DNA of 64,000 nucleotides, taken from contig NZ_PDJD01000001.1 in NCBI RefSeq assembly GCF_002563925.1, forward strand, positions 1,184,973-1,248,972. The letters are read 5' to 3'. How positions within the stretch are numbered: the stretch's first letter is position 1; each line of letters opens with the position of its first letter. Source of the DNA: Serinibacter salmoneus. Lineage in GTDB: Bacteria > Actinomycetota > Actinomycetes > Actinomycetales > Beutenbergiaceae. Shown here in pieces: positions 1 through 64,000 of the stretch. The notes below the pieces were generated by a model that worked only from the letters and a program-made list of their open reading frames with translations, ran no database searches and was not told the origin of the DNA. The position numbers and the translations under genes are program-made.

Positions 1-173
1 TTCTCCACCACGCCGGCCACGGGGGAGGGGACCTCGGTGTCGACCTTGTCGGTCGAGACCTCCAGCAGGGGCTCGTCCACCTCGATGCTCTCGCCGACCT
101 CCTTCAGCCAGCGCGTCACGGTGCCCTCCGTCACACTCTCGCCAAGGGCGGGCATCTTCACGGACTCTGCCAT
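1..173 (-). CDS. sucB: 2-oxoacid dehydrogenase E2 component, N-terminal lipoyl domain (partial)
   Basis: This is the first 57 codons of a dihydrolipoamide acyltransferase; the rest lies beyond the left edge. The visible part is a lipoyl domain, [16 protein letters not shown] near the start and the lipoylation motif STDKVDTEV around residues 41-49, whose Lys carries lipoate. The E2 core of 2-oxoglutarate or another 2-oxoacid dehydrogenase moves acyl groups from E1 to CoA in the cytoplasm. The ATG at 173 has a good ribosome binding site (GAAGGAG, about 178-184). It lies 135 bp downstream of pepA on the same strand, a common actinobacterial neighbourhood, although lpd, which often sits between them, is absent here. 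SucB is the likeliest identity, but the catalytic domain needed to prove the substrate is not visible. Confidence 0.85.
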
Positions 174-308
174 CGTCTCTCCTTCATAGTGCCGACGCAT
201 TACGGGATCACCCGGCGAACGTCGGCGCGGCCTCGTCGCAGGTATCGATCATCTCTATCTTGGCACTCCTGCGGCTCGAGCAGGGACCAGCGTGGTGTGG
301 GTTGGTGC

Positions 309-1787
309 CTACTTCTCGGTGAACGACTCGAGATAGGTCACCAGGGTTCGCAGTCCGAAACCCGTTCCGCCCTTCGGGGTGTAGCCCCACGGGCCACTCT
401 CGTTGAACGACGGTCCGGCGATGTCGATGTGTCCCCACGGCGTGGTTCCAACGAATTCCCGCAGGAACAGGCCCGCTGTGAGCATGCCGCCGAACTTCCC
501 ACCGATGTTCGCGAGGTCGGCGACCGGCGAATTCAGACCCTCGCGGAGGTCCTCCGGCAGGGGCATCGCCCACGCGGACTCACCCGCGGCTGTGGCACGG
601 GTCACGATCGCGTCGCGAACCTCCGGCGAGCCCATCACACCGGCGACGCGCGGCCCCAGGGCCACCATCTGGGCGCCGGTCAGGGTGGCGATGTCGATCA
701 CCGCATCCGGCTCCAGGGCGATCGCCTCGGTGAGGGCATCGGCCATGACCAGACGCCCCTCGGCGTCGGTGTTGAGGACCTCCACGGTCTTCCCGCTGCG
801 CATCGTCACGATGTCCCCGGGGCGCTGCGCAGCACCCGAGGGCATGTTCTCCGCCAGGGCGAGGAAACCGGTCACGGCGATCGGGAGAGCCAGTGCCTCC
901 GCCGCGAGCACCGCGTGCAGCACCGTGGCCGCACCCGCCATGTCGGTCTTCATCGTGGTCATGCCCGTCGGGGGCTTGAGCGACAAACCGCCGGAGTCGA
1001 AGGTGATGCCCTTGCCCACCAGGGCGACGTGCGCCTTCGCGCGGGTGGGCTCATAACTCAGGGTGACCAGGCGAGGAGGTCGCGTGGACCCCTGACCCAC
1101 GCCGACCAGGCCACCGAAGCCTCCGGCGCGCAACGCCTGCTCGTCCAGGGTCGAGACCTTCACCTTGGTGCCGGATGCGGCCTTGCGGGCGATCTCGGCG
1201 AAGGCCTCCGGGTACAGGTCGTTGGGCGCCGTGTTCACGAGGTCGCGCACCGCCATCGCTGCGGTGGCCGTGATGTGTGCACGCGCGACCGCCGACTTCA
1301 CGTCCCGCGTGCGGGCCTTGGAGGTCAGGACAGTGATCTGGGCCGCCTCGGTCGACTCGCCCGCCCGGTAGCGCGTGAAGGCGTAGCCGCCGAGGGTCGC
1401 GCCCTCGGCGCAGGCGGCCACTGTCGAGGCGTCATCGCGCGGAGCGAGCACAGCGATCGCAGAGCGGCCGGACAGGGCGCGCACCGCGGCTCCCGTCGCG
1501 CGGCGCACGGCGTCGGCCTCGAGGTCGCCGGCAACGGCGCCCACACCGACGGTCACGACCACATCGGCACGCATCACGGCCGGCGCAGGGATGACCGTGA
1601 CCTCCTCCGCCTTGCCCCTCAGGCGCAGCGCGGCGATCGCGTCGGCCAGCTCGTCCGTGAGGACGGCCGGCACCTCGCCGAGGGGCTGCGCGGTCCCAGG
1701 TTCCTCGCCCTGGGCCAGCAGGATCACCAGCGCGTCGGAGTCGACGGTGTCGGCGGAACGGGACAGCAGAGTCGGGGCAGCAACCAT
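309..1787 (-). CDS. pepA: Leucyl aminopeptidase, M17 family
   Basis: This 492-residue cytosolic metallo-aminopeptidase removes N-terminal residues (Leu preferred) from peptides during protein turnover. The C-terminal catalytic half carries the M17 hallmarks GKGITFDSGGLSLKP (Lys and Asp metal ligands), KTDMAGAA and the signature NTDAEGRLVMADAL. The N-terminal third is the more variable macro-like domain. Length fits the family. An in-frame extension to 1937 exists, but the ATG at 1787 is preferred because a TACGAT -10 box lies 7 nt upstream, predicting a leaderless mRNA, and because the extension has no family similarity. It is divergent from the membrane protein gene at 1864, so the short intergenic region holds two back-to-back promoters. 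Confidence 0.95.
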   Translation of the reverse strand: MVAAPTLLSRSADTVDSDALVILLAQGEEPGTAQPLGEVPAVLTDELADAIAALRLRGKAEEVTVIPAPAVMRADVVVTVGVGAVAGDLEADAVRRATGAAVRALSGRSAIAVLAPRDDASTVAACAEGATLGGYAFTRYRAGESTEAAQITVLTSKARTRDVKSAVARAHITATAAMAVRDLVNTAPNDLYPEAFAEIARKAASGTKVKVSTLDEQALRAGGFGGLVGVGQGSTRPPRLVTLSYEPTRAKAHVALVGKGITFDSGGLSLKPPTGMTTMKTDMAGAATVLHAVLAAEALALPIAVTGFLALAENMPSGAAQRPGDIVTMRSGKTVEVLNTDAEGRLVMADALTEAIALEPDAVIDIATLTGAQMVALGPRVAGVMGSPEVRDAIVTRATAAGESAWAMPLPEDLREGLNSPVADLANIGGKFGGMLTAGLFLREFVGTTPWGHIDIAGPSFNESGPWGYTPKGGTGFGLRTLVTYLESFTEK

Positions 1788-1794
1788 GCTCCTG

Positions 1795-1800
1795 ATCGTA
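1795..1800 (-). promoter_or_regulatory. -10 box for pepA (leaderless)
   Basis: TACGAT on the minus strand, 7 nt before the ATG at 1787. No convincing -35 is seen. Confidence 0.6.
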
Positions 1801-1850
1801 GTCACCTTTGCGCACCTGCGAGCGGTGAGGACTCGGCGGCCCGCGTGACC

Positions 1851-1856
1851 TAGTCT
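1851..1856 (+). promoter_or_regulatory. -10 box for the 1864 gene (leaderless)
   Basis: TAGTCT, 7 nt before the GTG at 1864. It lies back to back with the pepA -10 box. Confidence 0.6.
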
Positions 1857-1863
1857 GTGGCCT

Positions 1864-2217
1864 GTGCTGTTAGCGATCGTCCTGGCCTGCGCAGCGGCCG
1901 CCGTCGTGGGGATCTGGGCACTCGTGCATGCGGTCACCGACCGCCCGGTGCTGGGTCGCCAGGTTCCCGCACTCGTGGCCGCCGAGGTGCTCCTGCTCGT
2001 TCAGGCGATCGTCGCGGGCATCCAGATCGCCGCCGGTCACCGGGTCGCCGACCCGGTGACCCTCTGGGGCTACCTGGTCACGGTGGCGCTGATGTTCCCG
2101 ATCGCCTTCGGGTGGGCGTTCGTGGAACGTAGCCGGTGGAGCTCGGTCGTCCTCGTGGTGGCCGGGGTGGCAGTGCTGGCCATGCAGATGCGGGTCTACC
2201 AACTGTGGGGGGCGTGA
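1864..2217 (+). CDS. Small four-helix membrane protein
   Basis: This 117-residue hydrophobic protein has about four predicted transmembrane helices (roughly residues 2-24, 38-58, 68-88 and 92-110) and short loops. I recognise no catalytic motif. The GTG start is supported by a TAGTCT -10 box 7 nt upstream. Its stop and the next start are one base apart (TGAGATG), so it is translationally coupled to the second membrane protein gene at 2219, which suggests the two products act together. Small paired membrane proteins next to pyrD or pepA occur in related actinobacteria, but their function is unknown to me. Confidence 0.8.
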   Translation: MLLAIVLACAAAAVVGIWALVHAVTDRPVLGRQVPALVAAEVLLLVQAIVAGIQIAAGHRVADPVTLWGYLVTVALMFPIAFGWAFVERSRWSSVVLVVAGVAVLAMQMRVYQLWGA

Positions 2218-2218
2218 G

Positions 2219-2647
2219 ATGACAGACTCCGGGGTCGCGGACACCCGACGCCGGGCCTACGGGGTCGGCCGGGTGCTGATCGCCGTCTACGGCGTGTTCG
2301 CCGTCTCGGCCACCGCCCGGGCAAGCGTTCAACTCATCCGGGACGCGTCGCAGGCGCCCGTGGCCTACTCGTTGTCGGCCTTCGCCGCCGCCGTCTACGT
2401 GGTGGCCACGATCGCGCTCGCGCACAACGGTCGACGCATGCGCCGGGTCGCGTGGGTCGCGGTGGTGGTGGAACTGATCGGCGTGGTGAGCGTGGGCGTG
2501 TGGTCCTTCGTCGATCCCGCAGCGTTCCCGGAGGCGACCGTATGGTCGCACTTCGGTCAGGGATACGCCTTCGTCCCGCTGGTCCTGCCGATCCTCGGCA
2601 TCGCCTGGCTGGTGCGCTCGAACCCGGCGGCCCTCGCGCGCGCCTGA
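2219..2647 (+). CDS. Integral membrane protein, four helices
   Basis: This 142-residue protein begins with a short basic cytoplasmic stretch (about residues 1-18) followed by four hydrophobic segments near 19-38, 50-70, 76-97 and 113-132. It resembles conserved actinobacterial membrane proteins of unknown role. No enzymatic motif is visible. It is the second gene of a two-gene unit with the membrane protein that ends one base before its ATG. The next gene, pyrD, has its own promoter, so it is probably not part of this operon. Confidence 0.8.
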   Translation: MTDSGVADTRRRAYGVGRVLIAVYGVFAVSATARASVQLIRDASQAPVAYSLSAFAAAVYVVATIALAHNGRRMRRVAWVAVVVELIGVVSVGVWSFVDPAAFPEATVWSHFGQGYAFVPLVLPILGIAWLVRSNPAALARA

Positions 2648-2689
2648 CCGCGTGGGTGGGGATGCACCGGCCGGGAGCCGTGTGCTCGC

Positions 2690-2695
2690 TAGATT
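2690..2695 (+). promoter_or_regulatory. -10 box for pyrD (leaderless)
   Basis: TAGATT, 6 nt before the GTG at 2702. The other candidate GTG at 2696 abuts the box and could not be transcribed from it. Confidence 0.6.
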
Positions 2696-2701
2696 GTGGG
2701 G

Positions 2702-3754
2702 GTGACCTCCCCGCACCCGCTCTACGGCCTCATCTTCCGCGCTGTCTTCACCCGCCTGGACCCGGAGGTTGCCCATCATCGGGCGGCACGCGCCATCGCC
2801 GCCGCCGGTGCCTTCGAGCCGGCGCGGCGCGCGCTCGAGGCGACCCTCGGCCGCGGGGCTGCCAGAGGTGGAGGCGGCCCGCAGGTGTTCGGCAGGCGTC
2901 TGAGTTCCCCGTTGGGCGTGGCTGCCGGGTTCGACAAGAACGCCACGATGGTGCTGGGCCTGCTTGCGCTGGGCTTCTCGCACGTCGAGATCGGCACGGT
3001 CACCGCGTACGCGCAGCCCGGCAACGAGCCACCCCGGCTCTTCCGGCTCGTGGCGGACCGGGCGCTGGTCAATCGCATGGGCTTCAACAACGTGGGCAGC
3101 GAGCGTGTGGCGCAGCGACTGTCCCAGCTCCGGGCAACTCGTGCCGGGGCCCGGGCCGTGATCGGTGTCAACATCGGCAAGACGAAGGTGACACCGAGCG
3201 AGGAGGCACCGCAGGACTACGCCCGCAGTGCTCGAGCGCTCGCGCCCTACGCCGACTACCTGGTCGTGAACGTCTCGAGCCCCAATACCCCCGGGCTGCG
3301 GGACCTGCAGGCCGTGGACAGCCTGCGCCCGATCCTCGCGGCGGTGCGCGACGCCGTCGCATCCGTCACCCCACGCAGCGTGCCGATCCTGGTGAAGATC
3401 GCCCCGGACCTCGCGGACGAGGACATCACGCAGGTGGCGCGACTCGTGGGTGAACTGGACCTGGCCGGGGTGGTGGCCACCAACACCACCATCCGGCACG
3501 ATCACGGGGCGGGTGGGCTCTCCGGCGAGCCGCTGCGGGAACGCTCCCTCGCCGTCGTCCGCCTCGTGCGGGCCTCTCTGGACGCACTCGAGGGGGGCGA
3601 GCGCAAGGTCGTGATCGGGGTCGGCGGGATCTCCAGCACGCAGGACGCCCGAGCGATGCTCGCGGCCGGCGCCACCCTGGTGCAGGCCTACAGCGCGTTC
3701 ATCTACTCCGGGCCGGCATGGCCGGGGAAGGTCGCCCGGGCACTGGGCCGGTAG
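2702..3754 (+). CDS. pyrD: Dihydroorotate dehydrogenase (quinone), class 2
   Basis: This 350-residue FMN enzyme oxidises dihydroorotate to orotate and passes electrons to membrane quinone in pyrimidine synthesis. The N-terminal helical extension ([18 protein letters not shown]) that attaches class 2 enzymes to the membrane is present. The barrel shows [10 protein letters not shown] (FMN site), [37 protein letters not shown] with the class 2 catalytic Ser, VKIAPDL, and the phosphate-binding IGVGGISS near the C-terminus. GTG 2702 is chosen over GTG 2696 because of the leaderless promoter spacing. It is transcribed alone, convergent with the DUF3043 gene. Confidence 0.95.
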
Positions 3755-3775
3755 CGGCCGGTCGAACCGGGCGCC

Positions 3776-4381
3776 TCAGGCGGGGAACTGTCCCCGCTTG
3801 ACCTGCGGCTTGGGCATCCGGGTGGGACGCATCTGGAAGGAGCGGATCGCGGCGTACATCACGCCGCCCTTCTGCAACTGATCGGCGCCCCACTTCGCCA
3901 CGATGCGCTTGCGGATGCGGCGGCCGAGCAGCACGGAGTCCAGGATCGCCACGCCGACCACCAGGTAGAGGGTCAGCAGCATCGGCACGGCGACCTGTGC
4001 GTCGTTGCCGAACACGAACGTCAGCAGGATGAACACGAAAGCCAGCGGGAGGAAGAACTCCCCGAGCGACCAGCGCGCGTCGACGTAGTCGCGGATGAAG
4101 CGGCGCTGCTCACCACGGTGCTGGTGCGGCATGTATCGGTCGTCGCCGGTGACCATCGCCTCGTTCATCTTCGCCCGCGCCTCGGCGTTGCGCTTGCGCT
4201 GCTCCGCGCGCGCCGCCTTGCGGTCGTTGACCACGAGGGGACGGCGATGCTTGGCCTCCGCCTCCTTGCGGGTGGGCGTGGGACGGCCCTTGCCCGAGCG
4301 CGGGTCGGTCACCGGGGCGTCCTGGGCGCCGGTCACCGTGGTGGGTGCAGCCTCGCCCTTGTCCTTCTTCTGTCCGAACAC
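3776..4381 (-). CDS. DUF3043 membrane protein
   Basis: This 201-residue actinobacterial membrane protein has a long charged N-terminal half (Lys/Arg/Glu-rich; GKGRPTPTRKEAEAKHRRP is typical of DUF3043), followed by YMPHQHRGEQRRFIRDYVD, then two transmembrane helices (about residues 107-130 and 135-155) and a basic tail. Its function is unknown; the family is widely conserved in actinobacteria. The start is GTG 4381, 7 nt after a TACCCT -10 box, which predicts a leaderless transcript. The longer in-frame extension to 4504 overlaps the divergent dipeptidase gene and is not family-like. Confidence 0.9.
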   Translation of the reverse strand: MFGQKKDKGEAAPTTVTGAQDAPVTDPRSGKGRPTPTRKEAEAKHRRPLVVNDRKAARAEQRKRNAEARAKMNEAMVTGDDRYMPHQHRGEQRRFIRDYVDARWSLGEFFLPLAFVFILLTFVFGNDAQVAVPMLLTLYLVVGVAILDSVLLGRRIRKRIVAKWGADQLQKGGVMYAAIRSFQMRPTRMPKPQVKRGQFPA

Positions 4382-4388
4382 GCCCTCC

Positions 4389-4394
4389 AGGGTA
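4389..4394 (-). promoter_or_regulatory. -10 box for the DUF3043 gene (leaderless)
   Basis: TACCCT on the minus strand, 7 nt before the GTG at 4381. Confidence 0.55.
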
Positions 4395-4427
4395 GTCGAG
4401 GACGCGGGGGTCTCGGCCCGGGCGCAG

Positions 4428-4433
4428 TAGGTT
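4428..4433 (+). promoter_or_regulatory. -10 box for the M20 dipeptidase gene (leaderless)
   Basis: TAGGTT, 6 nt before the GTG at 4440. Confidence 0.55.
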
Positions 4434-4439
4434 CGTGGG

Positions 4440-5846
4440 GTGACACGTGAGCTTCCCCTCTCCCATGACCTCCGCCACGCCCTGCACGAGGGCATCGCCG
4501 CCACGTTCGAGGGCGTGCAGCGCGACCTCGCCGACCTCGTGCGTGTCCCCTCGGTCTCCGCCGCGGCATTCGACCCCGCGCACGTGACGGCGAGCGCCCG
4601 GGCGGTCGCCGCACTGCTGCGCGACGCGGGGATGCCGCAGGTCGAGATCCTCTCGGTTCCCGGCGGGGCGCCCGCGGTGCTCGCCCACCGCGCGGGCGAC
4701 GGCGCCGGGCACGTGCTCCTCTACGCCCACCACGACGTGCAGCCGCCGGGCGAGGGCTGGAGCAGCGACCCGTTCGAGCCGGTGATCCGGGAGGGCCGGA
4801 TGTACGGCCGGGGCGCGGCGGACGACAAGGCCGGGGTGATGGCACACGTCGGGGCGATCCGGGCGCTGCTCGCCCAGGCCTCGGCCGCCCCCGGAGCGCT
4901 GCCGCTTCCCGCGATCACCGTGTTCGTGGAGGGCGAGGAGGAGGTCGGGTCTCCCACGTTCGCGCAGTTCCTGCGCACCTACGGCGACCGGTTGGCGGCC
5001 GATGTGGTGGTCGTGGCCGACTCGGCGAATTGGAAGGTGGGCATCCCGGCCCTCACCACCTCCTTGCGCGGCCTGGTGGACGCCGTGGTGCAGGTCGACG
5101 TGCTCGAGCACGCCGTGCACTCGGGAATGTTCGGCGGCCCGGTGCTGGATGCCACCACCCAGCTCGTCCGGCTGCTGGCCACGCTGCACGACGACGCGGG
5201 CGACGTCGCGGTGGCCGGGCTGGACCGCGTGCCCACCGCGGATCTGGACTACCCCGAGGACGTCTTCCGTCAGGAGGCCGGGGTGCTGCCCGGACTCACC
5301 CTGTCCGGCACGGGCAGCCTGCCCGACCGGCTGTGGGGCAAGAGCGCACTGAGCATCATCGGGATCGACGCCACCGCCGTGGACCGTGCCTCCAACACGC
5401 TCGCGCACACCGCACGCGCCAAGATCAGCATGCGACTGGCTCCCGGGCAGGATCCGGGCGAGGCGGAGGCCGCGCTCCTGGCGCACCTGCAGGCCGCGGC
5501 GCCGACCACCTGCCGTGTCACGCTGCACCCGGGGGAGCGCGGCTCCGGTTTCCTCGCGCCGCGCGGCGCCGCCAGCGACCTTGCCCACGCCGCCTTCGCC
5601 CAGGCCTGGGGTCGGGAGTCGGTCGAGGTCGGAATCGGTGGCTCGATCCCCTTCATCGCCGATCTGGTGACGCTCAACCCGGACTCCGCGATCCTCATCA
5701 CCGGGGTCGAGGACCCGCACTCGCGGGCGCACGGCGCGGATGAGTCGGTGCACCTGGGGGAGTTGCGCAAGGCCGTGGAGGCCGAGGCGTTGCTCCTCGC
5801 GGCCGTCGGCGCGGGCGGCCTCTCCGGCGGAGTCCCGCGGGCGTGA
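4440..5846 (+). CDS. M20 family dipeptidase
   Basis: This 468-residue zinc-dependent cytosolic peptidase of the M20 family (carnosinase/PepV-like) hydrolyses dipeptides. The metal and catalytic motifs are visible: YAHHDVQPPG (His ligand and Asp), GRGAADDKAG (bridging Asp), VEGEEEVGS (catalytic Glu pair) and a C-terminal His in DPHSRAHGADE. The dimerisation lid lies between about residues 205 and 320. The GTG start follows a TAGGTT -10 box by 6 nt. It shares a 4-bp GTGA overlap with the next gene, so the two are translated together. Confidence 0.93.
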   Translation: MTRELPLSHDLRHALHEGIAATFEGVQRDLADLVRVPSVSAAAFDPAHVTASARAVAALLRDAGMPQVEILSVPGGAPAVLAHRAGDGAGHVLLYAHHDVQPPGEGWSSDPFEPVIREGRMYGRGAADDKAGVMAHVGAIRALLAQASAAPGALPLPAITVFVEGEEEVGSPTFAQFLRTYGDRLAADVVVVADSANWKVGIPALTTSLRGLVDAVVQVDVLEHAVHSGMFGGPVLDATTQLVRLLATLHDDAGDVAVAGLDRVPTADLDYPEDVFRQEAGVLPGLTLSGTGSLPDRLWGKSALSIIGIDATAVDRASNTLAHTARAKISMRLAPGQDPGEAEAALLAHLQAAAPTTCRVTLHPGERGSGFLAPRGAASDLAHAAFAQAWGRESVEVGIGGSIPFIADLVTLNPDSAILITGVEDPHSRAHGADESVHLGELRKAVEAEALLLAAVGAGGLSGGVPRA

Positions 5847-6946
5847 AGGTGCTGATCGGGGCCGCCCAGGTCAACGGTCACCGCGCCGTGGAGGTGCTGG
5901 ACGCCGTCGTGCACGGGTGGCGCGAGGGCAACCCGCAGGCCGAACTGGACCCGGTGGTGGCGAGCGACGGCGCAGCGGACCTGCTCGACGCCGTCCAGGC
6001 GCATCGAGGGGGCCGGCGCGGGGTGATCACCGTGCTCGCGGGCGACGGCGTGACCCGCGTCCCCGTGGTCACCCTCCGGGTGGCGGGCACCCTCTACCTG
6101 CAGGCCTCGGACGTGCTCGCCACCACAGCGGTGACCCCCCACCAGGTCGCGGACGCCACCAGCGAGGGCATCGGTTCCCTCGTGCGTGCAGCGGTGGCGC
6201 AGGGTGCGCGCCGCGTCGTGATCGGCGCGGGCACCACCCCCTCGCTCGACTTCGGGGTCGGCATGTTGCGGGGTCTCGCGGCGGGCGCAGAGCAGGCCGG
6301 TGGCGGCGGGGAGGATCTCCCCGGCCTGGTGGCGCGGGCCGTCGAGGCGCTGGCGGGGGTGGAGGTGGTGCTGGCGAGCGCCGAACCGACCGTGGCGCTA
6401 GGCCTGCGCGGCGCCGGCGCCGCGCTGCGCGAACAGATCGGGGCCGGCGCCGCGCAGGCCCTGGAGCAGGAGCGGGCACCCGTGGCGCAGCAACTCCTCG
6501 GGCTCGCGACGGCCAGATCGCGCACCACGGCCGGCGGACTCCTGGCGGGCACACCTGATGGATCGGGTGCCCGGCGGGGCGGAACACCGGGTGCGGGGTG
6601 CGCAGGGGGGCTCGGCGTGGCGGTGGAAGCGCTCGGCGGGCGGATCCTGCCCGGCGCCGAGTTCGTGGGCTCGGAGCTCTCCTTGGCCCACCGCGCCCGG
6701 AGCGCGGACCTGGTGGTCCTGGCCGCGCACCGCCTGGACGCCGTGGAGGCGGACACCGGTGTGGTGGGTGCGTTCGCCCGCGCCGCCGCGCACTGGGGGC
6801 TGGCGACGGTGGCACTGACCACCTCCGGGGAGTTCGACCCGCGGGCGCGTGCCACCCTCGGGGTCGCCGGAGCCGCACAGGTGGGCGGCAGCCCGGCGCA
6901 GTTCGCCGAGTCGGCCCGGCGCGCTGCAGCCGCGTGGCGCTGGTAG
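5843..6946 (+). CDS. Glycerate kinase-like protein, degenerate
   Basis: This 367-residue protein has the layout of type I glycerate kinases (GckA/GlxK). An N-terminal MKVLIGAAQ strand, TSEGIGSLVRAAV in place of the family SRGTGEL region, GARRVVIGAGTTPSLDFGVG where active enzymes have GGSATNDGG, and GTPGAGCAGGLGVAV matching the GAGAAGG loop. The DGGEGT substrate motif is reduced to SDGAADL. I infer shared ancestry but doubtful kinase activity. Translation is coupled to the M20 dipeptidase through a GTGA overlap. The 100 bp after it precede erpA, which has its own promoter. Confidence 0.65.
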   Translation: MKVLIGAAQVNGHRAVEVLDAVVHGWREGNPQAELDPVVASDGAADLLDAVQAHRGGRRGVITVLAGDGVTRVPVVTLRVAGTLYLQASDVLATTAVTPHQVADATSEGIGSLVRAAVAQGARRVVIGAGTTPSLDFGVGMLRGLAAGAEQAGGGGEDLPGLVARAVEALAGVEVVLASAEPTVALGLRGAGAALREQIGAGAAQALEQERAPVAQQLLGLATARSRTTAGGLLAGTPDGSGARRGGTPGAGCAGGLGVAVEALGGRILPGAEFVGSELSLAHRARSADLVVLAAHRLDAVEADTGVVGAFARAAAHWGLATVALTTSGEFDPRARATLGVAGAAQVGGSPAQFAESARRAAAAWRW

Positions 6947-7012
6947 CGGGTGTGGGCACACCCAGGGAACTCCAAGGCACGTGCCCCAGACTGGGCCTCG
7001 GCGAATCCGGCG

Positions 7013-7018
7013 TAGTCT
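7013..7018 (+). promoter_or_regulatory. -10 box for erpA
   Basis: TAGTCT, 31 nt before the ATG at 7050. The short leader carries a GAGGAGA ribosome binding site, so this promoter is not leaderless. Confidence 0.6.
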
Positions 7019-7049
7019 GGATGGACCTGACATCCGCAGAGGAGACATC

Positions 7050-7424
7050 ATGACTGAGACTGCCGCCACCCCGGCCGCCGCGGACACCGACATCCCGACG
7101 CACGAGGTCGACCTGACCGACGTCGCCGCGCAGAAGGTTCGTTCCCTGCTCGAGCAGGAGGGGCGTGACGACCTGCGCCTGCGGATCGCGGTGCAGCCGG
7201 GTGGCTGCTCCGGCCTGATCTACCAGCTCTACTTCGACGAGCGGCTGCTGGACGGCGACGCCCTGCGCGACTTCGATGGTGTGGAGGTCGTGGTGGACCG
7301 GATGAGCGTGCCCTACCTCGCGGGCGCCTCGATCGACTTCGCCGACACGATCGAGAAGCAGGGCTTCACCATCGACAACCCGAACGCCTCGGGTTCCTGC
7401 GCCTGCGGCGACTCCTTCCACTGA
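7050..7424 (+). CDS. erpA: Iron-sulfur cluster insertion protein, A-type carrier
   Basis: This 124-residue A-type carrier (ErpA/IscA/HesB family) receives Fe-S clusters from the SUF machinery and delivers them to apoproteins. The three cluster-binding cysteines are present: one in QPGGCSGLIY and two in GSCACGDSF near the C-terminus. The first 16 or so residues are an Ala/Thr-rich extension. The ATG at 7050 has a GAGGAGA ribosome binding site and a TAGTCT -10 box. It lies upstream of the FKBP gene and the aa3 oxidase genes. In related genomes an A-type carrier often neighbours the qcr/cta region, which fits supply of the QcrA Rieske cluster (inference). Confidence 0.92.
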   Translation: MTETAATPAAADTDIPTHEVDLTDVAAQKVRSLLEQEGRDDLRLRIAVQPGGCSGLIYQLYFDERLLDGDALRDFDGVEVVVDRMSVPYLAGASIDFADTIEKQGFTIDNPNASGSCACGDSFH

Positions 7425-7523
7425 GCCGCTGACCCACGGCTGCTGATCCGCAGCCACCGCACGACCCCCGCGCACGGCGGGGATCGAACCCGCCGCACCG
7501 CGCGGCCCAACCCTGGAGATTAC

Positions 7524-8480
7524 GTGCGTCACTCCGTCGCGGCCGCCTCGCTGGCGGCCCTTGCCCTGCTGGTCACCGGATGCTCCACCGACGGTGAGGA
7601 GGCCGAGGCCTCCTCCTCCGCCTCCGCCTCCGAGGAGTCGGCGACCGGTGGCGACATCGCCATCGGCAACGATGCCGGATTCTCCGCGTCGGGCGCCTTC
7701 GGTGAGAAGCCGACCCTGACCTGGGAGACGGAGGAACCCTCCGAGGAGCTGCAGGTCGAGATCGTCAGCGAGGGCGACGGGGCGGCCGTGGCCGCGGGAG
7801 ACGTGGTGGTCGCGCACTACCTGGGGCAGGTGTTCGGGTCCGAGGACGTCTTCGACAACTCCTACGACCGTGGCGCGTCGTCGGCGTTCTCCCTGAACGG
7901 GGTCATCGAGGGCTGGAGCACCGGGCTGGTGGGCGTGCCCGTCGGATCCCGTGTGCTGCTGACCATCCCGAGCGACCTCGGATACGGGGACGAGGGCAGT
8001 GGCGATCTCATCGCCGGCGGCGACACGCTCGCCTTCGTCGTGGACGTGGAGGCCGCCGTGGCCGCCGACGCATCGGGGCAGGCCGATGCCACCCCGACCG
8101 ACGCCGAGGTCCCCGTCACCATCACCGGGGACCTGGGTTCGCCGGTCACCGAGGTGGTGGTCGCCGACGGCGCAGCGGAGCCGGAGGAGATGACGGTGAC
8201 GGTGCTCGCGGAGGGCACAGGCGAACCGCTCGGCGCCACGGATCAGCTGTTCGCGCAGTACACACTGGCCACCTGGGACAACGCCGAGTCCGAGACCACC
8301 TGGCCGCCGGAGGGCCCCGGGATCACCTCGGCCATCCCCCTGGGCCAGGGCAGCGCCTTCGACGAACTGGAGGGGATCGCCATCGGCTCACGGGTGCTCC
8401 TGACCATTCCCGCCGAGGGGGAGGACACCCAGCCGCTTGCCGTGGTGATCGACCTGGTCGACGCGATGCCGGGCGCCTGA
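7524..8480 (+). CDS. FKBP-type peptidyl-prolyl isomerase lipoprotein, two FKBP-like domains
   Basis: This 318-residue exported protein has an N-terminal signal peptide ending in a lipobox (LLVTGC, Cys20), so it should be lipidated and anchored outside the membrane. A Ser/Glu-rich linker follows. The first FKBP domain (about residues 80-180) has DVVVAHYLGQVF, FDNSYDRG and SRVLLTIPSDLGYGDEG, the usual active-site framework. A second, shorter region (about 215-316) repeats the SRVLLTIP core but lacks the YGD segment, so it is probably non-catalytic. It likely helps extracytoplasmic protein folding. The GTG start follows TGGAG. A strong terminator lies at 8553-8578. Confidence 0.88.
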   Translation: MRHSVAAASLAALALLVTGCSTDGEEAEASSSASASEESATGGDIAIGNDAGFSASGAFGEKPTLTWETEEPSEELQVEIVSEGDGAAVAAGDVVVAHYLGQVFGSEDVFDNSYDRGASSAFSLNGVIEGWSTGLVGVPVGSRVLLTIPSDLGYGDEGSGDLIAGGDTLAFVVDVEAAVAADASGQADATPTDAEVPVTITGDLGSPVTEVVVADGAAEPEEMTVTVLAEGTGEPLGATDQLFAQYTLATWDNAESETTWPPEGPGITSAIPLGQGSAFDELEGIAIGSRVLLTIPAEGEDTQPLAVVIDLVDAMPGA

Positions 8481-8552
8481 GGTTGCGACGTTTCTGACGC
8501 GCGCGTGAGCGTGCGTCGCCTCGCGGCGTACACGTGCGCCGCACACCTGGGG

Positions 8553-8578
8553 AAGACCCGCGGAATGCCGCGGGTCTT
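8553..8578 (+). terminator. Rho-independent terminator after the FKBP gene
   Basis: A perfect 11-bp stem (AAGACCCGCGG), loop AATG, then CTTTCTC. It separates the FKBP gene from the ctaC promoter 25 bp further on. Confidence 0.8.
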
Positions 8579-8602
8579 TCTCGCATCCAGGGGCGGGTTG
8601 GG

Positions 8603-8608
8603 TATGGT
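8603..8608 (+). promoter_or_regulatory. -10 box for ctaC-ctaD-ctaF (leaderless)
   Basis: TATGGT, 6 nt before the GTG at 8615. Confidence 0.6.
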
Positions 8609-8614
8609 GACGAC

Positions 8615-9472
8615 GTGTCGACTACGCCCCGCCGCCCCCTGAGAAAAGTGCTGGTGCCCGGCCTTGCCGTGGCCGGCCTCGGTCTTGCCGGGTGCACCCC
8701 TGCCGTCGAGCGGGGGTTCCTCCCCGAGCAGGCTCCGGGTGCCACCAACAACACCGACATGATCATCGAGTTGTGGAACAACTCCTGGATCGCGGCGCTG
8801 CTGGTCGGGGTGTTGGTCTGGGGACTGCTGATCTGGTGCCTGATCGTGTACCGCAAGCGCAAGAACGACAACCAGCTCCCGCCCCAGTTGCGCTACCACG
8901 TGCCGCTGGAGTTGATGTACACGTTCGTGCCGATCGTGATGGTCGGTGTGCTGTTCGCCACGACATCCCGCACGATGGGCGAGATCGTGGACACCTCCGC
9001 CGAACCCGACGTGACCATCGAGGTGGTCGGCAAGCGCTGGTCATGGGACTTCAACTACATGGACTCCGACGTCCACTTCTCCGGAGTCCAGGCCGAACTC
9101 ACGGGCGAGGAGGGTGTGCCCGAGACGCTCCCGACGCTCTACCTCCCGCAGGGTGAGCTCGTGGAGCTGCAGTTGCGCACCCGCGATGTCAACCACGCCT
9201 TCTGGGTGCCGGCCTTCCTCATGAAGATGGACATGATCACCGGTCGGGAGAACTCCTTCCAGATCGTGCCGCAGGAGCTCGGGGTCTTCGAGGGCAAGTG
9301 CGCGGAACTGTGCGGCGAGTACCACGCCTCGATGCTCTTCAACGTCGAGGTCGTCACCCCCGAGGAGTACGAGGCCTACATGGACGAACTCGCGGCGCAG
9401 GGCAACACCGGAATCCTCGGTCCCGAGTACGACGTGCTGCAGGGCGCGGTCGAGCAGGAAGGTAGCCACTGA
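8615..9472 (+). CDS. ctaC: Cytochrome c oxidase subunit II
   Basis: This 285-residue subunit of the aa3 oxidase accepts electrons through its binuclear CuA centre. A twin-charged signal peptide ends at a lipobox LAGC (Cys27), so it is a lipoprotein as in other actinobacteria. Two transmembrane helices follow (about 58-79 and 99-117), then an extracytoplasmic cupredoxin domain. CuA ligands are visible: His194 (DVNHAFWVP), Cys229 and Cys233 ([14 protein letters not shown]), His237 and Met240. It has no fused cytochrome c domain, because QcrC supplies electrons. GTG 8615 is chosen for its leaderless promoter and signal peptide fit. Its stop overlaps the ctaD ATG by one base (TGATG). Confidence 0.97.
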
Positions 9473-11256
9473 TGGCCATCGATGAGGTCCAGTACAACGA
9501 CTCACCGCCGCGCAGCGCGCCGGAGCGGGTGCCGGGGCTCAGCGGCCCGCACCAGCGCCGAGGCAATGCGTTCGTCACGTGGATCACCTCCACGGACCAC
9601 AAGACCATCGGGTACATGTACCTGGTCACCAGCTTCGTGTTCTTCTGCTTCGGGGGCCTGCTCGCGCTGGCGATCCGGGCGGAGCTCTTCGAGCCGGGAC
9701 GGCAGCTGTTCACCAGTGCTGAGCAGTACAACCAGTTCTTCACGATGCACGGCGGCATCATGCTGCTGCTGTTCGCGACCCCGCTCTTCGCCGGGTTCGC
9801 CAACGTGCTGCTGCCGCTGCAGATCGGCGCACCGGATGTCGCATTCCCGCGGCTGAACATGTTCGCGTACTTCCTGTACCTCTTCGGTGGCCTGCTCGCC
9901 GTCGGCGGGTTCCTCACCCCGGAGGGGGCGGCCGGATTCGGCTGGACCTCCTACGTGCCGCTGGCCTCGGAGACCTTCTCCCCGGGCCTGGGTGCCGACC
10001 TGTGGCTCGTGGGCTTCGGGTTGACCGGCTTCTCCACGATCTTCGGTTCGGTCAACTTCATCACCACGATCATCTGCATGCGGGCACCGGGTATGACGAT
10101 GTTCCGGATGCCGATCTTCAGTTGGAACGTGCTGATCACCTCGGTGCTGGCGCTCATGGCCTTCCCGGTGCTGACCGCGGCCTACTTCGGTCTGCTGGCG
10201 GACCGCCGCCTGGACGCCGTCGTCTTCGCACCCGAGTCCGGCGGCGCGATCCTGTGGCAGCACCTGTTCTGGTTCTTCGGGCACCCCGAGGTGTACATCA
10301 TCGCGTTGCCGTTCTTCGGCATCGTCTCGGAGATCTTCCCGGTCTTCTCCCGCAAGCCGATCTTCGGGTACAAGACCCTGGTGCTGGCCACCCTGTCGAT
10401 CGCGGCGCTCTCGGTGACCGTGTGGGCGCACCACATGTACACCACCGGCGCGGTGATGCTGAGCTTCTTCGCGCTGATGACGATGCTCATCGCGGTGCCC
10501 ACGGGGGTGAAGTTCTTCAACTGGATCGGCACGATGTGGCGGGGCAAGATCACCTTCGAGACCCCGATGCTGTGGTCGATCGGGTTCCTCGCGACCTTCC
10601 TGTTCGGCGGCCTGACCGGCATCATCCTGGCCTCGCCGACGTTGGACTTCCAGTTGCACGACACCTACTTCGTGGTGGCGCACTTCCACTACGTGATCTT
10701 CGGGACCGTGGTGTTCGCCATGTTCGCAGGCTTCTACTTCTGGTGGCCCAAGTTCACCGGCAAGATGCTGAACGAGCGTCTCGGCAAGATCCACTTCTGG
10801 CTGACGTTCATCGGCTTCCACACCACCTTCCTCATCCAGCACTGGATGGGCGCGAAGGTCTTCCCGCGTCGCTATGTGGACTACCTCCCGGAGGACGGCA
10901 TCACCACCTGGAACCAGATCTCCACGGTGGGTGCGTTCATCCTGGCCGCGGCCACGCTGCCGTTCCTGTGGAACGTCATCAAGACATGGCGCACCGCGCC
11001 GCAGGTCACCGTGGACGACCCGTGGGGCTACGGTCGCTCGTTGGAGTGGGCGACATCCTGCCCGCCCCCGCGTCACAACTTCACCTCGATCCCGCGCATC
11101 CGCTCGGAGTCCCCGGCCTTCGACCTGCATCACCCCGAGGTCGCCGCGCTCGACCAGGTCTCCCCACGGGGGCCGTACGAGAAGGTCTTCGGGACCGGTG
11201 ACCAGCAGGGTTCGCTCGCCGACCAGCGCTCCACGGGTGGGAAGGACCACGCATGA
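9472..11256 (+). CDS. ctaD: Cytochrome c oxidase subunit I
   Basis: This 594-residue catalytic subunit reduces O2 to water at the haem a3-CuB site and pumps protons. Twelve transmembrane helices are expected. Haem a ligands are His93 ([10 protein letters not shown]) and His406. CuB ligands are His271 in [11 protein letters not shown], with the cross-linked Tyr275, and His320/His321 ([10 protein letters not shown]). The haem a3 ligand is His404 (VVAHFHYV). The K-channel Lys347 is in PTGVKFFNW. These are features of A-type haem-copper oxidases. It sits between ctaC (1-bp overlap) and ctaF (4-bp ATGA overlap), so the three are one transcription and translation unit. Confidence 0.98.
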
Positions 11257-11705
11257 GCAATCACACCCCCGCACGCCCCGACCAGGCGCGCGAGCGCAAG
11301 CCGCTCGGCACCGAGACCCGCATGTTCCTGCTGCTGGTCCCGTTCTTCCTGGTGGTTGCCGTCGTCTACGGTGTGCTGACCGACTTCAACGAGCCCGTGG
11401 GCCTGTTCGCCATCCCGCTCGTGGGCGCGCTGTCGGGCATGGTGGGCTTCTTCCTCTGGCTCACCGGTCGTCGCATCGCGATGCGCCCCGAGGACAACCC
11501 GCACGGCACGATCGCGGAGGCCGCCGGCGAGTACGGCGAGTTCTCCCCGCATTCCTGGTGGCCGTTGGTGCTCGCCGCCGGCGCGGCCATCACCTTCTTC
11601 GGTGTGGCCGTGGGCTGGTGGGTCTGCGTCGTCGGGTTCGTGGTCGGTGTGATCGGCCTCGTGGGCCTCATCTTCGAGTTCTCCCGCGGGCAGCACGCGC
11701 ACTGA
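11253..11705 (+). CDS. ctaF: Cytochrome c oxidase subunit IV, actinobacterial type
   Basis: This 150-residue small subunit is specific to the actinobacterial aa3 oxidase and is part of the bcc-aa3 supercomplex. Four hydrophobic segments are visible, at about 25-42, 50-70, 98-117 and 119-141. The family motif [13 protein letters not shown] lies near residues 91-103. It overlaps the end of ctaD by 4 bp (ATGA), and a strong bidirectional terminator at 11720-11755 follows. Confidence 0.94.
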
Positions 11706-11719
11706 CTCCTCGCGGACAC

Positions 11720-11755
11720 GAACGGGCGCCCCTCCAGCAGGAGGGGCGCCCGTTC
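11720..11755. terminator. Bidirectional terminator between ctaF and sodA
   Basis: A perfect 16-bp inverted repeat (GAACGGGCGCCCCTCC) with an AGCA loop lies between the convergent ctaF and sodA genes. Short T runs flank it. Confidence 0.85.
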
Positions 11756-11789
11756 CCGTTCATCCGGCGGTGGGCCGCCGTGGCGGCTC

Positions 11790-12413
11790 TCAGGCGGGGA
11801 CGATGAGCCCGCTGGCACCGGGGGAGGTGGCGCGCTCGAGACGAGCGGCGACGTCGTGCCAGTTCACGATGTTCCACCATGCCGCGATGTAGTCCGCGCG
11901 CACGTTGAGGTAGTCCAGGTAGTAGGCGTGCTCCCACACGTCCAGCATGAGCAGGGGCACCAGGCCGAGTGCGAGGTTGGCCTGCTGGTCGTAGAGCTGC
12001 ACGATCACCGGGTTGGCGCCCACGGTGTCCCAGGCCAGGACCGCCCAGCCGGATCCCTGGACCCCCGCGGCCACGGCCGCGAAGTGTTTCTTGAACGCCT
12101 CCACGCCCCCGAAGCTGTCCTGGAGCATGGCGAGCAGCTCGCCGGCGGGTTCCCCGCCCTCGGGGGACATGTTCTCCCAGAAGACGGTGTGGTTGACGTG
12201 CCCACCCAGGTTGAAGGCGAGGTTCTTGGAGTGCAGGTTCACCGCGGCGAGATCCCCGGCGGAGCGTGCCTCGGCGAGCTTCTCCAACGCGGTGTTCGCG
12301 CCCGTGACGTACGCCTGGTGGTGCTTGTCGTGGTGCAGCTGCATGATCTTGCCCGAGATGTGGGGCTCCAGCGCCGCGTAGTCGTAACCGAGCTCGGGAA
12401 GTGTGTACGTCAT
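11790..12413 (-). CDS. sodA: Superoxide dismutase, Fe/Mn family
   Basis: This 207-residue enzyme dismutates superoxide to O2 and H2O2. Metal ligands are His27 (QLHHDKHH), His75 (VNHTVFW), Asp158 and His162 (DVWEHAYYLDY). Together with GSGWAVLAWD these suggest a manganese or cambialistic enzyme. There is no signal peptide, so it is cytosolic as predicted. The ATG has a strong AAGGAGAGG ribosome binding site. It lies downstream of the qcr operon on the same strand but is separated from it by a hairpin at 12472-12504, so it probably has its own promoter (a possible TACGTT -10 at 12465-12470). The position beside the respiratory chain fits protection from superoxide leaking there (inference). Confidence 0.97.
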   Translation of the reverse strand: MTYTLPELGYDYAALEPHISGKIMQLHHDKHHQAYVTGANTALEKLAEARSAGDLAAVNLHSKNLAFNLGGHVNHTVFWENMSPEGGEPAGELLAMLQDSFGGVEAFKKHFAAVAAGVQGSGWAVLAWDTVGANPVIVQLYDQQANLALGLVPLLMLDVWEHAYYLDYLNVRADYIAAWWNIVNWHDVAARLERATSPGASGLIVPA

Positions 12414-12471
12414 GCGTTCCTCTCCTTGTGGGTGCTCCGGGCGGTGCCCGGTTCCTACTGTTCCAACGTAA

Positions 12472-12504
12472 CCGGCCCCCCTCGCATTCCGCGAGGGGGG
12501 CCGG
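12472..12504 (-). terminator. Terminator of the qcr operon
   Basis: A perfect 14-bp inverted repeat (CCGGCCCCCCTCGC) with a 5-nt loop lies 18 bp past the qcrB stop. The tail on the minus strand is TTACGTT rather than a clean U-tract. Confidence 0.7.
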
Positions 12505-12522
12505 GTGTTGCGTGAGACGGCG

Positions 12523-14199
12523 TCAGTGCTGGCTGCCGCTCGCGATCTCCTCGCGAGCAGGTGCGCCGTCGATCTCGTCGTTGCCGTGATGGTCGTGTGC
12601 GGCCGCCAACTCGGCCGGGGTGACCGGCGCGATGCGGTCGGCGAAGAAGAACCGGGACACCGCGGCGCGGCGCTTGTCCTTCTTGTAGCCGGGGCGCCGC
12701 ACGCCACGGGCGTTGGTCTCGGGACCTGCCTCGATCGGGGCACGATCATCCTGCTGCACGAGGATCCAGCGCTCGGCGTCGGTGAGCGGCTGGTGCACCT
12801 CGATGTACTCACCCGAGGCGAATCGCACCACACGGCCGGTCTCGTGGCCGTGCAGCACGAGCTCGCGGTCACGGCGCTGCAGCGCGAGGCACAGCCGCTT
12901 GGTGACGACGAACGCGAGCCAGGGACCCACGAAGAAGAGCACCCGGAAGACCCACGTGATCGAGTTGATCGACAGGTCGAAGTGGGTGGCGATGAGGTCG
13001 TTGGAGCCGGCCAGCGCGAGGATGATGAACTCGGTCAGGATCGCCACGCCGACACCGGTGCGTACCGGAACGTTGCGGGGGCGGTCCAGGAGGTGGTGCT
13101 CCCGCTTGTCACCGGTGGCCCACGCTTCCAGGAACGGGTACACGGCGAGCGCCGTGAACAGGATGCCGGGCACGATCACGGCCGGGATCAGTACGTTCAG
13201 CGAGAGGGTGTACCCGCCGATCACGTACTCGGTCTGGCCCGGCATGAGGCGTAGCGAACCCTCGAGGAACAGCATGTACCAGTCCGGCTGGGCACCGGCG
13301 GACACGGGGGAGGGGTCGTAGGGGCCGTAGTTCCACACCGGGTTGATCGACAGGAACGCACCCATCAGGGCGAGCGCACCGAACACGATGAAGAAGAACC
13401 CACCGGCCTTGGCCATGTAGACCGGGAACAGCGGGTAACCGACCACGTTGCGGTTGGTGCGCCCCGGCCCGGGGTACTGGGTGTGCTTGTGCACCACGAC
13501 CAGCATGAGGTGGACCGCCACGAGCGCCAGGATGATCCCGGGCACCAGGAGAATGTGGGCCGTGAACAGGCGCGGGATGATCACCGTGCCGGGGAACTCC
13601 CCGCCGAACAGGCCGAAGGAGATGTAGGACCCGAGCACCGGGATCGACTTGGCCACGCCGTCGGCAATGCGCAGTCCGTTGCCGGAGAGCACGTCATCCG
13701 GCAGCGAGTACCCGGTGAAGCCGGCGAGCAGGCCCATGATCATCAGGGTGAAACCCACGAGCCAGTTCAGCTCGCGCGGCTTACGGAACGCCCCGGTGAA
13801 GAACACCCGCATCATGTGCGTCACGATCGAGGCCATGAACAGCAGGGCCGCCCAGTGGTGGATCTGCCGCATGAGAAGGCCGCCGCGCACGTGGAAGGAG
13901 AGGTCGAGCGTGGAGGCGAAGGCCTCGGACATCTCCACGCCCTGCATCGTGACGGGCAGGGCGTCCTCGGGGTAGTGCACCTCGGTCATCGAGGGAACGA
14001 AGAACATCGTCAGGAACGTGCCGGTGAGGATCAGCACGATGAAGCTGTACAGGGCGATCTCACCCAGGAGGAAGGACCAGTGGTCCGGGAAGACCTTGCG
14101 GGCGAACTCCTTGACGATCTTCGCCCCGCCCACGCGGGTGTCGAAGAAGTCACCGGTCGCGGCCGCACCGCGTGCCGCGGGGGACGTCTGGGTGCTCAA
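12523..14199 (-). CDS. qcrB: Menaquinol-cytochrome c reductase cytochrome b subunit
   Basis: This 558-residue membrane subunit of the bcc complex oxidises menaquinol and holds two b haems. Haem ligand pairs are visible at His114/His128 (RQIHHWAALLF and VTHMMRVF) and His215/His230 (RLFTAHILL and AVHLML). The spacings of 14 and 15 residues are as in b6f-like cytochromes. About eight helices are followed by an actinobacterial C-terminal extension of some 130 residues. The start is a rare TTG at 14199 that overlaps the qcrA stop (TTGA), preceded by GGAGGCAGGA, so it is translated by coupling. The complex passes electrons to QcrC and then to aa3 oxidase. Confidence 0.96.
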   Translation of the reverse strand: MSTQTSPAARGAAATGDFFDTRVGGAKIVKEFARKVFPDHWSFLLGEIALYSFIVLILTGTFLTMFFVPSMTEVHYPEDALPVTMQGVEMSEAFASTLDLSFHVRGGLLMRQIHHWAALLFMASIVTHMMRVFFTGAFRKPRELNWLVGFTLMIMGLLAGFTGYSLPDDVLSGNGLRIADGVAKSIPVLGSYISFGLFGGEFPGTVIIPRLFTAHILLVPGIILALVAVHLMLVVVHKHTQYPGPGRTNRNVVGYPLFPVYMAKAGGFFFIVFGALALMGAFLSINPVWNYGPYDPSPVSAGAQPDWYMLFLEGSLRLMPGQTEYVIGGYTLSLNVLIPAVIVPGILFTALAVYPFLEAWATGDKREHHLLDRPRNVPVRTGVGVAILTEFIILALAGSNDLIATHFDLSINSITWVFRVLFFVGPWLAFVVTKRLCLALQRRDRELVLHGHETGRVVRFASGEYIEVHQPLTDAERWILVQQDDRAPIEAGPETNARGVRRPGYKKDKRRAAVSRFFFADRIAPVTPAELAAAHDHHGNDEIDGAPAREEIASGSQH

Positions 14200-15305
14200 T
14201 GTCCTGCCTCCGCCGTCTCGTCCTCGCGATCGGTCACATCACTGCCGTACTCGTCGTAGCGCTGCATCTCCCAGGTGGAGGGCCCGACCATCTCGTGGAA
14301 GTCGCTCTGCGCCGCGAGGTAGCCCTCGTCGTCGACCATGATCGGCAACTGCGGCAGGGCGCGCTTGGCGGGCCCGAAGACCACCTTCGCGCCGTCGGAC
14401 ACGTCGAAGGTCGACTGGTGGCACGGGCACAGCAGGTGGTGGGTCTGGCGCTCGTACAGGGCCACCGGGCACCCCACGTGCGTGCAGACCTTGGAGTAGG
14501 CCACGATGCCCTGCCAGCTCCACCCCTCGCGTCCGGGCTGCTCGATGAGCTCGGAGGGGTCCATCCGCACGAGCAGCACGATCGCCTTGGCCTTCTTCTC
14601 CAGCATGTGGGAGGAGCCGATCAGGCCGTCGGGGATGACGTGGAAGACGGATCCGATGGTCACGTCCTCGGGACGGATCAGCGCGCCGTCGGGGTCGCGT
14701 GCGAGGCGCACGCCGGTGTTCCACATCGTGTAGCGCATCTGGCTGACGTTCCAGTTGCCGCCGAGGTTGCCCACGAGCGGCACCACGAAGGCGAGCGGGG
14801 CGAGGGCCAGGGCACCGACCATGGTGCCCTTGAGGAGCGGGCGACGCCCGATGCGGGAGTCCTCGGCGCCCTCTGCCAGCAGCTGGGCGGCATCAGCGCG
14901 GGTGGCCTCGTCGCTCTTCTGCGGGTGGCGTTCGTCCACGTGCTCCACGTCGGACATCAGGGCCTTGGCCCAGTGCACCGCGGCCACGCCGATACCGAGC
15001 ATGCCGACGCCGAGCCCGGCGCCGATACTGAGGGTGGAGGCGCGCACGTTCCCGACCGTGGAGTCCATCGGGAAGGCGAAGTAGCCCCAGATGCCCACGA
15101 TGGTGGCGAGAATCGAGACGGTGAAGATCAGCGCAACCTGCCGCTCGACCTTCTTCGCCTGCTCGGGGTCCTTGTCGGAGAGCCGATGTGCGTGCTCGGG
15201 CAGCCCCGGGTTCGCGAACGCCGTGGTGCCGTCCGGCTCCGCGCCGAACACCTCGTCGTCGAGCTCGCTCGAGGCGGTGGGCGGCGTCAGTTCGTTGTTG
15301 CTCAT
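14196..15305 (-). CDS. qcrA: Menaquinol-cytochrome c reductase Rieske iron-sulfur subunit
   Basis: This 369-residue Rieske subunit carries electrons from menaquinol to the c haems of QcrC. Cluster ligands are Cys274/His276 (CTHVGC) and Cys293/His296 (CPCHQS), with disulfide cysteines at 279 and 295. Like other actinobacterial QcrA proteins it has an extended N-terminus and three transmembrane helices (about 57-78, 90-112 and 160-180). The ATG at 15305 overlaps the qcrC stop by 4 bp (ATGA). The reading frame is open further upstream to 15371, but that part overlaps qcrC. Confidence 0.96.
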   Translation of the reverse strand: MSNNELTPPTASSELDDEVFGAEPDGTTAFANPGLPEHAHRLSDKDPEQAKKVERQVALIFTVSILATIVGIWGYFAFPMDSTVGNVRASTLSIGAGLGVGMLGIGVAAVHWAKALMSDVEHVDERHPQKSDEATRADAAQLLAEGAEDSRIGRRPLLKGTMVGALALAPLAFVVPLVGNLGGNWNVSQMRYTMWNTGVRLARDPDGALIRPEDVTIGSVFHVIPDGLIGSSHMLEKKAKAIVLLVRMDPSELIEQPGREGWSWQGIVAYSKVCTHVGCPVALYERQTHHLLCPCHQSTFDVSDGAKVVFGPAKRALPQLPIMVDDEGYLAAQSDFHEMVGPSTWEMQRYDEYGSDVTDREDETAEAGH

Positions 15306-16084
15306 GAGGACTTCGCTCCGATCCACACCGCGAACCCGATCAACGAGCCCATCCCGATGATCCACACCCACATACCCTCGGACACGGGGCCGACGGAACC
15401 GAGGTTCGCGCCGCCCGGGTCCTGCTCACGCTGCGCCATGAGGTAGGCGATGACGTCGCGCTTGGCCTCGGGGGTGATGTTGGCGTCGTTGAAGACGGGC
15501 ATCGACTGCGGACCCGTGAGCATCGCCTCGTAGATCTCCGTGGGAGTCGAGGCGAACAGCGACGGGGCGTACTTGCCCTCCGAGAGGGCGCCGCCGGCGC
15601 CGATCGCGTTGTGGCACATCGCGCAGTTGGTGCGGAACACCAGCATGCCCTCCGCGGCGTCGCCCAGCTCCGGGTCGACCTGCTCCTCGGTGGGGATCGC
15701 GGGGCCGGGGCCCAGTGTCGCGACGTACGCGGCGAGCTGGCGCGTCTGTTCGGCGTCGAACTGCGGGTTCTTGCTCGGGGCCTGTGGAGCGCTGGCCGCC
15801 ATCGGCATACGTCCGGTCGCCACCTGGAAGTGCACGGCCGCGGAGCCGACGCCGATCAGGGAGGGCGCCACGCCGTCCGTGCCCTGCGCGTTCATGCCGT
15901 GGCAGGAGGCGCAGTTGGCCTGGAAGAGGCGTTCACCCTGCTCGACCTCGTCGGAGGTGGCGGTGGCCTGGGCCGGCTGGGGAGCCACGACGGCGTAGCC
16001 GACGCCGACGGTCAGCAGCGCGAGCAGCATCAGCAGCACCGGTGCGACCCGGTGCCGTCGCGCTCTGGCGAGGGCGTTCACCAT
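15302..16084 (-). CDS. qcrC: Di-haem cytochrome c subunit of the bcc complex
   Basis: This 260-residue cytochrome cc has two class I haem sites: Cys58-Cys61-His62 (CASCH) and Cys154-Cys157-His158 (CAMCH), with likely axial Met residues in GRMPM and GPQSMPVF. It has an N-terminal signal or anchor helix (about 14-33) and a C-terminal transmembrane helix (about 232-252). It passes electrons directly to CtaC, replacing a soluble cytochrome c. ATG 16084 is chosen because GAGGA lies 6 nt upstream; a GTG directly before it (16087) is an alternative. It is followed by qcrA and qcrB with overlapping codons. Confidence 0.95.
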   Translation of the reverse strand: MVNALARARRHRVAPVLLMLLALLTVGVGYAVVAPQPAQATATSDEVEQGERLFQANCASCHGMNAQGTDGVAPSLIGVGSAAVHFQVATGRMPMAASAPQAPSKNPQFDAEQTRQLAAYVATLGPGPAIPTEEQVDPELGDAAEGMLVFRTNCAMCHNAIGAGGALSEGKYAPSLFASTPTEIYEAMLTGPQSMPVFNDANITPEAKRDVIAYLMAQREQDPGGANLGSVGPVSEGMWVWIIGMGSLIGFAVWIGAKSS

Positions 16085-16154
16085 CACGTGTCCTCGTTTC
16101 TGATCGGGGTGGAGAGTGGGAGTCGGCCTGGAGTGGTCACTGTCATCGCGTGCC

Positions 16155-16799
16155 TCACTGCAGGAAGTAGATCGCGAAGAACAGGCCGAGCCAGATGACG
16201 TCGACGAAGTGCCAGTAGTAGGAGGTGACGATGGCGCGGGTCGCCTCGCGGTGGGTGAACCGGCCCGCGACGAACGAGGACCCGAGCACGAAGAGGAACG
16301 CGAGCAGTCCGCCCACCACGTGGATGCCGTGGAATCCGGTCGTCAGGTAGAACACCGCACCGAAGGAGGAGTTGCTGATGGTGATGCCGTGTTCGACCAG
16401 CTCGGCGTACTCGGTGACCTGCCCGGCGATGAAGACCGCCCCCATGATGAAGGTCAGCGTGTACCACTCCTGCATGCCCCAGCCGCGAATGTTCAGCAGC
16501 GAACCGGTGCGGCGCGGTTGCAGGCGCTCCGCGGCCCAGACGCCGAACTGGCAGGTCACCGAGGAGGACACCAGGATGATCGTGTTGATGATCACCAGGG
16601 TCATGTTCAGACGCTGGGTGCTCTCCTCCCAGACCTCCGGGCCGGCGACGGCGCGGTGGGTGAAGTAGATCGCGAACATCCCCGCGAAGAACATGAGTTC
16701 GCTGGAGAGCCACACGATCGTGCCGACCTGCGTCATGTTCGGGCGGTCGACGCTCACATGGGGATTGGCTGCGGGCGCAGTGGGGGCATGGCTGGACAC
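16155..16799 (-). CDS. ctaE: Cytochrome c oxidase subunit III
   Basis: This 214-residue subunit III of the aa3 oxidase has about five transmembrane helices. Family features include [22 protein letters not shown] near the N-terminus, [12 protein letters not shown] and [12 protein letters not shown] near the C-terminus. It supports the stability of subunit I and the proton uptake path. The GTG at 16799 lies 6 nt after a CATAAT -10 box. The 70 bp between its stop and qcrC show no terminator, so ctaE-qcrC-qcrA-qcrB is probably one operon, the standard actinobacterial order. Confidence 0.96.
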
Positions 16800-16805
16800 C
16801 CCGTC

Positions 16806-16811
16806 ATTATG
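16806..16811 (-). promoter_or_regulatory. -10 box for ctaE-qcrCAB (leaderless)
   Basis: CATAAT on the minus strand, 6 nt before the GTG at 16799. Confidence 0.55.
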
Positions 16812-16913
16812 GCGAATCGTCGCCTCCCCGCGCTGGCAGGACCTGGGTCAACGGCGTGTTCCCGCGCTTTGGTGCGGTGCATGGTGCATCCAGTGGCGGC
16901 GGTGCCGCGAGCG

Positions 16914-16944
16914 GGTTCTGACGCGCCTGTGAACCCTGTCAGAA
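16914..16944. promoter_or_regulatory. Nested inverted repeats and CRP/GlxR-like site between ctaE and the receiver-like gene
   Basis: TTCTGAC (16916-16922) and GTCAGAA (16938-16944) form a perfect 7-bp inverted repeat with a 15-nt spacer. Inside it GGGTTC and GAACCC form a second one. TGTGA-N6-TCAGA (16928-16943) is one base from the CRP/GlxR consensus TGTGA-N6-TCACA. It lies about 115 bp upstream of ctaE and 64 bp upstream of the plus-strand gene at 17008. A regulatory role is inferred. Confidence 0.45.
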
Positions 16945-16995
16945 ATCAGGCGTACCGTGGCGCGGGGCGGTCGTGCCTGGACGCGCTGTGCCCAC

Positions 16996-17001
16996 TAGGC
17001 T
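16996..17001 (+). promoter_or_regulatory. -10 box for the receiver-like gene and trpD (leaderless)
   Basis: TAGGCT, 6 nt before the ATG at 17008. Confidence 0.6.
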
Positions 17002-17007
17002 CGGGGC

Positions 17008-17457
17008 ATGACTGCAGAGTCCACGACGACGTCCCAGCACACTCAGTCCCAGGTCGCCCAGGGGGATCCGACGCGAGCGCGGGTCGTGCTCTACAGCGAC
17101 GACGTGAACACCAGGCGCACCGTGCGGCGCGCCATCGGTCGGCGGGCCTCCAAGGACACCCCGTTCCTGGAATGGACCGAGGTGGCCACGGCTGCCGCCA
17201 TGTTCGAGGCCGTCAGCGCCGGCGGCGTCGATCTGCTCATCCTGGACGGCGAGACCGCCAAGGTGGGCGGCTTCGGTCTGGCGCGGCAGGTCAAGGACGA
17301 GGTGTTCGACGCCCCGCAGATCCTGCTGCTCGTGGCCCGGCCGCAGGATGCGTGGTTGGCCGCGTGGTCGCACGCCGAGGGCAGCGTGCCCTATCCGCTG
17401 GACCCCATGGCACTCGCGGAGGCGGTGGCCGGCCTCCTGCGCGAGGCTGCGGCGTGA
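17008..17457 (+). CDS. Receiver-like protein without an output domain
   Basis: This 149-residue protein has an N-terminal Ser/Thr/Gln-rich tail, then a single response-regulator-like fold from about residue 23. An acidic pair in VVLYSDDVN and a candidate phospho-acceptor Asp in LLILDGE are visible. However, the conserved C-terminal Lys-Pro is replaced by Tyr-Pro (VPYPLDP), and the switch Thr/Ser is not evident (LLLVAR). It may therefore be a pseudo-receiver that acts by protein contact. No DNA-binding domain follows. Its stop overlaps the trpD start (GTGA), and it is divergent from ctaE. Confidence 0.75.
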   Translation: MTAESTTTSQHTQSQVAQGDPTRARVVLYSDDVNTRRTVRRAIGRRASKDTPFLEWTEVATAAAMFEAVSAGGVDLLILDGETAKVGGFGLARQVKDEVFDAPQILLLVARPQDAWLAAWSHAEGSVPYPLDPMALAEAVAGLLREAAA

Positions 17458-18503
17458 GCGCTGCGCGCGCACCGCACTCCACCCTGCTCGCCCAGCTCGT
17501 GGCGGGTGAGGACCTTCGGGCGCAGCAGGCGCACGATTTCATGGCGCAGGTGATGGCGGGAGAGGTGCCGCCCTCGGTGCTCGGTGCCGTGCTCGCCACC
17601 CTGGCGGCCAAGGGTGAGACGGTCGAGGAACTCGCGGGGTTCGCGGGAGCAATGGTGGGGGCCGCGGTGCCGCTGCCCGTTCCCGGGCGCACCGTGGACC
17701 TCGTGGGCACCGGCGGTGACCGGCACCGCAGCGTGAACATCTCCACGATGGCCGCGCTCGTGGCGGCGGGGGCAGGCCTGCGGATCGTGAAGCACGGCAA
17801 CCGCGCCGCATCCTCCGCCTCCGGGGCCGCCGACGTGCTGGAGGCGCTCGGGGTGCGCCTGGACGCCACTCCCGAGCGGGTTGCGGACCTGGCGCAGGAG
17901 GTGGGTATCACCTTCGCGTTCGCGATGGTGTTCCACCCCTCGATGCGCTACGCGGGGCCCACTCGCCGCGAGCTGGGGATCCATACCGTGTTCAACGTGC
18001 TGGGTCCGCTGACCAACCCGGCCCGCCCGGCCGCCTCGGCGGTCGGTGTGGCCAACGAGCGGATGGCGCCCCTGATGGCCGGTGTCTTCGCGCGGGAGGG
18101 CCGGGACGTCGTGCTCTACCGGTCCCTCGACGGGTTGGACGAGTGGGCCACCACGGCTCCCGCGCAGGTATGGGAGGTGCGGGACGGCGAGATCCATCAC
18201 GAGGTGATTGATGCCTGTGACGCCTTCGGGATGCCCCGGGCCACGCTGGCCGACCTGCGTGGCGGTGACGCCGCGGTGAATGCCGCCGTGGTGCGCGAGG
18301 TCCTGGCGGGGGCACCCGGCCCGGTGCGCGACGCCGTCGTGCTCGGCGCGGCCGCTGCGCTGGTGGCCGACGGGCGGAAGGTCGCGGCCGGCTCGCTCAC
18401 CTCGCGGATGCGTGAGGCGATCGTGTTGGCGGAGACGAGCATCGACGAGGGTGCGGCCGCCGGGGTGCTCGAGCGCTGGATCCAGCACAGCACCCGGGAC
18501 TGA
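17454..18503 (+). CDS. trpD: Anthranilate phosphoribosyltransferase
   Basis: This 349-residue enzyme joins anthranilate to PRPP in the second committed step of tryptophan synthesis. Motifs include the PRPP-binding GTGGD (85-89), VNISTMAALVAAGAG, KHGNRA (113-118), HPSMRYAGPTRRELGIHT, FNVLGPLTNP and the Mg-binding DGLDE. The length is normal for the family. The GTG at 17454 overlaps the stop of the receiver-like gene by 4 bp, so both are co-translated from the leaderless transcript. An isolated trpD next to ctaE is the usual actinobacterial arrangement (compare M. tuberculosis Rv2192c-Rv2193). Confidence 0.96.
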   Translation: MSAARAPHSTLLAQLVAGEDLRAQQAHDFMAQVMAGEVPPSVLGAVLATLAAKGETVEELAGFAGAMVGAAVPLPVPGRTVDLVGTGGDRHRSVNISTMAALVAAGAGLRIVKHGNRAASSASGAADVLEALGVRLDATPERVADLAQEVGITFAFAMVFHPSMRYAGPTRRELGIHTVFNVLGPLTNPARPAASAVGVANERMAPLMAGVFAREGRDVVLYRSLDGLDEWATTAPAQVWEVRDGEIHHEVIDACDAFGMPRATLADLRGGDAAVNAAVVREVLAGAPGPVRDAVVLGAAAALVADGRKVAAGSLTSRMREAIVLAETSIDEGAAAGVLERWIQHSTRD

Positions 18504-18518
18504 GCGGCGGGTGGTGGT

Positions 18519-18800
18519 TCAGTCCTCCACACCCAGCGCGAACGCTTCCTCCAGATCGTGGCGGGAGTAGGCGCGGAAGGCGATGTACGTGCGCGTACCC
18601 AGGACCCCGGGCACCTTGCCGATGTGGTTGGCGATGACCTCGGCGAGCTGCTCGTGGCGGCTGACGCGCACCATCGCGATGAGGTCGGTGTCTCCCGTCA
18701 CGGAGTAGACCTCACTCACCCCGGGCAGCGCCGCCACCGCCTCGCAGACTTCCGGGACCAGGGCGACGTCGGCGTCGATCAGCGCGATTGCGGTGTACAT
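18519..18800 (-). CDS. Stand-alone Lrp/AsnC effector (RAM) domain protein
   Basis: This 93-residue protein consists only of the Lrp/AsnC ligand-binding fold: MYTAIALIDAD, VCEAVAALPGV, YSVTGDTDLIAMVRV and a C-terminal TRTYIAFRAYSRHD. There is no helix-turn-helix. Such proteins form octameric rings that bind amino acids, and may modulate partners rather than DNA. The ATG at 18800 has a TAGGCT -10 box 6 nt upstream. That box includes the TAG stop of the upstream exonuclease gene, 9 bp away. It converges on trpD, and an amino-acid-sensing role for the tryptophan gene is possible but unproven. Confidence 0.88.
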   Translation of the reverse strand: MYTAIALIDADVALVPEVCEAVAALPGVSEVYSVTGDTDLIAMVRVSRHEQLAEVIANHIGKVPGVLGTRTYIAFRAYSRHDLEEAFALGVED

Positions 18801-18806
18801 GGCACC

Positions 18807-18812
18807 AGCCTA
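18807..18812 (-). promoter_or_regulatory. -10 box overlapping a stop codon
   Basis: TAGGCT on the minus strand, 6 nt before the ATG at 18800. Its first three bases are the stop codon of the exonuclease gene. Confidence 0.5.
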
Positions 18813-20582
18813 CGCAGCCCCTGGTATCGCGCGCGCCGGGCCCTGCAGCAGGGTGGTCAGTTCCGCCCGTGCGCGCCGGGCAGCGAAGACAGGCAGGTGC
18901 GGCCCCGCGCCCTGCACGCTGAGCAGGCGCACCCGGGGCTCGGTGAGCCAGGCGGTGAGGACACGGGTCTCCTCGGCGAGCGCGGACTCGCACCACGACG
19001 TGGGTTCGGGGACGTCCTGGGCGCTTGCCTGCAGTGCCCTCGCCGTTGCCGGCACGTCGCGGGTGCGCAGCGCGATACCGCTGGCTGTCAGCCTCCCGAA
19101 GCGAGTGACGACCACCTCCCACGAGCCCTCCGCCCGTGGCCGCGCCGCCACGATCTCGGGTGCGTAGCCCGAGGTCAGGTCCTGTACGGCCTCGGCTCCA
19201 CGCAGTAGCGACTGGAGGCGGTCACGTTCCAGCGCCGCCTGCTCGAAGCGCTCTGCGGCGCTCAACTCCCGGAGCCGGTCGGTCACGCTGTCCAGGAGGT
19301 CGCTGCGCTCCCCGCGTGCGAAGGCCAGGTACCGCTCGAGGCCGTGTGCGTACGCGGTGGCTCCCTCGGCGCGGGTGCAGACCGCCGAGCAGTGGCCGAG
19401 CTCGGCGAGCGTGCAGGCCACCGCTCGGGGCTCGGGCGTGGCGGGCAGTCGCGCGGTGCACGTGCGCAGACCGAAGACGCGACTGGCGCACTCCAGGGCG
19501 AGTTGCGCGCTCACGCGGCTGGGGAAGGGGCCCAGCACACCTGGTTCGCCCAGCGGGGGTGGGGTGCGCGCGATGGAGAGTCTCGGGTAGGGCTCACGGG
19601 TCAGGCGCAGCCAGGGCTGCGCGTGCGGGCGGGTGGAACGCTGGTTGTAGGGCGGCCGGTGTTCGGCGAGCAGCCGGATCTCCCGGACTGCGGCCTCCAC
19701 CGGGGTGGGGCATGGGATCGGGTGGACGGATGCGGCGATCGTCAGCATCTCGGCCATGCGCTTGCGCTTCTCCGAGGCCGTGAAGTAGCTACGCACCCGG
19801 CTGCGCAGATTGGTGGCCGTGCCGATGTAGAGCACGCGTCCCGACGCATCGCGGAACTGGTAGACACCGCTGGTGCTCGGCAGGTCCTGCGCCAGCGTGG
19901 CCTTGCGCCGTCGTGCCTCGGGCACCGGGTCGGCGGCCGTGGCCAGGTCCTCCAGATGGGTCACGCCGAGTGGCGCCATCCGGGCGAGCAGGCCGTGCAG
20001 CACGTCGACCGTTGCCCGGGCATCGCTCAGGGCCCGGTGGTTGGGCTGGGTCGCGGAGTGGAACAGCCGTGCGAGCGAGGCGAGTTTGTGGTTCGGGGCC
20101 TCGTCCTTGGTGACCACACGCCGGGCCAGTGCCACCGTGTCCACGACGCGCGGGTTGGGCCAGGTCATCCCGATGCGTTCGGCGGCCGCCCGCAGGAAGC
20201 CGATGTCGAAACGTGCGTTGTGCGCCACCAGTACGGCGCCGTGTGCCAGTTCCAGGAAACTCGGCAGCACGGTCTCGATGGTGGGTGCGTCCATCACCAT
20301 CGCGTTGGTGATGCCGGTGAGCACAGTGATCTGGGCGGGGATGCCGCGCTCGGGGTTCACCAGGGTGCCGAGCTCCGCGGTGACCTCCCCGCCCTGGACC
20401 CGCACGGCCCCGATCTCCGTGATGGCATCGGCGTGCGGGGAGCCCCCGGTGGTCTCCAGGTCCACCACCACGAACGGCACCTCGTGCAACGGGGTGCCCT
20501 CCAGGAGGCTGGGCTGCACGTGCGCGGCCGCCTCGCACCGCGAGCCGGTGCCGGCGTGGGCGTCTGGGCTCGGACCACTCAT
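18810..20582 (-). CDS. DEDDh exonuclease fused to UvrC-like GIY-YIG module
   Basis: This 590-residue two-part protein begins with a DnaQ/PolC-epsilon-like 3'-5' exonuclease (about 35-205): Asp41 and Glu43 in VVDLETTGG, Asp126 in NARFDIGFL, and His182/Asp187 in NHRALSDAR. A UvrC/Cho-like GIY-YIG endonuclease module follows: GVYQF (239-243), LYIGTATNLRSRV with Arg260, and a downstream Glu in REIRLLAEHRPPYN. The C-terminal third resembles the UvrB-contact region but lacks the RNase H and HhH parts of UvrC. It corresponds to M. tuberculosis Rv2191, also next to trpD. A DNA repair nuclease role is likely. The ATG has a leaderless promoter (TACGGT). Confidence 0.93.
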   Translation of the reverse strand: MSGPSPDAHAGTGSRCEAAAHVQPSLLEGTPLHEVPFVVVDLETTGGSPHADAITEIGAVRVQGGEVTAELGTLVNPERGIPAQITVLTGITNAMVMDAPTIETVLPSFLELAHGAVLVAHNARFDIGFLRAAAERIGMTWPNPRVVDTVALARRVVTKDEAPNHKLASLARLFHSATQPNHRALSDARATVDVLHGLLARMAPLGVTHLEDLATAADPVPEARRRKATLAQDLPSTSGVYQFRDASGRVLYIGTATNLRSRVRSYFTASEKRKRMAEMLTIAASVHPIPCPTPVEAAVREIRLLAEHRPPYNQRSTRPHAQPWLRLTREPYPRLSIARTPPPLGEPGVLGPFPSRVSAQLALECASRVFGLRTCTARLPATPEPRAVACTLAELGHCSAVCTRAEGATAYAHGLERYLAFARGERSDLLDSVTDRLRELSAAERFEQAALERDRLQSLLRGAEAVQDLTSGYAPEIVAARPRAEGSWEVVVTRFGRLTASGIALRTRDVPATARALQASAQDVPEPTSWCESALAEETRVLTAWLTEPRVRLLSVQGAGPHLPVFAARRARAELTTLLQGPARAIPGAA

Positions 20583-20588
20583 GCTCGC

Positions 20589-20594
20589 ACCGTA
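20589..20594 (-). promoter_or_regulatory. -10 box for the exonuclease gene (leaderless)
   Basis: TACGGT on the minus strand, 6 nt before the ATG at 20582. Confidence 0.6.
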
Positions 20595-20646
20595 GGCGAG
20601 GGTACTGACATCCTGACGCAGCCCCGCCGGTGAGCGGCCAGGGGGC

Positions 20647-20689
20647 CGCGATCGTGCGGCCGCGACGCCGCGACGGCCGCACGATCGCG
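20647..20689 (-). terminator. Long hairpin after the acyl-CoA ligase gene
   Basis: A perfect 16-bp inverted repeat (CGCGATCGTGCGGCCG) with an 11-nt loop lies 16 bp past the ligase stop. There is no U-tract. It is followed 65 bp on by the exonuclease gene's own promoter. Confidence 0.7.
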
Positions 20690-20704
20690 AGGAGCGTGCG
20701 GGTC

Positions 20705-22516
20705 TCAGCCCGCCCGGCCGGCGCTCGCGTTGCTGTACAGCGCCTCGATCTGATCGGCCATGTCCCGGATCACGGCCGTGCGCTTCACCTTCATCGACGG
20801 CGTCAGGTAGTCGTTGGACTGTGTGAAGTCCGAGTCCAGCACCACGAAACTGCGGATGGACTCCGCCCGCGAGACAGTGCTGTTGGCGCGGTCGATCGCC
20901 TTCTGCACCTCGGCCAGCACAGTCGCGTCCGTACGCGCCTGCTCCAGCGACATCGCCGGGTGGCCATGGGCGTCGAGCCAGCCGGGGAGCATCTCCTCGT
21001 CGAGCGTGATGAATGCGGCGATGAAGGGCTTGCCCTCGCCGATCACGAGGCACTGGCTCACCAGTGGGTGCGCGCGTACGGCGTCCTCCAACAGCGCGGG
21101 GGCGACGTTCTTGCCGCCGGCCGTGACGATGATCTCCTTCTTGCGCCCGGTGATCCGGGTGTAGCCGTCGGAGTCCAACTCGCCGATGTCCCCGGTGTGG
21201 AACCAGCCCTCGGTGAAGGCCTCCGCCGTCGCCTCAGGGTTGTTGTGGTAGCCACGGAAGACCGCGATGCCCCGGGAGAGGATCTCGCCGTCGGCGGCGA
21301 TGCGGATCTGGTTGCCCGGCAGCGGCGGGCCGACCGTGCCGATCTTGACCTTGGCCGGCACGTTGACGGTCAACGGTGCGGTGGTCTCGGTGAGCCCGTA
21401 GCCCTCGAGCACGTTCAGGCCGAGCGAGCGGTAGAAGTGACCGAGGCGCTCGCCGAGCGGACCGCCCCCGGAGACCGCGTACGTCAGCCTCCCGCCCATG
21501 ACATCGCGCAACTTGTGCAGCACGAGGCGGTCGGCGATCGCGTGCTTGGCTCGCGCGCCGAGACCGACGCGCCCGGTGTCCTGAGCCTTGGAGTAGTCGA
21601 TGCCGGCCTTCACGGCCCACTTGAAGATCTTCTCCTTGCCGCCGGCGATCGCCTTCTGCTCGGCCGAGTTGTAGACCTTCTCGAACACCCGCGGGACGGC
21701 GAGGATCAGGGTGGGCTTGTAGGTGCCGAGGTCCGCCACGAGGTTCTTGACGTCCGGGGTGTGGCCCAGGGGCATGCAGGCGGCGAGTGCCAGCACCTCC
21801 ACGAAGCGTGCGAAGACGTGCGCGAGCGGCATGAAGAGCAGGGTGCACCCGCCCTCCTGATTGACTACCTCCGGGAGCTCGTCCACGGCGCTCTGCGCCA
21901 GGAGCACGAAGTTGCCGTGGGTGAGTTCGGCGCCCTTCGGGCGCCCGGTGGTCCCGGAGGTGTAGATGATGGTGGCGAGATCCTCGAGTCCGACGGCGGC
22001 TGCGCGGTCGGTCACCTCGGAGTCCGCCACGCCCGCTCCGGCGCCGGCGATCGCGTCGATCCCGCCGTCCTCGATCGTCCACACCTGCCGGACATCCGGG
22101 GCCTCGGCCAGGGCCTCCTGGACCACCTGGGCGTGCTCGGCGGTCTCCACCACCACCGCGACGGCGCCCGAGTCGCCGAGGATCCAGGCGGTCTGGGAGA
22201 CGGAGGAGGTCTCGTACACCGGGACGGGAACGGCTCCGGCGTACCAGGCGGCCAGATCCATGAGCGTCCACTCGTAGCGGGTGCGCGACATGATCGCCAC
22301 ACGATCCCCCGGTGCGACGCCGGAGGCGATCAGCCCCTTGGCGACCTCGATGGCCTGGGACCGCACCTGGGTGGTGGACAGGCCACGCCAGGTCTCACCC
22401 TGGGGCACCCGGTAGAGGTCGGCATCCGGGCGTTGACGTGCGTGCGTGTCGAGCAGGTCGGTGATGCTGGTGGTGCTGGGCATCTCCGGGCCGGGTCGCA
22501 GCGGGGTGGTGTCCAT
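20705..22516 (-). CDS. Long-chain fatty acid-CoA ligase (AMP-forming)
   Basis: This 603-residue enzyme activates fatty acids to acyl-CoA via an acyl-AMP. Visible motifs are the AMP-binding P-loop IIYTSGTTGRPKGAELTH (about 183-200), the A5-like EGYGLTETTAP, GWFHTGDIGELDSDGYTRITGRKKEII (hinge and adenine contact) and the catalytic C-terminal Lys in TPSMKVKRT. It resembles the long-chain FadD15/FAA type. The ATG has a strong AAAGGAG ribosome binding site, and a TAAAGT -10 at 22597-22602 gives a leader of about 75 nt. It appears to be transcribed alone. Confidence 0.95.
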   Translation of the reverse strand: MDTTPLRPGPEMPSTTSITDLLDTHARQRPDADLYRVPQGETWRGLSTTQVRSQAIEVAKGLIASGVAPGDRVAIMSRTRYEWTLMDLAAWYAGAVPVPVYETSSVSQTAWILGDSGAVAVVVETAEHAQVVQEALAEAPDVRQVWTIEDGGIDAIAGAGAGVADSEVTDRAAAVGLEDLATIIYTSGTTGRPKGAELTHGNFVLLAQSAVDELPEVVNQEGGCTLLFMPLAHVFARFVEVLALAACMPLGHTPDVKNLVADLGTYKPTLILAVPRVFEKVYNSAEQKAIAGGKEKIFKWAVKAGIDYSKAQDTGRVGLGARAKHAIADRLVLHKLRDVMGGRLTYAVSGGGPLGERLGHFYRSLGLNVLEGYGLTETTAPLTVNVPAKVKIGTVGPPLPGNQIRIAADGEILSRGIAVFRGYHNNPEATAEAFTEGWFHTGDIGELDSDGYTRITGRKKEIIVTAGGKNVAPALLEDAVRAHPLVSQCLVIGEGKPFIAAFITLDEEMLPGWLDAHGHPAMSLEQARTDATVLAEVQKAIDRANSTVSRAESIRSFVVLDSDFTQSNDYLTPSMKVKRTAVIRDMADQIEALYSNASAGRAG

Positions 22517-22596
22517 GTCGGGCTCCTTTGTCCGGTGGCGAGGGTCAAGGATCGTGACCGACGCCCCTGCCGCGGGGCGGCAGTGATATGCACCAC

Positions 22597-22602
22597 ACTT
22601 TA
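22597..22602 (-). promoter_or_regulatory. -10 box for the acyl-CoA ligase gene
   Basis: TAAAGT on the minus strand, about 80 nt before the ATG at 22516, giving a leader with an AAAGGAG ribosome binding site. Confidence 0.45.
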
Positions 22603-22775
22603 GGCGCCCGGCGCCAGGAATGCGAAGTGCCCTCGCTGAGGCGGACCCCGGTGTCCGTGACGCGCGCGTAGGTCGGCGAGCAGGGCAGGAGTAGGCAAGG
22701 ATGGTATCCGGTCACTGGGCACAGGACTCAGGAAACGGACGGGACGCGAGGAGCGGCCCGGGAGAAGGAGCGGAC

Positions 22776-23717
22776 ATGCACGCGGTGGGTGTGGACATCG
22801 GGGGGACGAAGATCGCGGCCGGTGTGGTCGACGAGGACGGCGAACTCCTGGAGTCGACGATTCGGCCCACGAGTGCGCAGGAGCCCGAGCTCATCGAGGA
22901 GGCGGTGGCTGACGCCGTGGCGGAACTGCGGCAGCGGTACGTGATCGGCGCGGTCGGCGTCGCCGCCGCAGGGTTCGTGGACCCGGGTCGCTGCATCGTG
23001 CGCTTCGCCCCGAACATCGCGTGGCGGGAGCACCCGCTGGGCGAGATCCTCGCGCAGCGGTTGGGCCTGCCGGTGGTGGTGGAGAACGATGCGAACGCCG
23101 CAGGCTGGGCGGAGTTCCGGTTCGGGGCGGCCCAGGAGGTCGCGGACATGGCGATGTTGACGGTCGGGACCGGGCTCGGCGGGGCGATCGTGGTCGACGG
23201 CCAGTTGCTGCGCGGTGCCGCGGGCGCCGGTGGCGAGGTGGGGCACATGCGCGTGGTCCCGAACGGCCGGGCCTGCGGCTGCGGACATGACGGGTGCTGG
23301 GAGACCTACGCCTCCGGCACCGCCCTGGTTCGCGAGACGAAGGCCGCCCTCACGATCGAGCCGGAACGCGCCGAGCGGCTGCTCGCGATCGCGGGCAAGG
23401 CGAAGAAGGTCACCGGACCGCACGTGACGCAGGCTGCGCAGGAGGGTGACCCCCTGAGCATTCAGATGCTGGCCGATCTGGGTCGCTGGCTCGGCGCCGG
23501 GATGGCGGCACTCTCGGCGGTGCTCGACCCCGCCGTCTACGTGATCGGCGGTGGGGTGGGTGCCGCCGGGGACCTGCTGCTCGGCCCGGCGCGCGAGGAG
23601 TTGGACGCCCAACTGTTCGCTCGTGGCCATCGCGAGCTCCCGGAGATCCGCCTGGCCACCCTGGGCAACGACGCCGGGATCGTGGGCGCCGCCGATCTGG
23701 CGCGGCTTCCCCGCTGA
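22776..23717 (+). CDS. ROK family glucokinase
   Basis: This 313-residue sugar kinase probably phosphorylates glucose at position 6 in the cytoplasm. The ATP-binding DIGGTK is at residues 7-12, catalytic Asp105 is in ENDANAAGW, and GTGLGGAIV follows. The zinc site is His157 (GEVGHM) with Cys167, Cys169 and Cys174 in CGCGHDGCWE, the hallmark of ROK proteins. There is no N-terminal helix-turn-helix, so this is an enzyme rather than a NagC-type repressor. The ATG has an AAGGAG ribosome binding site 7 nt upstream. The frame stays open upstream to 22701 without family similarity. Glucose is the likely substrate from family and context, and PPi-PFK follows downstream. Confidence 0.93.
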   Translation: MHAVGVDIGGTKIAAGVVDEDGELLESTIRPTSAQEPELIEEAVADAVAELRQRYVIGAVGVAAAGFVDPGRCIVRFAPNIAWREHPLGEILAQRLGLPVVVENDANAAGWAEFRFGAAQEVADMAMLTVGTGLGGAIVVDGQLLRGAAGAGGEVGHMRVVPNGRACGCGHDGCWETYASGTALVRETKAALTIEPERAERLLAIAGKAKKVTGPHVTQAAQEGDPLSIQMLADLGRWLGAGMAALSAVLDPAVYVIGGGVGAAGDLLLGPAREELDAQLFARGHRELPEIRLATLGNDAGIVGAADLARLPR

Positions 23718-23739
23718 TCGCCCGGAGGCGACGGCGTCG

Positions 23740-24303
23740 CTACAGGCGGGCGCCGTCGTCCCCGTCGTCGTCACGCCGGCCGGGAAGACGGGCGAACAGC
23801 ACCAGGCACCCGGCGACGACGAGTGCGAGGCACAGGAGGAAGAACCACGACGGTGCCTGACTGAAGGCCAGCACACCGAGCAGCAGGAGCAGGAGCCCGG
23901 TGCCGATGCCCGCCCAGGCCAGGCGCGCGGACCGCGTGCCACGCGGGATCGTCGGCACGGCGGGCTGATACCGGGCGTCGGCCTCGATCTGTTCCGCGGT
24001 CATCTCCGGGGGCGAGTAGTCCCGCGGCCCCGTGCCGGGTCCGCTGCGCGGGAGGTCGCCGCGCAGGTGACGGGTCTCGCGCAGGGAGAGCCCCGAGGTG
24101 ATGCCCGCCCACTCGGCGTCCCAGTCCCGGTCGGTGGCGTCGGCGTGGTCGGTGGCGTCGGCGTGGTCGGTGGCGTCGGCGTGGTCGGTGGCGTCGGCGT
24201 GGTCGGTGGCGTCCCCGCGCCCCGCTCGGTCGGGGGAGCGCGCCTGGTCCGCCTCGTGTTCCGGCCGCTCGCGGCCCTCCTCGCCAGTCTCGTCGCCGAC
24301 CAT
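23740..24303 (-). CDS. Membrane protein with a hexapeptide tandem repeat
   Basis: This 187-residue protein has an acidic N-terminal region containing four perfect copies and a partial fifth of the hexapeptide DATDHA (about residues 31-57). These are encoded by an 18-bp DNA repeat. A conserved-looking segment follows (WDAEWAGITSGLSLRETRHLRGDLPR), then a Pro-rich linker, two transmembrane helices (about 130-147 and 151-170) and a charged tail. I do not recognise the family. The ATG at 24303 lies 6 nt after TAGAGT, which supports a leaderless mRNA. It is divergent from the acyltransferase gene. Confidence 0.75.
   Translation of the reverse strand: MVGDETGEEGRERPEHEADQARSPDRAGRGDATDHADATDHADATDHADATDHADATDRDWDAEWAGITSGLSLRETRHLRGDLPRSGPGTGPRDYSPPEMTAEQIEADARYQPAVPTIPRGTRSARLAWAGIGTGLLLLLLGVLAFSQAPSWFFLLCLALVVAGCLVLFARLPGRRDDDGDDGARL
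24133..24214 (+). repeat. 18-bp coding tandem repeat, about 4.5 copies
   Basis: The unit GGTGGCGTCGGCGTGGTC is repeated perfectly at 24133, 24151, 24169 and 24187, with about half a copy from 24205. It is in frame and encodes DATDHA on the minus strand. Perfect identity suggests recent expansion or instability. Confidence 0.95.
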
Positions 24304-24309
24304 GGCAGC

Positions 24310-24315
24310 ACTCTA
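24310..24315 (-). promoter_or_regulatory. -10 box for the repeat-bearing membrane protein gene (leaderless)
   Basis: TAGAGT on the minus strand, 6 nt before the ATG at 24303. Confidence 0.6.
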
Positions 24316-24330
24316 GGCGCCCATTCCCTC

Positions 24331-24336
24331 TAGAGT
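24331..24336 (+). promoter_or_regulatory. -10 box for the plsC-pfp operon
   Basis: TAGAGT on the plus strand, 15 bp from the identical box on the other strand. It gives a leader of about 70 nt before GTG 24416. Confidence 0.45.
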
Positions 24337-24415
24337 GATCCCTGGCCACCGCTTCGGTGGCCGGTTGTCCGACGGACTCCCGTCCGTTCCCGACCAGGTC
24401 TGGAAGGTCCACGCG

Positions 24416-25264
24416 GTGTTCTACCGGTTCATGAAGGCCACGCTCGGGACGATCCTGCGTGTCTTCTACCAGCCGTGGATCCGCGGCGCCGACGCGGTGC
24501 CGGCGTCCGGTGGCGCGATCCTGGCGAGCAATCACCTCGCGGTGATCGATTCCTTCTTCCTCCCGCTCATGCTGCCTCGCGAGGTCGTCTTCCTGGGGAA
24601 GTCGGACTACGTGGAGGGGACCGGCCTGCGCGGACGGTTCGTCGCCTGGTTCATGCGGGGAGTGGGGCTCATCCCGGTGGACCGCTCCGGTGGCGCGGCG
24701 AGCGAGGCGGCGTTGAACGCGGGGCTGGCTCGGTTGCGGGACGGTGGCCTGTTCGGGATCTACCCGGAGGGCACTCGTAGCCCCGACGGCCGCCTCTACC
24801 GCGGCAAGACCGGCGTGGCCCGCTTGGCGCTGGAGTCGGGTGTCCCGGTGGTGCCCGTGGCCATGATCGGCACCAACATCGCCCAGCCGATCGGGACCCG
24901 GATCCCACGGTTGAAGCGCATCGGCGTGGTCATCGGCGAGCCGATGGACTTCTCGCGCTATGCGGGGATGCAGAACGACAGGTTCGTGCTGCGTGCCATC
25001 ACCGACGAGATCATGTACGAGATCATGCGACTGTCCGGCCAGGAGTACGTGGACATGTACGCGGCGACCGCGAAGGCGCGGCTTGCTGCGGGCAAGAGCG
25101 CGAGCTCGCAGGCCGACGCGCCGGGTGGGCGATCGGCGCCGGAGTCGGCGCAGGCCGACGACCCCGTGGCCACCACGGGTGCCTCGGGTGGGGACGCCGA
25201 ACCCGCGCAACCCGATGAGGACGAGACCACGAACCCCGACACCAGCAAGGAAGGTCCAGCATGA
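24416..25264 (+). CDS. 1-acyl-sn-glycerol-3-phosphate acyltransferase (PlsC family)
   Basis: This protein of about 282 residues is expected to make phosphatidate by acylating lysophosphatidate at the membrane. The acyltransferase motifs are SNHLAVIDSFF (catalytic H-x4-D), the region around GVGLIPVDRSGG, YPEGTRSPDG (acceptor phosphate binding) and PVVPVAMIGT. After about residue 225 comes a disordered Ala/Asp/Glu-rich tail of some 55 residues that is not part of the enzyme core. GTG 24416 is chosen for its GGAAGG ribosome binding site and fit to the family start (MFYRFMK); the frame stays open upstream to 24335. Its stop overlaps the pfp start (ATGA). Confidence 0.88.
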   Translation: MFYRFMKATLGTILRVFYQPWIRGADAVPASGGAILASNHLAVIDSFFLPLMLPREVVFLGKSDYVEGTGLRGRFVAWFMRGVGLIPVDRSGGAASEAALNAGLARLRDGGLFGIYPEGTRSPDGRLYRGKTGVARLALESGVPVVPVAMIGTNIAQPIGTRIPRLKRIGVVIGEPMDFSRYAGMQNDRFVLRAITDEIMYEIMRLSGQEYVDMYAATAKARLAAGKSASSQADAPGGRSAPESAQADDPVATTGASGGDAEPAQPDEDETTNPDTSKEGPA

Positions 25265-26490
25265 CCGTCAAGCGCGTCGCCCTGCTCACCGCGGGCGGAT
25301 TCGCCCCCTGTCTCTCCTCCGCCGTGGGCGGCCTGATCCAGCGCTATACCGCGCTCGCCCCCGAGGTCGAGATCATCGCCTACACCTACGGCTATCACGG
25401 GCTGCTCACCGGTACGAAGGTCGTCGTGGACGACGAGGCACGTGCGAACGCCGGCCTGCTGCACTCCTTCGGTGGCAGCCCGATCGGCAATTCCCGGGTG
25501 AAGCTGACCAACGCGAAGAACCTCGTGGCGCGCGGGCTCGTGGCCGAGGGGGAGAACCCGCTGGAGAAGGCGGCGGAGCAGCTGCGCACCGACGGCGTGG
25601 ACGTGCTGCACACCATCGGTGGCGACGACACGAACACCACGGCGGCCGACCTGGCGCACTACCTGCAGGAGCACGACTACGGCCTGACCGTGGTGGGCCT
25701 GCCCAAGACAATCGACAACGACATCGTGCCGATCAGGCAGAGCCTCGGGGCCAACACCGCCGCGCAGGAGGCGAGCCGGTTCGCACAGAACATCATCGGC
25801 GAGCACCGGTCCAACCCGCGCATGCTGATCGTGCACGAGGTCATGGGCCGGCACTGCGGGTGGCTGACGGCGGAGGCCGCGCGTCGCTACCACTCCTGGG
25901 TCGAGGCGCAGCCCACCTGGAACCCCAGCATCGGCCTGTCGAAGGAGCGCTGGGACGTGCACGCCGTCTTCCTCCCGGAGCTCGCGATCGACCTGGAGGC
26001 CGAGGCCACCCGACTGCGTGCCGTGATGGACGAGATCGGCAACGTCAACATCTTCCTGTCCGAGGGTGCCGGCGTCCCGGAGATCATCGCCGAGATGCAG
26101 GCGCGTGGCGAGGAGGTGCAGCGCGACCCGTTCGGGCACGTGAAGCTCGACACGATCAACCCCGGTGCCTGGTTCGCCAAGCAGTTCGCCGAGCGCATCG
26201 GCGCCGAGAAGACGATGGTGCAGAAGAGCGGGTACTTCTCCCGGTCGGCCGCGGCCAACCCTGAGGACCTCGAACTGATCGCGCGCATGGTCGAGCTCGC
26301 GGTCGACTCCGCACTGGCGGGGACCTCGGGCGTGATCGGCCACGACGAGGACGCCGGGGACGAGCTGCGCGCCATCGAGTTCTCCCGCATCGCAGGGGGC
26401 AAGGCGTTCGATGTGACCCTGCCCTGGTTCGGGGACCTGCTCGCCGGACTGGGGCAGCCGCTCGTGCCGGCGGCTCCCACCGCGCACTGA
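25261..26490 (+). CDS. pfp: Pyrophosphate-dependent 6-phosphofructokinase
   Basis: This 409-residue enzyme converts fructose 6-phosphate and PPi to fructose 1,6-bisphosphate and Pi, reversibly, so it can serve glycolysis and gluconeogenesis. It closely matches the Propionibacterium freudenreichii type: ALLTAGGFAPCLSS at the N-terminus, GGDDTNT (120-126, where ATP enzymes have GGDGS) and PKTIDND (148-154, whose Lys marks PPi use). MGRHCGW binds the sugar phosphate. It overlaps the PlsC gene by 4 bp, and a strong terminator follows at 26509-26542. The operon links glycolytic flux with phospholipid synthesis, which is unusual. Confidence 0.95.
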   Translation: MTVKRVALLTAGGFAPCLSSAVGGLIQRYTALAPEVEIIAYTYGYHGLLTGTKVVVDDEARANAGLLHSFGGSPIGNSRVKLTNAKNLVARGLVAEGENPLEKAAEQLRTDGVDVLHTIGGDDTNTTAADLAHYLQEHDYGLTVVGLPKTIDNDIVPIRQSLGANTAAQEASRFAQNIIGEHRSNPRMLIVHEVMGRHCGWLTAEAARRYHSWVEAQPTWNPSIGLSKERWDVHAVFLPELAIDLEAEATRLRAVMDEIGNVNIFLSEGAGVPEIIAEMQARGEEVQRDPFGHVKLDTINPGAWFAKQFAERIGAEKTMVQKSGYFSRSAAANPEDLELIARMVELAVDSALAGTSGVIGHDEDAGDELRAIEFSRIAGGKAFDVTLPWFGDLLAGLGQPLVPAAPTAH

Positions 26491-26508
26491 CCCACGGCTG
26501 ACCCGGGC

Positions 26509-26542
26509 GGCGGTGCCCCGACGGACACGTCGGGGCACCGCC
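26509..26542 (+). terminator. Terminator after pfp
   Basis: A perfect 15-bp stem (GGCGGTGCCCCGACG) with a GACA loop, 18 bp past the pfp stop. Confidence 0.8.
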
Positions 26543-26592
26543 GTCGCTCGTCTCGCAGGGTGGCCGGTTCGCCGCCCGCGTGTGCGCCGTCC

Positions 26593-26598
26593 TAGACT
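26593..26598 (+). promoter_or_regulatory. -10 box for aroG
   Basis: TAGACT, 8 nt before the GTG at 26607. The mRNA is leaderless or has 1-2 leader bases. Confidence 0.55.
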
Positions 26599-26606
26599 GG
26601 CCGATC

Positions 26607-27965
26607 GTGAGTGTCCCCGCAGATCCCGCTGTCCTCGCCGGTCTCGATGCCTGGCGTTCCCTGCCGGTGCGCCAGCAACCCACGTGGCCCGACCAGACTG
26701 CGCTGACCGCCGTGAGCGAGCGCTTGGCGGCCTCCCCGCCGCTGGTGTTCGCCGGCGAGGCGGATGCCCTGCGCGATCACCTCGCGAAGGCACAGCGTGG
26801 GGAGGCGTTCCTGCTGCAGGGCGGTGACTGCGCGGAGGTGTTCGCCGAGGCGGACGCGGGCCGGATCCGCAACAAGATCAAGACCATCCTGCAGATGGCG
26901 ATCGTGCTGACCTACGGGGCCTCGATGCCGATCGTGAAGATGGGACGGATGGCGGGACAGTACGCCAAGCCCCGCTCGAGCGATCAGGAGACGCGCGACG
27001 GCGTGACCCTGCCCGCCTACCGCGGCGACATCGTGAACGGCCACGACTTCACCGAGGCCTCCCGAACCCCGGACCCGCAGCGGCTCCTGGACGCCTACCA
27101 CACCTCGGCCTCGACCCTGAACCTGATCCGCGCCTTCACGATGGGCGGGTTCGCGGACATGCGCCGTGTCCACGAGTGGAACAAGGGTTTCACGGTGACC
27201 CCTGCCTACCGCTCCTACGAGGGCATGGCGAACGAGATCGACCGCGCGATCCGCTTCATGAGCGCCGCGGGTGCGGACTTCGATGCCCTGCGCACCGTGG
27301 AGTTCTACGCGGGGCACGAGGGCCTGCTGCTCGACTACGAGCGGCCACTGACGCGAATCGACTCACGCAACGGGAATCCCTATGACTGCTCGGCGCACTT
27401 CCTGTGGATCGGTGAGCGCACCCGCCAGCTCGACGGCGCCCACATCGACTACTTCTCGCGGGTGCACAACCCGATCGGTGTGAAGCTGGGCCCCACGACG
27501 ACCGGAGACGACGCCCTCGCGCTGATGGACGCCCTCAACCCCGAGGGTATCCCCGGCCGTCTGACGTTCATCACCCGGATGGGTGCGGGCACGATCCGCG
27601 ATGCCCTGCCGCCGCTGTTGGAGAAGGTCGCGGCCGACGGCCGGCCCGTGCTGTGGGTGTGCGACCCGATGCACGGCAACACCATCACCTCCTCCAACGG
27701 CTACAAGACGCGTCGTTTCTCCGACGTGATCGACGAGGTGCGCGGGTTCTTCGAGGCGCACAAGGCCGCCGGCACGATCCCGGGTGGGGTGCACGTGGAA
27801 CTCACCGGGGACGACGTCACCGAGGTGCTGGGTGGCGCCGAGGAGATCGACGAGATCGGCCTGGCGCGCTCGTACGAGACCCTGGTCGACCCGCGCCTGA
27901 ACCACGCGCAGTCCCTGGAGATGGCGTTCCTGGTCGCGGAGATGCTGCGCGAGCGCACCGCCTGA
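26607..27965 (+). CDS. aroG: 3-deoxy-7-phosphoheptulonate synthase, class II
   Basis: This 452-residue DAHP synthase condenses phosphoenolpyruvate with erythrose 4-phosphate, the first step of the shikimate pathway. Class II features are WRSLPVRQQPTWPD near the start, FLLQGGDCAEVF (metal-binding Cys), VKMGRMAGQYAKPRS, ERTRQLDGAH, NPIGVKLGPTT and CDPMHGNT (metal His). It corresponds to M. tuberculosis Rv2178c; the following pknL-like, Rv2175c-like and polyprenyl synthase genes reproduce that neighbourhood. The GTG at 26607 fits the promoter and the family start. Confidence 0.96.
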   Translation: MSVPADPAVLAGLDAWRSLPVRQQPTWPDQTALTAVSERLAASPPLVFAGEADALRDHLAKAQRGEAFLLQGGDCAEVFAEADAGRIRNKIKTILQMAIVLTYGASMPIVKMGRMAGQYAKPRSSDQETRDGVTLPAYRGDIVNGHDFTEASRTPDPQRLLDAYHTSASTLNLIRAFTMGGFADMRRVHEWNKGFTVTPAYRSYEGMANEIDRAIRFMSAAGADFDALRTVEFYAGHEGLLLDYERPLTRIDSRNGNPYDCSAHFLWIGERTRQLDGAHIDYFSRVHNPIGVKLGPTTTGDDALALMDALNPEGIPGRLTFITRMGAGTIRDALPPLLEKVAADGRPVLWVCDPMHGNTITSSNGYKTRRFSDVIDEVRGFFEAHKAAGTIPGGVHVELTGDDVTEVLGGAEEIDEIGLARSYETLVDPRLNHAQSLEMAFLVAEMLRERTA

Positions 27966-28017
27966 TCCTGCGGCGCCCGTCAGGCTCCTGCCGCGTGCGG
28001 GCCTGCGCGCCGCCGGG

Positions 28018-30006
28018 TTAGACCACCGTGAGGGTGATGAGGGTCCCGGCCGGCACCATCTCGCCCGCCTCGACGCTCTGGCTGCGCACGGTGCCGAAGA
28101 ATCCCCCGAGCACCCGCTCGACCTCGACCACGAAGCCCAGGCTCTCCAGTTCCGCCTGGGCGGAGTCGACCTGATCTCCCACGACACCCGGGACCTCGAA
28201 CAACTCCGGCCCCTGGGAGACGACCAGGGTCGCCTCGCTGCCCTGCGGGAGGCGGGATCCGGCCTCGGGTTCGCTGCGGATCACGGCACCCTGGGGGATC
28301 TCATCGGAGAACTCCTGCGCGAGGGTCACGTCCTCGAGTTCGACATCCAGCGCCGCGGCGAGGTCCTCGCGCGCGGTCTCGGCGGGTTGCCCGGCGTAGT
28401 CGCGGATCGTGATCATCTCTGGCCCGGAGGAGACGACGAGCGTGACCTCCTGGTCGTGCGGGATGCTCTGGCCGGCCCCGGGTTCGGTCCGGATGACCGT
28501 GCCGGCAGGGACCGTGCGATCCGCGACCTCCTGGGTGGTCCCGGCCGTGAGGCCGGCGGCCTGCAGCGACTCGCGAGCGTCCGCGACGCCCTGCCCGGCG
28601 ACGTCCACCACGTCGATCATCTCCACCCCGAGGGAGACGGTCACCGCCACGAGCGTGTCGTGGGGTACCACCGTCCCGGCGCGCGGATCCAGCGCGATGA
28701 CCTCGTCCGCGGGGACCACGTCGTCGTAGGCCGTCGTGAACTCACCGCGCAGGGAGGCGGACTCGAGCGCCTCGAGCGCCTCCTGCCGTGACATCCCGGC
28801 GAGCACGGGCACGGTGGTGCGGGCGCCGGGGCCCATGAGGAAGTACCAGGCGGCACCGGAGCCGAGGGCGAGCACCAGGAGGATCCCGATCGTGGTCCAC
28901 ACTCGGCGGCGGCGAGGTCGGGGGGTGGTCTCCTGGGTGCGCGGCACCTCACGGGTGACGGCTCCGATCGGGAGCGAGACCGTGCCCGTGGAGGGCCCCG
29001 CCGTCCGGGCGTCGAGGCGTGCGGTCTCCTCGCCCGGGGAGGGCGACTCGGCGTCCTGCGGATCGTCCAGCGCGATCGGCATCGTCTCCTCGCCCTCGTC
29101 CGCGCACTCCAGGAGCTCGGGCCGTCCGGGGACGTCCGCGCGCAGCGAGAAGGCGCGTTCGTCCAGCTCACCCGCCACCTGGCGCACCATCTCCAGGGCG
29201 GCGGCGCCGTCGGCCGGGCGTGAGTCGGGGTCACGGGCGGTCATCGTGGCCACGAGCGCGTCGATCTCGTGGGGCAACCAGGAGATCTCGGCGGAGGGCG
29301 CGGGCACGTCCTCGTGCACGTGGCGGTAGGCCACGCGGATGGGGGTGGGGCCATCGAACGGGGTGTGCCCCGTGATCATCTCGTACAGCATGATGCCGAC
29401 GGCGTAGACGTCCGCGCGCGCATCGGCCACGCCGTCGGTCACGATCTCCGGGGCGAGGTAGGCCACGGTGCCCAGGAGCGTGCCCGTGGTTGCCGCGGTC
29501 GCTTCCGTCACGGCGCGCGCCAGGCCGAAGTCGCCCACCTTCGCGAGCCCGTCCCGGGTGAGCAGGACGTTCTCGGGTTTGACGTCCCGGTGCACCAGGT
29601 GGGCCCGGTGCGCCGCCGCCAGGGCGTCCAGCACGCTCTCGGTGACGGCGAGCGACTGGCCGATGGACAGGGCGCCGCGCCCCGCGATCTCGGTGCGCAG
29701 GGTCCGCCCGGCCACGTACTCCATCGCGAGATAGCTCGTCTCGCCGTCGATCCCTTGGTCGAGGACGGCGACGATCCCGGGGTGCGCCAGGCGGGCGGCG
29801 GCGCGTGCCTCGCGGCGGAAGCGTGCGGTGACGTCCACGCCGTCGCCGAGGTGCGGGTGCATGATCTTCAGCGCCACGCGGCGCTGCAGGCGACGATCCC
29901 GCGCGAGGTAGACGGTGGCCATCCCGCCGCGGGCGATTCTGCGCACCACCTCGTATCGGCCGTCGATCACGAGGCCGATCATCGCGTCCGAGGTCAGCGC
30001 GCTCAC
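28018..30006 (-). CDS. PASTA-domain serine/threonine protein kinase (PknL/PknB-like)
   Basis: This 662-residue membrane kinase has a Hanks-type catalytic domain (about 18-285): glycine loop ARGGMATVYLA, Lys47 in VALKIM, HRDVKPEN with Asp141, DFG at 159-161, and a Thr-rich activation loop (TEATAATTGTLLGT). A linker rich in acidic and Thr residues leads to one transmembrane helix (about 370-391), then four extracytoplasmic PASTA repeats that bind peptidoglycan fragments. It should sense wall status and phosphorylate cytoplasmic proteins. Its divergent neighbour resembles Rv2175c, a known PknL substrate. GTG 30006 lies 7 nt after TATCGT (leaderless). Confidence 0.94.
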   Translation of the reverse strand: MSALTSDAMIGLVIDGRYEVVRRIARGGMATVYLARDRRLQRRVALKIMHPHLGDGVDVTARFRREARAAARLAHPGIVAVLDQGIDGETSYLAMEYVAGRTLRTEIAGRGALSIGQSLAVTESVLDALAAAHRAHLVHRDVKPENVLLTRDGLAKVGDFGLARAVTEATAATTGTLLGTVAYLAPEIVTDGVADARADVYAVGIMLYEMITGHTPFDGPTPIRVAYRHVHEDVPAPSAEISWLPHEIDALVATMTARDPDSRPADGAAALEMVRQVAGELDERAFSLRADVPGRPELLECADEGEETMPIALDDPQDAESPSPGEETARLDARTAGPSTGTVSLPIGAVTREVPRTQETTPRPRRRRVWTTIGILLVLALGSGAAWYFLMGPGARTTVPVLAGMSRQEALEALESASLRGEFTTAYDDVVPADEVIALDPRAGTVVPHDTLVAVTVSLGVEMIDVVDVAGQGVADARESLQAAGLTAGTTQEVADRTVPAGTVIRTEPGAGQSIPHDQEVTLVVSSGPEMITIRDYAGQPAETAREDLAAALDVELEDVTLAQEFSDEIPQGAVIRSEPEAGSRLPQGSEATLVVSQGPELFEVPGVVGDQVDSAQAELESLGFVVEVERVLGGFFGTVRSQSVEAGEMVPAGTLITLTVV

Positions 30007-30013
30007 TGCTGGC

Positions 30014-30019
30014 ACGATA
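30014..30019 (-). promoter_or_regulatory. -10 box for the PASTA kinase gene (leaderless)
   Basis: TATCGT on the minus strand, 7 nt before the GTG at 30006. Confidence 0.55.
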
Positions 30020-30075
30020 CCGGCGCCAGCCGTGGATGGCGGGAAGGCGCGGCGACCCGCGCCTGAGGTCGGGGA

Positions 30076-30081
30076 TACGCT
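30076..30081 (+). promoter_or_regulatory. -10 box for the Rv2175c-like gene (leaderless)
   Basis: TACGCT, 6 nt before the GTG at 30088. Confidence 0.55.
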
Positions 30082-30087
30082 GCGGGT

Positions 30088-30486
30088 GTGAGACGTCGTG
30101 AGGATGAAGCGGAACGGGACGCGGCAGTCGCGTTGGTGACCGAATGGGTGTACCTGCCCGATGTGGCCGAGCGGATCGGCCAGAGCGATCGGCGCGTGCG
30201 TTCGATGGTGCGCGAGCAGCGCGTGTTGGCCTTCCGGGTCGGGCCGAACAATGCCCTGGCGGTGCCGGAGGAGATGATCGCCCTCGATCCGCGTTCCGGC
30301 CGGCAGGAGGTGTTGCCCGCACTGCGCGGCAGCCTGATCCAGCTCTCGGACGCGGGGTACGCCGACTGGGAGTCGTTGCGCTGGCTGTACTCCCACAACG
30401 AGGAGTTGGACGCGCGTCCCATCGACGCGCTGCGCAGCGGTCGCACGTCCTCGGTGCGGCGGGCCGCGCAGGCGTTGGCCTTCTGA
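30088..30486 (+). CDS. Rv2175c-like DNA-binding protein
   Basis: This 132-residue protein has an N-terminal winged helix-turn-helix-like part (WVYLPDVAERIGQSDRRVRSMVREQRVLAFRVGPNNALAVP, about 20-59) and a C-terminal helical part ending SVRRAAQALAF. The layout matches M. tuberculosis Rv2175c, a DNA-binding substrate of the kinase PknL. The start is GTG 30088, leaderless after TACGCT. It is divergent from the PASTA kinase gene and ends 5 bp from the convergent polyprenyl synthase gene. DNA-binding targets and phosphorylation are inferred from the family. Confidence 0.88.
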   Translation: MRRREDEAERDAAVALVTEWVYLPDVAERIGQSDRRVRSMVREQRVLAFRVGPNNALAVPEEMIALDPRSGRQEVLPALRGSLIQLSDAGYADWESLRWLYSHNEELDARPIDALRSGRTSSVRRAAQALAF

Positions 30487-30491
30487 GCCGA

Positions 30492-31577
30492 TCAGACGCT
30501 GCGGTCGACGGCGGCGCGCAGCAGCCGCTCCAGCCGTGCCGTCGCGGTGACCCCGGCGGGCGGGCGGGAGAGCAGGTCGGCGGCGCGCTGCCGGTGTTCG
30601 GCGATGATGTGCTCGACCCGGCGGCGGGCGCCACAGGCATCGATGGCGCGGGTGAGGTCCTGGATCTCACCGGCGGTCAGGTCCCCGCGGCCCAGATCCC
30701 GTTCCAGCCGCTCGCGCAGGGTGGCGTCGCCCTCGGCGTGGGCGAGCGCCACCAGCACGGTGCGCTTGCCCTCCCGAAGATCGTCCCCGGCCGGCTTCCC
30801 GGTGCGTTCCGGCTCTCCGAACACCCCCAGGAGGTCGTCGCGGAGCTGGAAGGCGGTGCCGATCTCGTGCCCGATGTCGCGTAGCCACGCGATGGTGGTC
30901 TCCCGCGCGCCCGCGAGGGTCGCGCCGAGCGCCAAGGGGATCTCCACGGAGTAGCGCGCGGACTTCGCGCGGATCACGCGGAACGCCCGCTCGAGGTCGA
31001 CGTCGTCGTCCCACGGCGCGTGGGAGGCGAGCAGGTCGAGGTACTGGCCGACGGCGACCTCGGTCGCCATGTCGCTGTAGAGCCGCGCGGCGGCGTGGGC
31101 CGCCTGCCCGGCGGCGTGGCGGGTCGCTTCGAACAGCACGGTGGAGCTGCGTGCCAGCAGCAGGTCGCCCAGGAGGATGGCGCCGCCCGCACCGAAGCCG
31201 GCGCGGTCGCGTCCGCCGGGACTCGCGAGTTCGAGGGCGCGGTGTGCCGAGGGTTCGCCCCGGCGGGTGTCCGAACCATCCATGAGGTCGTCATGGACCA
31301 GCGCGGCCGCTTGGAACAGTTCGAGCGCCGCGGCCGCCTGGATCACGTGGTCCGGCAGGTCCGGCCCGGAGGCGACCTCGTGGGCGGCCAGGCACAGCAG
31401 CGCGCGCAGCCGCTTCCCGCCTCGGACCGCGACCCCGGCCTGCCGGAGGAAGGGATCGAGTTCCCCGCCCACCTCCCGGGCCCACGGTTCCAGCGCGGCC
31501 GTCTGAGCGGCGATGGCCGCGTCCAACCGTCCGCGCAATTCCTCGTCGGGAGCCTGGGTCGCTCCTGGGTGCACCAT
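30492..31577 (-). CDS. Polyprenyl diphosphate synthase (IdsA-like)
   Basis: This 361-residue all-trans prenyltransferase makes isoprenyl diphosphates (likely C15-C20 or longer) for menaquinone, carotenoid or carrier lipids. The first Asp-rich motif is DDLMD (96-100) in ALVHDDLMDGSDTRRG. GGKRLRA precedes it at about 53-59, and the second motif is DDLLGVFGE (the last Asp is Gly, as is common in actinobacterial IdsA). The start at ATG 31577 follows TACGGT by 6 nt. It converges on the Rv2175c-like gene with 5 bp between stops; this matches idsA2 near Rv2175c in mycobacteria. Chain length cannot be read from the sequence. Confidence 0.93.
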   Translation of the reverse strand: MVHPGATQAPDEELRGRLDAAIAAQTAALEPWAREVGGELDPFLRQAGVAVRGGKRLRALLCLAAHEVASGPDLPDHVIQAAAALELFQAAALVHDDLMDGSDTRRGEPSAHRALELASPGGRDRAGFGAGGAILLGDLLLARSSTVLFEATRHAAGQAAHAAARLYSDMATEVAVGQYLDLLASHAPWDDDVDLERAFRVIRAKSARYSVEIPLALGATLAGARETTIAWLRDIGHEIGTAFQLRDDLLGVFGEPERTGKPAGDDLREGKRTVLVALAHAEGDATLRERLERDLGRGDLTAGEIQDLTRAIDACGARRRVEHIIAEHRQRAADLLSRPPAGVTATARLERLLRAAVDRSV

Positions 31578-31583
31578 GCACTC

Positions 31584-31589
31584 ACCGTA
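31584..31589 (-). promoter_or_regulatory. -10 box for the polyprenyl synthase gene (leaderless)
   Basis: TACGGT on the minus strand, 6 nt before the ATG at 31577. Confidence 0.6.
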
Positions 31590-31745
31590 GGTCAGGGGAC
31601 ATGCCTGCCCGAAACGACGCCGTTGCCGGCTGTCCCCAGGCGGGGCGTGCCGTGCCCCCACGGGGGTTGTGCACAGCCCCGCTGCGGCGCCCCGCGAGCG
31701 CGTTGTGCGATGAGGCACCGCAACCGCGACCCCGAGGAGTTGGCC

Positions 31746-32843
31746 ATGTCCGTCCCCGTCGTATCAGCGCGTTCCCCGCGCGATCTGCTCGCATTCGTCC
31801 CGCATGCCCTGGGGTTTCGTCCCCGCCGGTGCGTGGTGGTCCTGGGTATCCGCTCCGAGCGTGGTCGCGTGGGCCTGACCACGCGTACGGACCTGAGTGA
31901 CCTGCTCGGGCCCGATGGGCCTCGCCTCGCCGGGTATCTCGCATCAGCTCTTGTGCGCGACGGCGCACGAGAGGTGTTCGTGGCGATCTACGACGATCGA
32001 CCCCTGCGGGACCTGCAGGTCCACGACGCCGTGGGGTCGGTGCTGGACCTGCTCGCACGCACCCCGCAGCTGCCCGAGCCGGTGGACGTCGTGGTGGTGG
32101 GTACCGACCGCTTCCGTTCGCTCCTGTGCGACCGGGAGGAGTGTTGCCCGGCGGGCGGGCGCCCCGTCGCGGAGATCGCGTGCTCGGAGGTCGCCACGCG
32201 GTTCGTGGCCAGCGGCTCGGCTCCGCTGGCCGGTCGCGAGGAACTCGCGGTCGGTCGCGAGGAACGCGCGGATGTCCTGGCCGACTTCCGCCGCGAACGC
32301 CGACTCGCCCGATCGCGGCGGGGTCCGCAGGAGGACTCCGGCCGCCGACGCCTGTGGCGAGCACGTGAGGCGCGCTGGATCGCCCGGCAGTGCCGGACCG
32401 GCGATGTGACGGGCCGGGACGTGGCCGACCACGCGCGCCTGGCGGTGGCAGTGGCGGACTCCGTGGTGCGCGACGCCCTGATGATGTGGGTGACCCTCGC
32501 GGATCCGAGCCGGGACGCCGGTGCTCTGGTCGCCCCGGGGGTGCAGCAGCAGTGGGCCGCATCGCCCCCGCCCGCCGTTGCACCGGATCACGCCAGCACC
32601 GGCGCGCTGGCGGCCTGGCTGCGGGTGGGTGCCGCGCTCGCCGAGGGTGCCGACCGCGCGAGGTTGCTGGCCGCGGGGGGTTGGCTCGCGTGGCACTGCG
32701 GCGAGGGGGCGCTCGCGGAGGTGCTGGCCGGACAGGCGCTCCACGAGGATCCGCGACACCGGCTCGCGAGCCTCACCCTGCAGCTCCTCGCGCGTGGCGT
32801 GCCACCGGCCTGGGTGCACCCGCCGGGGCCGATGGTGAGTTAA
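31746..32843 (+). CDS. DUF4192 protein
   Basis: This 365-residue protein belongs to the actinobacterial DUF4192 family, seen in SPRDLLAFVPHALGFRPRRC followed by VVVLGIRSERGRVGLTTR, typical of its N-terminus. The C-terminal half is Ala-rich and helical (AAWLRVGAALAEGADRARLL, LAGQALHEDPRHRLA). The function is unknown; no catalytic motif stands out. A 21-bp tandem duplication at 32231-32272 gives GREELAVGREERAD in the middle. ATG 31746 has a GAGGAG ribosome binding site 6 nt upstream. Confidence 0.88.
   Translation: MSVPVVSARSPRDLLAFVPHALGFRPRRCVVVLGIRSERGRVGLTTRTDLSDLLGPDGPRLAGYLASALVRDGAREVFVAIYDDRPLRDLQVHDAVGSVLDLLARTPQLPEPVDVVVVGTDRFRSLLCDREECCPAGGRPVAEIACSEVATRFVASGSAPLAGREELAVGREERADVLADFRRERRLARSRRGPQEDSGRRRLWRAREARWIARQCRTGDVTGRDVADHARLAVAVADSVVRDALMMWVTLADPSRDAGALVAPGVQQQWAASPPPAVAPDHASTGALAAWLRVGAALAEGADRARLLAAGGWLAWHCGEGALAEVLAGQALHEDPRHRLASLTLQLLARGVPPAWVHPPGPMVS
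32231..32272 (+). repeat. 21-bp in-frame tandem duplication
   Basis: CGGTCGCGAGGAAC recurs 21 bp later. The two 21-bp copies differ at a few positions near their ends and encode GREELAV and GREERAD. Confidence 0.8.
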
Positions 32844-32894
32844 CCTCCAATCAGAACCGTGAGGCCGCGAATGCGGCCGGACGAGGAGGAGCAC

Positions 32895-33275
32895 GTGACG
32901 ATCGTGGTGGGCTACCTGCCGACGGCGGAGGGCAACGCTGCGCTCGAGGCGGCCATCGTCGAGGCGCGGCGTCGAGGCAGCCGGCTCCTGGTCCTCTTCT
33001 CCCAGCGACGTGGGGACGACTTCGCGGTGATCGAGGAGAAACTGGAGGCGGTGCGCGATCGCCTCGACTCGGCCGAACTCGGGTACGACGTGCGGGTCTC
33101 GGAGTCCGGGGACGTCGCCGACGACCTGATCGATGCAGCCACGCAGGTCGATGCCGACCTCATCGTGATCGGGTTGCGGCGCCGCTCACCGGTGGGCAAG
33201 TTGATCCTCGGTTCGAATGCGCAACGGATCCTGCTCGACGCCCCCACCCCCGTCCTTGCGGTGAAGTCGGCCTGA
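32895..33275 (+). CDS. Universal stress protein (UspA family)
   Basis: This 126-residue single-domain USP has an N-terminal strand TIVVGYLPT, a central ADLIVIGLRRRSP, and the ATP-binding loop GKLILGSNAQRILLDAPTPVLAVK close to the G-x2-G-x9-G-S/T pattern. It is probably a nucleotide-binding stress protein of the cytoplasm. The GTG at 32895 has an overlapping GAGGAGGAG ribosome binding site. It lies between the DUF4192 gene and gcvH, all on the plus strand, and gcvH begins 40 bp later. Confidence 0.92.
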   Translation: MTIVVGYLPTAEGNAALEAAIVEARRRGSRLLVLFSQRRGDDFAVIEEKLEAVRDRLDSAELGYDVRVSESGDVADDLIDAATQVDADLIVIGLRRRSPVGKLILGSNAQRILLDAPTPVLAVKSA

Positions 33276-33314
33276 CCGGCCGCCGCGTCCCTTCCCACCG
33301 AACGGAGTGCTCCG

Positions 33315-33698
33315 ATGACCACCAGCGACATCCCCCAGGACCTGCAGTACACCAGCGACCACGAGTGGGTCGCGCTCGCCGCCGATGTGGCGACCGTGGG
33401 GATCACCGCCTACGCCGCTGGTGAGCTCGGGGACGTGGTGTTCGTGGCGCTGCCCGAGGTCGGCGCCGACCTGCGCCAAGGGGAGGTGTGCGGCGAGGTC
33501 GAGTCCCACAAGTCGGTCTCGGAGGTCTTCGCCCCCGTGACCGGTGAGGTGACCGAGGTGAACACGACCCTGCAGGACGAACCGGGCAGCGTCAGCGAGG
33601 ACCCCTACGGTGCGGGGTGGCTCTTCCGGGTGCGCGTGGCGCAGACGCCCGAGCTGATGGCCCCTCAGGCCTACGGCGCGCTCCTCGAGGGTCTGTAG
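33315..33698 (+). CDS. gcvH: Glycine cleavage system H protein
   Basis: This 127-residue lipoyl carrier shuttles the aminomethyl group between the P, T and L proteins of glycine cleavage. The lipoylated Lys is in [21 protein letters not shown] (about residue 62). [25 protein letters not shown] and the C-terminal AYGALLEGL match the family. gcvT and gcvP are not in the window, so this gcvH is separate from the rest of its pathway here. It may follow the UspA gene in one operon (40-bp gap). Confidence 0.95.
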
Positions 33699-33770
33699 AG
33701 CGCGGGGAGTCCCTCGCGGCTCGCGCTCGACAACGGCCACGAGCTCGGGCAGGATTGATCGCGTCGACCC

Positions 33771-33797
33771 GGGAACAAACCCGCAAGGGCGCGCGTT
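33771..33797 (+). promoter_or_regulatory. SigR/SigH-type promoter upstream of sigA
   Basis: GGGAACA (33771-33777), 16 nt, then CGTT (33794-33797): the known thiol-stress sigma factor consensus (GGGAAYA-N16/17-CGTT; equivalently GGAAC-N18-GTT). It would give a leader of about 120 nt to sigA. Confidence 0.55.
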
Positions 33798-33866
33798 GGA
33801 CCTGGTGGTTGACGAGAGACGACCGGCGGCGTGCCCTCATCGCGCCGCGGGCGTCCCCGCCGCCGT

Positions 33867-33872
33867 TACAAT
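33867..33872 (+). promoter_or_regulatory. Housekeeping -10 box for sigA
   Basis: TACAAT, 53 nt before the GTG at 33926; a leader of about 47 nt is predicted. No clear -35 is at the right distance. Confidence 0.5.
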
Positions 33873-33925
33873 GGCCATCCCGAGATCGTGAACCGCTCGG
33901 GGCGATCCCAGCCGAAAGGTCCCTT

Positions 33926-35350
33926 GTGCCGGTCAGTACCACCACCACCGCCGTGACCGACGACGACGCGAAGGGCGAGGTCACGCCCAAGGCGGCTCCC
34001 GCGAAGCGCCGTCGGAGCACCCCGAAGGCGGCGAGCCCGAAGGCGAGCGCGACCACCGCCGAGGCGTCGGAGACGAACGAGGGCGCGGAGGCCACCGCTG
34101 CCCCCGCGAGGAAGAGCAGTCGGGCATCCGGCGGGACGACGCGCAAGCGCGCGACCACGTCCAAGACCGGCGGCGCGGCCAAGGGGCCGGCCGCGAAGAA
34201 GAAGGCGACGACCCGCAAGGGTTCCGCCGCGTCGGCGCAGGGTGAGGCAGATGCGCCCGAGGACGTCATGGAGCCGGAGGACCTCGAGGACGAGGAGCCC
34301 GCCGAGGTCCACGAGGTCGGGACGCCCGCGAAGCAGGGGCGCAGCACCGCGAAGAGTGGGAAGAGCGCCGAGGAGGAGTCCGGGTTCGCGTTGTCGGATG
34401 ACGACGACGACGCCCCCGCCCAGCAGGTCGTGACCGCCGGGGCAACGGCGGACCCGGTGAAGGACTACCTCAAGCAGATCGGGAAGGTCGCGCTGCTGAA
34501 CGCCGAGCAGGAGGTCGAGCTCGCGAAGCGGATCGAGGCCGGCCTGTTCGCGGAGGAGAAGCTCTCCGAGGGCGGCGAGATGGAGTTCCAGGCCCGCCGT
34601 GAACTGGAGTGGATCGCTGCCGACGGCCGCCGGGCGAAGAACCACCTGTTGGAGGCCAACCTGCGACTGGTGGTCTCGCTGGCCAAGCGCTACACCGGGC
34701 GCGGCATGCTGTTCCTGGACCTGATCCAGGAGGGCAACCTCGGCCTGATCCGCGCGGTGGAGAAATTCGACTACACCAAGGGCTACAAGTTCTCCACCTA
34801 CGCCACCTGGTGGATCCGTCAGGCGATCTCTCGGGCGATGGCCGACCAGGCCCGCACGATCCGCATCCCCGTGCACATGGTCGAGGTCATCAACAAGCTC
34901 GCGCGGGTGCAGCGCCAGATGCTGCAGGACCTGGGCCGTGAGCCCACGCCGGACGAGCTGGCCAAGGAGATGGACATGACGCCCGAGAAGGTCGTCGAGG
35001 TCCAGAAGTACGGGCGTGAGCCGATCTCCCTGCACACCCCGCTGGGCGAGGACGGCGACTCGGAGTTCGGTGACCTCATCGAGGACTCCGAGGCCATCGT
35101 GCCGGCCGACGCGGTGAGCTTCACTCTCCTGCAGGAGCAGTTGCACGCGGTGCTGGACACCCTCTCGGAGCGGGAGTCCGGTGTGGTCTCGATGCGCTTC
35201 GGCCTGACCGACGGTCAGCCCAAGACCCTGGACGAGATCGGCAAGGTCTACGGCGTCACGCGTGAGCGCATCCGGCAGATCGAGTCCAAGACGATGTCGA
35301 AGTTGCGCCACCCGTCGCGCTCCCAGGTGCTGCGGGACTACCTGGACTGA
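33926..35350 (+). CDS. sigA: Primary RNA polymerase sigma factor
   Basis: This 474-residue housekeeping sigma factor has a Lys/Ala/Thr-rich, low-complexity N-terminus of about 170 residues, as in actinobacterial SigA/HrdB. Region 1.2 begins at [11 protein letters not shown], region 2 contains [17 protein letters not shown], the -10-recognising 2.3-2.4 is [19 protein letters not shown] followed by [14 protein letters not shown], and region 4.2 is [21 protein letters not shown]. The end at LRDYLD is normal. GTG 33926 is used with AAAGG upstream; the frame is open to 33617 but that part is not family-like. Two promoters, one of SigR type, lie upstream. Confidence 0.97.
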
Positions 35351-35371
35351 CAGCGACTCCACCACCGAACG

Positions 35372-35400
35372 CGCCCGGATCCACCTCGTGGGTCCGGGCG
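35372..35400. terminator. Terminator after sigA
   Basis: A 13-bp stem (CGCCCGGATCCAC, one G-T pair) with a CTC loop, between sigA and the convergent LysR-type effector gene. Confidence 0.75.
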
Positions 35401-35404
35401 TCGT

Positions 35405-35440
35405 GCTGAGATCTGGCCCGCTGAGACCTGGCCCGCTGAG
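35405..35440 (+). repeat. 15-bp direct repeat in the sigA downstream region
   Basis: GCTGAGATCTGGCCC and GCTGAGACCTGGCCC are adjacent, with a third partial GCTGAG. It is noncoding, just before the convergent gene's stop. Confidence 0.8.
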
Positions 35441-35457
35441 CCGGGGTACATCCTGGT

Positions 35458-36201
35458 TCAGCGGCCCGGTCGCCGGCGCGTCCGGTTCGCCCGCGTGGAC
35501 CTGGGAGTGGAACGCGGTGCGGAGGGTCGTGATGTCGTCGCGGCTTGCGCCGTCCCGGCGGTGCGGGCGCCGCGGGTGGAGTTCACGGTCCGGCCCCGCA
35601 CGATGCCGATGAGGGTCTCCACGGGCGCCGGAGTCTCCCCGTCCAGCGGGAGCCACGCGAGAGCGACCTGGGAGGTCGGGGCGTCGGTGACCGGTCGCGT
35701 CAGCACGTCGCGGCGGTGCGCCGCGCGGGCGATGGCCTGGGGGAGTACGCAGATCCCGGCCTCGGCTGCCACCAGGTCCAGTGCCTCCTGCGTGGTCGCG
35801 GGGGGCGGACCCGTGAAGGGCAGGCCCGGGGGCGTGGACCAGGCCAGGACGTCGTCCTCGGCCACGATCAGGGTCTCCTCGGCGAGGTCACGCGAGTGGA
35901 GTTCGTCCAGGAGGGTGAGCGGGTTCTCCCGCGACAACGCGGCCACACTCACCTCCTGCCACAGGGGTATCCGAAGGACGGGAGGAGCGGAACGCAGCGG
36001 GAGGCGCAGGAAGGCGGCGTCCACGTGGCCTGCGAGCAGGTCGGCCTCCGCACGGTGCGCGGGGACCTGGATGAGGGTCAGGTCGTTGCCCACCCGCTCG
36101 CGCCAGGTCTGGGCCCAGCGACCGATGGTGACGCCGGGCACCACCGCGACGCGCAGGGTGTCCTGTGCGTCGTCGGGTGGTGGATCAGTGCACGCCGGCA
36201 C
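35458..36201 (-). CDS. LysR-type effector domain protein without helix-turn-helix
   Basis: This 247-residue protein matches the type 2 periplasmic-binding fold of LysR regulators (TLRVAVVPGVTIGRWAQTW, HVDAAFLRLPL, LIVAEDD, ALDLVAAEAGICVLPQAIAR) but has no N-terminal DNA-binding domain. The last 40 or so residues are an Arg/Ser/Thr-rich tail that could bind nucleic acid or RNA polymerase. The likely GTG start overlaps the end of the DUF7455 gene by 17 bp, so the two are probably coupled. Such proteins recur next to sigA and parE in actinobacteria. Its ligand is unknown. Confidence 0.8.
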   Translation of the reverse strand: MPACTDPPPDDAQDTLRVAVVPGVTIGRWAQTWRERVGNDLTLIQVPAHRAEADLLAGHVDAAFLRLPLRSAPPVLRIPLWQEVSVAALSRENPLTLLDELHSRDLAEETLIVAEDDVLAWSTPPGLPFTGPPPATTQEALDLVAAEAGICVLPQAIARAAHRRDVLTRPVTDAPTSQVALAWLPLDGETPAPVETLIGIVRGRTVNSTRGARTAGTAQAATTSRPSAPRSTPRSTRANRTRRRPGR

Positions 36202-36391
36202 CGGCGGGCGTGGCGTGCAGACGGTGGGACTCGTCCAGGATGCTGACGGCGCTCTCGTTCAGGGCGGCGGAGGCGGCGCGGCCGTGATGGGCGCAGAAGT
36301 AGAGCTCGCCGGACTCCAGGGTGACCCGCACGAACGCCTGAGCGCCGCACTGGTCGCAACGGTCGGAGACGGTCAACTGGGGTTCGTTCAT
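36185..36391 (-). CDS. DUF7455 small cysteine-rich protein
   Basis: This 68-residue protein has a CDQCGAQA knuckle, then FCAHHG, giving three Cys and two His that could form a zinc site. The rest is acidic and helical. This family usually lies between sigA and the gyrB-like gene in actinobacteria; its function is unknown. ATG 36391 is chosen; a GTG at 36400 is an alternative start. It overlaps the downstream LysR-type effector gene by 17 bp. Confidence 0.85.
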   Translation of the reverse strand: MNEPQLTVSDRCDQCGAQAFVRVTLESGELYFCAHHGRAASAALNESAVSILDESHRLHATPAGAGVH

Positions 36392-36506
36392 CTCGGTCAC
36401 CCCACTATGCAACCACGCCCCGATTGCGACCACGTGTCGGTTCGCTGAACGCGTATTACGTGGCGGCCGGCTCGCGCGCCTCGTGGGACCGGGGTGCGTC
36501 CACGCC

Positions 36507-36512
36507 TAGCAT
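36507..36512 (+). promoter_or_regulatory. -10 box for parE (leaderless)
   Basis: TAGCAT, 6 nt before the GTG at 36519. Confidence 0.6.
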
Positions 36513-36518
36513 GGCCCG

Positions 36519-38645
36519 GTGGCACGAGCACAGGACACCTCCTACACCGCGCGGCACCTCTCGGTCCTCGAGGGGCTCGACGCCGTTCGCAAGCGCCCCG
36601 GGATGTACATCGGTTCCACCGACTCGCGCGGGCTGATGCACTGCCTCTGGGAGATCATCGACAACGCGGTCGACGAGGCCCTGGGTGGGCACGGCGACCG
36701 GATCGAGGTCGTGCTGCACGCCGATTCCTCCGTCGAGGTCATCGACCACGCGCGCGGCATCCCGGTCGACACCGTGGAGCGGCTGGGGCTCTCGGGCGTG
36801 GAGGTGGTCTTCACCAAGCTGCACGCCGGAGGGAAGTTCGGCGGGGGCTCCTACGCCTCCTCGGGTGGGCTGCACGGTGTGGGCGCCTCCGTGGTCAACG
36901 CACTGTCCTCCCGCCTGGACGTCGAGGTGGATCGCGACGGCAGGACCCATCGCATGACCTTCCGGCGCGGCGAACCTGGGCGTTTCAGCGATCCGGCCTC
37001 CGGGCCCACGCCCGATGCGCCGTTCTCCCCGTTCGAGGAGTCCTCGCGCCTGGACGTGGTCGGCAAGGTCCCCCGGACCCGCACCGGTACCCGCATTCGG
37101 TACTGGGCGGACCGCCAGATCTTCCCCGCGAGCGCCACGTTCTCCTACGAGGACCTGGTGCACCGCGCCAGGCAGACCGCGTTCCTGGTCCCCGGCCTGG
37201 CGATCGAGGTGCGTGACGAGCGCGGGTTGCCCGACACCCCTGGGGCCGAGGGTCCGGTCAGCGAGGTGTTCCAGTTCGACGGCGGTACGGCGGACTTCGT
37301 GGAGTTCCTGCGTCCCGATGCCGCGGTGACCGACACCTGGTTGCTGCGTGGATCCGGCACCTTCACCGAGACCGTCCAGCAGATGGACGAGTCCGGGCAC
37401 CTCGCGCCGGCCGAGGTCGAGCGGACGTGCGAGGTGGACATCGCGCTGGGCTGGGGGCGCGGCTATGAGACGACCGTGCGCTCCTTCGTCAACATCATCG
37501 CGACACCGAAGGGCGGGACCCACCTGACCGGGTTCGAGCAGGCGCTGGTGCGTACGGTGCGCAAGCAGATCGAGGCGAATGCGCGTCGGTTGAAGCTCAC
37601 GGGCAAGAACGGCAAGGAGAAGATCGAGAAGGACGACGTCACCGCCGGGATGACCGCGGTGGTCACGGTGCGGCTCCCGGAGCCACAGTTCGAGGGGCAG
37701 ACCAAGGAGGTGCTGGGCACCGCTGCGGTGCGATCGGTGGTGGCCAAGGTGGTCGACTCCGCGCTCGCCGAGCACCTCACCTCCTCCTCCCGGCACGGCA
37801 AGGCGCAGGCCACGACCCTGCTGGAGAAGGTGGTCGACGAGATGCGGGCTCGGGTCTCCGCCCGCACCCAGAAGGAGATCTCGCGGCGCAAGAACGCCCT
37901 GGAGACCTCATCCCTGCCCGAGAAGCTCGCGGACTGCCGCACGAACGACACCGAGCGGTCGGAACTGTTCATCGTGGAGGGGGACAGCGCGCTGGGGACC
38001 GCCAAGGCCGCGCGCGACGCCGACTTCCAGGCCCTGCTGCCCATCCGCGGCAAGATCCTCAATGTCCAGAAGGCCTCGCTCGCGGACATGCTCGCGAACG
38101 TGGAGTGCGCGAACATCATCCAGGTGATCGGGGCCGGCTCGGGGCGAACATTCGACCTCCAGGCGGCTCGGTACGGCCGCGTGGTGCTGATGACGGATGC
38201 GGACGTGGACGGCGCCCACATCCGCACGCTGCTCCTGACGCTGTTCTTCCGCTACATGCGACCCCTTGTCGAGGCGGGACGGGTCTACGCCGCGGTCCCG
38301 CCCCTGCACCGGTTGGAGTACGCCGGCAGCGGCGGGAAGAAGGGCGGATACGTCTACACCTACTCCGATGCCGAGCTGGCGAAGCAGATCGCCGCGCTGG
38401 AGCGGCGGGGTCGGCGCTACAAGGAGCCGATCCAGCGCTACAAGGGGCTGGGGGAGATGGACGCCGATCAACTCGCCGACACCACCATGGATCCGGCGGT
38501 GCGCACCGTGCGGCGGGTGACGATGGCGGATGCCGCGCGCGCCGAGCAGATCTTCGAGCTCCTCATGGGCAACGACGTGGCGCCCCGCAAGGAGTTCATC
38601 ATCGCCGGGGCCGGGAGCCTGGACCGCGCTCGCATCGATGCCTGA
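36519..38645 (+). CDS. parE: Type IIA topoisomerase subunit B (ParE/GyrB-like)
   Basis: This 708-residue ATPase subunit of a type IIA topoisomerase shows the GHKL ATP site (WEIIDNAVDEAL, VIDHARGIP, GVHGVGASVVNAL) and the TOPRIM metal site EGDSALGTAK, LPIRGKILN and LMTDADVDGAHI. Because its partner here lacks a canonical GyrA box, and because a separate gyrBA pair normally sits near dnaA, I name it topoisomerase IV-like. The GTG at 36519 is leaderless. The parC-like partner is 3.5 kb away on the opposite strand. Confidence 0.85.
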   Translation: MARAQDTSYTARHLSVLEGLDAVRKRPGMYIGSTDSRGLMHCLWEIIDNAVDEALGGHGDRIEVVLHADSSVEVIDHARGIPVDTVERLGLSGVEVVFTKLHAGGKFGGGSYASSGGLHGVGASVVNALSSRLDVEVDRDGRTHRMTFRRGEPGRFSDPASGPTPDAPFSPFEESSRLDVVGKVPRTRTGTRIRYWADRQIFPASATFSYEDLVHRARQTAFLVPGLAIEVRDERGLPDTPGAEGPVSEVFQFDGGTADFVEFLRPDAAVTDTWLLRGSGTFTETVQQMDESGHLAPAEVERTCEVDIALGWGRGYETTVRSFVNIIATPKGGTHLTGFEQALVRTVRKQIEANARRLKLTGKNGKEKIEKDDVTAGMTAVVTVRLPEPQFEGQTKEVLGTAAVRSVVAKVVDSALAEHLTSSSRHGKAQATTLLEKVVDEMRARVSARTQKEISRRKNALETSSLPEKLADCRTNDTERSELFIVEGDSALGTAKAARDADFQALLPIRGKILNVQKASLADMLANVECANIIQVIGAGSGRTFDLQAARYGRVVLMTDADVDGAHIRTLLLTLFFRYMRPLVEAGRVYAAVPPLHRLEYAGSGGKKGGYVYTYSDAELAKQIAALERRGRRYKEPIQRYKGLGEMDADQLADTTMDPAVRTVRRVTMADAARAEQIFELLMGNDVAPRKEFIIAGAGSLDRARIDA

Positions 38646-38680
38646 GCGGTCGGCAGGCACCCTCGTGGTGGGCGCTCGCG

Positions 38681-38686
38681 TACCCT
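38681..38686 (+). promoter_or_regulatory. -10 box upstream of the tandem GNAT gene
   Basis: TACCCT, 7 nt before an ATG (38694) that opens a 14-codon ORF, and 11 nt before the first GNAT-frame GTG. Confidence 0.45.
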
Positions 38687-38693
38687 CGGAACC

Positions 38694-38738
38694 ATGAGTG
38701 TGCCCGTCCCGCGTTCGGTTGAACGTGTCGCCCGGTGA
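38694..38738 (+). CDS. Possible leaderless 14-codon upstream ORF
   Basis: ATG at 38694 lies 7 nt after a TACCCT box and opens MSVPVPRSVERVAR, ending at TGA 38736-38738. It is one frame off from the GNAT gene and overlaps its candidate starts (GTG 38698 and 38725). It may couple or regulate GNAT translation, or merely be chance. Confidence 0.3.
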   Translation: MSVPVPRSVERVAR

Positions 38739-39759
38739 GAGTGCGGGCGCGCCCGCCTCGCAGGGTGCCGGTGGCGAGCACCCCCTCAGCCGCCCCGGGC
38801 TCACCTGGCGCAGCCTGAGCCTGTCCGACCTGCCGCGACTGGCCGACCTCGTCGCGGCATGTGAGGCCCATGACAACCCGCCGTATCGCACGACCGCGGC
38901 GGAACTGGAGGCCGACCTGTTCGTCGGTCGAGGGCGCAACCCGCAGGAGGACACGCTCGGGGCCGTGGCGGCGGATGGCGCGCTCATCGGGTACGGACGT
39001 GTGCGCCTGCTGTCGGGGCACTCGGTGATCCGCACGGCGATCGGCGGCGGGGTGCACCCGCAGGCGCGTGGCGACGGACTCGGTTCGGACCTGTTGGCGT
39101 GGCAGGTGAGCCGGGCACGCGCGATCATCGCGCAGCAGAGCCCCGGACCGGCGCGGATCGAGACGTACGTCGAGGACGACATGCCCGAGCACGCCGACCT
39201 GTTGCGTGCCGGCGGGTTCAGCCCGCTGCGCTTCTACTCCGAGATGCTCCGGGACCTGGGGGAGGAGATCCCGTCCACGCCCCTGGCGGCGTCCCTGACG
39301 CTGCAGCCGTGGAGCAGCGAGCTGGAGGAGGAGGTGCACCGGGCGCACCAGGAGGCGTTCGCCGACCACTGGGCCCGTGAGGACGCACCGGCGGAGATGT
39401 GGGTGGACCACCGCGAGCACTTCGCGCCACAGTGGAGCTTCATCGTGATGGATCGCTCGACCGACCGCACCCGAGTCGCCGGGTACCTGCTCTCCAGCAG
39501 GTACGAGCAGGACTGGGAGGCACTCGGCTACCGCGTCGGCTACACCGAACTCGTCGGGGTGCGCCGGGCGTGGCGAGGTCGACGGGTCGCCACCGCGCTG
39601 CTCAGCGCCGCGATGCGTGCCTACCAGCGCGACGGCATGCAGTTCGCCGGGCTCGGGGTCGACACGGAGAACCCCTCCAGCGCGTACGGACTGTACGAAC
39701 ACCTCGGGTACCGGCGCACCAGGGGCTCCTGCCTCTACACGATCGAGATCGAGGACTAA
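38698..39759 (+). CDS. Tandem GNAT acetyltransferase (MshD-like layout)
   Basis: This protein of up to 353 residues has two GNAT domains. The N-terminal one carries GGGVHPQARGDGLGSDLL and the C-terminal one carries LVGVRRAWRGRRVATALL, each matching acetyl-CoA-binding motif A. The C-terminal copy ends with NPSSAYGLYEHLGYRR. The double-domain form recalls mycothiol synthase, but the sequence does not prove that substrate. The start is uncertain: GTG 38698 is the longest, GTG 38725 is also possible, and an overlapping out-of-frame ORF starts at 38694. Its stop codon overlaps the convergent parC stop. Confidence 0.85.
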   Translation: MCPSRVRLNVSPGESAGAPASQGAGGEHPLSRPGLTWRSLSLSDLPRLADLVAACEAHDNPPYRTTAAELEADLFVGRGRNPQEDTLGAVAADGALIGYGRVRLLSGHSVIRTAIGGGVHPQARGDGLGSDLLAWQVSRARAIIAQQSPGPARIETYVEDDMPEHADLLRAGGFSPLRFYSEMLRDLGEEIPSTPLAASLTLQPWSSELEEEVHRAHQEAFADHWAREDAPAEMWVDHREHFAPQWSFIVMDRSTDRTRVAGYLLSSRYEQDWEALGYRVGYTELVGVRRAWRGRRVATALLSAAMRAYQRDGMQFAGLGVDTENPSSAYGLYEHLGYRRTRGSCLYTIEIED

Positions 39760-42224
39760 CCGATCCCGACCACCGGCGCGCTCAGCGGGCGCCCGGAGCC
39801 GTCCCGGCGCTCGTCGAGATCCGGCAGGTCCACGCTCTGGCCACCAGCGGCTACCGCGTGCGCCGGGTGCGGCCCCACCCACGCCAGGACGAGGGCGTCC
39901 TCACCGCGCAGCAGCCGGTGTGCCCGCACACCGGCCGTGCCGCGACCCTTGGCGGGGTAGAGCTCCAGCGGTGAGACCTTCACGGAGCCCGGCGCGGTTC
40001 CCGGGAGGGCGTCGGAACTACCGGCGATCGTGACAACGACCGCGTCGGCGGCACGCGCGGGGGCGAGGGAGGCGAGGTGGAGCACCGCGTCCGTGCCCTC
40101 CACCCGCACGCCGGCCATGCCCGCGGCGCCGCGTCCCTGCGGCCGTACCGCCGCCGCAGGGAAGCGCAGCAACCGCGCACCGGAGGTGACCAGCACGAGT
40201 TCGTCGTCGTCCGCGCTCGGCGTGGCCGCCACGAGCTCGTCCCCCTCCTTCAGCGCGATGCATTCCCAGGCATCCCCGCGCACCGGGCGGTCCGACGGCG
40301 CGACGCGCTTGATCGTGCCGCGCGCCGTGGCCAGCGCGAGGGTGGGGGCGGCCTCGTCGATGGCCGTGAGCGCGATCGCGCGCTCACCGCGTTCCAGGGT
40401 GACCAGTTCAGTGATCGGCACCCCGCCGGCGATGCTCAGGGGGCCGTCGGTGGCCGGCAGCGTGGGGGCGTCCAGGGCGGAGAGCTCCACGATCCTGCCG
40501 CGGGAGGTCACCACGCCGAGCGTCGCGCGGGCCGTCGTGGCCACGCTGCTGCGCAGCGCGTCGTGCCGGGCACGGCTCGCGGTGCGCGGCGGCAGGGCGT
40601 CGTCGGCGGTGCGCGCCAGCAGGCCCGTGACCGAGAGCACCACCTGGCAGGCGGCGTCCGGCACCTCCAGCGGGATCGCACCGGCACCCGCCGCGGCGCC
40701 GCGTGCCGCAGGGCCCACGGCGTTCCCGGCGGATTCCAGCAGCACCGTGCGCCGGGGCGTGCCGTGCTCGGCTGCGACCTGGGCGAGTTCGTCCGAGACG
40801 AGCGCGTGCAGCACCGCAGGGTCGGCCAGGATGCCCTCGAGCTCGGTGATGGTCGAGACGAGTTCGTCCCGCTCACGCTGCAACTCGAGCAGGGAGAACT
40901 TCGTCAGGCGCCGCAACTGCAGTTCCAGGATGTAGTCCGCCTGGGGCTGCGAGAGGTCGAACACGGCCTGTAGCCGGGTACGTGCGGCCGCGGCGTCGTC
41001 GCTGGAACGGATCACCGCGATGACCTCGTCGATGTCCAGCACCGCGATCAGCAGGCCCTCCACGAGGTGCAGCCGCTCGCGTCGACGTGCGAGGCGGAAC
41101 TCCGTGCGCCGACGCACCACCTCGAATCGGTGGTCCACGTACACCCGCAGCAGTTCGCGCAGGCCCAGGGTGCGCGGCTGCCCCTGGACGAGGGCCACGT
41201 TGTTGATGCCGAAGGAGTCCTCCAACGGCGTGTGGCGGAAGAGTTGGGCGAGCACGGCCTCGGGGTTGAAGCCGCTCTTGACCTCCACCACCAGGTGGGT
41301 GCCGCGGGAACGGTCGGAGAGGTCCACGACGTCGTGCACCCCCTGGACCTTCTTGGCGCGCACCGCCTCGATGATCTTGGTCTTCGCCTTCTCCGGGCCC
41401 ACCAGGTAGGGCAGCTCGGAGATCACGATCCCCTTGCGGCGTGCGGTGATGTTCTCCACCCGGGTGGTCGCGCGCGTGCGGAAGGAACCGCGGCCGGTCG
41501 CGTACGCCTCCCGGATCCCCTCCAACCCGATGATCTTGCCGCCCGTGGGCAGGTCGGGTCCCGGCACGAACCGCATCAGGTCCTCCAGGCTCGCCTCGGG
41601 ATGGGCGATCAGGTGGCGTGCGGCGGCCACCACCTCCACGAGGTTGTGCGGCGCCATGTTCGTGGCCATCCCGACCGCGATGCCGGAGGCGCCGTTCACC
41701 AGGAGGTTGGGCAGGGCGGAGGGGAGCACCTCCGGTTGCAGCAACTGGTTGTCGTAGTTCGGCACCATCTGCACGACGTCCTCGTCGATGTCCGCCGTCA
41801 TCACCATGGCCGCGGGTGCCAGCCGGGCCTCGGTGTACCGCGGCGCCGCGGGGCCGTTGTCCAGCGACCCGAAGTTGCCGTGTCCGTCCACCAGGGGCAG
41901 GCGCAACGCGAACGGCTGCGCCATCCGCACGAGCGCGTCGTAGATCGCGACATCGCTGTGCGGGTGCAGTTTGCCCATCACGTCACCGACCACACGCGAG
42001 GACTTCACATGGCCGCGGTCGGGGCGCAGGTTCATCTCCGCCATCTGGAAGAGGATGCGGCGCTGGACGGGTTTGAGGCCGTCCCTGGCGTCCGGCAGTG
42101 CGCGGGCGTAGATCACCGAGTACGCGTACTCCAGGAAGGAGTCCTGCATCTCGGATGCGACGTCGATGTCGACCACGCGCCCGGGGTCACTGCCCGGCGC
42201 GGTCGAAGGGGTGGAACGAGACAT
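39756..42224 (-). CDS. parC: Type IIA topoisomerase subunit A (ParC/GyrA-like)
   Basis: This subunit of about 822 residues cleaves and rejoins DNA through Tyr130 (AAPRYTEARL). Other motifs are EYAYSVIYARALPDARDGLKP, GKLHPHSDVAIYDALVRMAQ (quinolone-resistance region, with His-Ser at 89-90) and a six-bladed C-terminal beta-pinwheel. The pinwheel has a degenerate GyrA box (RPQGRGAAGM), which suggests topoisomerase IV rather than gyrase. ATG 42224 is used; ATG 42233 is 9 nt upstream. It partners the parE-like gene, though the two are on opposite strands with a GNAT gene between. Confidence 0.87.
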   Translation of the reverse strand: MSRSTPSTAPGSDPGRVVDIDVASEMQDSFLEYAYSVIYARALPDARDGLKPVQRRILFQMAEMNLRPDRGHVKSSRVVGDVMGKLHPHSDVAIYDALVRMAQPFALRLPLVDGHGNFGSLDNGPAAPRYTEARLAPAAMVMTADIDEDVVQMVPNYDNQLLQPEVLPSALPNLLVNGASGIAVGMATNMAPHNLVEVVAAARHLIAHPEASLEDLMRFVPGPDLPTGGKIIGLEGIREAYATGRGSFRTRATTRVENITARRKGIVISELPYLVGPEKAKTKIIEAVRAKKVQGVHDVVDLSDRSRGTHLVVEVKSGFNPEAVLAQLFRHTPLEDSFGINNVALVQGQPRTLGLRELLRVYVDHRFEVVRRRTEFRLARRRERLHLVEGLLIAVLDIDEVIAVIRSSDDAAAARTRLQAVFDLSQPQADYILELQLRRLTKFSLLELQRERDELVSTITELEGILADPAVLHALVSDELAQVAAEHGTPRRTVLLESAGNAVGPAARGAAAGAGAIPLEVPDAACQVVLSVTGLLARTADDALPPRTASRARHDALRSSVATTARATLGVVTSRGRIVELSALDAPTLPATDGPLSIAGGVPITELVTLERGERAIALTAIDEAAPTLALATARGTIKRVAPSDRPVRGDAWECIALKEGDELVAATPSADDDELVLVTSGARLLRFPAAAVRPQGRGAAGMAGVRVEGTDAVLHLASLAPARAADAVVVTIAGSSDALPGTAPGSVKVSPLELYPAKGRGTAGVRAHRLLRGEDALVLAWVGPHPAHAVAAGGQSVDLPDLDERRDGSGRPLSAPVVGIG

Positions 42225-42309
42225 ATCGCCCATGATGACGCAGGTGTGGCCCGGTGCCCGCCAGCCTCGCCGCCGCGGCCGGTCTTTCCCCACCCCTGGC
42301 TACCGCGCG

Positions 42310-42315
42310 TAGGGT
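42310..42315 (+). promoter_or_regulatory. -10 box for the Pat-type gene (leaderless)
   Basis: TAGGGT, 6 nt before the ATG at 42322. Confidence 0.6.
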
Positions 42316-42321
42316 GAGGCC

Positions 42322-44967
42322 ATGGCCAGCGATGACGTCGCCTACCCCACCCACTGGGAAGCGGATGTGCTGCTGCGCGACGGCGCGACGATGCGGATCC
42401 GACCGATCCGGCCCGACGACGCCGGCGCACTGCAGGACTTCCACGTGGCGCAGAGCGAGGAGTCCACCTACTTCCGCTTCTTCGCGCCGCTGCGCCGGCT
42501 GCCCGAGCGTGATCTGCAGCGCCTGGTGCGCGTGGACCATCACGACCGGGTCGCCCTGGTCGTGGTCGAGGACGAGCGCATCATGGCCGTCGGTCGATAC
42601 GACGTGGTGGAGCCGGGGCGCGCGGAGGTGGCCTTCAACGTCTCCGATGCCCTGCAGGGCCGCGGGGTGGGGTCGGTGCTCCTGGAGCATCTCGCGGCCG
42701 CGGCGCGCGAGCGTGGGGTCGATACGTTCGTCGCCGACGTCCTGCCCGGTAACGCCCAGATGATCCGGGTCTTCTCCGACGCCGGCTACGAGGTGGTGCA
42801 GCACTACGAGGACGGCGTGATCTCGCTGGAGTTCGCCATCGACCCGACCGAGCGTTCCCTCGATGTGCTGGCGAGCCGCGAGCAACGCACGGATGCGGCC
42901 TCGATGCGTGCGCTGCTGGACCCGCAGGGCGTTCTGGTACTCGCTGGGTCGCGGGAGGCCTGCCTCGCTCAGGCCGTGGCTCGCCACCTCGCAGGGCGCC
43001 GGGACGTCGCCTGCGTGGGTGCCGCGCTGCGGGAGGTCGCCGAGGAGTCCGGTCACCGCAGGCTCGCGGCGATCGAGGACGCGGGTGCGGACGCGGGTGA
43101 GACCACGTATCACCTGGCCGTCCTCGCGGCCGCCCCGGATGAGGTGATCGACTGGATGCCCCACCTGGCCGCCGTCGGCGTGCGGGGGGTGGTGGTGCTC
43201 TCCGGAGGATTCGACGACACCTACCCGGACGCCGTCGGGCAGGCCGACCTGCTCGCCGCGGCGCGGGCCGCGGGGTTGCGACTGGTGGGGCCCCGTTCGT
43301 TCGGACTGCTCACCGCGGGGCCGGAACGTGCCAACGTCACGCTCACCGATTCGCCCCCACCCCTGGGCGGTACGGCCCTGTTCTGCCAGTCCGGGGCGGT
43401 GGCGCTGCGCCTGCTCGCCCTGGCCACGCAGCGCCAGGCCGGTGTGCGCACCTTCGTCTCGGCGGGTCACCGCGCCGACGTCTCGGGCAACGACATGCTC
43501 CAGTACCTCGACTCCAGCCACGGGGTACGCGCCGTGGGGATGTACCTGGAGTCCCTCGGGAACCCCCGCAAGTTCGCCCGCGTCGTCCGTCGGGTGAGTG
43601 CCGAGGTTCCCGTGGTGGCCGTGGTGGGAGCCGCCCAGGGCGAGGTGATGGGGGAGCGTCCCACCCGCCGCGTGGTGGAGCAGACCATGCTCACCGCCGG
43701 TGTGCTGGTGGCGCCCACCATGCGCGCCATGCTCGATGCCACCACCCTGCTCGCCTCACAGCCGCTGCCGCCGGGTGACCGGATCCGGATCGTCTCCAAC
43801 TCCACCTCGCTCGCCCAGATCGCCGCTGCGCAGTTCACCGGCCTGAACCGGCCGACCCAGGTGCACGCGGTGCCTGCTCTCGACGACGCGGGGTTGGCCC
43901 ACGAGATCCAGGCCAGCCAGGAGCGGACGGACTGGGACACCCTCCTGGTCCTGTACGCGCCACCACTGGGGCAGCGTGCCCCGCGGGTCACCGACGCGCT
44001 GGCCGCCACCGGCGCCCGGCTGCATGCCGCGGGACGCCCCGTGCTGGGAGTCGTGCACCAACTCGTCGGGCTGACGCCGCAGCTCACCCACGAGGGCGTG
44101 TGCGTGCCGAGCTACGCCTCGATCGAGGACGCCGTCTCCGCCGCGGAGATGGCGCACACCTACGCACGGTGGCGGCGGCGCGACCACGGCGTGCTGGTGG
44201 ACCCCGAGGGGGTGGATCACGCCGCGATCCGGGGGCTCGTCGCCGAGGAACTGCACGATCTCGCAGCCGGCGAGGAGCGTGAGCTCAGCGCGAAGCGGAC
44301 CCGGGCGCTGCTGCGGCACGCCGGGATCACCGTGCTGCGTACCCGCCGGGTGCGCTCGACACCCGCGGCGCTCGCGGCCGCTCGGGACCTCGGCTGGCCG
44401 GTCGCGGTGAAGTCCACCGATCCGGCGCTGCGCCATCGTTCCGACCTCGGCGGAGTACGCCTGGACATCGCGGGGCCGGTGGATCTCGTCGACGCCGTAC
44501 GCCAGATCCGCGCCCGCCAGGCGGGCGGGGAGGTGGAGATCCAGGCGATGGCCCCGGCAGGTGTGGCCTGCACGGTGCGTTCCTGGGACGACCCGTTGTT
44601 CGGTCCGCTCCTCGCCTTCGGGCTCGCGGGGGATGCGACCGAACTCCTGGGCGACGTCTCCTACGCGCTCGCGCCGCTTCGCACCGGTGACGTGACACGA
44701 ATGATCGAGGGGGTGCGCGCGGCCCCACGACTCCTGGCGTCTCTGCGCGGCGAGCAGCCGGACCTCGCCGCTCTGCGCGACGTCCTGGCGCGGGTCTCCG
44801 AGGTGATGGAGACCGTGCCCCAGCTGCGCCACCTGGACCTGGAACCGGTGCTGGTCTCCGCCCAGGGCGCCGTGGCACTGCACGCCCGTGTCGTGGTGGG
44901 AGCCACGATCCGCCCCGACGGTGCGCGCCGGGCGTTGCTGGCTGCCCCCGCCGTCCCTGCGCAGTGA
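42322..44967 (+). CDS. Protein acyltransferase of the Pat type: GNAT fused to an acyl-CoA synthetase (ADP-forming)-like module
   Basis: This 881-residue protein has an N-terminal GNAT domain (about 10-175; FNVSDALQGRGVGSVLLEHLA binds acyl-CoA) and then a succinyl-CoA ligase-like module: CoA-binding Rossmann part (about 195-320), ligase part with SAGHRADVSGNDML around residue 388 (the region of the phospho-His), and ATP-grasp part (about 655-875; WPVAVKSTDPALRHRSDLGGV). GNAT-first order is known for actinobacterial Pat enzymes, which acetylate or propionylate acetyl-CoA synthetase and other proteins. The ligase-like part is often regulatory only. ATG 42322 is leaderless. Confidence 0.9.
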   Translation: MASDDVAYPTHWEADVLLRDGATMRIRPIRPDDAGALQDFHVAQSEESTYFRFFAPLRRLPERDLQRLVRVDHHDRVALVVVEDERIMAVGRYDVVEPGRAEVAFNVSDALQGRGVGSVLLEHLAAAARERGVDTFVADVLPGNAQMIRVFSDAGYEVVQHYEDGVISLEFAIDPTERSLDVLASREQRTDAASMRALLDPQGVLVLAGSREACLAQAVARHLAGRRDVACVGAALREVAEESGHRRLAAIEDAGADAGETTYHLAVLAAAPDEVIDWMPHLAAVGVRGVVVLSGGFDDTYPDAVGQADLLAAARAAGLRLVGPRSFGLLTAGPERANVTLTDSPPPLGGTALFCQSGAVALRLLALATQRQAGVRTFVSAGHRADVSGNDMLQYLDSSHGVRAVGMYLESLGNPRKFARVVRRVSAEVPVVAVVGAAQGEVMGERPTRRVVEQTMLTAGVLVAPTMRAMLDATTLLASQPLPPGDRIRIVSNSTSLAQIAAAQFTGLNRPTQVHAVPALDDAGLAHEIQASQERTDWDTLLVLYAPPLGQRAPRVTDALAATGARLHAAGRPVLGVVHQLVGLTPQLTHEGVCVPSYASIEDAVSAAEMAHTYARWRRRDHGVLVDPEGVDHAAIRGLVAEELHDLAAGEERELSAKRTRALLRHAGITVLRTRRVRSTPAALAAARDLGWPVAVKSTDPALRHRSDLGGVRLDIAGPVDLVDAVRQIRARQAGGEVEIQAMAPAGVACTVRSWDDPLFGPLLAFGLAGDATELLGDVSYALAPLRTGDVTRMIEGVRAAPRLLASLRGEQPDLAALRDVLARVSEVMETVPQLRHLDLEPVLVSAQGAVALHARVVVGATIRPDGARRALLAAPAVPAQ

Positions 44968-44983
44968 CCCGTGCGCACAGTGA

Positions 44984-44989
44984 GAGGAT
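44984..44989 (+). promoter_or_regulatory. Weak -10 box for the DUF5998 gene
   Basis: GAGGAT, 6 nt before the GTG at 44996. Weaker than the TANNNT boxes elsewhere. Confidence 0.35.
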
Positions 44990-44995
44990 AGGGGT

Positions 44996-45562
44996 GTGCG
45001 TACCCGGTCCAATCCCGATGATCTCGCCACCGCCATCCGGCAGGCGGGGTACTACCCCGAACTCGTCGGGCAGGTCATCGACCTCGCCCTCGCGGGTGAG
45101 GACGTGCTCGGCCATCTCATCCAGCCGGAGACCACGTTCGACGAGGCCGAGGTCAAGCGCCACCTGACGGCGCTGGTGCTGACACCCTCGCGCCTGGTGG
45201 TGGTCCACGTGGACGATCACGCGGTCGACGGCGCCGCCAGCGCGGTCGCCAGCACCGAGTCGGTCCCGCTGCGCGAGGTGCGTTCGGTGATGCTCACCCA
45301 AGGGTTCGCTGACCCGGCCGCTCGCGGACCCCGTGCCGCAACCGATGTCACGATCGCTCTGGGATGGGGCGCGGTCAAGCGACTGGACCTCGAGCCCGCC
45401 ACCTGCGGCGACCCACAGTGCGAGGCGGACCACGGCTACACCGGGACGGCCTCACCGGACGACCTGGTCATCCGGGTCTCGGGGCTGGCCGAGGGGCAGG
45501 CCGCGCTCGATGCGGCCATTCGCTTCGCCGGGGTCCTCTCGGCGGCCACGGCGGGACGGTGA
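44996..45562 (+). CDS. DUF5998 protein
   Basis: This 188-residue cytosolic protein belongs to DUF5998, found almost only in actinobacteria. Visible segments are an N-terminal helix AIRQAGYYPELVGQVIDLAL, a helix beginning ETTFDEAEVKRHLTALVLTP, VVHVDDHAVDGAASAVASTE and a two-Cys/one-His patch CGDPQCEADH. It has no recognised enzymatic motif. Its stop overlaps the start of the phosphodiesterase gene by 4 bp (GTGA). Conserved association with the Pat-type gene and the phosphodiesterase suggests a shared process. Confidence 0.85.
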   Translation: MRTRSNPDDLATAIRQAGYYPELVGQVIDLALAGEDVLGHLIQPETTFDEAEVKRHLTALVLTPSRLVVVHVDDHAVDGAASAVASTESVPLREVRSVMLTQGFADPAARGPRAATDVTIALGWGAVKRLDLEPATCGDPQCEADHGYTGTASPDDLVIRVSGLAEGQAALDAAIRFAGVLSAATAGR

Positions 45563-46710
45563 CGCCGCCCGCGGGTCTGCTCCACGCCGTCGGGCACCCG
45601 CCGCTGGCGGGGGTGCTGCCCGATGTCGCCGCCGCGCTCGGTCACCCCATCGCGGGGCGAGCCACCGCCTCACTCGACCTGCCGCGGGCCGAGCGTGTGG
45701 TCGTGGTGCTGGTGGACGGCCTGGGCTGGGAGGCATTGTCGGCTCGCACCGGGCACGCGCCGACCCTGCGCGGCCTGATCCGCGGGGGCACACCGCTCGC
45801 GGCGGGGTACCCCAGTACGACCGCAGCCTCCCTGGCCTCCTTCGGAACGGGACTGACGCCGGGACAGACCGGCCTCCTGGGCTACACGGTGCGCGACCCC
45901 CAGCACACCCGGCCGACCGATCTGGTCAACCTCGTCTCCTGGACCACGAGCGCGGGGCGCCCCCTCGACCCCCAGGCCTGGCAGCCCCACCAGAGCGTGT
46001 TCGAGCACCTGACCGCGCGGGGTGTACCCGTCACCAGCACCGGCCCCGGTCGGTTCGCCGGGTCGGGGCTGACCCTCGCCGCCCTGCGCGGGGGAGAGTT
46101 CCGCGGCTCGAACACCCCGCAGGACCGGGTCGACGCGATCGCGGGAGCGATCCCCCGCGGTGGTCTCGGCTACCTCTACTGGGGTGAGGTCGACAAGGTC
46201 GGACACCATCACGGCTGGACCTCCCACGAGTGGAGCGAGGCCCTGGGCGACGTGGACGCCGCGATCGCGCGACTGATGCGGCGACTGCCCTCGGGAACCC
46301 TGGTGATCATCACGGCCGACCACGGGATGGTGGACGTGACGCGCACCCTGGACGTCGCGGCAATCCCCGCCCTCGCGGGAAGCAGCGTGGTGGTGGCGGG
46401 GGAGCCGCGCGCCTGCCACGTGCACCTGCGCGAGGGTGTGGACCTGGCGACCGCGGCGGCGACCTGGCGTGAGGTGCTCGGCGAGGACGCCTGGGTGCTC
46501 ACGCGCACCGACGCGATCGAGCACGGACTGTTCGGCGTCGTCGAGGAACGCAACCGTCCCCTCATCGGCGACCTCGTGGTGGCCATGACGGGCACCGTGG
46601 CCCTGGCGGACTCCCGTACCCAGACCGCCGCGTCACTTGCGCTGATCGGCATGCACGGGTCACTGACCCCGGCCGAGGTGTACGTCCCCGGCATCGTCGA
46701 GGTCGTCTAG
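45559..46710 (+). CDS. Alkaline phosphatase superfamily nucleotide pyrophosphatase/phosphodiesterase
   Basis: This 383-residue metal hydrolase has the NPP-like fold. Metal and nucleophile motifs are VVVLVDGLGWE (Asp), YPSTTAASLASFGTG (nucleophilic Thr), GEVDKVGHHHGW (Asp and His), IITADHGMVDV (Asp-His) and a final His in GMHGSLTPAE. There is no obvious signal peptide, so it is probably cytosolic; the substrate is unknown. It is coupled to DUF5998 by a GTGA overlap. The stop lies 11 bp from the convergent polytopic membrane protein gene of the glycan locus. Confidence 0.9.
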   Translation: MTPPAGLLHAVGHPPLAGVLPDVAAALGHPIAGRATASLDLPRAERVVVVLVDGLGWEALSARTGHAPTLRGLIRGGTPLAAGYPSTTAASLASFGTGLTPGQTGLLGYTVRDPQHTRPTDLVNLVSWTTSAGRPLDPQAWQPHQSVFEHLTARGVPVTSTGPGRFAGSGLTLAALRGGEFRGSNTPQDRVDAIAGAIPRGGLGYLYWGEVDKVGHHHGWTSHEWSEALGDVDAAIARLMRRLPSGTLVIITADHGMVDVTRTLDVAAIPALAGSSVVVAGEPRACHVHLREGVDLATAAATWREVLGEDAWVLTRTDAIEHGLFGVVEERNRPLIGDLVVAMTGTVALADSRTQTAASLALIGMHGSLTPAEVYVPGIVEVV

Positions 46711-46721
46711 CGAGCAACGCC

Positions 46722-48932
46722 TCACCAGGCGTACTCGCTTGCCTCCCACGCCGCCGTGTCGAACCGGAACAGCACGGTCCCGTCGCGTTCGAACTCCGCC
46801 TCCCACCAGGGGGAGTCGACGAACGCCTGACGCACCTGCGCGAAGTCGGCGGCGGACTGGACGGCGTACAGTTCCCCGAACGCCTGCTGGGTGGGCGACC
46901 AGAGCGCGAACGCCGGCTGCGCCGGATCGGCGCCGCCCATGTACCCCACGAGCGACTCGGTCAACGACTGGGCGAGTTCGTCCGGGTCCTCACCGGCCGC
47001 GACCGGCAGCCCCAGGATGTCCCGGGAGACCACGTCCGGAGCGAGCGACATCCGTGCGGGAATCGTGGGCAGGTTCCCCGTGCCCAACTCCAGCAGGTAC
47101 CGCGGTGCGTCCGGGTCCGGGCTGGAGGAATGGAAGATCCTCATCGCCTCCAGGTCCGCCGGGCGCTCCTGATGGATGACGTCCAGGGCGTGGCCGGCCA
47201 GCAGGCTGGTGGCGAGCAGCACGACGGCGACTCCCGCCTGGTAGGCCCGGCGCAGCATCCGGGGGCGCACGGCCACGGCCGCGAGCGCCGCCAGCCAGGG
47301 GATGGCGAACAGGGCAGCGCGGAAGATGCCCTCCTGCCCGTACGGGTTCACCGCAACGAGCACGAGTCCGACCGCCGGCACCAGGGCACAGGCCCAGGCG
47401 CGGGCCTCCGCCAGGGTGGCCCGGCCGAGGACCAGCCGACGCACGACTGCGCGGCGCGAGACCCGGGTCAGCGACCACAGCGCTAGGAAGCAGATCAGCA
47501 GGATTCCCACCACGAGGGCGATGACCGAGGTGGTCACCGCGATGTGGCGCGTGAGGGTGTCATCGGCCACGGTCTGAGGCGGGCGGAAGTTCTCCAGGTC
47601 GCCGAGCGCCGAGACGTACAGGAAGGACCGCACCGCATCCGCGTGCAGCGCCGTCCACGCCAGGGCCGGGACCAGCACGGTCAGCGGGATCCACCATCGC
47701 ACCAGACGCAGGAGGGCGAGGACCACGAGGCCACCGGCGACCATGTACGGGCTGAGCTGGTGGGTGACCGTGATCGCGCATCCGAACACGACCAGGAGGA
47801 CGACCCCGCCCCGACCCGGCCGCCGGCGCAGGGCGAGCGCGAAGATCGCCACCGCCAGGAGCGTCCCGAGCGACTGCGGGGAGAAGTAGTCCGAACCGAT
47901 CGCATCGGCCAGGGTGGTGAAGGCGGCAGCCCACCAGGCGGCGGTGCCGCTCAGGCCGAGGCCCGAGAAGAACCAGCGCAGCAGCGGTAGGCGCAGCAGC
48001 GTGACGGCCGCGATCCACCACCGTGCGGTGTCCCCGACCTCGGCACCGGCGAGATCACTCACCCAGGCGCTCGCCGCGAACATCCCGGGCCAGTCGTTGT
48101 AGACCTGGACGGAGGAGACGGGGGCACCGGTCTCGATGATCTGCTCCGCCAGGTCCACGTGCTTGTTCGTCGACTGTCCCCACGGGCCGGGGTAGGCAAG
48201 TGTCGGGGACAGGCTCAGCACCGCCACGAGCGCACCGACCGCCACGGCCAGCGGCCACTCCCGGGCGCCGGTGGCCAGCGGCAACGCGGTGGTGCACAGC
48301 AGGAGTCCGGCAATCCATCCCCACCCGAGTGCGAGCGGCAGGCCCCACACCGGAGGGTCGATGATCGTGGCTCCGGCCGCGAGCGCGAGGGCGAGCACAC
48401 CCCCGGCTGCGCACAGGGCCATCGCGATGGGCACGGGGGCTCCCTTGACCCCGACCCCACCCCAGCCGGTGCGCCGCGGGAGCCAGTCCCGGGCGGGCAG
48501 GCGTCGGCTCCAGGAGGTGCGCACTCGCGTCAGGACGATCCCGTGGGCCACCATCCCGGCGACGGTGAGCAACGCGAGCAGCCACGGCAACCAGAGGGTG
48601 AGGGTCATGGCGGTGCCACCCAGGGTCAGCAGCGACAGCGCCGACCCGGTCGCGAGCGCCAGGCGGGTGTGCAGGCGCAGCGTGGGGGCGAACTGCCATG
48701 GCGCAAGGCCCACGGTCGTGAGCGCGGCCGCCCACCAGGTCAGGAGCGCGAGCGTAGCGGGCAGGACCCCGGTCAGGGCGATCAGCGCGAGCGCACCCGC
48801 GAGCAGCGATGCCACGGCCAGCACGTACCGCCAGCGATCGGTGACGACCGCGCGTCGAACCGAGAACCCGGCCGGCGGCGTACGCGGTGGCGGTGCCGCG
48901 GAGTGCCGCAGCGGGCGTCCGAGCGTCGTCAT
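46722..48932 (-). CDS. Large polytopic membrane protein of the glycan locus
   Basis: This 736-residue protein has a short basic N-terminus and then some 14 hydrophobic segments to about residue 580, followed by a soluble C-terminal domain of about 150 residues. It resembles large bacterial GT-C-like or polymerase-like proteins, but I cannot identify the family. The loop containing VYNDWPGMFAASAWVSDLAG is the best candidate for an acidic catalytic motif. Its ATG overlaps the upstream GT2 gene (ATGA), so the pair is coupled. A role in glycan polymerisation or lipid-linked sugar transfer is inferred from context. Confidence 0.7.
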   Translation of the reverse strand: MTTLGRPLRHSAAPPPRTPPAGFSVRRAVVTDRWRYVLAVASLLAGALALIALTGVLPATLALLTWWAAALTTVGLAPWQFAPTLRLHTRLALATGSALSLLTLGGTAMTLTLWLPWLLALLTVAGMVAHGIVLTRVRTSWSRRLPARDWLPRRTGWGGVGVKGAPVPIAMALCAAGGVLALALAAGATIIDPPVWGLPLALGWGWIAGLLLCTTALPLATGAREWPLAVAVGALVAVLSLSPTLAYPGPWGQSTNKHVDLAEQIIETGAPVSSVQVYNDWPGMFAASAWVSDLAGAEVGDTARWWIAAVTLLRLPLLRWFFSGLGLSGTAAWWAAAFTTLADAIGSDYFSPQSLGTLLAVAIFALALRRRPGRGGVVLLVVFGCAITVTHQLSPYMVAGGLVVLALLRLVRWWIPLTVLVPALAWTALHADAVRSFLYVSALGDLENFRPPQTVADDTLTRHIAVTTSVIALVVGILLICFLALWSLTRVSRRAVVRRLVLGRATLAEARAWACALVPAVGLVLVAVNPYGQEGIFRAALFAIPWLAALAAVAVRPRMLRRAYQAGVAVVLLATSLLAGHALDVIHQERPADLEAMRIFHSSSPDPDAPRYLLELGTGNLPTIPARMSLAPDVVSRDILGLPVAAGEDPDELAQSLTESLVGYMGGADPAQPAFALWSPTQQAFGELYAVQSAADFAQVRQAFVDSPWWEAEFERDGTVLFRFDTAAWEASEYAW

Positions 48933-50290
48933 GCGTCGGCTGGGCGTGACGCGCGCGCCCGGCGGCGTGCGCGCAGGTAGTCCCACGGTCCCCGCAGCGC
49001 ACCGGCGAGCTCGGCGCGCCGCACCCCCGGGGGTGGGGCGATCCCCGCGCTCATCCGTTCCCGGGTGGTGCGGTCGATCTGCCGCATCCGCCACAGACCC
49101 GGACCGATCGCGCGCAGCAGCGCTGCCCTCGACCCAGGGGAGAGCAGAGTGCCCGTGAGGTAGGCGGTGAGACCGGAGCCGTACCCGCGCAACTGGCGCA
49201 GCAGCGCGGCGTCGTCCGCGCGGTGGTGGTGCCAGACGAGCGCGGACGGCTCGTACACGATCCGCTCCCCGGCGAGCAGGATGCGGACGAACATGTCCAG
49301 GTCCTCCCCGCCGCGGGTCCGGGTTCCCGCTCCGAGCGCCTCGTCGAACCCGCCGAGTTCCTGTACCAGGCGGGTGCGCACCGCCATGTTCGCGCCGGTG
49401 CCGAAGATGCCGGCGGAGAACGGGTAGAGGGCCCCCGCTCGCCTGTTCTGCGCGAGATCGAAGGTCTCGGGTTCGCAGCGCGCGGACCAGGAGGGGGATC
49501 GTGCGTCGAAGTAGGCCTCGGCCGGGGAGTCGACCGAGGCGGTGGCGACCAGGCCGGTGACGCACCCGGCACCCGTGGCGGCGGCCTGCTGCAGTGCGCT
49601 CGCCCAGCCGGAGTCCACGCTCACGTCGTCGTCGGTGAAGGCGAGTACCTCGCCACTCGCGTGCGCGAGCGCCGCGTTGCGGGCGCTGGAGAGCCCCGGG
49701 CGGTCCTCGCGGTGGTACCGCAACCGCGGGTCGATGGCCTGCAACGAGGTCACCAGGTCGGCCGTGCGCTCGTCGGAGGGCGCGTTGTCGATCACCAGGA
49801 TCTCGACCTCCGGATCGGGGGTCGCCATCACGTGCCGAAGGCAGGACTCCAGGATGTCGGCACGATCGCGGGTGCACACGGCGATCGTGAGGGAGGGGAG
49901 CGGCCCGCCGGTCCATCGCCGGGGGCACAGCGGCCCCGCGGGGGCGATCACCTGGTCCGCGCCGGGGGACGCGCGGCGTCCCTCCAGGCGCAGGTGGGTG
50001 GCGATGCGTGGGGCAAACGTGCGGGTCGCTTCCTGGCGCACGAGCGCCGCCGTCACCTCGTGGGGGGCGAGCGCGAACTCGAGGTAGCCGAGGACCTCGC
50101 CGTGCAGGCTCACCAGGACGCGACTGCGGGTGTGGTCCCGGCGCGCGGGCAGCCAGTGGGCAGCATCGTCGGCGAGATCCATGCCGGCGCAGGCGATGCC
50201 GGTGGCAGCGGGCTCGTCGGGTCGTGTGTCCCGGATCGCCTCGCGCCCCGCCTCGCGCTCGGTGTCGGTCGGCGCGCCGGTCTCCGTCAT
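48929..50290 (-). CDS. Glycosyltransferase family 2 with N-terminal extension
   Basis: This 453-residue protein has an N-terminal domain of about 135 residues (unknown function) before the GT-A fold. The catalytic part (about 135-380) has SLTIAVCTRDRADILESC, EVLAFTDDDVSVDSGW (the DDD metal motif), GTGANMAVRT and TRGGEDLDMFVRI (ED catalytic base), with WHHHRAD at the C-terminal end. It should transfer an activated sugar to a glycan acceptor on the cytoplasmic side. ATG 50290 has a GGGGGGA ribosome binding site. It is coupled to the polytopic protein gene (ATGA) and divergent from the GT4 gene. Confidence 0.9.
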   Translation of the reverse strand: MTETGAPTDTEREAGREAIRDTRPDEPAATGIACAGMDLADDAAHWLPARRDHTRSRVLVSLHGEVLGYLEFALAPHEVTAALVRQEATRTFAPRIATHLRLEGRRASPGADQVIAPAGPLCPRRWTGGPLPSLTIAVCTRDRADILESCLRHVMATPDPEVEILVIDNAPSDERTADLVTSLQAIDPRLRYHREDRPGLSSARNAALAHASGEVLAFTDDDVSVDSGWASALQQAAATGAGCVTGLVATASVDSPAEAYFDARSPSWSARCEPETFDLAQNRRAGALYPFSAGIFGTGANMAVRTRLVQELGGFDEALGAGTRTRGGEDLDMFVRILLAGERIVYEPSALVWHHHRADDAALLRQLRGYGSGLTAYLTGTLLSPGSRAALLRAIGPGLWRMRQIDRTTRERMSAGIAPPPGVRRAELAGALRGPWDYLRARRRARASRPADA

Positions 50291-50383
50291 GGTCCCCCCT
50301 CGTACCGGGCGCCCCCGCGCCCGCCCCGGCCCCGGTGGACACGCCACCATGGATCGCCCCCGCGATCGGCCTGCGTGTGACTG

Positions 50384-50389
50384 TACCGT
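50384..50389 (+). promoter_or_regulatory. -10 box for the GT4 gene (leaderless)
   Basis: TACCGT, 7 nt before the ATG at 50397. Confidence 0.55.
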
Positions 50390-50396
50390 CTGCTCG

Positions 50397-51551
50397 ATGC
50401 GCATGTTGTACCTGACCGAGGCCGCACCGAGCCGGGACCCGCAGTTCTCCGACGGCAGCGCGATGATCCCCTACGAGGTGATCCGGGCGCTGCCGCGTCA
50501 CGTGGAGGTCACGCTGGTGTCCTTCCGAGGGGGCGCCGCCGTGCCACCGGAGATCCGTGAGCGCTGTGCGCACGTGGACGAGATCGACCTGCCCCGCTCG
50601 CGTCCGGCCGACCTCGCGGGCCTCCTGCGCGGGGTGTACCCGGCGGACTCGCGGCGCGGCAGTGCGCGTGTGCGCAGGATGACGCAGGACCTGATCCGCA
50701 CGCACGACGCGACCTTGGTGCACGGCCCGCATCTCGCGGGCGCGCTGCGCGGCCTGCCGCCGACCGCTGCGCCCGTGGCCTTCCAGACCGTCGATCCATG
50801 GTCCCTGCGCACCGCGATGGAGGCGCATCTGACGAGCGGTCCTCGCGCCTGGTACCGGCGCTACAGCGCGCTGGTGCGGCATCGCCTGGAGCGTGCGCTG
50901 CCCGCGCAGGTCCGGCTGCTCACGGTGGGTCAGGCGGATGCCGAGTCGTGGTCCCGCGCCCTGGGACGGACAGTGCGAGCCGTGCCGAACGGCGTGGACA
51001 CCGCGGCACTGACGGGCCCAGCACCCCACGTCCCGCCGGATGCCCCGCCCCGCGGCGCCCCCGATGTGTGCTTCGTGGGCAGCCTCGACTACGCGCCGAA
51101 CGTCGAGTCCGCCCGCCGGCTCGTCCACCGCGTGGCACCCCTGCTGTGGGAACAGCGCCCCGACCTGAGCATCGTGGTGGCGGGTCGTTCGCCCGTGCCA
51201 CAGGTGCTGGAGCTCGCCTCTGATCGGGTCACCGTGCAAGCCAATGTGCCTGACCTTGCCGCCCTGGTGCGTTCCGCCCGTGTCGCCGTGTTCCCCGATC
51301 TTCACGGGCTGGGCAAGCGCAACTCCGTCAGTGAGGCGCTCGCGGTGGGCACCCCGGTGGTCGCAACCGCCGTCGCGGCACGGGAACAGGGTGAACACCC
51401 GCTGCTGACTCGCGCTGAGAGCGATCGCGACCTCGCCGGGGCCGTCCTGGCGGCGTGGGAGCGCCCACCGGCCGCGCAGCCGTCCCAGCACGGGGTCGCG
51501 ATGCGGACCTGGGCGGACGCGGCCGCGGACTACCTGGCCGCGTTGTCCTGA
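50397..51551 (+). CDS. Glycosyltransferase family 4
   Basis: This 384-residue GT-B enzyme has the acceptor half first (MRMLYLTEAAPSRDPQFSDG) and then the donor half: VPNGVDTAAL, DVCFVGSLDYAPNVESARRL and the GT4 donor motif RNSVSEALAVGTPVVAT (usually E-x7-E). It likely adds a sugar from a nucleotide-sugar to the lipid-linked glycan. The ATG has a TACCGT box 7 nt upstream (leaderless), back to back with the GT2 gene. Its last 22 bp overlap the end of the convergent four-domain protein gene. Confidence 0.92.
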   Translation: MRMLYLTEAAPSRDPQFSDGSAMIPYEVIRALPRHVEVTLVSFRGGAAVPPEIRERCAHVDEIDLPRSRPADLAGLLRGVYPADSRRGSARVRRMTQDLIRTHDATLVHGPHLAGALRGLPPTAAPVAFQTVDPWSLRTAMEAHLTSGPRAWYRRYSALVRHRLERALPAQVRLLTVGQADAESWSRALGRTVRAVPNGVDTAALTGPAPHVPPDAPPRGAPDVCFVGSLDYAPNVESARRLVHRVAPLLWEQRPDLSIVVAGRSPVPQVLELASDRVTVQANVPDLAALVRSARVAVFPDLHGLGKRNSVSEALAVGTPVVATAVAAREQGEHPLLTRAESDRDLAGAVLAAWERPPAAQPSQHGVAMRTWADAAADYLAALS

Positions 51552-54304
51552 GCCGGATCGAGGTCGGTGCCGGTCATCAGCACCACGCTCGCACGCCACA
51601 GCGCCACGTCCCGGTCCACGGCCACGGCTGCCTCGGCACCCCGTGCGGGGAGCCGTTCGGCCAGGCTGGCGGCGCACCGAGCCCAGGTGAGCATCACGAC
51701 CTCCTCGGCCCGCCGAGGATCGGCGCCGCATGAGGTGAGATGGCCGCGTAGCGCGGACAGGCCGGCTCCCGACGGCGAGAACTCCCGACGCAGGAGAGCC
51801 ACCTGGTCCTGCGTGCGCCAGGCGCCCTCCAGGGCACAGGTGAGGTAGTGCCAGGCGTACACGAGGTCGCTCCCGGCGATGCCGGTGAGGTCGGCTCGTT
51901 CCCAGTCCAGCACGGTCAACCTCCCGCTCGCGGGTTCCACCAGGAGGTTCGGGTGCCCGAGGTCGCCGTGTTCGACCGCACCGGTCAGCAGTTCCGGGCG
52001 CATGGCCGCGTGTGTCGCGGCGGTGAGGGCGGTGAGCCAGGAGGGTTGTCCGCACCGCGCCGCGAGGTCGACCAGACCGCGCAGCGCCGCGGCCGGTTCG
52101 ACCGGGGGCGCCGGGAGGCGCCCCAGCCGCGCCACGAAGGCCAGCACCGCGCCGCGGGCACCCACCGGATCGGCACGCACGCGCTGCGGGGAGAGTTCCT
52201 CGCCCGCCAGGGCGGTGGTGACCATGGCGGGACGGCCACGATGGGCCCAGACCCCGAGCAGTTCCGGGACTCCCGAGAACCCCTGGTCACCGAGATGGGT
52301 CAGGACTCGGGACTCCCGGTCGATCCCCGCCGTGTCGCCGGGGTCGCGCGGCACCTTGACGGCGAGCGAGGGTCGCGCCCCTCGCCCGTGGTGGAGCAGG
52401 GCGATCAGGTGCCGCGACGTCTCGTAGCGCGGCGTGATGACGACCGCGCCGGCCGCCTGTGCGGCGTCGATCCGGTCGGCTGCCCGGGGGTCGGCGAGCA
52501 GACCCGCGAGCCAGGTGCGCGGAATCCCTCCCCGTGCCGACCAGAGGCTTCCCTGGGCCACCAGCACGGGCATCGCGCCGAGGCGTGCGGTCCCTCGCGC
52601 CGCGACGCCGACCAGCGCTCCCGCCGGGATCCCCGCCACGCGCCGCAGGGTCGAGTCGAGTGCGGGGGCGGAGTCCAGCGGCACCAGGCGGGCGGAGCGG
52701 TGCAGGCTCGGCGCATGCCAGGTGACCCCGGACACCGTCCATCCGGCGGCACGGATCCGGCTCCGCAGGCGCGGGAGCACTCCCAGACCCGGCAGGCCCG
52801 AGCCTAGCGTGAGCATCGCGCCGTCCGGCGTCAGCGCCCGCGCAGCGTGGGAGAGCTCCCGACGGTGCGGATTGTGGGTCACCACCAGGTGCAGGGTGGC
52901 GGTCGGTGCCCCGGCGAGCGGGCGGACCTGGGCGCCCGCCTCCTGCAGCCCCCGGACCCAGCCCGCAGGCAGGGGCACGGACCCGATCCCGACCTGTGCC
53001 CCCGGCTGCAACCACGGGCCGTCGCCGAGCATCACGGCGTCGACCGCCTGGCGACCGTGCAGGGGCCCTGGGGGGTCCCCCACCAGGGTGCGCCACACGA
53101 TCCTGGTCGCGCTGGCGAGCGTCTGCCCGGGTGTTGCGGTCGCATCGAGAAGGTGGGCGCGCGGGTGCTCCTCGGCGATGCGCCGGTACTCCTGCCGCCA
53201 CTCCTCCAGGATCTGGGGGCTGTGCTCCCGTTTGCGCTGGTACATCACGCTCCCGGGGGCATCCAGGACGAGGATCAGGTCCACCGGTGGTGCCACCGCG
53301 TGCGCCACCCAGCGCGTGATGCGCCCCCCGACGGAGGAGTCGTCCGAGCTGAGCCGGGTGTCCAGAGCCAGCCGGTCGAGCAGCACCACCTCCCCGCGCA
53401 ACCGGTGCACAGCGACACTGAGAGCGGTGGCGCTGACCCGCGTCAGCGCGAGCCCCAGCCGCGCCCCCGGGACCCGCTCGAGGAGAGCGTCCCACGCGTG
53501 CGGCTTCCAGAGACCGAGGTGACGGTAGTGGGTCGTGAGGGGGAGCGAGGCGGCGAGGCCGTCCAACAGGGTCGTCTTGCCGGCGCCGTCCGGGCCGAGG
53601 ACACCGATCGCGACGCCCCGGGGGCGACCAGGCACCCGCACCGGGATCCTGCGGCCGAGGCGAGCGGTGACGGCCCGGGTCACCGCCGGCCCGGGAACGC
53701 TGCGACGCCACCTGGCGGCGAGCAGACGTGACAGCCGTGCGCTCGCGTCCTCGTCCCCGAGTACCCGGGTCAGCCGGTAGGCGCAGCCCTCGCCGGCGAT
53801 CGCGTCCAGGCGGGCGGCCAGCGGGGAGTCCAGGGGCCGGTGCCGGAGCGCAGCGAGCGCCTCGGCTCGCCGGTGAGCGGGGACGCCACCCTTGTCCAGG
53901 ACGAGGTGCAGCAGCAGCAGCAGGGCCTCATCGCTCGGGTCGGGGGAGGGGATGCCCTCGCGCACCACCCCTCGTGCCAACACCTGCGGCGCCCACGGAC
54001 TCACCAGGTCCTGGTAGCGACCGAAGGCGAGTTCGTCCACCACGTCGAGCCCGGTCCACCCGTCCTGGCCGAAGGCGAAGTGGAAGCGGTGGGATCCGTG
54101 CCCGTGCGCGAGCACCCGCACCAGCCCGGACTGAGCCAGGGACTCCTGCGCGATCGCGCGCCAGTCGCGAGAGACGAGGACGTCGATGTCCCGGTCCGGC
54201 CGGGCGAGGGAGCGCCGACCGCGCAACAGCAGCCACGGCACCCCGGCCCGATCAAGCGCGTCGAAGGCTGCGCGCGCCTGCGGATGAACGGATGGCATCG
54301 ACAC
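51530..54304 (-). CDS. Four-domain protein: nucleotidyltransferase-like, thymidylate kinase-like, methyltransferase-like and phosphotransferase-like
   Basis: This 924-residue protein starts with a nucleotidyltransferase-like domain (about 1-200; RDIDVLV at 38-44, LDVVD at 86-90, as in the NTP_transf_5 type). A thymidylate kinase-like P-loop domain follows (about 230-405; GPDGAGKTT at 237-245, LDRLALDTR near 309-317, lid RKREHSPQ). Residues about 415-590 look like a degraded SAM methyltransferase. The C-terminal domain (about 600-924) is aminoglycoside/choline kinase-like, with Lys650 (SLAVKVP), HGDLGHPN (779-786) and Asp800 in LDWERAD. No transmembrane helix is seen. GTG 54304 has an AGGGGGA site; ATG 54298 is an alternative. 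It probably modifies a glycan or its precursor. Confidence 0.8.
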   Translation of the reverse strand: MSMPSVHPQARAAFDALDRAGVPWLLLRGRRSLARPDRDIDVLVSRDWRAIAQESLAQSGLVRVLAHGHGSHRFHFAFGQDGWTGLDVVDELAFGRYQDLVSPWAPQVLARGVVREGIPSPDPSDEALLLLLHLVLDKGGVPAHRRAEALAALRHRPLDSPLAARLDAIAGEGCAYRLTRVLGDEDASARLSRLLAARWRRSVPGPAVTRAVTARLGRRIPVRVPGRPRGVAIGVLGPDGAGKTTLLDGLAASLPLTTHYRHLGLWKPHAWDALLERVPGARLGLALTRVSATALSVAVHRLRGEVVLLDRLALDTRLSSDDSSVGGRITRWVAHAVAPPVDLILVLDAPGSVMYQRKREHSPQILEEWRQEYRRIAEEHPRAHLLDATATPGQTLASATRIVWRTLVGDPPGPLHGRQAVDAVMLGDGPWLQPGAQVGIGSVPLPAGWVRGLQEAGAQVRPLAGAPTATLHLVVTHNPHRRELSHAARALTPDGAMLTLGSGLPGLGVLPRLRSRIRAAGWTVSGVTWHAPSLHRSARLVPLDSAPALDSTLRRVAGIPAGALVGVAARGTARLGAMPVLVAQGSLWSARGGIPRTWLAGLLADPRAADRIDAAQAAGAVVITPRYETSRHLIALLHHGRGARPSLAVKVPRDPGDTAGIDRESRVLTHLGDQGFSGVPELLGVWAHRGRPAMVTTALAGEELSPQRVRADPVGARGAVLAFVARLGRLPAPPVEPAAALRGLVDLAARCGQPSWLTALTAATHAAMRPELLTGAVEHGDLGHPNLLVEPASGRLTVLDWERADLTGIAGSDLVYAWHYLTCALEGAWRTQDQVALLRREFSPSGAGLSALRGHLTSCGADPRRAEEVVMLTWARCAASLAERLPARGAEAAVAVDRDVALWRASVVLMTGTDLDPAQDNAAR

Positions 54305-54439
54305 GTGGGTCCCCCTGGTTCCTCCCGCCATTGCCGTGCGGGAGATGCCACGCTAATCGACGGCGGGCGCCTCGTGGTGGCTCGCGTGTCCGCGCCTCCC
54401 GACCGCGGTCCGCCGTCGTCGCCACGCAACCGGGTCCGG

Positions 54440-54622
54440 CTACCGGGACCCGAAGCGCCACCGCAGGGCCCGCAGACGGTCGGTGAGCCGTGGGCGGTAC
54501 CGCGGGCACCGCCGGCACACCGAGCACTCGCTCCCGTATCGATAGTGTTCGTGGGCCGCGCGTGGGTGACCGCAGCGGCACGTCGCCGGCATCGCGTGGC
54601 GCCGGGGGGTCGAGTGCGTCAC
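54440..54622 (-). CDS. Small cysteine/histidine-rich protein, possible zinc ribbon
   Basis: This 60-residue protein has six Cys and several His residues in CRCGHPRAAHEHYRYGSECS, then VCRRCPRYRP, ordered like a compact zinc-binding knuckle, followed by a basic tail RLRALRWRFGSR. I do not recognise the function. Support for a real gene comes from the ordered metal-ligand pattern and a perfect leaderless promoter: TACGCT, 6 nt, then GTG 54622. It lies just upstream of the four-domain protein gene on the same strand (135 bp gap). Confidence 0.65.
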   Translation of the reverse strand: MTHSTPRRHAMPATCRCGHPRAAHEHYRYGSECSVCRRCPRYRPRLTDRLRALRWRFGSR

Positions 54623-54628
54623 GGCCCC

Positions 54629-54634
54629 AGCGTA
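54629..54634 (-). promoter_or_regulatory. -10 box for the small Cys/His-rich gene (leaderless)
   Basis: TACGCT on the minus strand, 6 nt before the GTG at 54622. Confidence 0.55.
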
Positions 54635-54866
54635 CGGCTCGCCTGCCGGGAACGTGCGGCGTGAGCGCTGCGCCGGGGCCGGGAAACGGTGCCCGAGATC
54701 CCTGTCTCCTCCCACGACCCACGACGAAGGTGGTTTACCCCCTGCTGGTGACGATGTGGCATGGTGAACGCCGGGCGTCCTTCAGATGGCGCTGCGGTGT
54801 CCGCAGGGGGCGGGCGCGCTCGAGGCGATGTCGTGTCGTCCTCGGCGACTGGACACGGGGGGATCT

Positions 54867-55625
54867 ATGCCGACAAGGCCTGTGCAACCCACGATCAGCA
54901 TCGTGGTACCGACAAAGAACGAAGCGGCGAACCTGCGTGAGGTCCTGCCGAGGCTGCCTGCCGTCCACGAGGTGATCGTGGTCGATGGCGGCTCGGTGGA
55001 CGGCACGGTGCAGGCGGCGCGCGAGACGCTGCCCGGCGTCCGCATCGTGGAGCAAACGCGTCGCGGGAAGGGGAACGCGCTCGCCTGCGGCTTCGAGGTC
55101 GCCACGGGCGACGTCATCGTGATGTTCGACGCGGACGGCTCAGCGGATCCCGCGGAGATCCCCGTCTTCGTCGATGCGCTCACCCAGGGTGCGGACTTCG
55201 CCAAGGGCTCGCGGTTCGCGCCCGGCGGGGGCAGCGAGGACATCACACCGATCCGCCGCGCGGGTAACGCCGCGCTGCACGTCGTGGCCAACCTCGCGTT
55301 CCGGACCCGTTTCTCCGACCTGTGCTACGGCTACAACGCGTTCTGGCGGGACATGGTGCCGGTCCTCTCGCTGCCCGATACCCGAACGCCGGAACGCGCC
55401 GACGGTCAGATGCACTGGGGTGACGGATTCGAGATCGAGACAGTGATCAACTGCCGGATGGCCGCGGCCGACGTGCGGATCGTGGAGGTTCCCAGCGTGG
55501 AGCGCCTGCGCATCCACGGGGAGACGAACCTGCGCACCTTCGTGGACGGGTGGCGCGTGCTTCGGACCATCTTCTCGGAACGTTCCCGCGCAGCGGGGAT
55601 CGCCCGCGCCTCCGTCGCGGCGTGA
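54867..55625 (+). CDS. Dolichol-phosphate mannosyltransferase-like GT2
   Basis: This 252-residue GT-A glycosyltransferase resembles DPM1/polyprenyl-phosphate glycosyltransferases: TISIVVPTKNEAANLREVL, VVDGGSVDGT, GKGNALACGFEVATGD, FDADGSADP (metal-binding DxD) and GSRFAPGGGSED. There are no C-terminal membrane helices, so it is the soluble type. It may make polyprenyl-phosphate sugars or start a repeat unit on a lipid carrier. ATG 54867 is preceded by GGGGGGA. It is the first gene of a three-gene coupled operon (GTGA overlaps) with a second GT2 and the flippase. The 240 bp upstream contain no terminator that I can see. Confidence 0.9.
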   Translation: MPTRPVQPTISIVVPTKNEAANLREVLPRLPAVHEVIVVDGGSVDGTVQAARETLPGVRIVEQTRRGKGNALACGFEVATGDVIVMFDADGSADPAEIPVFVDALTQGADFAKGSRFAPGGGSEDITPIRRAGNAALHVVANLAFRTRFSDLCYGYNAFWRDMVPVLSLPDTRTPERADGQMHWGDGFEIETVINCRMAAADVRIVEVPSVERLRIHGETNLRTFVDGWRVLRTIFSERSRAAGIARASVAA

Positions 55626-56623
55626 GCGCGCATTCCGTCAGCCTCGTCGTGTGCGCCTACACCGGGCGCCGCTGGCGCGACCTGTGCGCTGGGATCGCCG
55701 CCGTGGCCGCAGGATCCGAGCCGCCCGAGGAGATCGTGGTGGTGATCGACCACAATGAGGGCCTTCGGGTCCGCGCCGCCGCCGAGCTCCCGGCTCACGC
55801 GCCCGGCGTGGCGGTGCGGGTGATGTCGAACACCAGACGGCAGGGTCTCTCCGGTGCCCGTAACACGGGGGTCGGCGCAGCACACGGCGAGATCGTGGCG
55901 TTCCTCGATGACGACGCCACGCCGCGACGCGACTGGCTCGAGCGCATGCTCGAGCCGTTCGTGGATCCACGCGTGGTCGCCGTGGGCGGGGCAGCGGAAC
56001 CCGTGTGGCCCGCGTCCGGCCGACCCGCCTGCCTCCCGACGCAGCCGGGGCAGTGGGGAGAACTCGACTGGGTCGTGGGGTGCAGCTACCGCGGCCTGCC
56101 GCGCACGCGCGCGCAGGTGCGCAACGTGATGGGGTGCGCGATGGCGATCCGCCGCGAGGCCATGGTCGCGGCCGGCGGATTCCACGAGGACCTCGGTCGC
56201 GTCGGACGCACCCCCTTGGGATGTGAGGAGACGGAACTGTCGATCCGACTGCGGCAACGTGATACCCCCGCCCGGGTCGTGCTGGTCCCGGAGGCCGTCG
56301 TGGACCACCGGGTCTCCGAGGACCGGGTCACCTGGCGTTACCTCGCCACCCGGGGGTGGGCCGAGGGAGTCTCCAAGTCCGCGGTGGCCGCGCTGGTCGG
56401 CCCGGGTGACGCTCTTGCCACCGAGTCCTCCTACCTCGCGGGGATCCTGCCGCGCGCGCTCCTGCGGGAACTCGGGTCAGGTCGCGCGGCCGGCGCGGTT
56501 GCCGTGCTGCTCGCCGTCGCCGCCACGGGCGCGGGCTATCTGCGCGGCAGTCTCGACACACTCGCACGCCGTCGGCGCCAGGTCGCACCCCCCGCGCAGC
56601 GTGAGGGGACGAGGACGGGGTGA
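55622..56623 (+). CDS. Glycosyltransferase family 2
   Basis: This 333-residue GT-A enzyme has SLVVCAYTGRRW at the N-terminus, QGLSGARNTGVGAAHGEIV, VAFLDDDATPRRDWLE (DDD metal motif), GCAMAIRR and GCEETELSIRLRQ (ED region). A hydrophobic region near residues 284-306 may anchor it at the membrane. It is coupled by GTGA overlaps to the DPM-like gene before it and to the flippase gene after it. The sugar is not readable from the sequence. Confidence 0.92.
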   Translation: MSAHSVSLVVCAYTGRRWRDLCAGIAAVAAGSEPPEEIVVVIDHNEGLRVRAAAELPAHAPGVAVRVMSNTRRQGLSGARNTGVGAAHGEIVAFLDDDATPRRDWLERMLEPFVDPRVVAVGGAAEPVWPASGRPACLPTQPGQWGELDWVVGCSYRGLPRTRAQVRNVMGCAMAIRREAMVAAGGFHEDLGRVGRTPLGCEETELSIRLRQRDTPARVVLVPEAVVDHRVSEDRVTWRYLATRGWAEGVSKSAVAALVGPGDALATESSYLAGILPRALLRELGSGRAAGAVAVLLAVAATGAGYLRGSLDTLARRRRQVAPPAQREGTRTG

Positions 56624-58152
56624 GTTCCGCGCCCGCCGAAGCGCAGACCCTGGCCCGCGCCGGTGCCTCCGGTGTGGCCTGGCAGAGCCTCGCGCAGGTG
56701 GTCTCCCGGGCGCTGACCCTGATCGCCACGATCGTGTTGGCGCGGGTGCTCAGCGTCGAGGAGTACGGTCTCGTCGCGGCAGCGCTCGTGGTCATCGGGT
56801 TCGTCGAGACGGTAGCCGATGCCGGCGTCGCCCAGGCCCTGGTGTACCTCCCGCGCCGGGCGGGTCTCGTCCGCGCCTCGTTCGCGATCTCCCTCGGCGC
56901 GGGCACGGTGCTCGCCGGTGTGGTGATGGCCGCGGCCCCGGCGGCCGCGCGAGTGTTCGGCCAGGCCGGGGTGGAGCCCCTCGTGCGAGCCCTCGGCGTG
57001 GTGGTCCTCCTGACGGCGCTCGCCGCAGTCCCGGATGCCCTCCTGCGGCGGGCGCTGGAGTTCCGGCGGCTCACGTACGCCGTGATGCTGCGCGGGGCGG
57101 CGAGCGCCGGCGTCACCCTGACGCTCCTCGCCCTGGGGTCGGGACCCTGGTCGCTGGTGTGGGGGACGGTTGCCGGCGCGGCGAGCTACCTGGTGTGCTG
57201 CTGGCTGCTCGCGCCACGCGGTGTCGCCAGGTCCCTGTGGGGCAGGGTCGACGCGACTGACATGCGCACGACCTTGCGCTTCGGTGCACCGGTGGCGGGA
57301 AATCAGTTCCTCTCCCGGGCCGCGTTCGACGTCGACTACCTCGTGGTCGGTGCCCTCCTGGGCAGCACGGCGCTCGGTGTGTACACCCTCGCCTTCCGGT
57401 TGCCGGAGATGGTGATCATCCAGGTGTGCTTCGTGATCGCGGGGGTGATGTACCCCCTCTACACCCGTGCCCGGGCCACGCCGCACCTGCTGGAGCGCGC
57501 CTGGGTGGTGAGCACGCAGGCTCAGGTCTTGTTCGGCCTGACGGCGGGGGTCGGTCTGGCGGTCATCGGTCAGGACCTGGTGCCGCTCGTCTTCGGGACC
57601 CAGTGGGCGAGCGCGGGTGATGTGCTCGTGGTCCTCGCCCTGTACGCCGGGGTGCGGGCGATGGCCAATGGGGCGAACGAGGTCTACAAGGCGCTCGGCC
57701 GGCCGATGATCTCCCTGTGGACCTCGATCGCGCGCCTGTGCGTCCTCATCCCTGCCCTGGTGCTGGGCACACAGTGGGGGGTGCTCGGGGTGGCGTTCGC
57801 GCACCTGGCGACCGAGTGCCTGTTCGTGGCGATCAAGCAGACGATCGCCTCCCGCCTGCTGCGACTACCGCCGGCCGCGGTGTGGTCGATGCTCGGCCCG
57901 GGCGTGCTCGGTGCGGTGGGCATCGCAGTCGTGGCCGGAATCGTGGCGCAGACACCACTCAGCGGGTGGGCGCTCGTCATCGTCACGGTGCTGGGTGGCC
58001 TCCTCGTCGCGCCGGGGCTTGTGCTGGTGTGCTACCCGGAGGTCGTGACGACCCTGGCGGCCGTGATGCCGGGGCGCGCGGGTGCCGTCGTCCTGCGATT
58101 GTGCCGCCCCTTCACCCGCACCTACGCGGCGCGACACTCACGAGGCTCCTGA
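56620..58152 (+). CDS. Wzx-like polysaccharide flippase (MOP superfamily)
   Basis: This 510-residue membrane protein has some 12-14 helices and the conserved starts of the oligosaccharide flippase family (GVAWQSLAQVVSRALTLIATIVLARVLSVEEYGLVA). Additional family sites are FGAPVAGNQFLSRAAFDVDYLVVGALLG and ALYAGVRAMANGANEVYKALGRP. It should flip the lipid-linked repeat unit outward. It is the last gene of the GT operon (GTG 56620 overlaps the preceding stop). Its partner polymerase is not obvious; the polytopic protein at 46722 is the best candidate. Confidence 0.93.
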   Translation: MSSAPAEAQTLARAGASGVAWQSLAQVVSRALTLIATIVLARVLSVEEYGLVAAALVVIGFVETVADAGVAQALVYLPRRAGLVRASFAISLGAGTVLAGVVMAAAPAAARVFGQAGVEPLVRALGVVVLLTALAAVPDALLRRALEFRRLTYAVMLRGAASAGVTLTLLALGSGPWSLVWGTVAGAASYLVCCWLLAPRGVARSLWGRVDATDMRTTLRFGAPVAGNQFLSRAAFDVDYLVVGALLGSTALGVYTLAFRLPEMVIIQVCFVIAGVMYPLYTRARATPHLLERAWVVSTQAQVLFGLTAGVGLAVIGQDLVPLVFGTQWASAGDVLVVLALYAGVRAMANGANEVYKALGRPMISLWTSIARLCVLIPALVLGTQWGVLGVAFAHLATECLFVAIKQTIASRLLRLPPAAVWSMLGPGVLGAVGIAVVAGIVAQTPLSGWALVIVTVLGGLLVAPGLVLVCYPEVVTTLAAVMPGRAGAVVLRLCRPFTRTYAARHSRGS

Positions 58153-58175
58153 GGCACCTCGCACGGCGGGCGTTC

Positions 58176-59366
58176 CTAGCGCTCCTCCGAGCGGGCCCCG
58201 AACACGATCTCGTCCCAGGAGGGGACCGAGGTGCGGCGTGAGCGTGCCCGCGCGCCGCGGCGGTTCGAGCGTGGCGCGGCGTCGGTCGTCTCCGCTTCGG
58301 CGGAATCCGAGCCGGTCGGCGCAGGGTCGTGTGGTGCCGCATCGGGTGCGGCGTCGCCGTCCGCCGGCTCCGGGTGCGTTCCCTCGCCTGCGTCCCGCGA
58401 GGTGCGCAGGTGCAGCACCGGGGCGGCGGGGAACAGCGCGTCATCCAGCGGCGACCCGCCCCCGATCGCCTGGTCGGGTCCGCTCGACTCACCGGCGGAC
58501 CCGGTCTCGGACCCCTCACCCGCGGTGGGCGCAGGGTCGGTGTCTTGGGGGGGAGTGGTGGTCGTGCCCTCGGGTTCCTCCCGGCGTGGCCGACCACGGC
58601 GATCCGCCAGGTCCGCCAGGAGGGCATCCGTCACCGCGGACGCCGCGGAGGCCGCAGGTTCGGCGGGTGCCGGGGTCGTCGTGGGCGCAGGCGTCACGGC
58701 CGGGCCGGCAGGGGTCGGGCGGGCAGCGGGTCGGGTCGGGGCGATCGTGGCCGCACCGACGTGGCCGCGGGCGCCCTCGACGTCGTAGGGATGATGCCGG
58801 CTGGGCAGCTCGGTCTCGGAGAGCCACCTGCTCTCGTCGTCCAAGGCGACCAGCGTGCGTGCGACCAGGTCCACCCGCCAGCGCGCCTCGCGCGGTTGGT
58901 CGCCCGCCGCGAAGCGCACGGTCACCTCCCAGGGCTGACCGCCCTCGCGCACGGCGTCCCACTGCGGGGTGGAGTCCACCCCACGTGCCGCGAGGCGATC
59001 CAGCACGAGGTCCCCGAGCGTGGGGGCACCCAGGTCCCGGCCCAGGGTGAAGGTCTGCGTCTGCTGAGCGATCCAGGACCGTTCCGCCTGCACGGGTCCC
59101 TCGAAACGGCGCACCGATTCCGGGCTCAGCCCGCCCGCCTCGGCCACCTCCTCCACGGTCGCTCCGGCGCGGATCCGTGCCTGGATCTCCTTCGGCGTCA
59201 GCGAACTGCGCTCGGCCGCACGGTGGGCCTCCAACTGCGGCCGATCTCGGCGCACCGCGAGACGCAGGCCTTCGTCGATGACCACTCGATAGGGCTCACC
59301 GGTGTCGTCGCGTAGGACGATGTACTCCCCATCGGGGTGCAGGCTCTCGAACCTGAGTTCACGCAT
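58176..59366 (-). CDS. sepH: Septation protein SepH
   Basis: This 396-residue cell-division protein binds FtsZ and promotes its assembly in actinobacteria. The N-terminal DUF3071 domain begins MRELRFESLHPDGEYIVLRD and contains a helix-turn-helix-like SLTPKEIQARIRAGATVEEV, AEAGGLSPESVRRFEGP. It is followed by a long Pro/Ala/Glu-rich disordered linker. The conserved C-terminal motif SVPSWDEIVFG is present. ATG 59366 has a strong AAGGAGG ribosome binding site. It is divergent from the inositol monophosphatase gene, with a 100-bp intergenic region. Confidence 0.94.
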   Translation of the reverse strand: MRELRFESLHPDGEYIVLRDDTGEPYRVVIDEGLRLAVRRDRPQLEAHRAAERSSLTPKEIQARIRAGATVEEVAEAGGLSPESVRRFEGPVQAERSWIAQQTQTFTLGRDLGAPTLGDLVLDRLAARGVDSTPQWDAVREGGQPWEVTVRFAAGDQPREARWRVDLVARTLVALDDESRWLSETELPSRHHPYDVEGARGHVGAATIAPTRPAARPTPAGPAVTPAPTTTPAPAEPAASAASAVTDALLADLADRRGRPRREEPEGTTTTPPQDTDPAPTAGEGSETGSAGESSGPDQAIGGGSPLDDALFPAAPVLHLRTSRDAGEGTHPEPADGDAAPDAAPHDPAPTGSDSAEAETTDAAPRSNRRGARARSRRTSVPSWDEIVFGARSEER

Positions 59367-59456
59367 AGCGCCTCCTTGGGGCACCACACTGCCATCCCGC
59401 GGCGTGTGCGCGCGGGATTTGCCTCGGAGTGGCCCGCCCGGGATCTGCGGCCGAAC

Positions 59457-59462
59457 TAGGCT
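59457..59462 (+). promoter_or_regulatory. -10 box for the inositol monophosphatase gene (leaderless)
   Basis: TAGGCT, 6 nt before the GTG at 59469. Confidence 0.6.
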
Positions 59463-59468
59463 CGGGGG

Positions 59469-60332
59469 GTGAGTACTTCCCATGCCGACGAGCCCACGGA
59501 CCTCTCCAGCGCCGCGTCCGGGGGTACCCGGTTGCCCCCGGATGTGACCGTCCACGAGCTGCGGACGCTCGCGGTCGACCTGGCCACACGCGCCGGCGCA
59601 CTCGCGCACGAGATGCGGGCCGAGAGCGTGGAGGTCGCACTGACGAAGTCGACGCTGACCGATGTGGTGACCCGCGCGGATCTGGCCGCCGAGGCACTGA
59701 TCCGGGACGAACTGGCGCAACGGCGCCCCATGGACGGATTCCTGGGGGAGGAGGGTGGCCTGCGGCCCGGGACGTCCGGACTCACCTGGGTGGTCGACCC
59801 GATCGACGGCACGGTGAACTACCTCTACGGGCGCGAGCACTACGCCGTCTCGGTCGCCGCGGTGCTCGGCGACCCCACCGACGTCACGGCGTGGACCCCC
59901 GTCGCCGGCTGCGTGCACGGACCAGCCATGGGGGTCACCTACACCGCCGGCCACGGCCTGGGTGCCCACCGCAACGGGGCACCGCTGCGGATGGGGGCGG
60001 CGCCGTCGTTGGATCAGGCGCTCGTGGGCACCGGCTTCTCCTACCGGCCCGAGGTGCGGCGTGCGCAAGCCGAGCTCCTGGTGCGCTGGTTGCCCCTCGT
60101 GCGCGACATCCGCCGGGCGGGCGCCGCCTCCCTCGACCTGTGCGATGTGGCCCGGGGCGGCAGCGATGCGAACGTCGAACTGGGCCTGCACCCGTGGGAC
60201 GTCGCCGCAGCCGCCCTCGTGGTCACCGAGGCCGGCGGTGAGGTGTGCTACCTCGACGGTCCGCTCGGGCGGGTGAGCATCGCGGCCGCGCCGGGGCTGA
60301 TGGGTCCGTTGCGCCAGGCCGTCGCCGACTGA
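59469..60332 (+). CDS. Inositol monophosphatase family protein
   Basis: This 287-residue Mg-dependent, Li-sensitive-type phosphatase has FLGEEGG (about 91-97), WVVDPIDGTVNYL (107-119, Asp110 and Asp113 metal ligands) and the C-terminal WDVAAAALVVTEAGG. It likely dephosphorylates inositol phosphate for mycothiol or phosphatidylinositol synthesis, or a related sugar phosphate. Residues 1-25 are an unstructured extension. GTG 59469 is leaderless after TAGGCT. It is divergent from sepH. Confidence 0.94.
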   Translation: MSTSHADEPTDLSSAASGGTRLPPDVTVHELRTLAVDLATRAGALAHEMRAESVEVALTKSTLTDVVTRADLAAEALIRDELAQRRPMDGFLGEEGGLRPGTSGLTWVVDPIDGTVNYLYGREHYAVSVAAVLGDPTDVTAWTPVAGCVHGPAMGVTYTAGHGLGAHRNGAPLRMGAAPSLDQALVGTGFSYRPEVRRAQAELLVRWLPLVRDIRRAGAASLDLCDVARGGSDANVELGLHPWDVAAAALVVTEAGGEVCYLDGPLGRVSIAAAPGLMGPLRQAVAD

Positions 60333-60571
60333 CCTGGCGAAACGGACCCGCCCGTCGGGAACATTTTGGGCCTTGCCGACGTTTCGAGCCTGTGCCCAGG
60401 TGTACACCGCCGTGGACGTGAGTGAGAACACGTGACCGGATGTGTGCGCGGCGCCGGGGAATAGGGCACAATCCTCGCGCCGGATGTCGGTCGGGGGCGG
60501 TTCAGCCGCCGGCCGGAATGACTGCCCGGTGGCCCCCTGCCACCATGACGATGACGGAGTGTGACGCCACC

Positions 60572-60871
60572 ATGGCGACCGACTACGACGCCCCCCGCAA
60601 GACCGATGAGGACATGAGCGAGGACTCGCTCGAGGAGTTGAAGGCGCGTCGCGCCGAGAAGGGGTCGGGGACCGTCGACGAGGACGAGACGGAGGCCGCC
60701 GAGGGGTTCGAACTCCCCGGCGCCGATCTCTCGGGCGAGGAACTCAGCGTGCGCGTGCTCCCGCGCCAGGCGGACGAGTTCACCTGTACGCGCTGCTTCC
60801 TGGTCCACCACCGCAGCCAGCTCGCCTCCCACGACGACCTCGGTCCCGTCTGCACGGAGTGCGCGGGCTGA
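60572..60871 (+). CDS. DUF4193 zinc-knuckle protein
   Basis: This 99-residue protein starts MATDYDAPRKTDEDMSEDS, the hallmark of DUF4193, and has an acidic middle. The C-terminal half holds two CxxC pairs (CTRC and CTEC) separated by about 24 residues, likely a zinc site. The family is very widely conserved in actinobacteria, and its function is not established. A CACAAT -10-like hexamer lies at 60467-60472, about 100 nt upstream. A perfect terminator follows at 60879-60909. Confidence 0.93.
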   Translation: MATDYDAPRKTDEDMSEDSLEELKARRAEKGSGTVDEDETEAAEGFELPGADLSGEELSVRVLPRQADEFTCTRCFLVHHRSQLASHDDLGPVCTECAG

Positions 60872-60878
60872 GACCGGC

Positions 60879-60909
60879 CGGTGTGGCGCGGGCTCGTCGC
60901 GCCACACCG
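60879..60909. terminator. Terminator after the DUF4193 gene
   Basis: A perfect 12-bp stem (CGGTGTGGCGCG) with a 7-nt loop, between convergent DUF4193 and DUF3093. Confidence 0.8.
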
Positions 60910-60927
60910 CGGGCGTGACTCACGCGC

Positions 60928-60954
60928 GCGATTCACGCGATTCACGCGATTCAC
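60928..60954 (+). repeat. Three perfect 9-bp direct repeats
   Basis: GCGATTCAC is repeated three times head to tail in the noncoding gap between the DUF4193 terminator and the DUF3093 stop. Confidence 0.9.
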
Positions 60955-60967
60955 CCGGGTGGACGGC

Positions 60968-61444
60968 TCAGCTGGGCGGACGGATGGCGCGCACCGCCTG
61001 CGCGAGTTGCTCCGGGCGCCGGGTCGAGACCACCCAGTACGGCGTGGGGTCCTCCGAGTCGACCACGGTGATCTTCACGGCAGTCGAGATCCAGCCCCGG
61101 TGCGCCAGGTAGGCGCGGGCATCGGCCTGAGGCCCCAGCACCAGGCGCGTGCCCTCCGCGTCCAGGGCCGTGACCTCCCCGATGGACCAGGCGTCCAGGA
61201 ACGCCGGACCGACCCGCAGGCCCGGGTCCCCACCGTCGGTGACCACCACGCGTTCGGCGCTGCGCGTCAACAGCAGCACGCACGTCACGGTGACGATGAG
61301 CCCCACGGCCAGTGCCGCTCCGGGTGCCAGGGGCCAGACGATCAGCGCCATCGTGATGCCCGCGCCGGGGGCCAGGAGCCACGCAGCCGCCGACGGCCAC
61401 TGCCGTTCGGCATGTGCCTCGCTCGTGATCACCTCGCGCACCAT
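60968..61444 (-). CDS. DUF3093 membrane protein
   Basis: This 158-residue actinobacterial membrane protein has two N-terminal helices (about 20-37 and 41-60) and a C-terminal soluble domain with [22 protein letters not shown] and [19 protein letters not shown], then [18 protein letters not shown]. This matches DUF3093, usually beside dut and DUF4193. Its function is unknown. ATG 61444 lies 6 nt after CACCCT. It is divergent from dut. Confidence 0.92.
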
Positions 61445-61450
61445 GCATCA

Positions 61451-61456
61451 AGGGTG
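61451..61456 (-). promoter_or_regulatory. Weak -10 box for the DUF3093 gene (leaderless)
   Basis: CACCCT on the minus strand, 6 nt before the ATG at 61444. It fits NANNNT but not TANNNT. Confidence 0.35.
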
Positions 61457-61493
61457 CCACGTCCGCGTGATCGCCTCGGGACCTGGCCGGCAG

Positions 61494-61499
61494 TACAGT
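61494..61499 (+). promoter_or_regulatory. -10 box for the dut operon
   Basis: TACAGT, 8 nt before the GTG at 61508. Confidence 0.5.
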
Positions 61500-61507
61500 G
61501 GATCGTC

Positions 61508-62002
61508 GTGACCAACCCCGTGCCCGAGGTGCCCGAGGCCGCCGACCTCGACGTGCCCGTCCGACGTATCGACGACGACCTGCCACTGCCCTCCTACGCG
61601 CGTGCGGGTGACGCGGGCGCGGACCTGTACGCCGCGCACGACGTCGACCTGGCGCCGGGTGAACGGGCGCTGATCGGGACCGGCATCGCTGTGGCGGTCC
61701 CACCCGGGTTCGTGGCCCTGGTCCACCCGCGATCCGGCCTGGCCGCGCGGCACGGGCTGACCGTGCTGAACGCGCCCGGCACGATCGATGCGGGGTACCG
61801 CGGTGAGGTGCGCGTACTCCTGGTCAACACCGACCGCGAGGCCACGGCCACGATCCGCCGCGGTGACCGGATCGCGCAACTGGTGGTGCAGTCGGTGGTG
61901 CACGCACGGTTCGTGCCGGTGGCAGAGTTGAACGAGACACAGCGCGGCGACGGCGGCTTCGGATCCACGGGCGGCCATGGCGCCGCAGGGAAGGGTGAGT
62001 AA
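61508..62002 (+). CDS. dut: dUTP diphosphatase (dUTPase)
   Basis: This 164-residue trimeric enzyme hydrolyses dUTP to dUMP and PPi, keeping uracil out of DNA and supplying dUMP for dTMP. Conserved dUTPase motifs are GDAGADLYA (motif 1), [20 protein letters not shown] (2-3, with catalytic Asp in TIDAGYRGE), DRIAQLVVQ (4) and [10 protein letters not shown] (5, the phosphate-clamping C-terminal arm). The first 22 residues are an extension. GTG 61508 is fixed by the promoter. Its TAA overlaps the DUF3710 ATG (TAATG), so the operon dut-DUF3710-OB fold-DUF3159 is tightly coupled. Confidence 0.95.
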
Positions 62003-62799
62003 TGGCACTGTTCGGTCGGAACCGCTCGCGAGCGGAGCAGGCCCCGGAGCCGTCCGCGGCTGAGCTCGAGGCCGTGGCCCAGGCGCGTGCCGCCCGGGAG
62101 GCCCGTGAGGGTACCGGCGGAGAGTCGGGGGAGGCTCCGCAGGGGCAGGAGGACGCGGGCGCGGTGGCGTCGCAGGAGCGATCGGCGGGCCCCTGGGACG
62201 TCTCCGAGGCGCCGGACCGCCCCGGCTTGGTGGACCTCGGCGCGCTGCGGATCCCCGGGCGCGCGGGAATGGCGCTGCGCATGGAACTCGACCGCCGCAC
62301 CCGGCGCGTGGTCGCCGCGAATGTGACGATCGGCCAGTCGAACCTGCAGTTGCAGGCATTCTCCGCGCCGCGCACGGCCGGGATCTGGGACGACATCCGC
62401 ACGCAGCTCGCGGCCTCGATCGGCAAGCAGGGCGGGAGCGTGAAGCAGGGGAACGGACGATTCGGTCCCGAGCTGCTCGTTCTGCTCCCGGTGAAGGACG
62501 CGGAGGGCAAGCCCGCCCGTCGTCCGGCGCGCTTCCTCGGGGTGGACGGCGACCGCTGGTTCCTGCGCGGCGTGCTGACCGGTGCGGCCTTGGTGGACAA
62601 GGCCGCGATGCTGCAGATGGAGGAGTACTTCAGCGAGGTGGTGGTGGCGCGGGGCGACGAGCCGCGGCCACCGGCCGAACTGTTGACGCTCACGATGCCG
62701 ACCAAGTCGGGTGCCGCCGGCGACGCGGCGGCAGTGCCGTCGGCTCAACCGACCGACCCGACGCCGCCGACGGTCGCCGAACCGGGCGCGGACGCCTAG
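62002..62799 (+). CDS. DUF3710 protein
   Basis: This 265-residue protein belongs to DUF3710, an actinobacterial family linked to dut. Visible segments are an N-terminal charged stretch, GPWDVSEAPDRPGLVDLGAL, NLQLQAFSAPRTAGIWDDIR and WFLRGVLTGAALVDKAAML. The fold is soluble alpha/beta. Function is unknown, although the dut linkage suggests nucleotide or DNA metabolism. It begins one base into the dut stop and ends 2 bp before the OB-fold gene. Confidence 0.92.
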   Translation: MALFGRNRSRAEQAPEPSAAELEAVAQARAAREAREGTGGESGEAPQGQEDAGAVASQERSAGPWDVSEAPDRPGLVDLGALRIPGRAGMALRMELDRRTRRVVAANVTIGQSNLQLQAFSAPRTAGIWDDIRTQLAASIGKQGGSVKQGNGRFGPELLVLLPVKDAEGKPARRPARFLGVDGDRWFLRGVLTGAALVDKAAMLQMEEYFSEVVVARGDEPRPPAELLTLTMPTKSGAAGDAAAVPSAQPTDPTPPTVAEPGADA

Positions 62800-62801
62800 C
62801 C

Positions 62802-63209
62802 ATGGGTGCGCCGCCGGGTGCCACCGAACGCACGAGAGGATTCCTCGCCTCTCACGAGGAGTTGCGCGCTGCGGACCTGCGCCGCTGGGTGGCGGGTCTG
62901 GGCGTGAGGACCATTGCGGCGATCCAGCCCCGTGAGCGCGTGGAGGTGGCCGGCACGGTGCGCAGCGTCACCTACGCCCCGAGCGGTTCGATCGAGCCAC
63001 TGCGGGCGGAGTTGTACGACGGGACCGGCAGCGTGGAGTTGCGCTGGACCGGCCGGCACGAGGTGCACGGCATCTGCCCGGGGCGCCGCCTGATTGCCTC
63101 CGGGATGGTGGCCGCTCCGGAGCCCACCGCCTCGCGCTGCGTGCTGAACAACCCGCGCTACACCCTGCTGCCCGGGGAGCACGAGCAGACCGGGGAGATC
63201 AGACGGTGA
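62802..63209 (+). CDS. OB-fold nucleic acid-binding protein
   Basis: This 135-residue protein has an OB-fold region (about 46-105; RERVEVAGTVRSVTYAP, LRAELYDGTGSVELRWTG and PGRRLIASGMV), typical of single-stranded nucleic acid-binding folds. It is the usual third gene of the dut cluster. Targets are unknown. Its stop overlaps the next start (GTGA). Confidence 0.9.
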   Translation: MGAPPGATERTRGFLASHEELRAADLRRWVAGLGVRTIAAIQPRERVEVAGTVRSVTYAPSGSIEPLRAELYDGTGSVELRWTGRHEVHGICPGRRLIASGMVAAPEPTASRCVLNNPRYTLLPGEHEQTGEIRR

Positions 63210-63928
63210 CGGGTTCACAGGCTCGGCCCGGCGGGCTGGGCGCGTTGGCCGGCGGGTCCTCGCCCCTCGCGGCGCTCGGCGGCGTACGGGGCATGGCGGA
63301 GTCCATCGCGCCCGGATTCGTGTTCATCGTGGTCTACCTGACCACCAGTGAGGTGGTCCCCGCGGTGATCGCGTCGGTGGCCGTGGCGCTCGTGGCAGTG
63401 CTGGCCCGCCTGGCGCGCCGCAGCCCGCTGACCTACGCCCTGGGCGGGCTCCTGGGTGTGGCGGTCGGTGCGATCTGGGCATGGCGCTCGGGGGAGGCGT
63501 CGAACTACTACGTCTGGGGCCTGATCACCAACGCCGGTTTCCTCCTCGGTGTGCTGGTCTCGATCGCGGTCCGGTGGCCGGTGGTGGGCATCGTCGTGGC
63601 CGCGCTCGGGCTCTCGCGCCCGCACCAGGCCGATGCCGAACCACCGGTGCTGGAGACCACCTGGCGGCGCGATCCCGCGCGGATGCGGCGCTACACGTTG
63701 GCCTCCTGGCTGTGGGCGGCCGCCTTCGCGTTGCGCCTGGCGGTGCAGGTGCCGCTCTACCTGGGCGACTGGGTGGGATGGCTCGGCACGGCGCGCCTGG
63801 TGATGGGGCTGCCGATGTGGGCGCTGGTGCTGTGGTTCACGTGGCTGCTGGTCAGGAGTCCAGCAGGGCCTGCAACTGCTGCGCCGGGGAGTCCTCGTCC
63901 TGGTCCGGATCCAACCGATCGGCGATGA
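63206..63928 (+). CDS. DUF3159 membrane protein
   Basis: This 240-residue protein has some six membrane helices (about 34-55, 56-70, 73-92, 103-123, 125-145 and the C-terminal pair at about 165-217). It matches DUF3159, found downstream of the OB-fold gene in actinobacteria. The last 25 or so residues are a Pro/Ala-rich tail; its DNA overlaps the convergent TrkA-type gene by 77 bp. Function is unknown; neighbouring TrkA suggests ion transport, but this is weak evidence. Confidence 0.9.
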   Translation: MTGSQARPGGLGALAGGSSPLAALGGVRGMAESIAPGFVFIVVYLTTSEVVPAVIASVAVALVAVLARLARRSPLTYALGGLLGVAVGAIWAWRSGEASNYYVWGLITNAGFLLGVLVSIAVRWPVVGIVVAALGLSRPHQADAEPPVLETTWRRDPARMRRYTLASWLWAAAFALRLAVQVPLYLGDWVGWLGTARLVMGLPMWALVLWFTWLLVRSPAGPATAAPGSPRPGPDPTDRR

Positions 63929-64000
63929 CGAAGATCAACTGATCGTGCCCCTCCACGGCATCGTCCGCAGTCGGGGAGATCGGCACCGTGCCGCGGATGA
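63852..64000 (-). CDS. trkA: TrkA-type potassium uptake regulatory protein, C-terminal end (partial)
   Basis: Only the last 48 codons are inside the window; the start lies beyond the right edge. The visible residues IRGTVPISPTADDAVEGHDQ and LIFVIADRLDPDQDEDSPAQ match the end of a TrkA C-terminal (RCK-C) domain, which binds regulatory ligands in potassium transport. The gene ends with TGA at 63852-63854 and overlaps the DUF3159 gene tail to tail. Confidence is limited by the short segment. Confidence 0.75.
   Translation of the reverse strand, partial: IRGTVPISPTADDAVEGHDQLIFVIADRLDPDQDEDSPAQQLQALLDS

Follow-up and report, generated by a model that had tools for sequence, protein, structure and literature searches.

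Why would a single actinobacterial gene join domains of four enzyme families, and what could such a protein do amid genes for polysaccharide assembly? The gene lies in the window analyzed here, a stretch of 64,000 nucleotides of the Serinibacter salmoneus genome (Table 1). The original prediction, made from this stretch of sequence, described a single protein with nucleotidyltransferase-like (NT), thymidylate kinase-like (TK), methyltransferase-like (MT) and phosphotransferase-like (APH) regions that do not belong to one known fold family. The answer that we favor, tentatively and at somewhat less than an even chance, is that this fused protein is the one-chain version of a widespread, unnamed gene set, NT-TK / MT-like / APH, which accompanies Wzx-type polysaccharide assembly and, in the cytosol, would phosphorylate and then derivatize a lipid-linked glycan.

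Table 1. The fused gene, its domains and the neighboring genes, with positions in the window
Feature	Position (strand)	Remarks
Fused gene	51530..54304 (-)	924 aa from GTG 54304; 933 aa from ATG 54331
NT-like domain	53690..54301 (-)	residues about 11-214 of 933
TK-like domain	53072..53641 (-)	residues about 231-420 of 933
Truncated MT-like domain, no SAM motif I	52490..53089 (-)	residues about 415-614 of 933
APH-type phosphotransferase domain	51563..52519 (-)	residues about 605-923 of 933
Integral membrane protein, no Pfam match	46722..48980 (-)	L016 has a weak homologue next to its set
Glycosyltransferase family 2 (GT2), within ORF 48929..50404	48929..49900 (-)	homologous to genes in L007, L016
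Glycosyltransferase family 4 (GT4), convergent neighbor	50397..51551 (+)	L007, L014 and L016 have a homologue close to the gene set
Polyprenyl-phosphate sugar transferase-like GT2	54786..55625 (+)
GT2, closest NCBIfam model glucosyl-dolichyl-phosphate glucuronosyltransferase AglG, below cut-off	55634..56623 (+)
Wzx/MOP flippase (Polysacc_synt_3)	56620..58152 (+)

One frame and four domains

The reading frame, 51530..54331 on the minus strand, is uninterrupted over its 933 codons, or 924 if translation begins at the GTG, which is preceded by a GGGGGA stretch and appears the more likely start. All four motifs that had drawn attention to the protein, RDIDVLV, GPDGAGKTT (residues 246-254 in the 933-residue numbering, 237-245 in the 924-residue one), HGDLGHPN and LDWERAD, are found in it. 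GC content at the three codon positions follows a coding-like pattern that is uniform over the whole frame, both linkers included (third-position GC of 0.80-0.94 per 50 codons), and shows no sign of a frameshift or chance join. The genome, in which the gene is single-copy, is a complete single contig; on this ground and on the even coding signal, a frameshift or assembly artefact, including the sequencing error for which the original prediction had allowed, was rejected.

Among the four regions, only APH passes its Pfam cut-off; NT, TK and MT each fall below theirs when searched alone, and their assignment accordingly required relatives. Profile and structure comparisons place the regions separately and support all four of the families initially named. 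The NT domain aligns with members of NTP_transf_5 (PF14907) over 127 columns, the DxD motif included (hhalign 97.1%, E 6.5e-11, against at most 0.8% for unrelated control sets). It shares with that family the DxD and a third carboxylate, the putative metal-binding residues being D48, D50 and D96, but differs in being joined to a thymidylate-kinase fold and in scoring below the Pfam gathering threshold (17.8-20.1 bits vs 31.2). Of the 14 relatives, 10 match the family weakly. The comparison supports a predicted distant relationship to NTP_transf_5. In the structural model, residues 1-200 are well modeled in most blocks, and the structure matches listed are to the TK domain.

The TK domain matches the thymidylate kinase profile over residues 236-404 (E 6e-12) and its model matches by structure comparison (Z 18.4, 170 residues aligned, rmsd 3.4); relatives at loci L018, L023 and L076 pass the Pfam cut-off. 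With a P-loop (K252), a DR motif (D319-R320), an EHSP region, a LID-like region and the NMP-kinase fold, the domain belongs to the thymidylate-kinase superfamily (PF02223 fold). Unlike thymidylate kinases, it lacks the REPGGT-type dTMP-binding segment, YMGLW standing in that region, and scores far below the cut-off of the dTMP kinase equivalog TIGR00041 (15.9 bits vs 83.25; best relative 37.4), on which ground dTMP synthesis was rejected as its function.

The APH domain (PF01636; E 1.4e-12, 48.4 bits vs a gathering score of 23.2) retains K659, E673, H788, D790, N795 and D809, all invariant in 13 homologous sequences, which supports the prediction of an intact APH-type kinase. Two candidate functions were rejected: aminoglycoside resistance, the APH(3') equivalog scoring 20.8 bits against a cut-off of 205, and phage defense, no PADLOC model matching at E 0.01.

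The MT region corresponds to MT domains of KSB1 relatives that pass Methyltransf_11 (hhalign 97.1%, E 5.3e-11). In the model of the fused protein, built on residues 12-640, this region is poorly resolved (model positions 523 to 629 have a pLDDT under 50), and the fold assignment therefore rests on an Arthrobacter homologue. For the latter, the best 50 Foldseek matches listed are all class I methyltransferases or spermidine synthase, the best with E 1.7e-7 and a TM score of only about 0.45, and comparison with class I methyltransferases gives Z 10.8 over 134 aligned residues. The predicted structure is thus a truncated class I methyltransferase fold. SAM motif I (GxGxG) is absent from the fused protein and the relatives examined, and the block between strands 2 and 4 that completes the SAM site is missing from both alignment and model, so that the domain is probably not catalytic. 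The original description of a methyltransferase-like region with no readable SAM motif I stands as regards motif and fold relationship, but probably not as regards an enzyme.

Relation to chain terminators

WbdD and the Klebsiella O7 protein ORF6 phosphorylate the terminal sugar and then methylate it, upon which the chain stops (PMC3482155, PMC11231755). In both, as in the fused protein, a methyltransferase fold is followed by a kinase in one chain. The shared order could mean that the MT region binds SAM in an unusual manner and adds a methyl group to the phosphate that the APH domain has introduced. CgnL (7pd7), to which the ORF6 methyltransferase is closest (PMC11231755), does appear among the matches of the Arthrobacter model, with Z 10.4 over 145 aligned residues, a rank that it shares with numerous other methyltransferases. 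Such an active methyl-phosphate terminator is nevertheless quite improbable, considering the missing motif and SAM-site block, and that the MT-APH profile does not match WbdD in sequence.

The two known terminators differ from the fused protein in other respects as well. WbdD of E. coli O9a combines an active methyltransferase (residues 1-210) with a kinase (211-459) that is eukaryotic-protein-kinase-like, and employs a coiled-coil ruler (PMC3482155); what it would have in common with the fused protein, besides domain order, is phosphate decoration of the glycan end. The N-terminal part of K. pneumoniae O7 ORF6 shares with it an APH-like (AmiN) kinase, shown in ORF6 to act on the terminal sugar, and a place in a polysaccharide locus (PMC11231755). 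AmiN is not listed among the matches of our APH profile. However, ORF6 has its own SAM motif, a coiled coil, a carbohydrate-binding module and an ABC-transporter pathway, whereas in the fused protein NT and TK precede the pair, the SAM motif is missing and the neighbor is Wzx. The best reading, by analogy, is that the protein would work like, without being, a methyltransferase-kinase chain terminator.

The gene set and its surroundings

Judged by gene content, the locus is a Wzx-type cluster for surface polysaccharide with four glycosyltransferases; the integral membrane protein could possibly be the polymerase. The GT4, GT2 and Wzx genes are syntenic with loci L007 and L016. The stepwise modification of a glycan or lipid-linked intermediate that was initially proposed is thus borne out, in outline, in its link to glycans, and two phosphorylations plus a nucleotidyl transfer by the fused protein would be possible.

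A contig scan of genomes with the single fused protein recovered no relatives; when an alignment of relatives served as the query, 19 loci were recovered. In Arthrobacter, Kineococcus, KSB1, Acidobacteriota, Acidimicrobiales and others, the NT-TK, MT-like and APH modules are neighboring genes, mostly in the same order, which indicates that the domain order is not a random join. They occur as three consecutive genes (NT-TK, MT, APH at L076), as NT-TK-MT followed by APH (L007, L017, L020), as NT-TK followed by MT-APH (L021), or as NT-TK, Wzx and MT-APH (L018, L019, L023, L078); at L083, Wzx and the MT-like domain share one ORF. At L007, L016, L017 and L020, the start codon of APH and the stop codon before it share an NTGA, as expected for coupled partners. 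The original view that these families are normally separate proteins does not hold here: many phyla have NT and TK regularly combined in one two-domain protein, and MT and APH form an established fusion in KSB1, Acidimicrobiales and Acidobacteriota. The search for the same order elsewhere, proposed together with a survey of neighborhoods, yielded split sets beside Wzx and a second one-chain form, a collinear NT-TK-x-APH protein in a Binataceae metagenome-assembled genome; the order, which had seemed to be without a described counterpart, thus recurs at least in this form. Literature searches on the gene set found no paper.

The Binataceae protein also bears on whether the fusion is a chance or decaying one, formed by stop loss and non-functional in this strain. 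The gene is single-copy and absent from the other genomes searched in the same family, its MT region has diverged further than the Arthrobacter one, and a decayed NT-TK copy is present in Arthrobacter at L016. Nevertheless, the collinear protein, the coding-like GC over all 933 codons, and the retention of putative catalytic residues by NT, TK and APH make this explanation very unlikely.

Among 24 loci with an NT-TK or TK core, an APH gene or domain is found within about 8 kb in 17 and Wzx in 14, raw counts for genes that are common in general; no relative was found on a plasmid. Some loci have no detected APH or MT near the core (L008, L024, L028, L029, L081), so that the partners are not obligatory, and the two-domain NT-TK proteins without such neighbors at L008 and L024 also fit a different scenario. 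There, the APH domain would phosphorylate a free sugar or alcohol, TK would form a pyrophosphate, and NT would supply a neighboring glycosyltransferase with an activated nucleotide donor, the fusion serving channeling rather than chain capping. This precursor activation accommodates the same facts: the APH family includes small-molecule kinases such as those for choline (choline kinases are weak profile matches of our domain), and activation pathways usually consist of an NT and a kinase. We consider it rather unlikely, given that known sugar-1-phosphate activation relies on Rossmann-type nucleotidyltransferases, not on the Pol-beta-like fold, and that the association with a methyltransferase-kinase pair and with Wzx points to an assembled lipid-linked glycan.

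A candidate phospho-capping pathway

The retention of these parts as adjacent genes by relatives in several phyla suggests that the modules act jointly, decorating or capping a sugar chain with phosphate; the fusions and overlapping genes tie the four families to one pathway. In the glycan-capping scheme that we favor, the APH domain, at the cytosolic face, would phosphorylate a sugar hydroxyl of the lipid-linked glycan (or of a small precursor); the TK-like domain, whose relatives phosphorylate a phosphate, would act on the phosphorylated intermediate; the NT domain would move a nucleotidyl or phospho-X group to the phosphorylated glycan; and the methyltransferase remnant would keep kinase and glycan in place. 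The phosphate-bearing decoration would then terminate the chain or license it for flipping; a MOP flippase that reads a phospho-decoration is exemplified by TacF (PMC13385700).

PsmN, which we take to be a member of NTP_transf_5, offers a functional analogue, an NT acting together with a kinase as that of the fused protein would. It adjoins a kinase in a lasso-peptide cluster (reviewed in PMC9266682). LicD/FKRP-type phosphotransferases belong to a different NT family and are likened here by mechanism, not by sequence: in FKRP, an NT-fold enzyme moves phospho-alditol onto a glycan (PMC6965139).

Through the fused protein, an uncharacterized gene set found repeatedly next to Wzx flippases in several phyla becomes open to testing. 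If the scheme is true, phosphate-based chain capping, known from a few Gram-negative ABC-transporter systems, would extend to Wzx-type pathways of actinobacteria, and a thymidylate-kinase fold would acquire a role in glycan metabolism. A bolder version, unlikely as it stands, is that the set is a widespread, undescribed cytosolic machine for phospho-capping of lipid-linked glycans, in which a TK fold and an NT have been co-opted for modifying glycans, an inactive methyltransferase is the scaffold, the decoration licenses Wzx flipping, and the Serinibacter protein is the one-chain form.

Frame and domains of the fused protein

The fused gene occurs once in the complete, single-contig, 3.27-Mb source genome, and every 50-codon stretch of it, the linkers included, has the codon-position base composition of coding DNA. 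Translation probably begins at GTG 54304, which follows a purine-rich GGGGGA stretch; this start yields 924 residues, the length given in the original prediction, and the four motifs named there (RDIDVLV, GPDGAGKTT, HGDLGHPN, and LDWERAD) are all found in the translated frame. At its tail the fused gene overlaps the convergent GT4 gene by 22 bases (window 51530-51551).

The fused gene and its domains (residues of the 933-aa version)
Feature	Position	Strand	Basis
Fused gene	51530..54331	minus	single open frame, 933 codons
Nucleotidyltransferase-like (NT)	about 11-214	minus	sub-cut-off NTP_transf_5, profile-profile match
Thymidylate-kinase-like (TK)	about 231-420	minus	relatives' profile, predicted fold
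Methyltransferase-like (MT)	about 415-614	minus	homology to KSB1 MT domains, Arthrobacter homologue model
APH-type phosphotransferase (APH)	about 605-923	minus	APH family match

The NT region matches Pfam NTP_transf_5 below the cut-off (E 0.0027), and 10 of 14 relatives also match this model weakly; the relatives' profile, compared with real NTP_transf_5 proteins, reaches 97.1% probability (E 6.5e-11), where unrelated control sets reach at most 0.8%. The expected metal ligands, D48 and D50 (DxD) and D96 (LDVV), are invariant in a five-sequence alignment; in the 14-sequence set, D50 is invariant, D48 is sometimes E, and D96 is missing in a few members. The source genome encodes another NTP_transf_5-like protein (G000:C1:735677-736060; locus L120:3732-5222) with, by eye, a possible PqqD-like C-terminus and apparent polysaccharide pyruvyl transferases a few kb away.

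Solved thymidylate kinases are matched by the relatives' profile along the full TK domain (E 6e-12), and the predicted fold scores Z 18.4 against thymidylate kinases. The P-loop and DR motif are retained in the window protein; it has a different sequence in place of the REPGGT segment of dTMP kinases and scores far below the dTMP-kinase cut-off. The APH domain keeps all catalytic residues.

No close relative yields a Pfam match for the MT-like region. In the relatives, this domain is marked by a DWRFLLP motif, absent from the window protein's own MT region, and matches, profile to profile, the N-terminal part of KSB1 proteins (97.1%, E 5.3e-11) that exceed the Methyltransf_11 cut-off. The window protein's own MT region is poorly modelled; the Arthrobacter version is modelled with a class I methyltransferase fold (pLDDT 79.5). 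SAM motif I, already noted as not readable in the original prediction, is absent from the window protein and all relatives compared, and the window and Arthrobacter-type domains lack the stretch between strands 2 and 4; given these losses, the domain is in all likelihood a remnant without catalytic activity.

Gene order among relatives

The four families were predicted to be normally separate; all four are present, but the NT-TK core exists across many phyla as an established protein of two domains (Arthrobacter, Pseudarthrobacter, Kineococcus, Acidimicrobiales, KSB1, Acidobacteriota, Chloroflexi, and others). Only a few genomes of the same taxonomic order hold relatives, and among 23 searched genomes of the family no other contains a counterpart of the fused gene.

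Among the loci extracted from other genomes (L-numbers), L076 carries three genes in a row, NT-TK, MT, and APH, which follow the domain order of the window protein exactly. NT-TK-MT precedes APH in L007, L017, and L020; L016 has NT-TK then APH, plus a separate NT-TK-MT; L021 has NT-TK then MT-APH; L018, L019, L023, and L078 have NT-TK, the MOP-type flippase Wzx, and MT-APH; and in L083, between NT-TK and APH genes, a single frame (L083:3576-5957) joins Wzx to an MT-like (DWRFLLP) domain. The APH start overlaps the preceding stop (NTGA) in L007, L016, L017, and L020. Within about 8 kb of the core, APH genes or domains lie in 17 and Wzx in 14 of 24 non-window loci; these are raw counts, and the loci are not all independent.

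A Binataceae MAG protein (L027:9767-12397, 876 aa) unites NT-TK and APH in a single chain around a middle part of unassigned family, and aligns collinearly with the window protein over residues 61-854 (E 7e-23). The one-chain order thus occurs more than once, at least in its broad arrangement, and the fused protein of the window is a merger of established partners.

Two further arrangements were observed. The second Arthrobacter NT-TK copy, at L016:4144-5589, looks decayed (GPEGAGRTT, the P-loop lysine replaced by arginine; DR replaced by HR) and is directly followed by an intact APH gene; the KSB1 locus L023:3951-9790 has a single NT-TK and a single Wzx, accompanied by two MT-APH pairs and one additional APH gene.

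Putative function in a polysaccharide cluster

Genes for four glycosyltransferases (one GT4, three GT2), a Wzx flippase, and a large membrane protein flank the fused gene. Homologues of the GT4, GT2, and Wzx genes occur in the loci of Arthrobacter-type relatives, and the locus is a Wzx-type polysaccharide cluster. All NCBIfam matches of the glycosyltransferases are below cut-offs and so do not point to a particular glycan.

The window protein combines two predicted kinase activities with intact sites, a predicted nucleotidyl- or phospho-transferase activity, and, probably, one module serving as a scaffold. Known terminators of glycan chains have the same MT-then-kinase order: WbdD attaches a phosphate to the terminal mannose and then methylates that phosphate (PMC3482155), and Klebsiella O7 ORF6 does likewise, its kinase being APH-like and its methyltransferase nearest to CgnL (PMC11231755). 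The NT-fold enzyme FKRP can move phospho-groups onto glycans (PMC6965139), the MOP flippase TacF can read phospho-decoration (PMC13385700), and one lasso-peptide cluster encodes a kinase that phosphorylates a serine as the first step and a nucleotidyltransferase homologue required for adding hexoses to the phosphoserine (PMC9266682). By analogy with these precedents, and from the module activities, we infer that the window protein would act in the cytosol, phosphorylating a lipid-linked glycan and attaching a further phospho- or nucleotidyl group before flipping; the steps, acceptor, and reaction order are likewise inferred. In the chief alternative, these enzymes would produce an activated precursor.

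All modules fall within or close to known families, and terminators of the MT-kinase kind have been described. The searched literature, which covers few subscription journals, reports neither the NT-TK core nor its association with a degenerate methyltransferase and an APH kinase, nor the one-chain form.

Glycoside hydrolase family 16 genes, none of which was seen among the scanned window neighbours, adjoin the set in Arthrobacter-type loci (L007:12396-13226, L016:3223-4104). In the window, a type I phosphodiesterase/nucleotide pyrophosphatase gene (45364-46710; Pfam E 1.6e-36) adjoins the polysaccharide genes.
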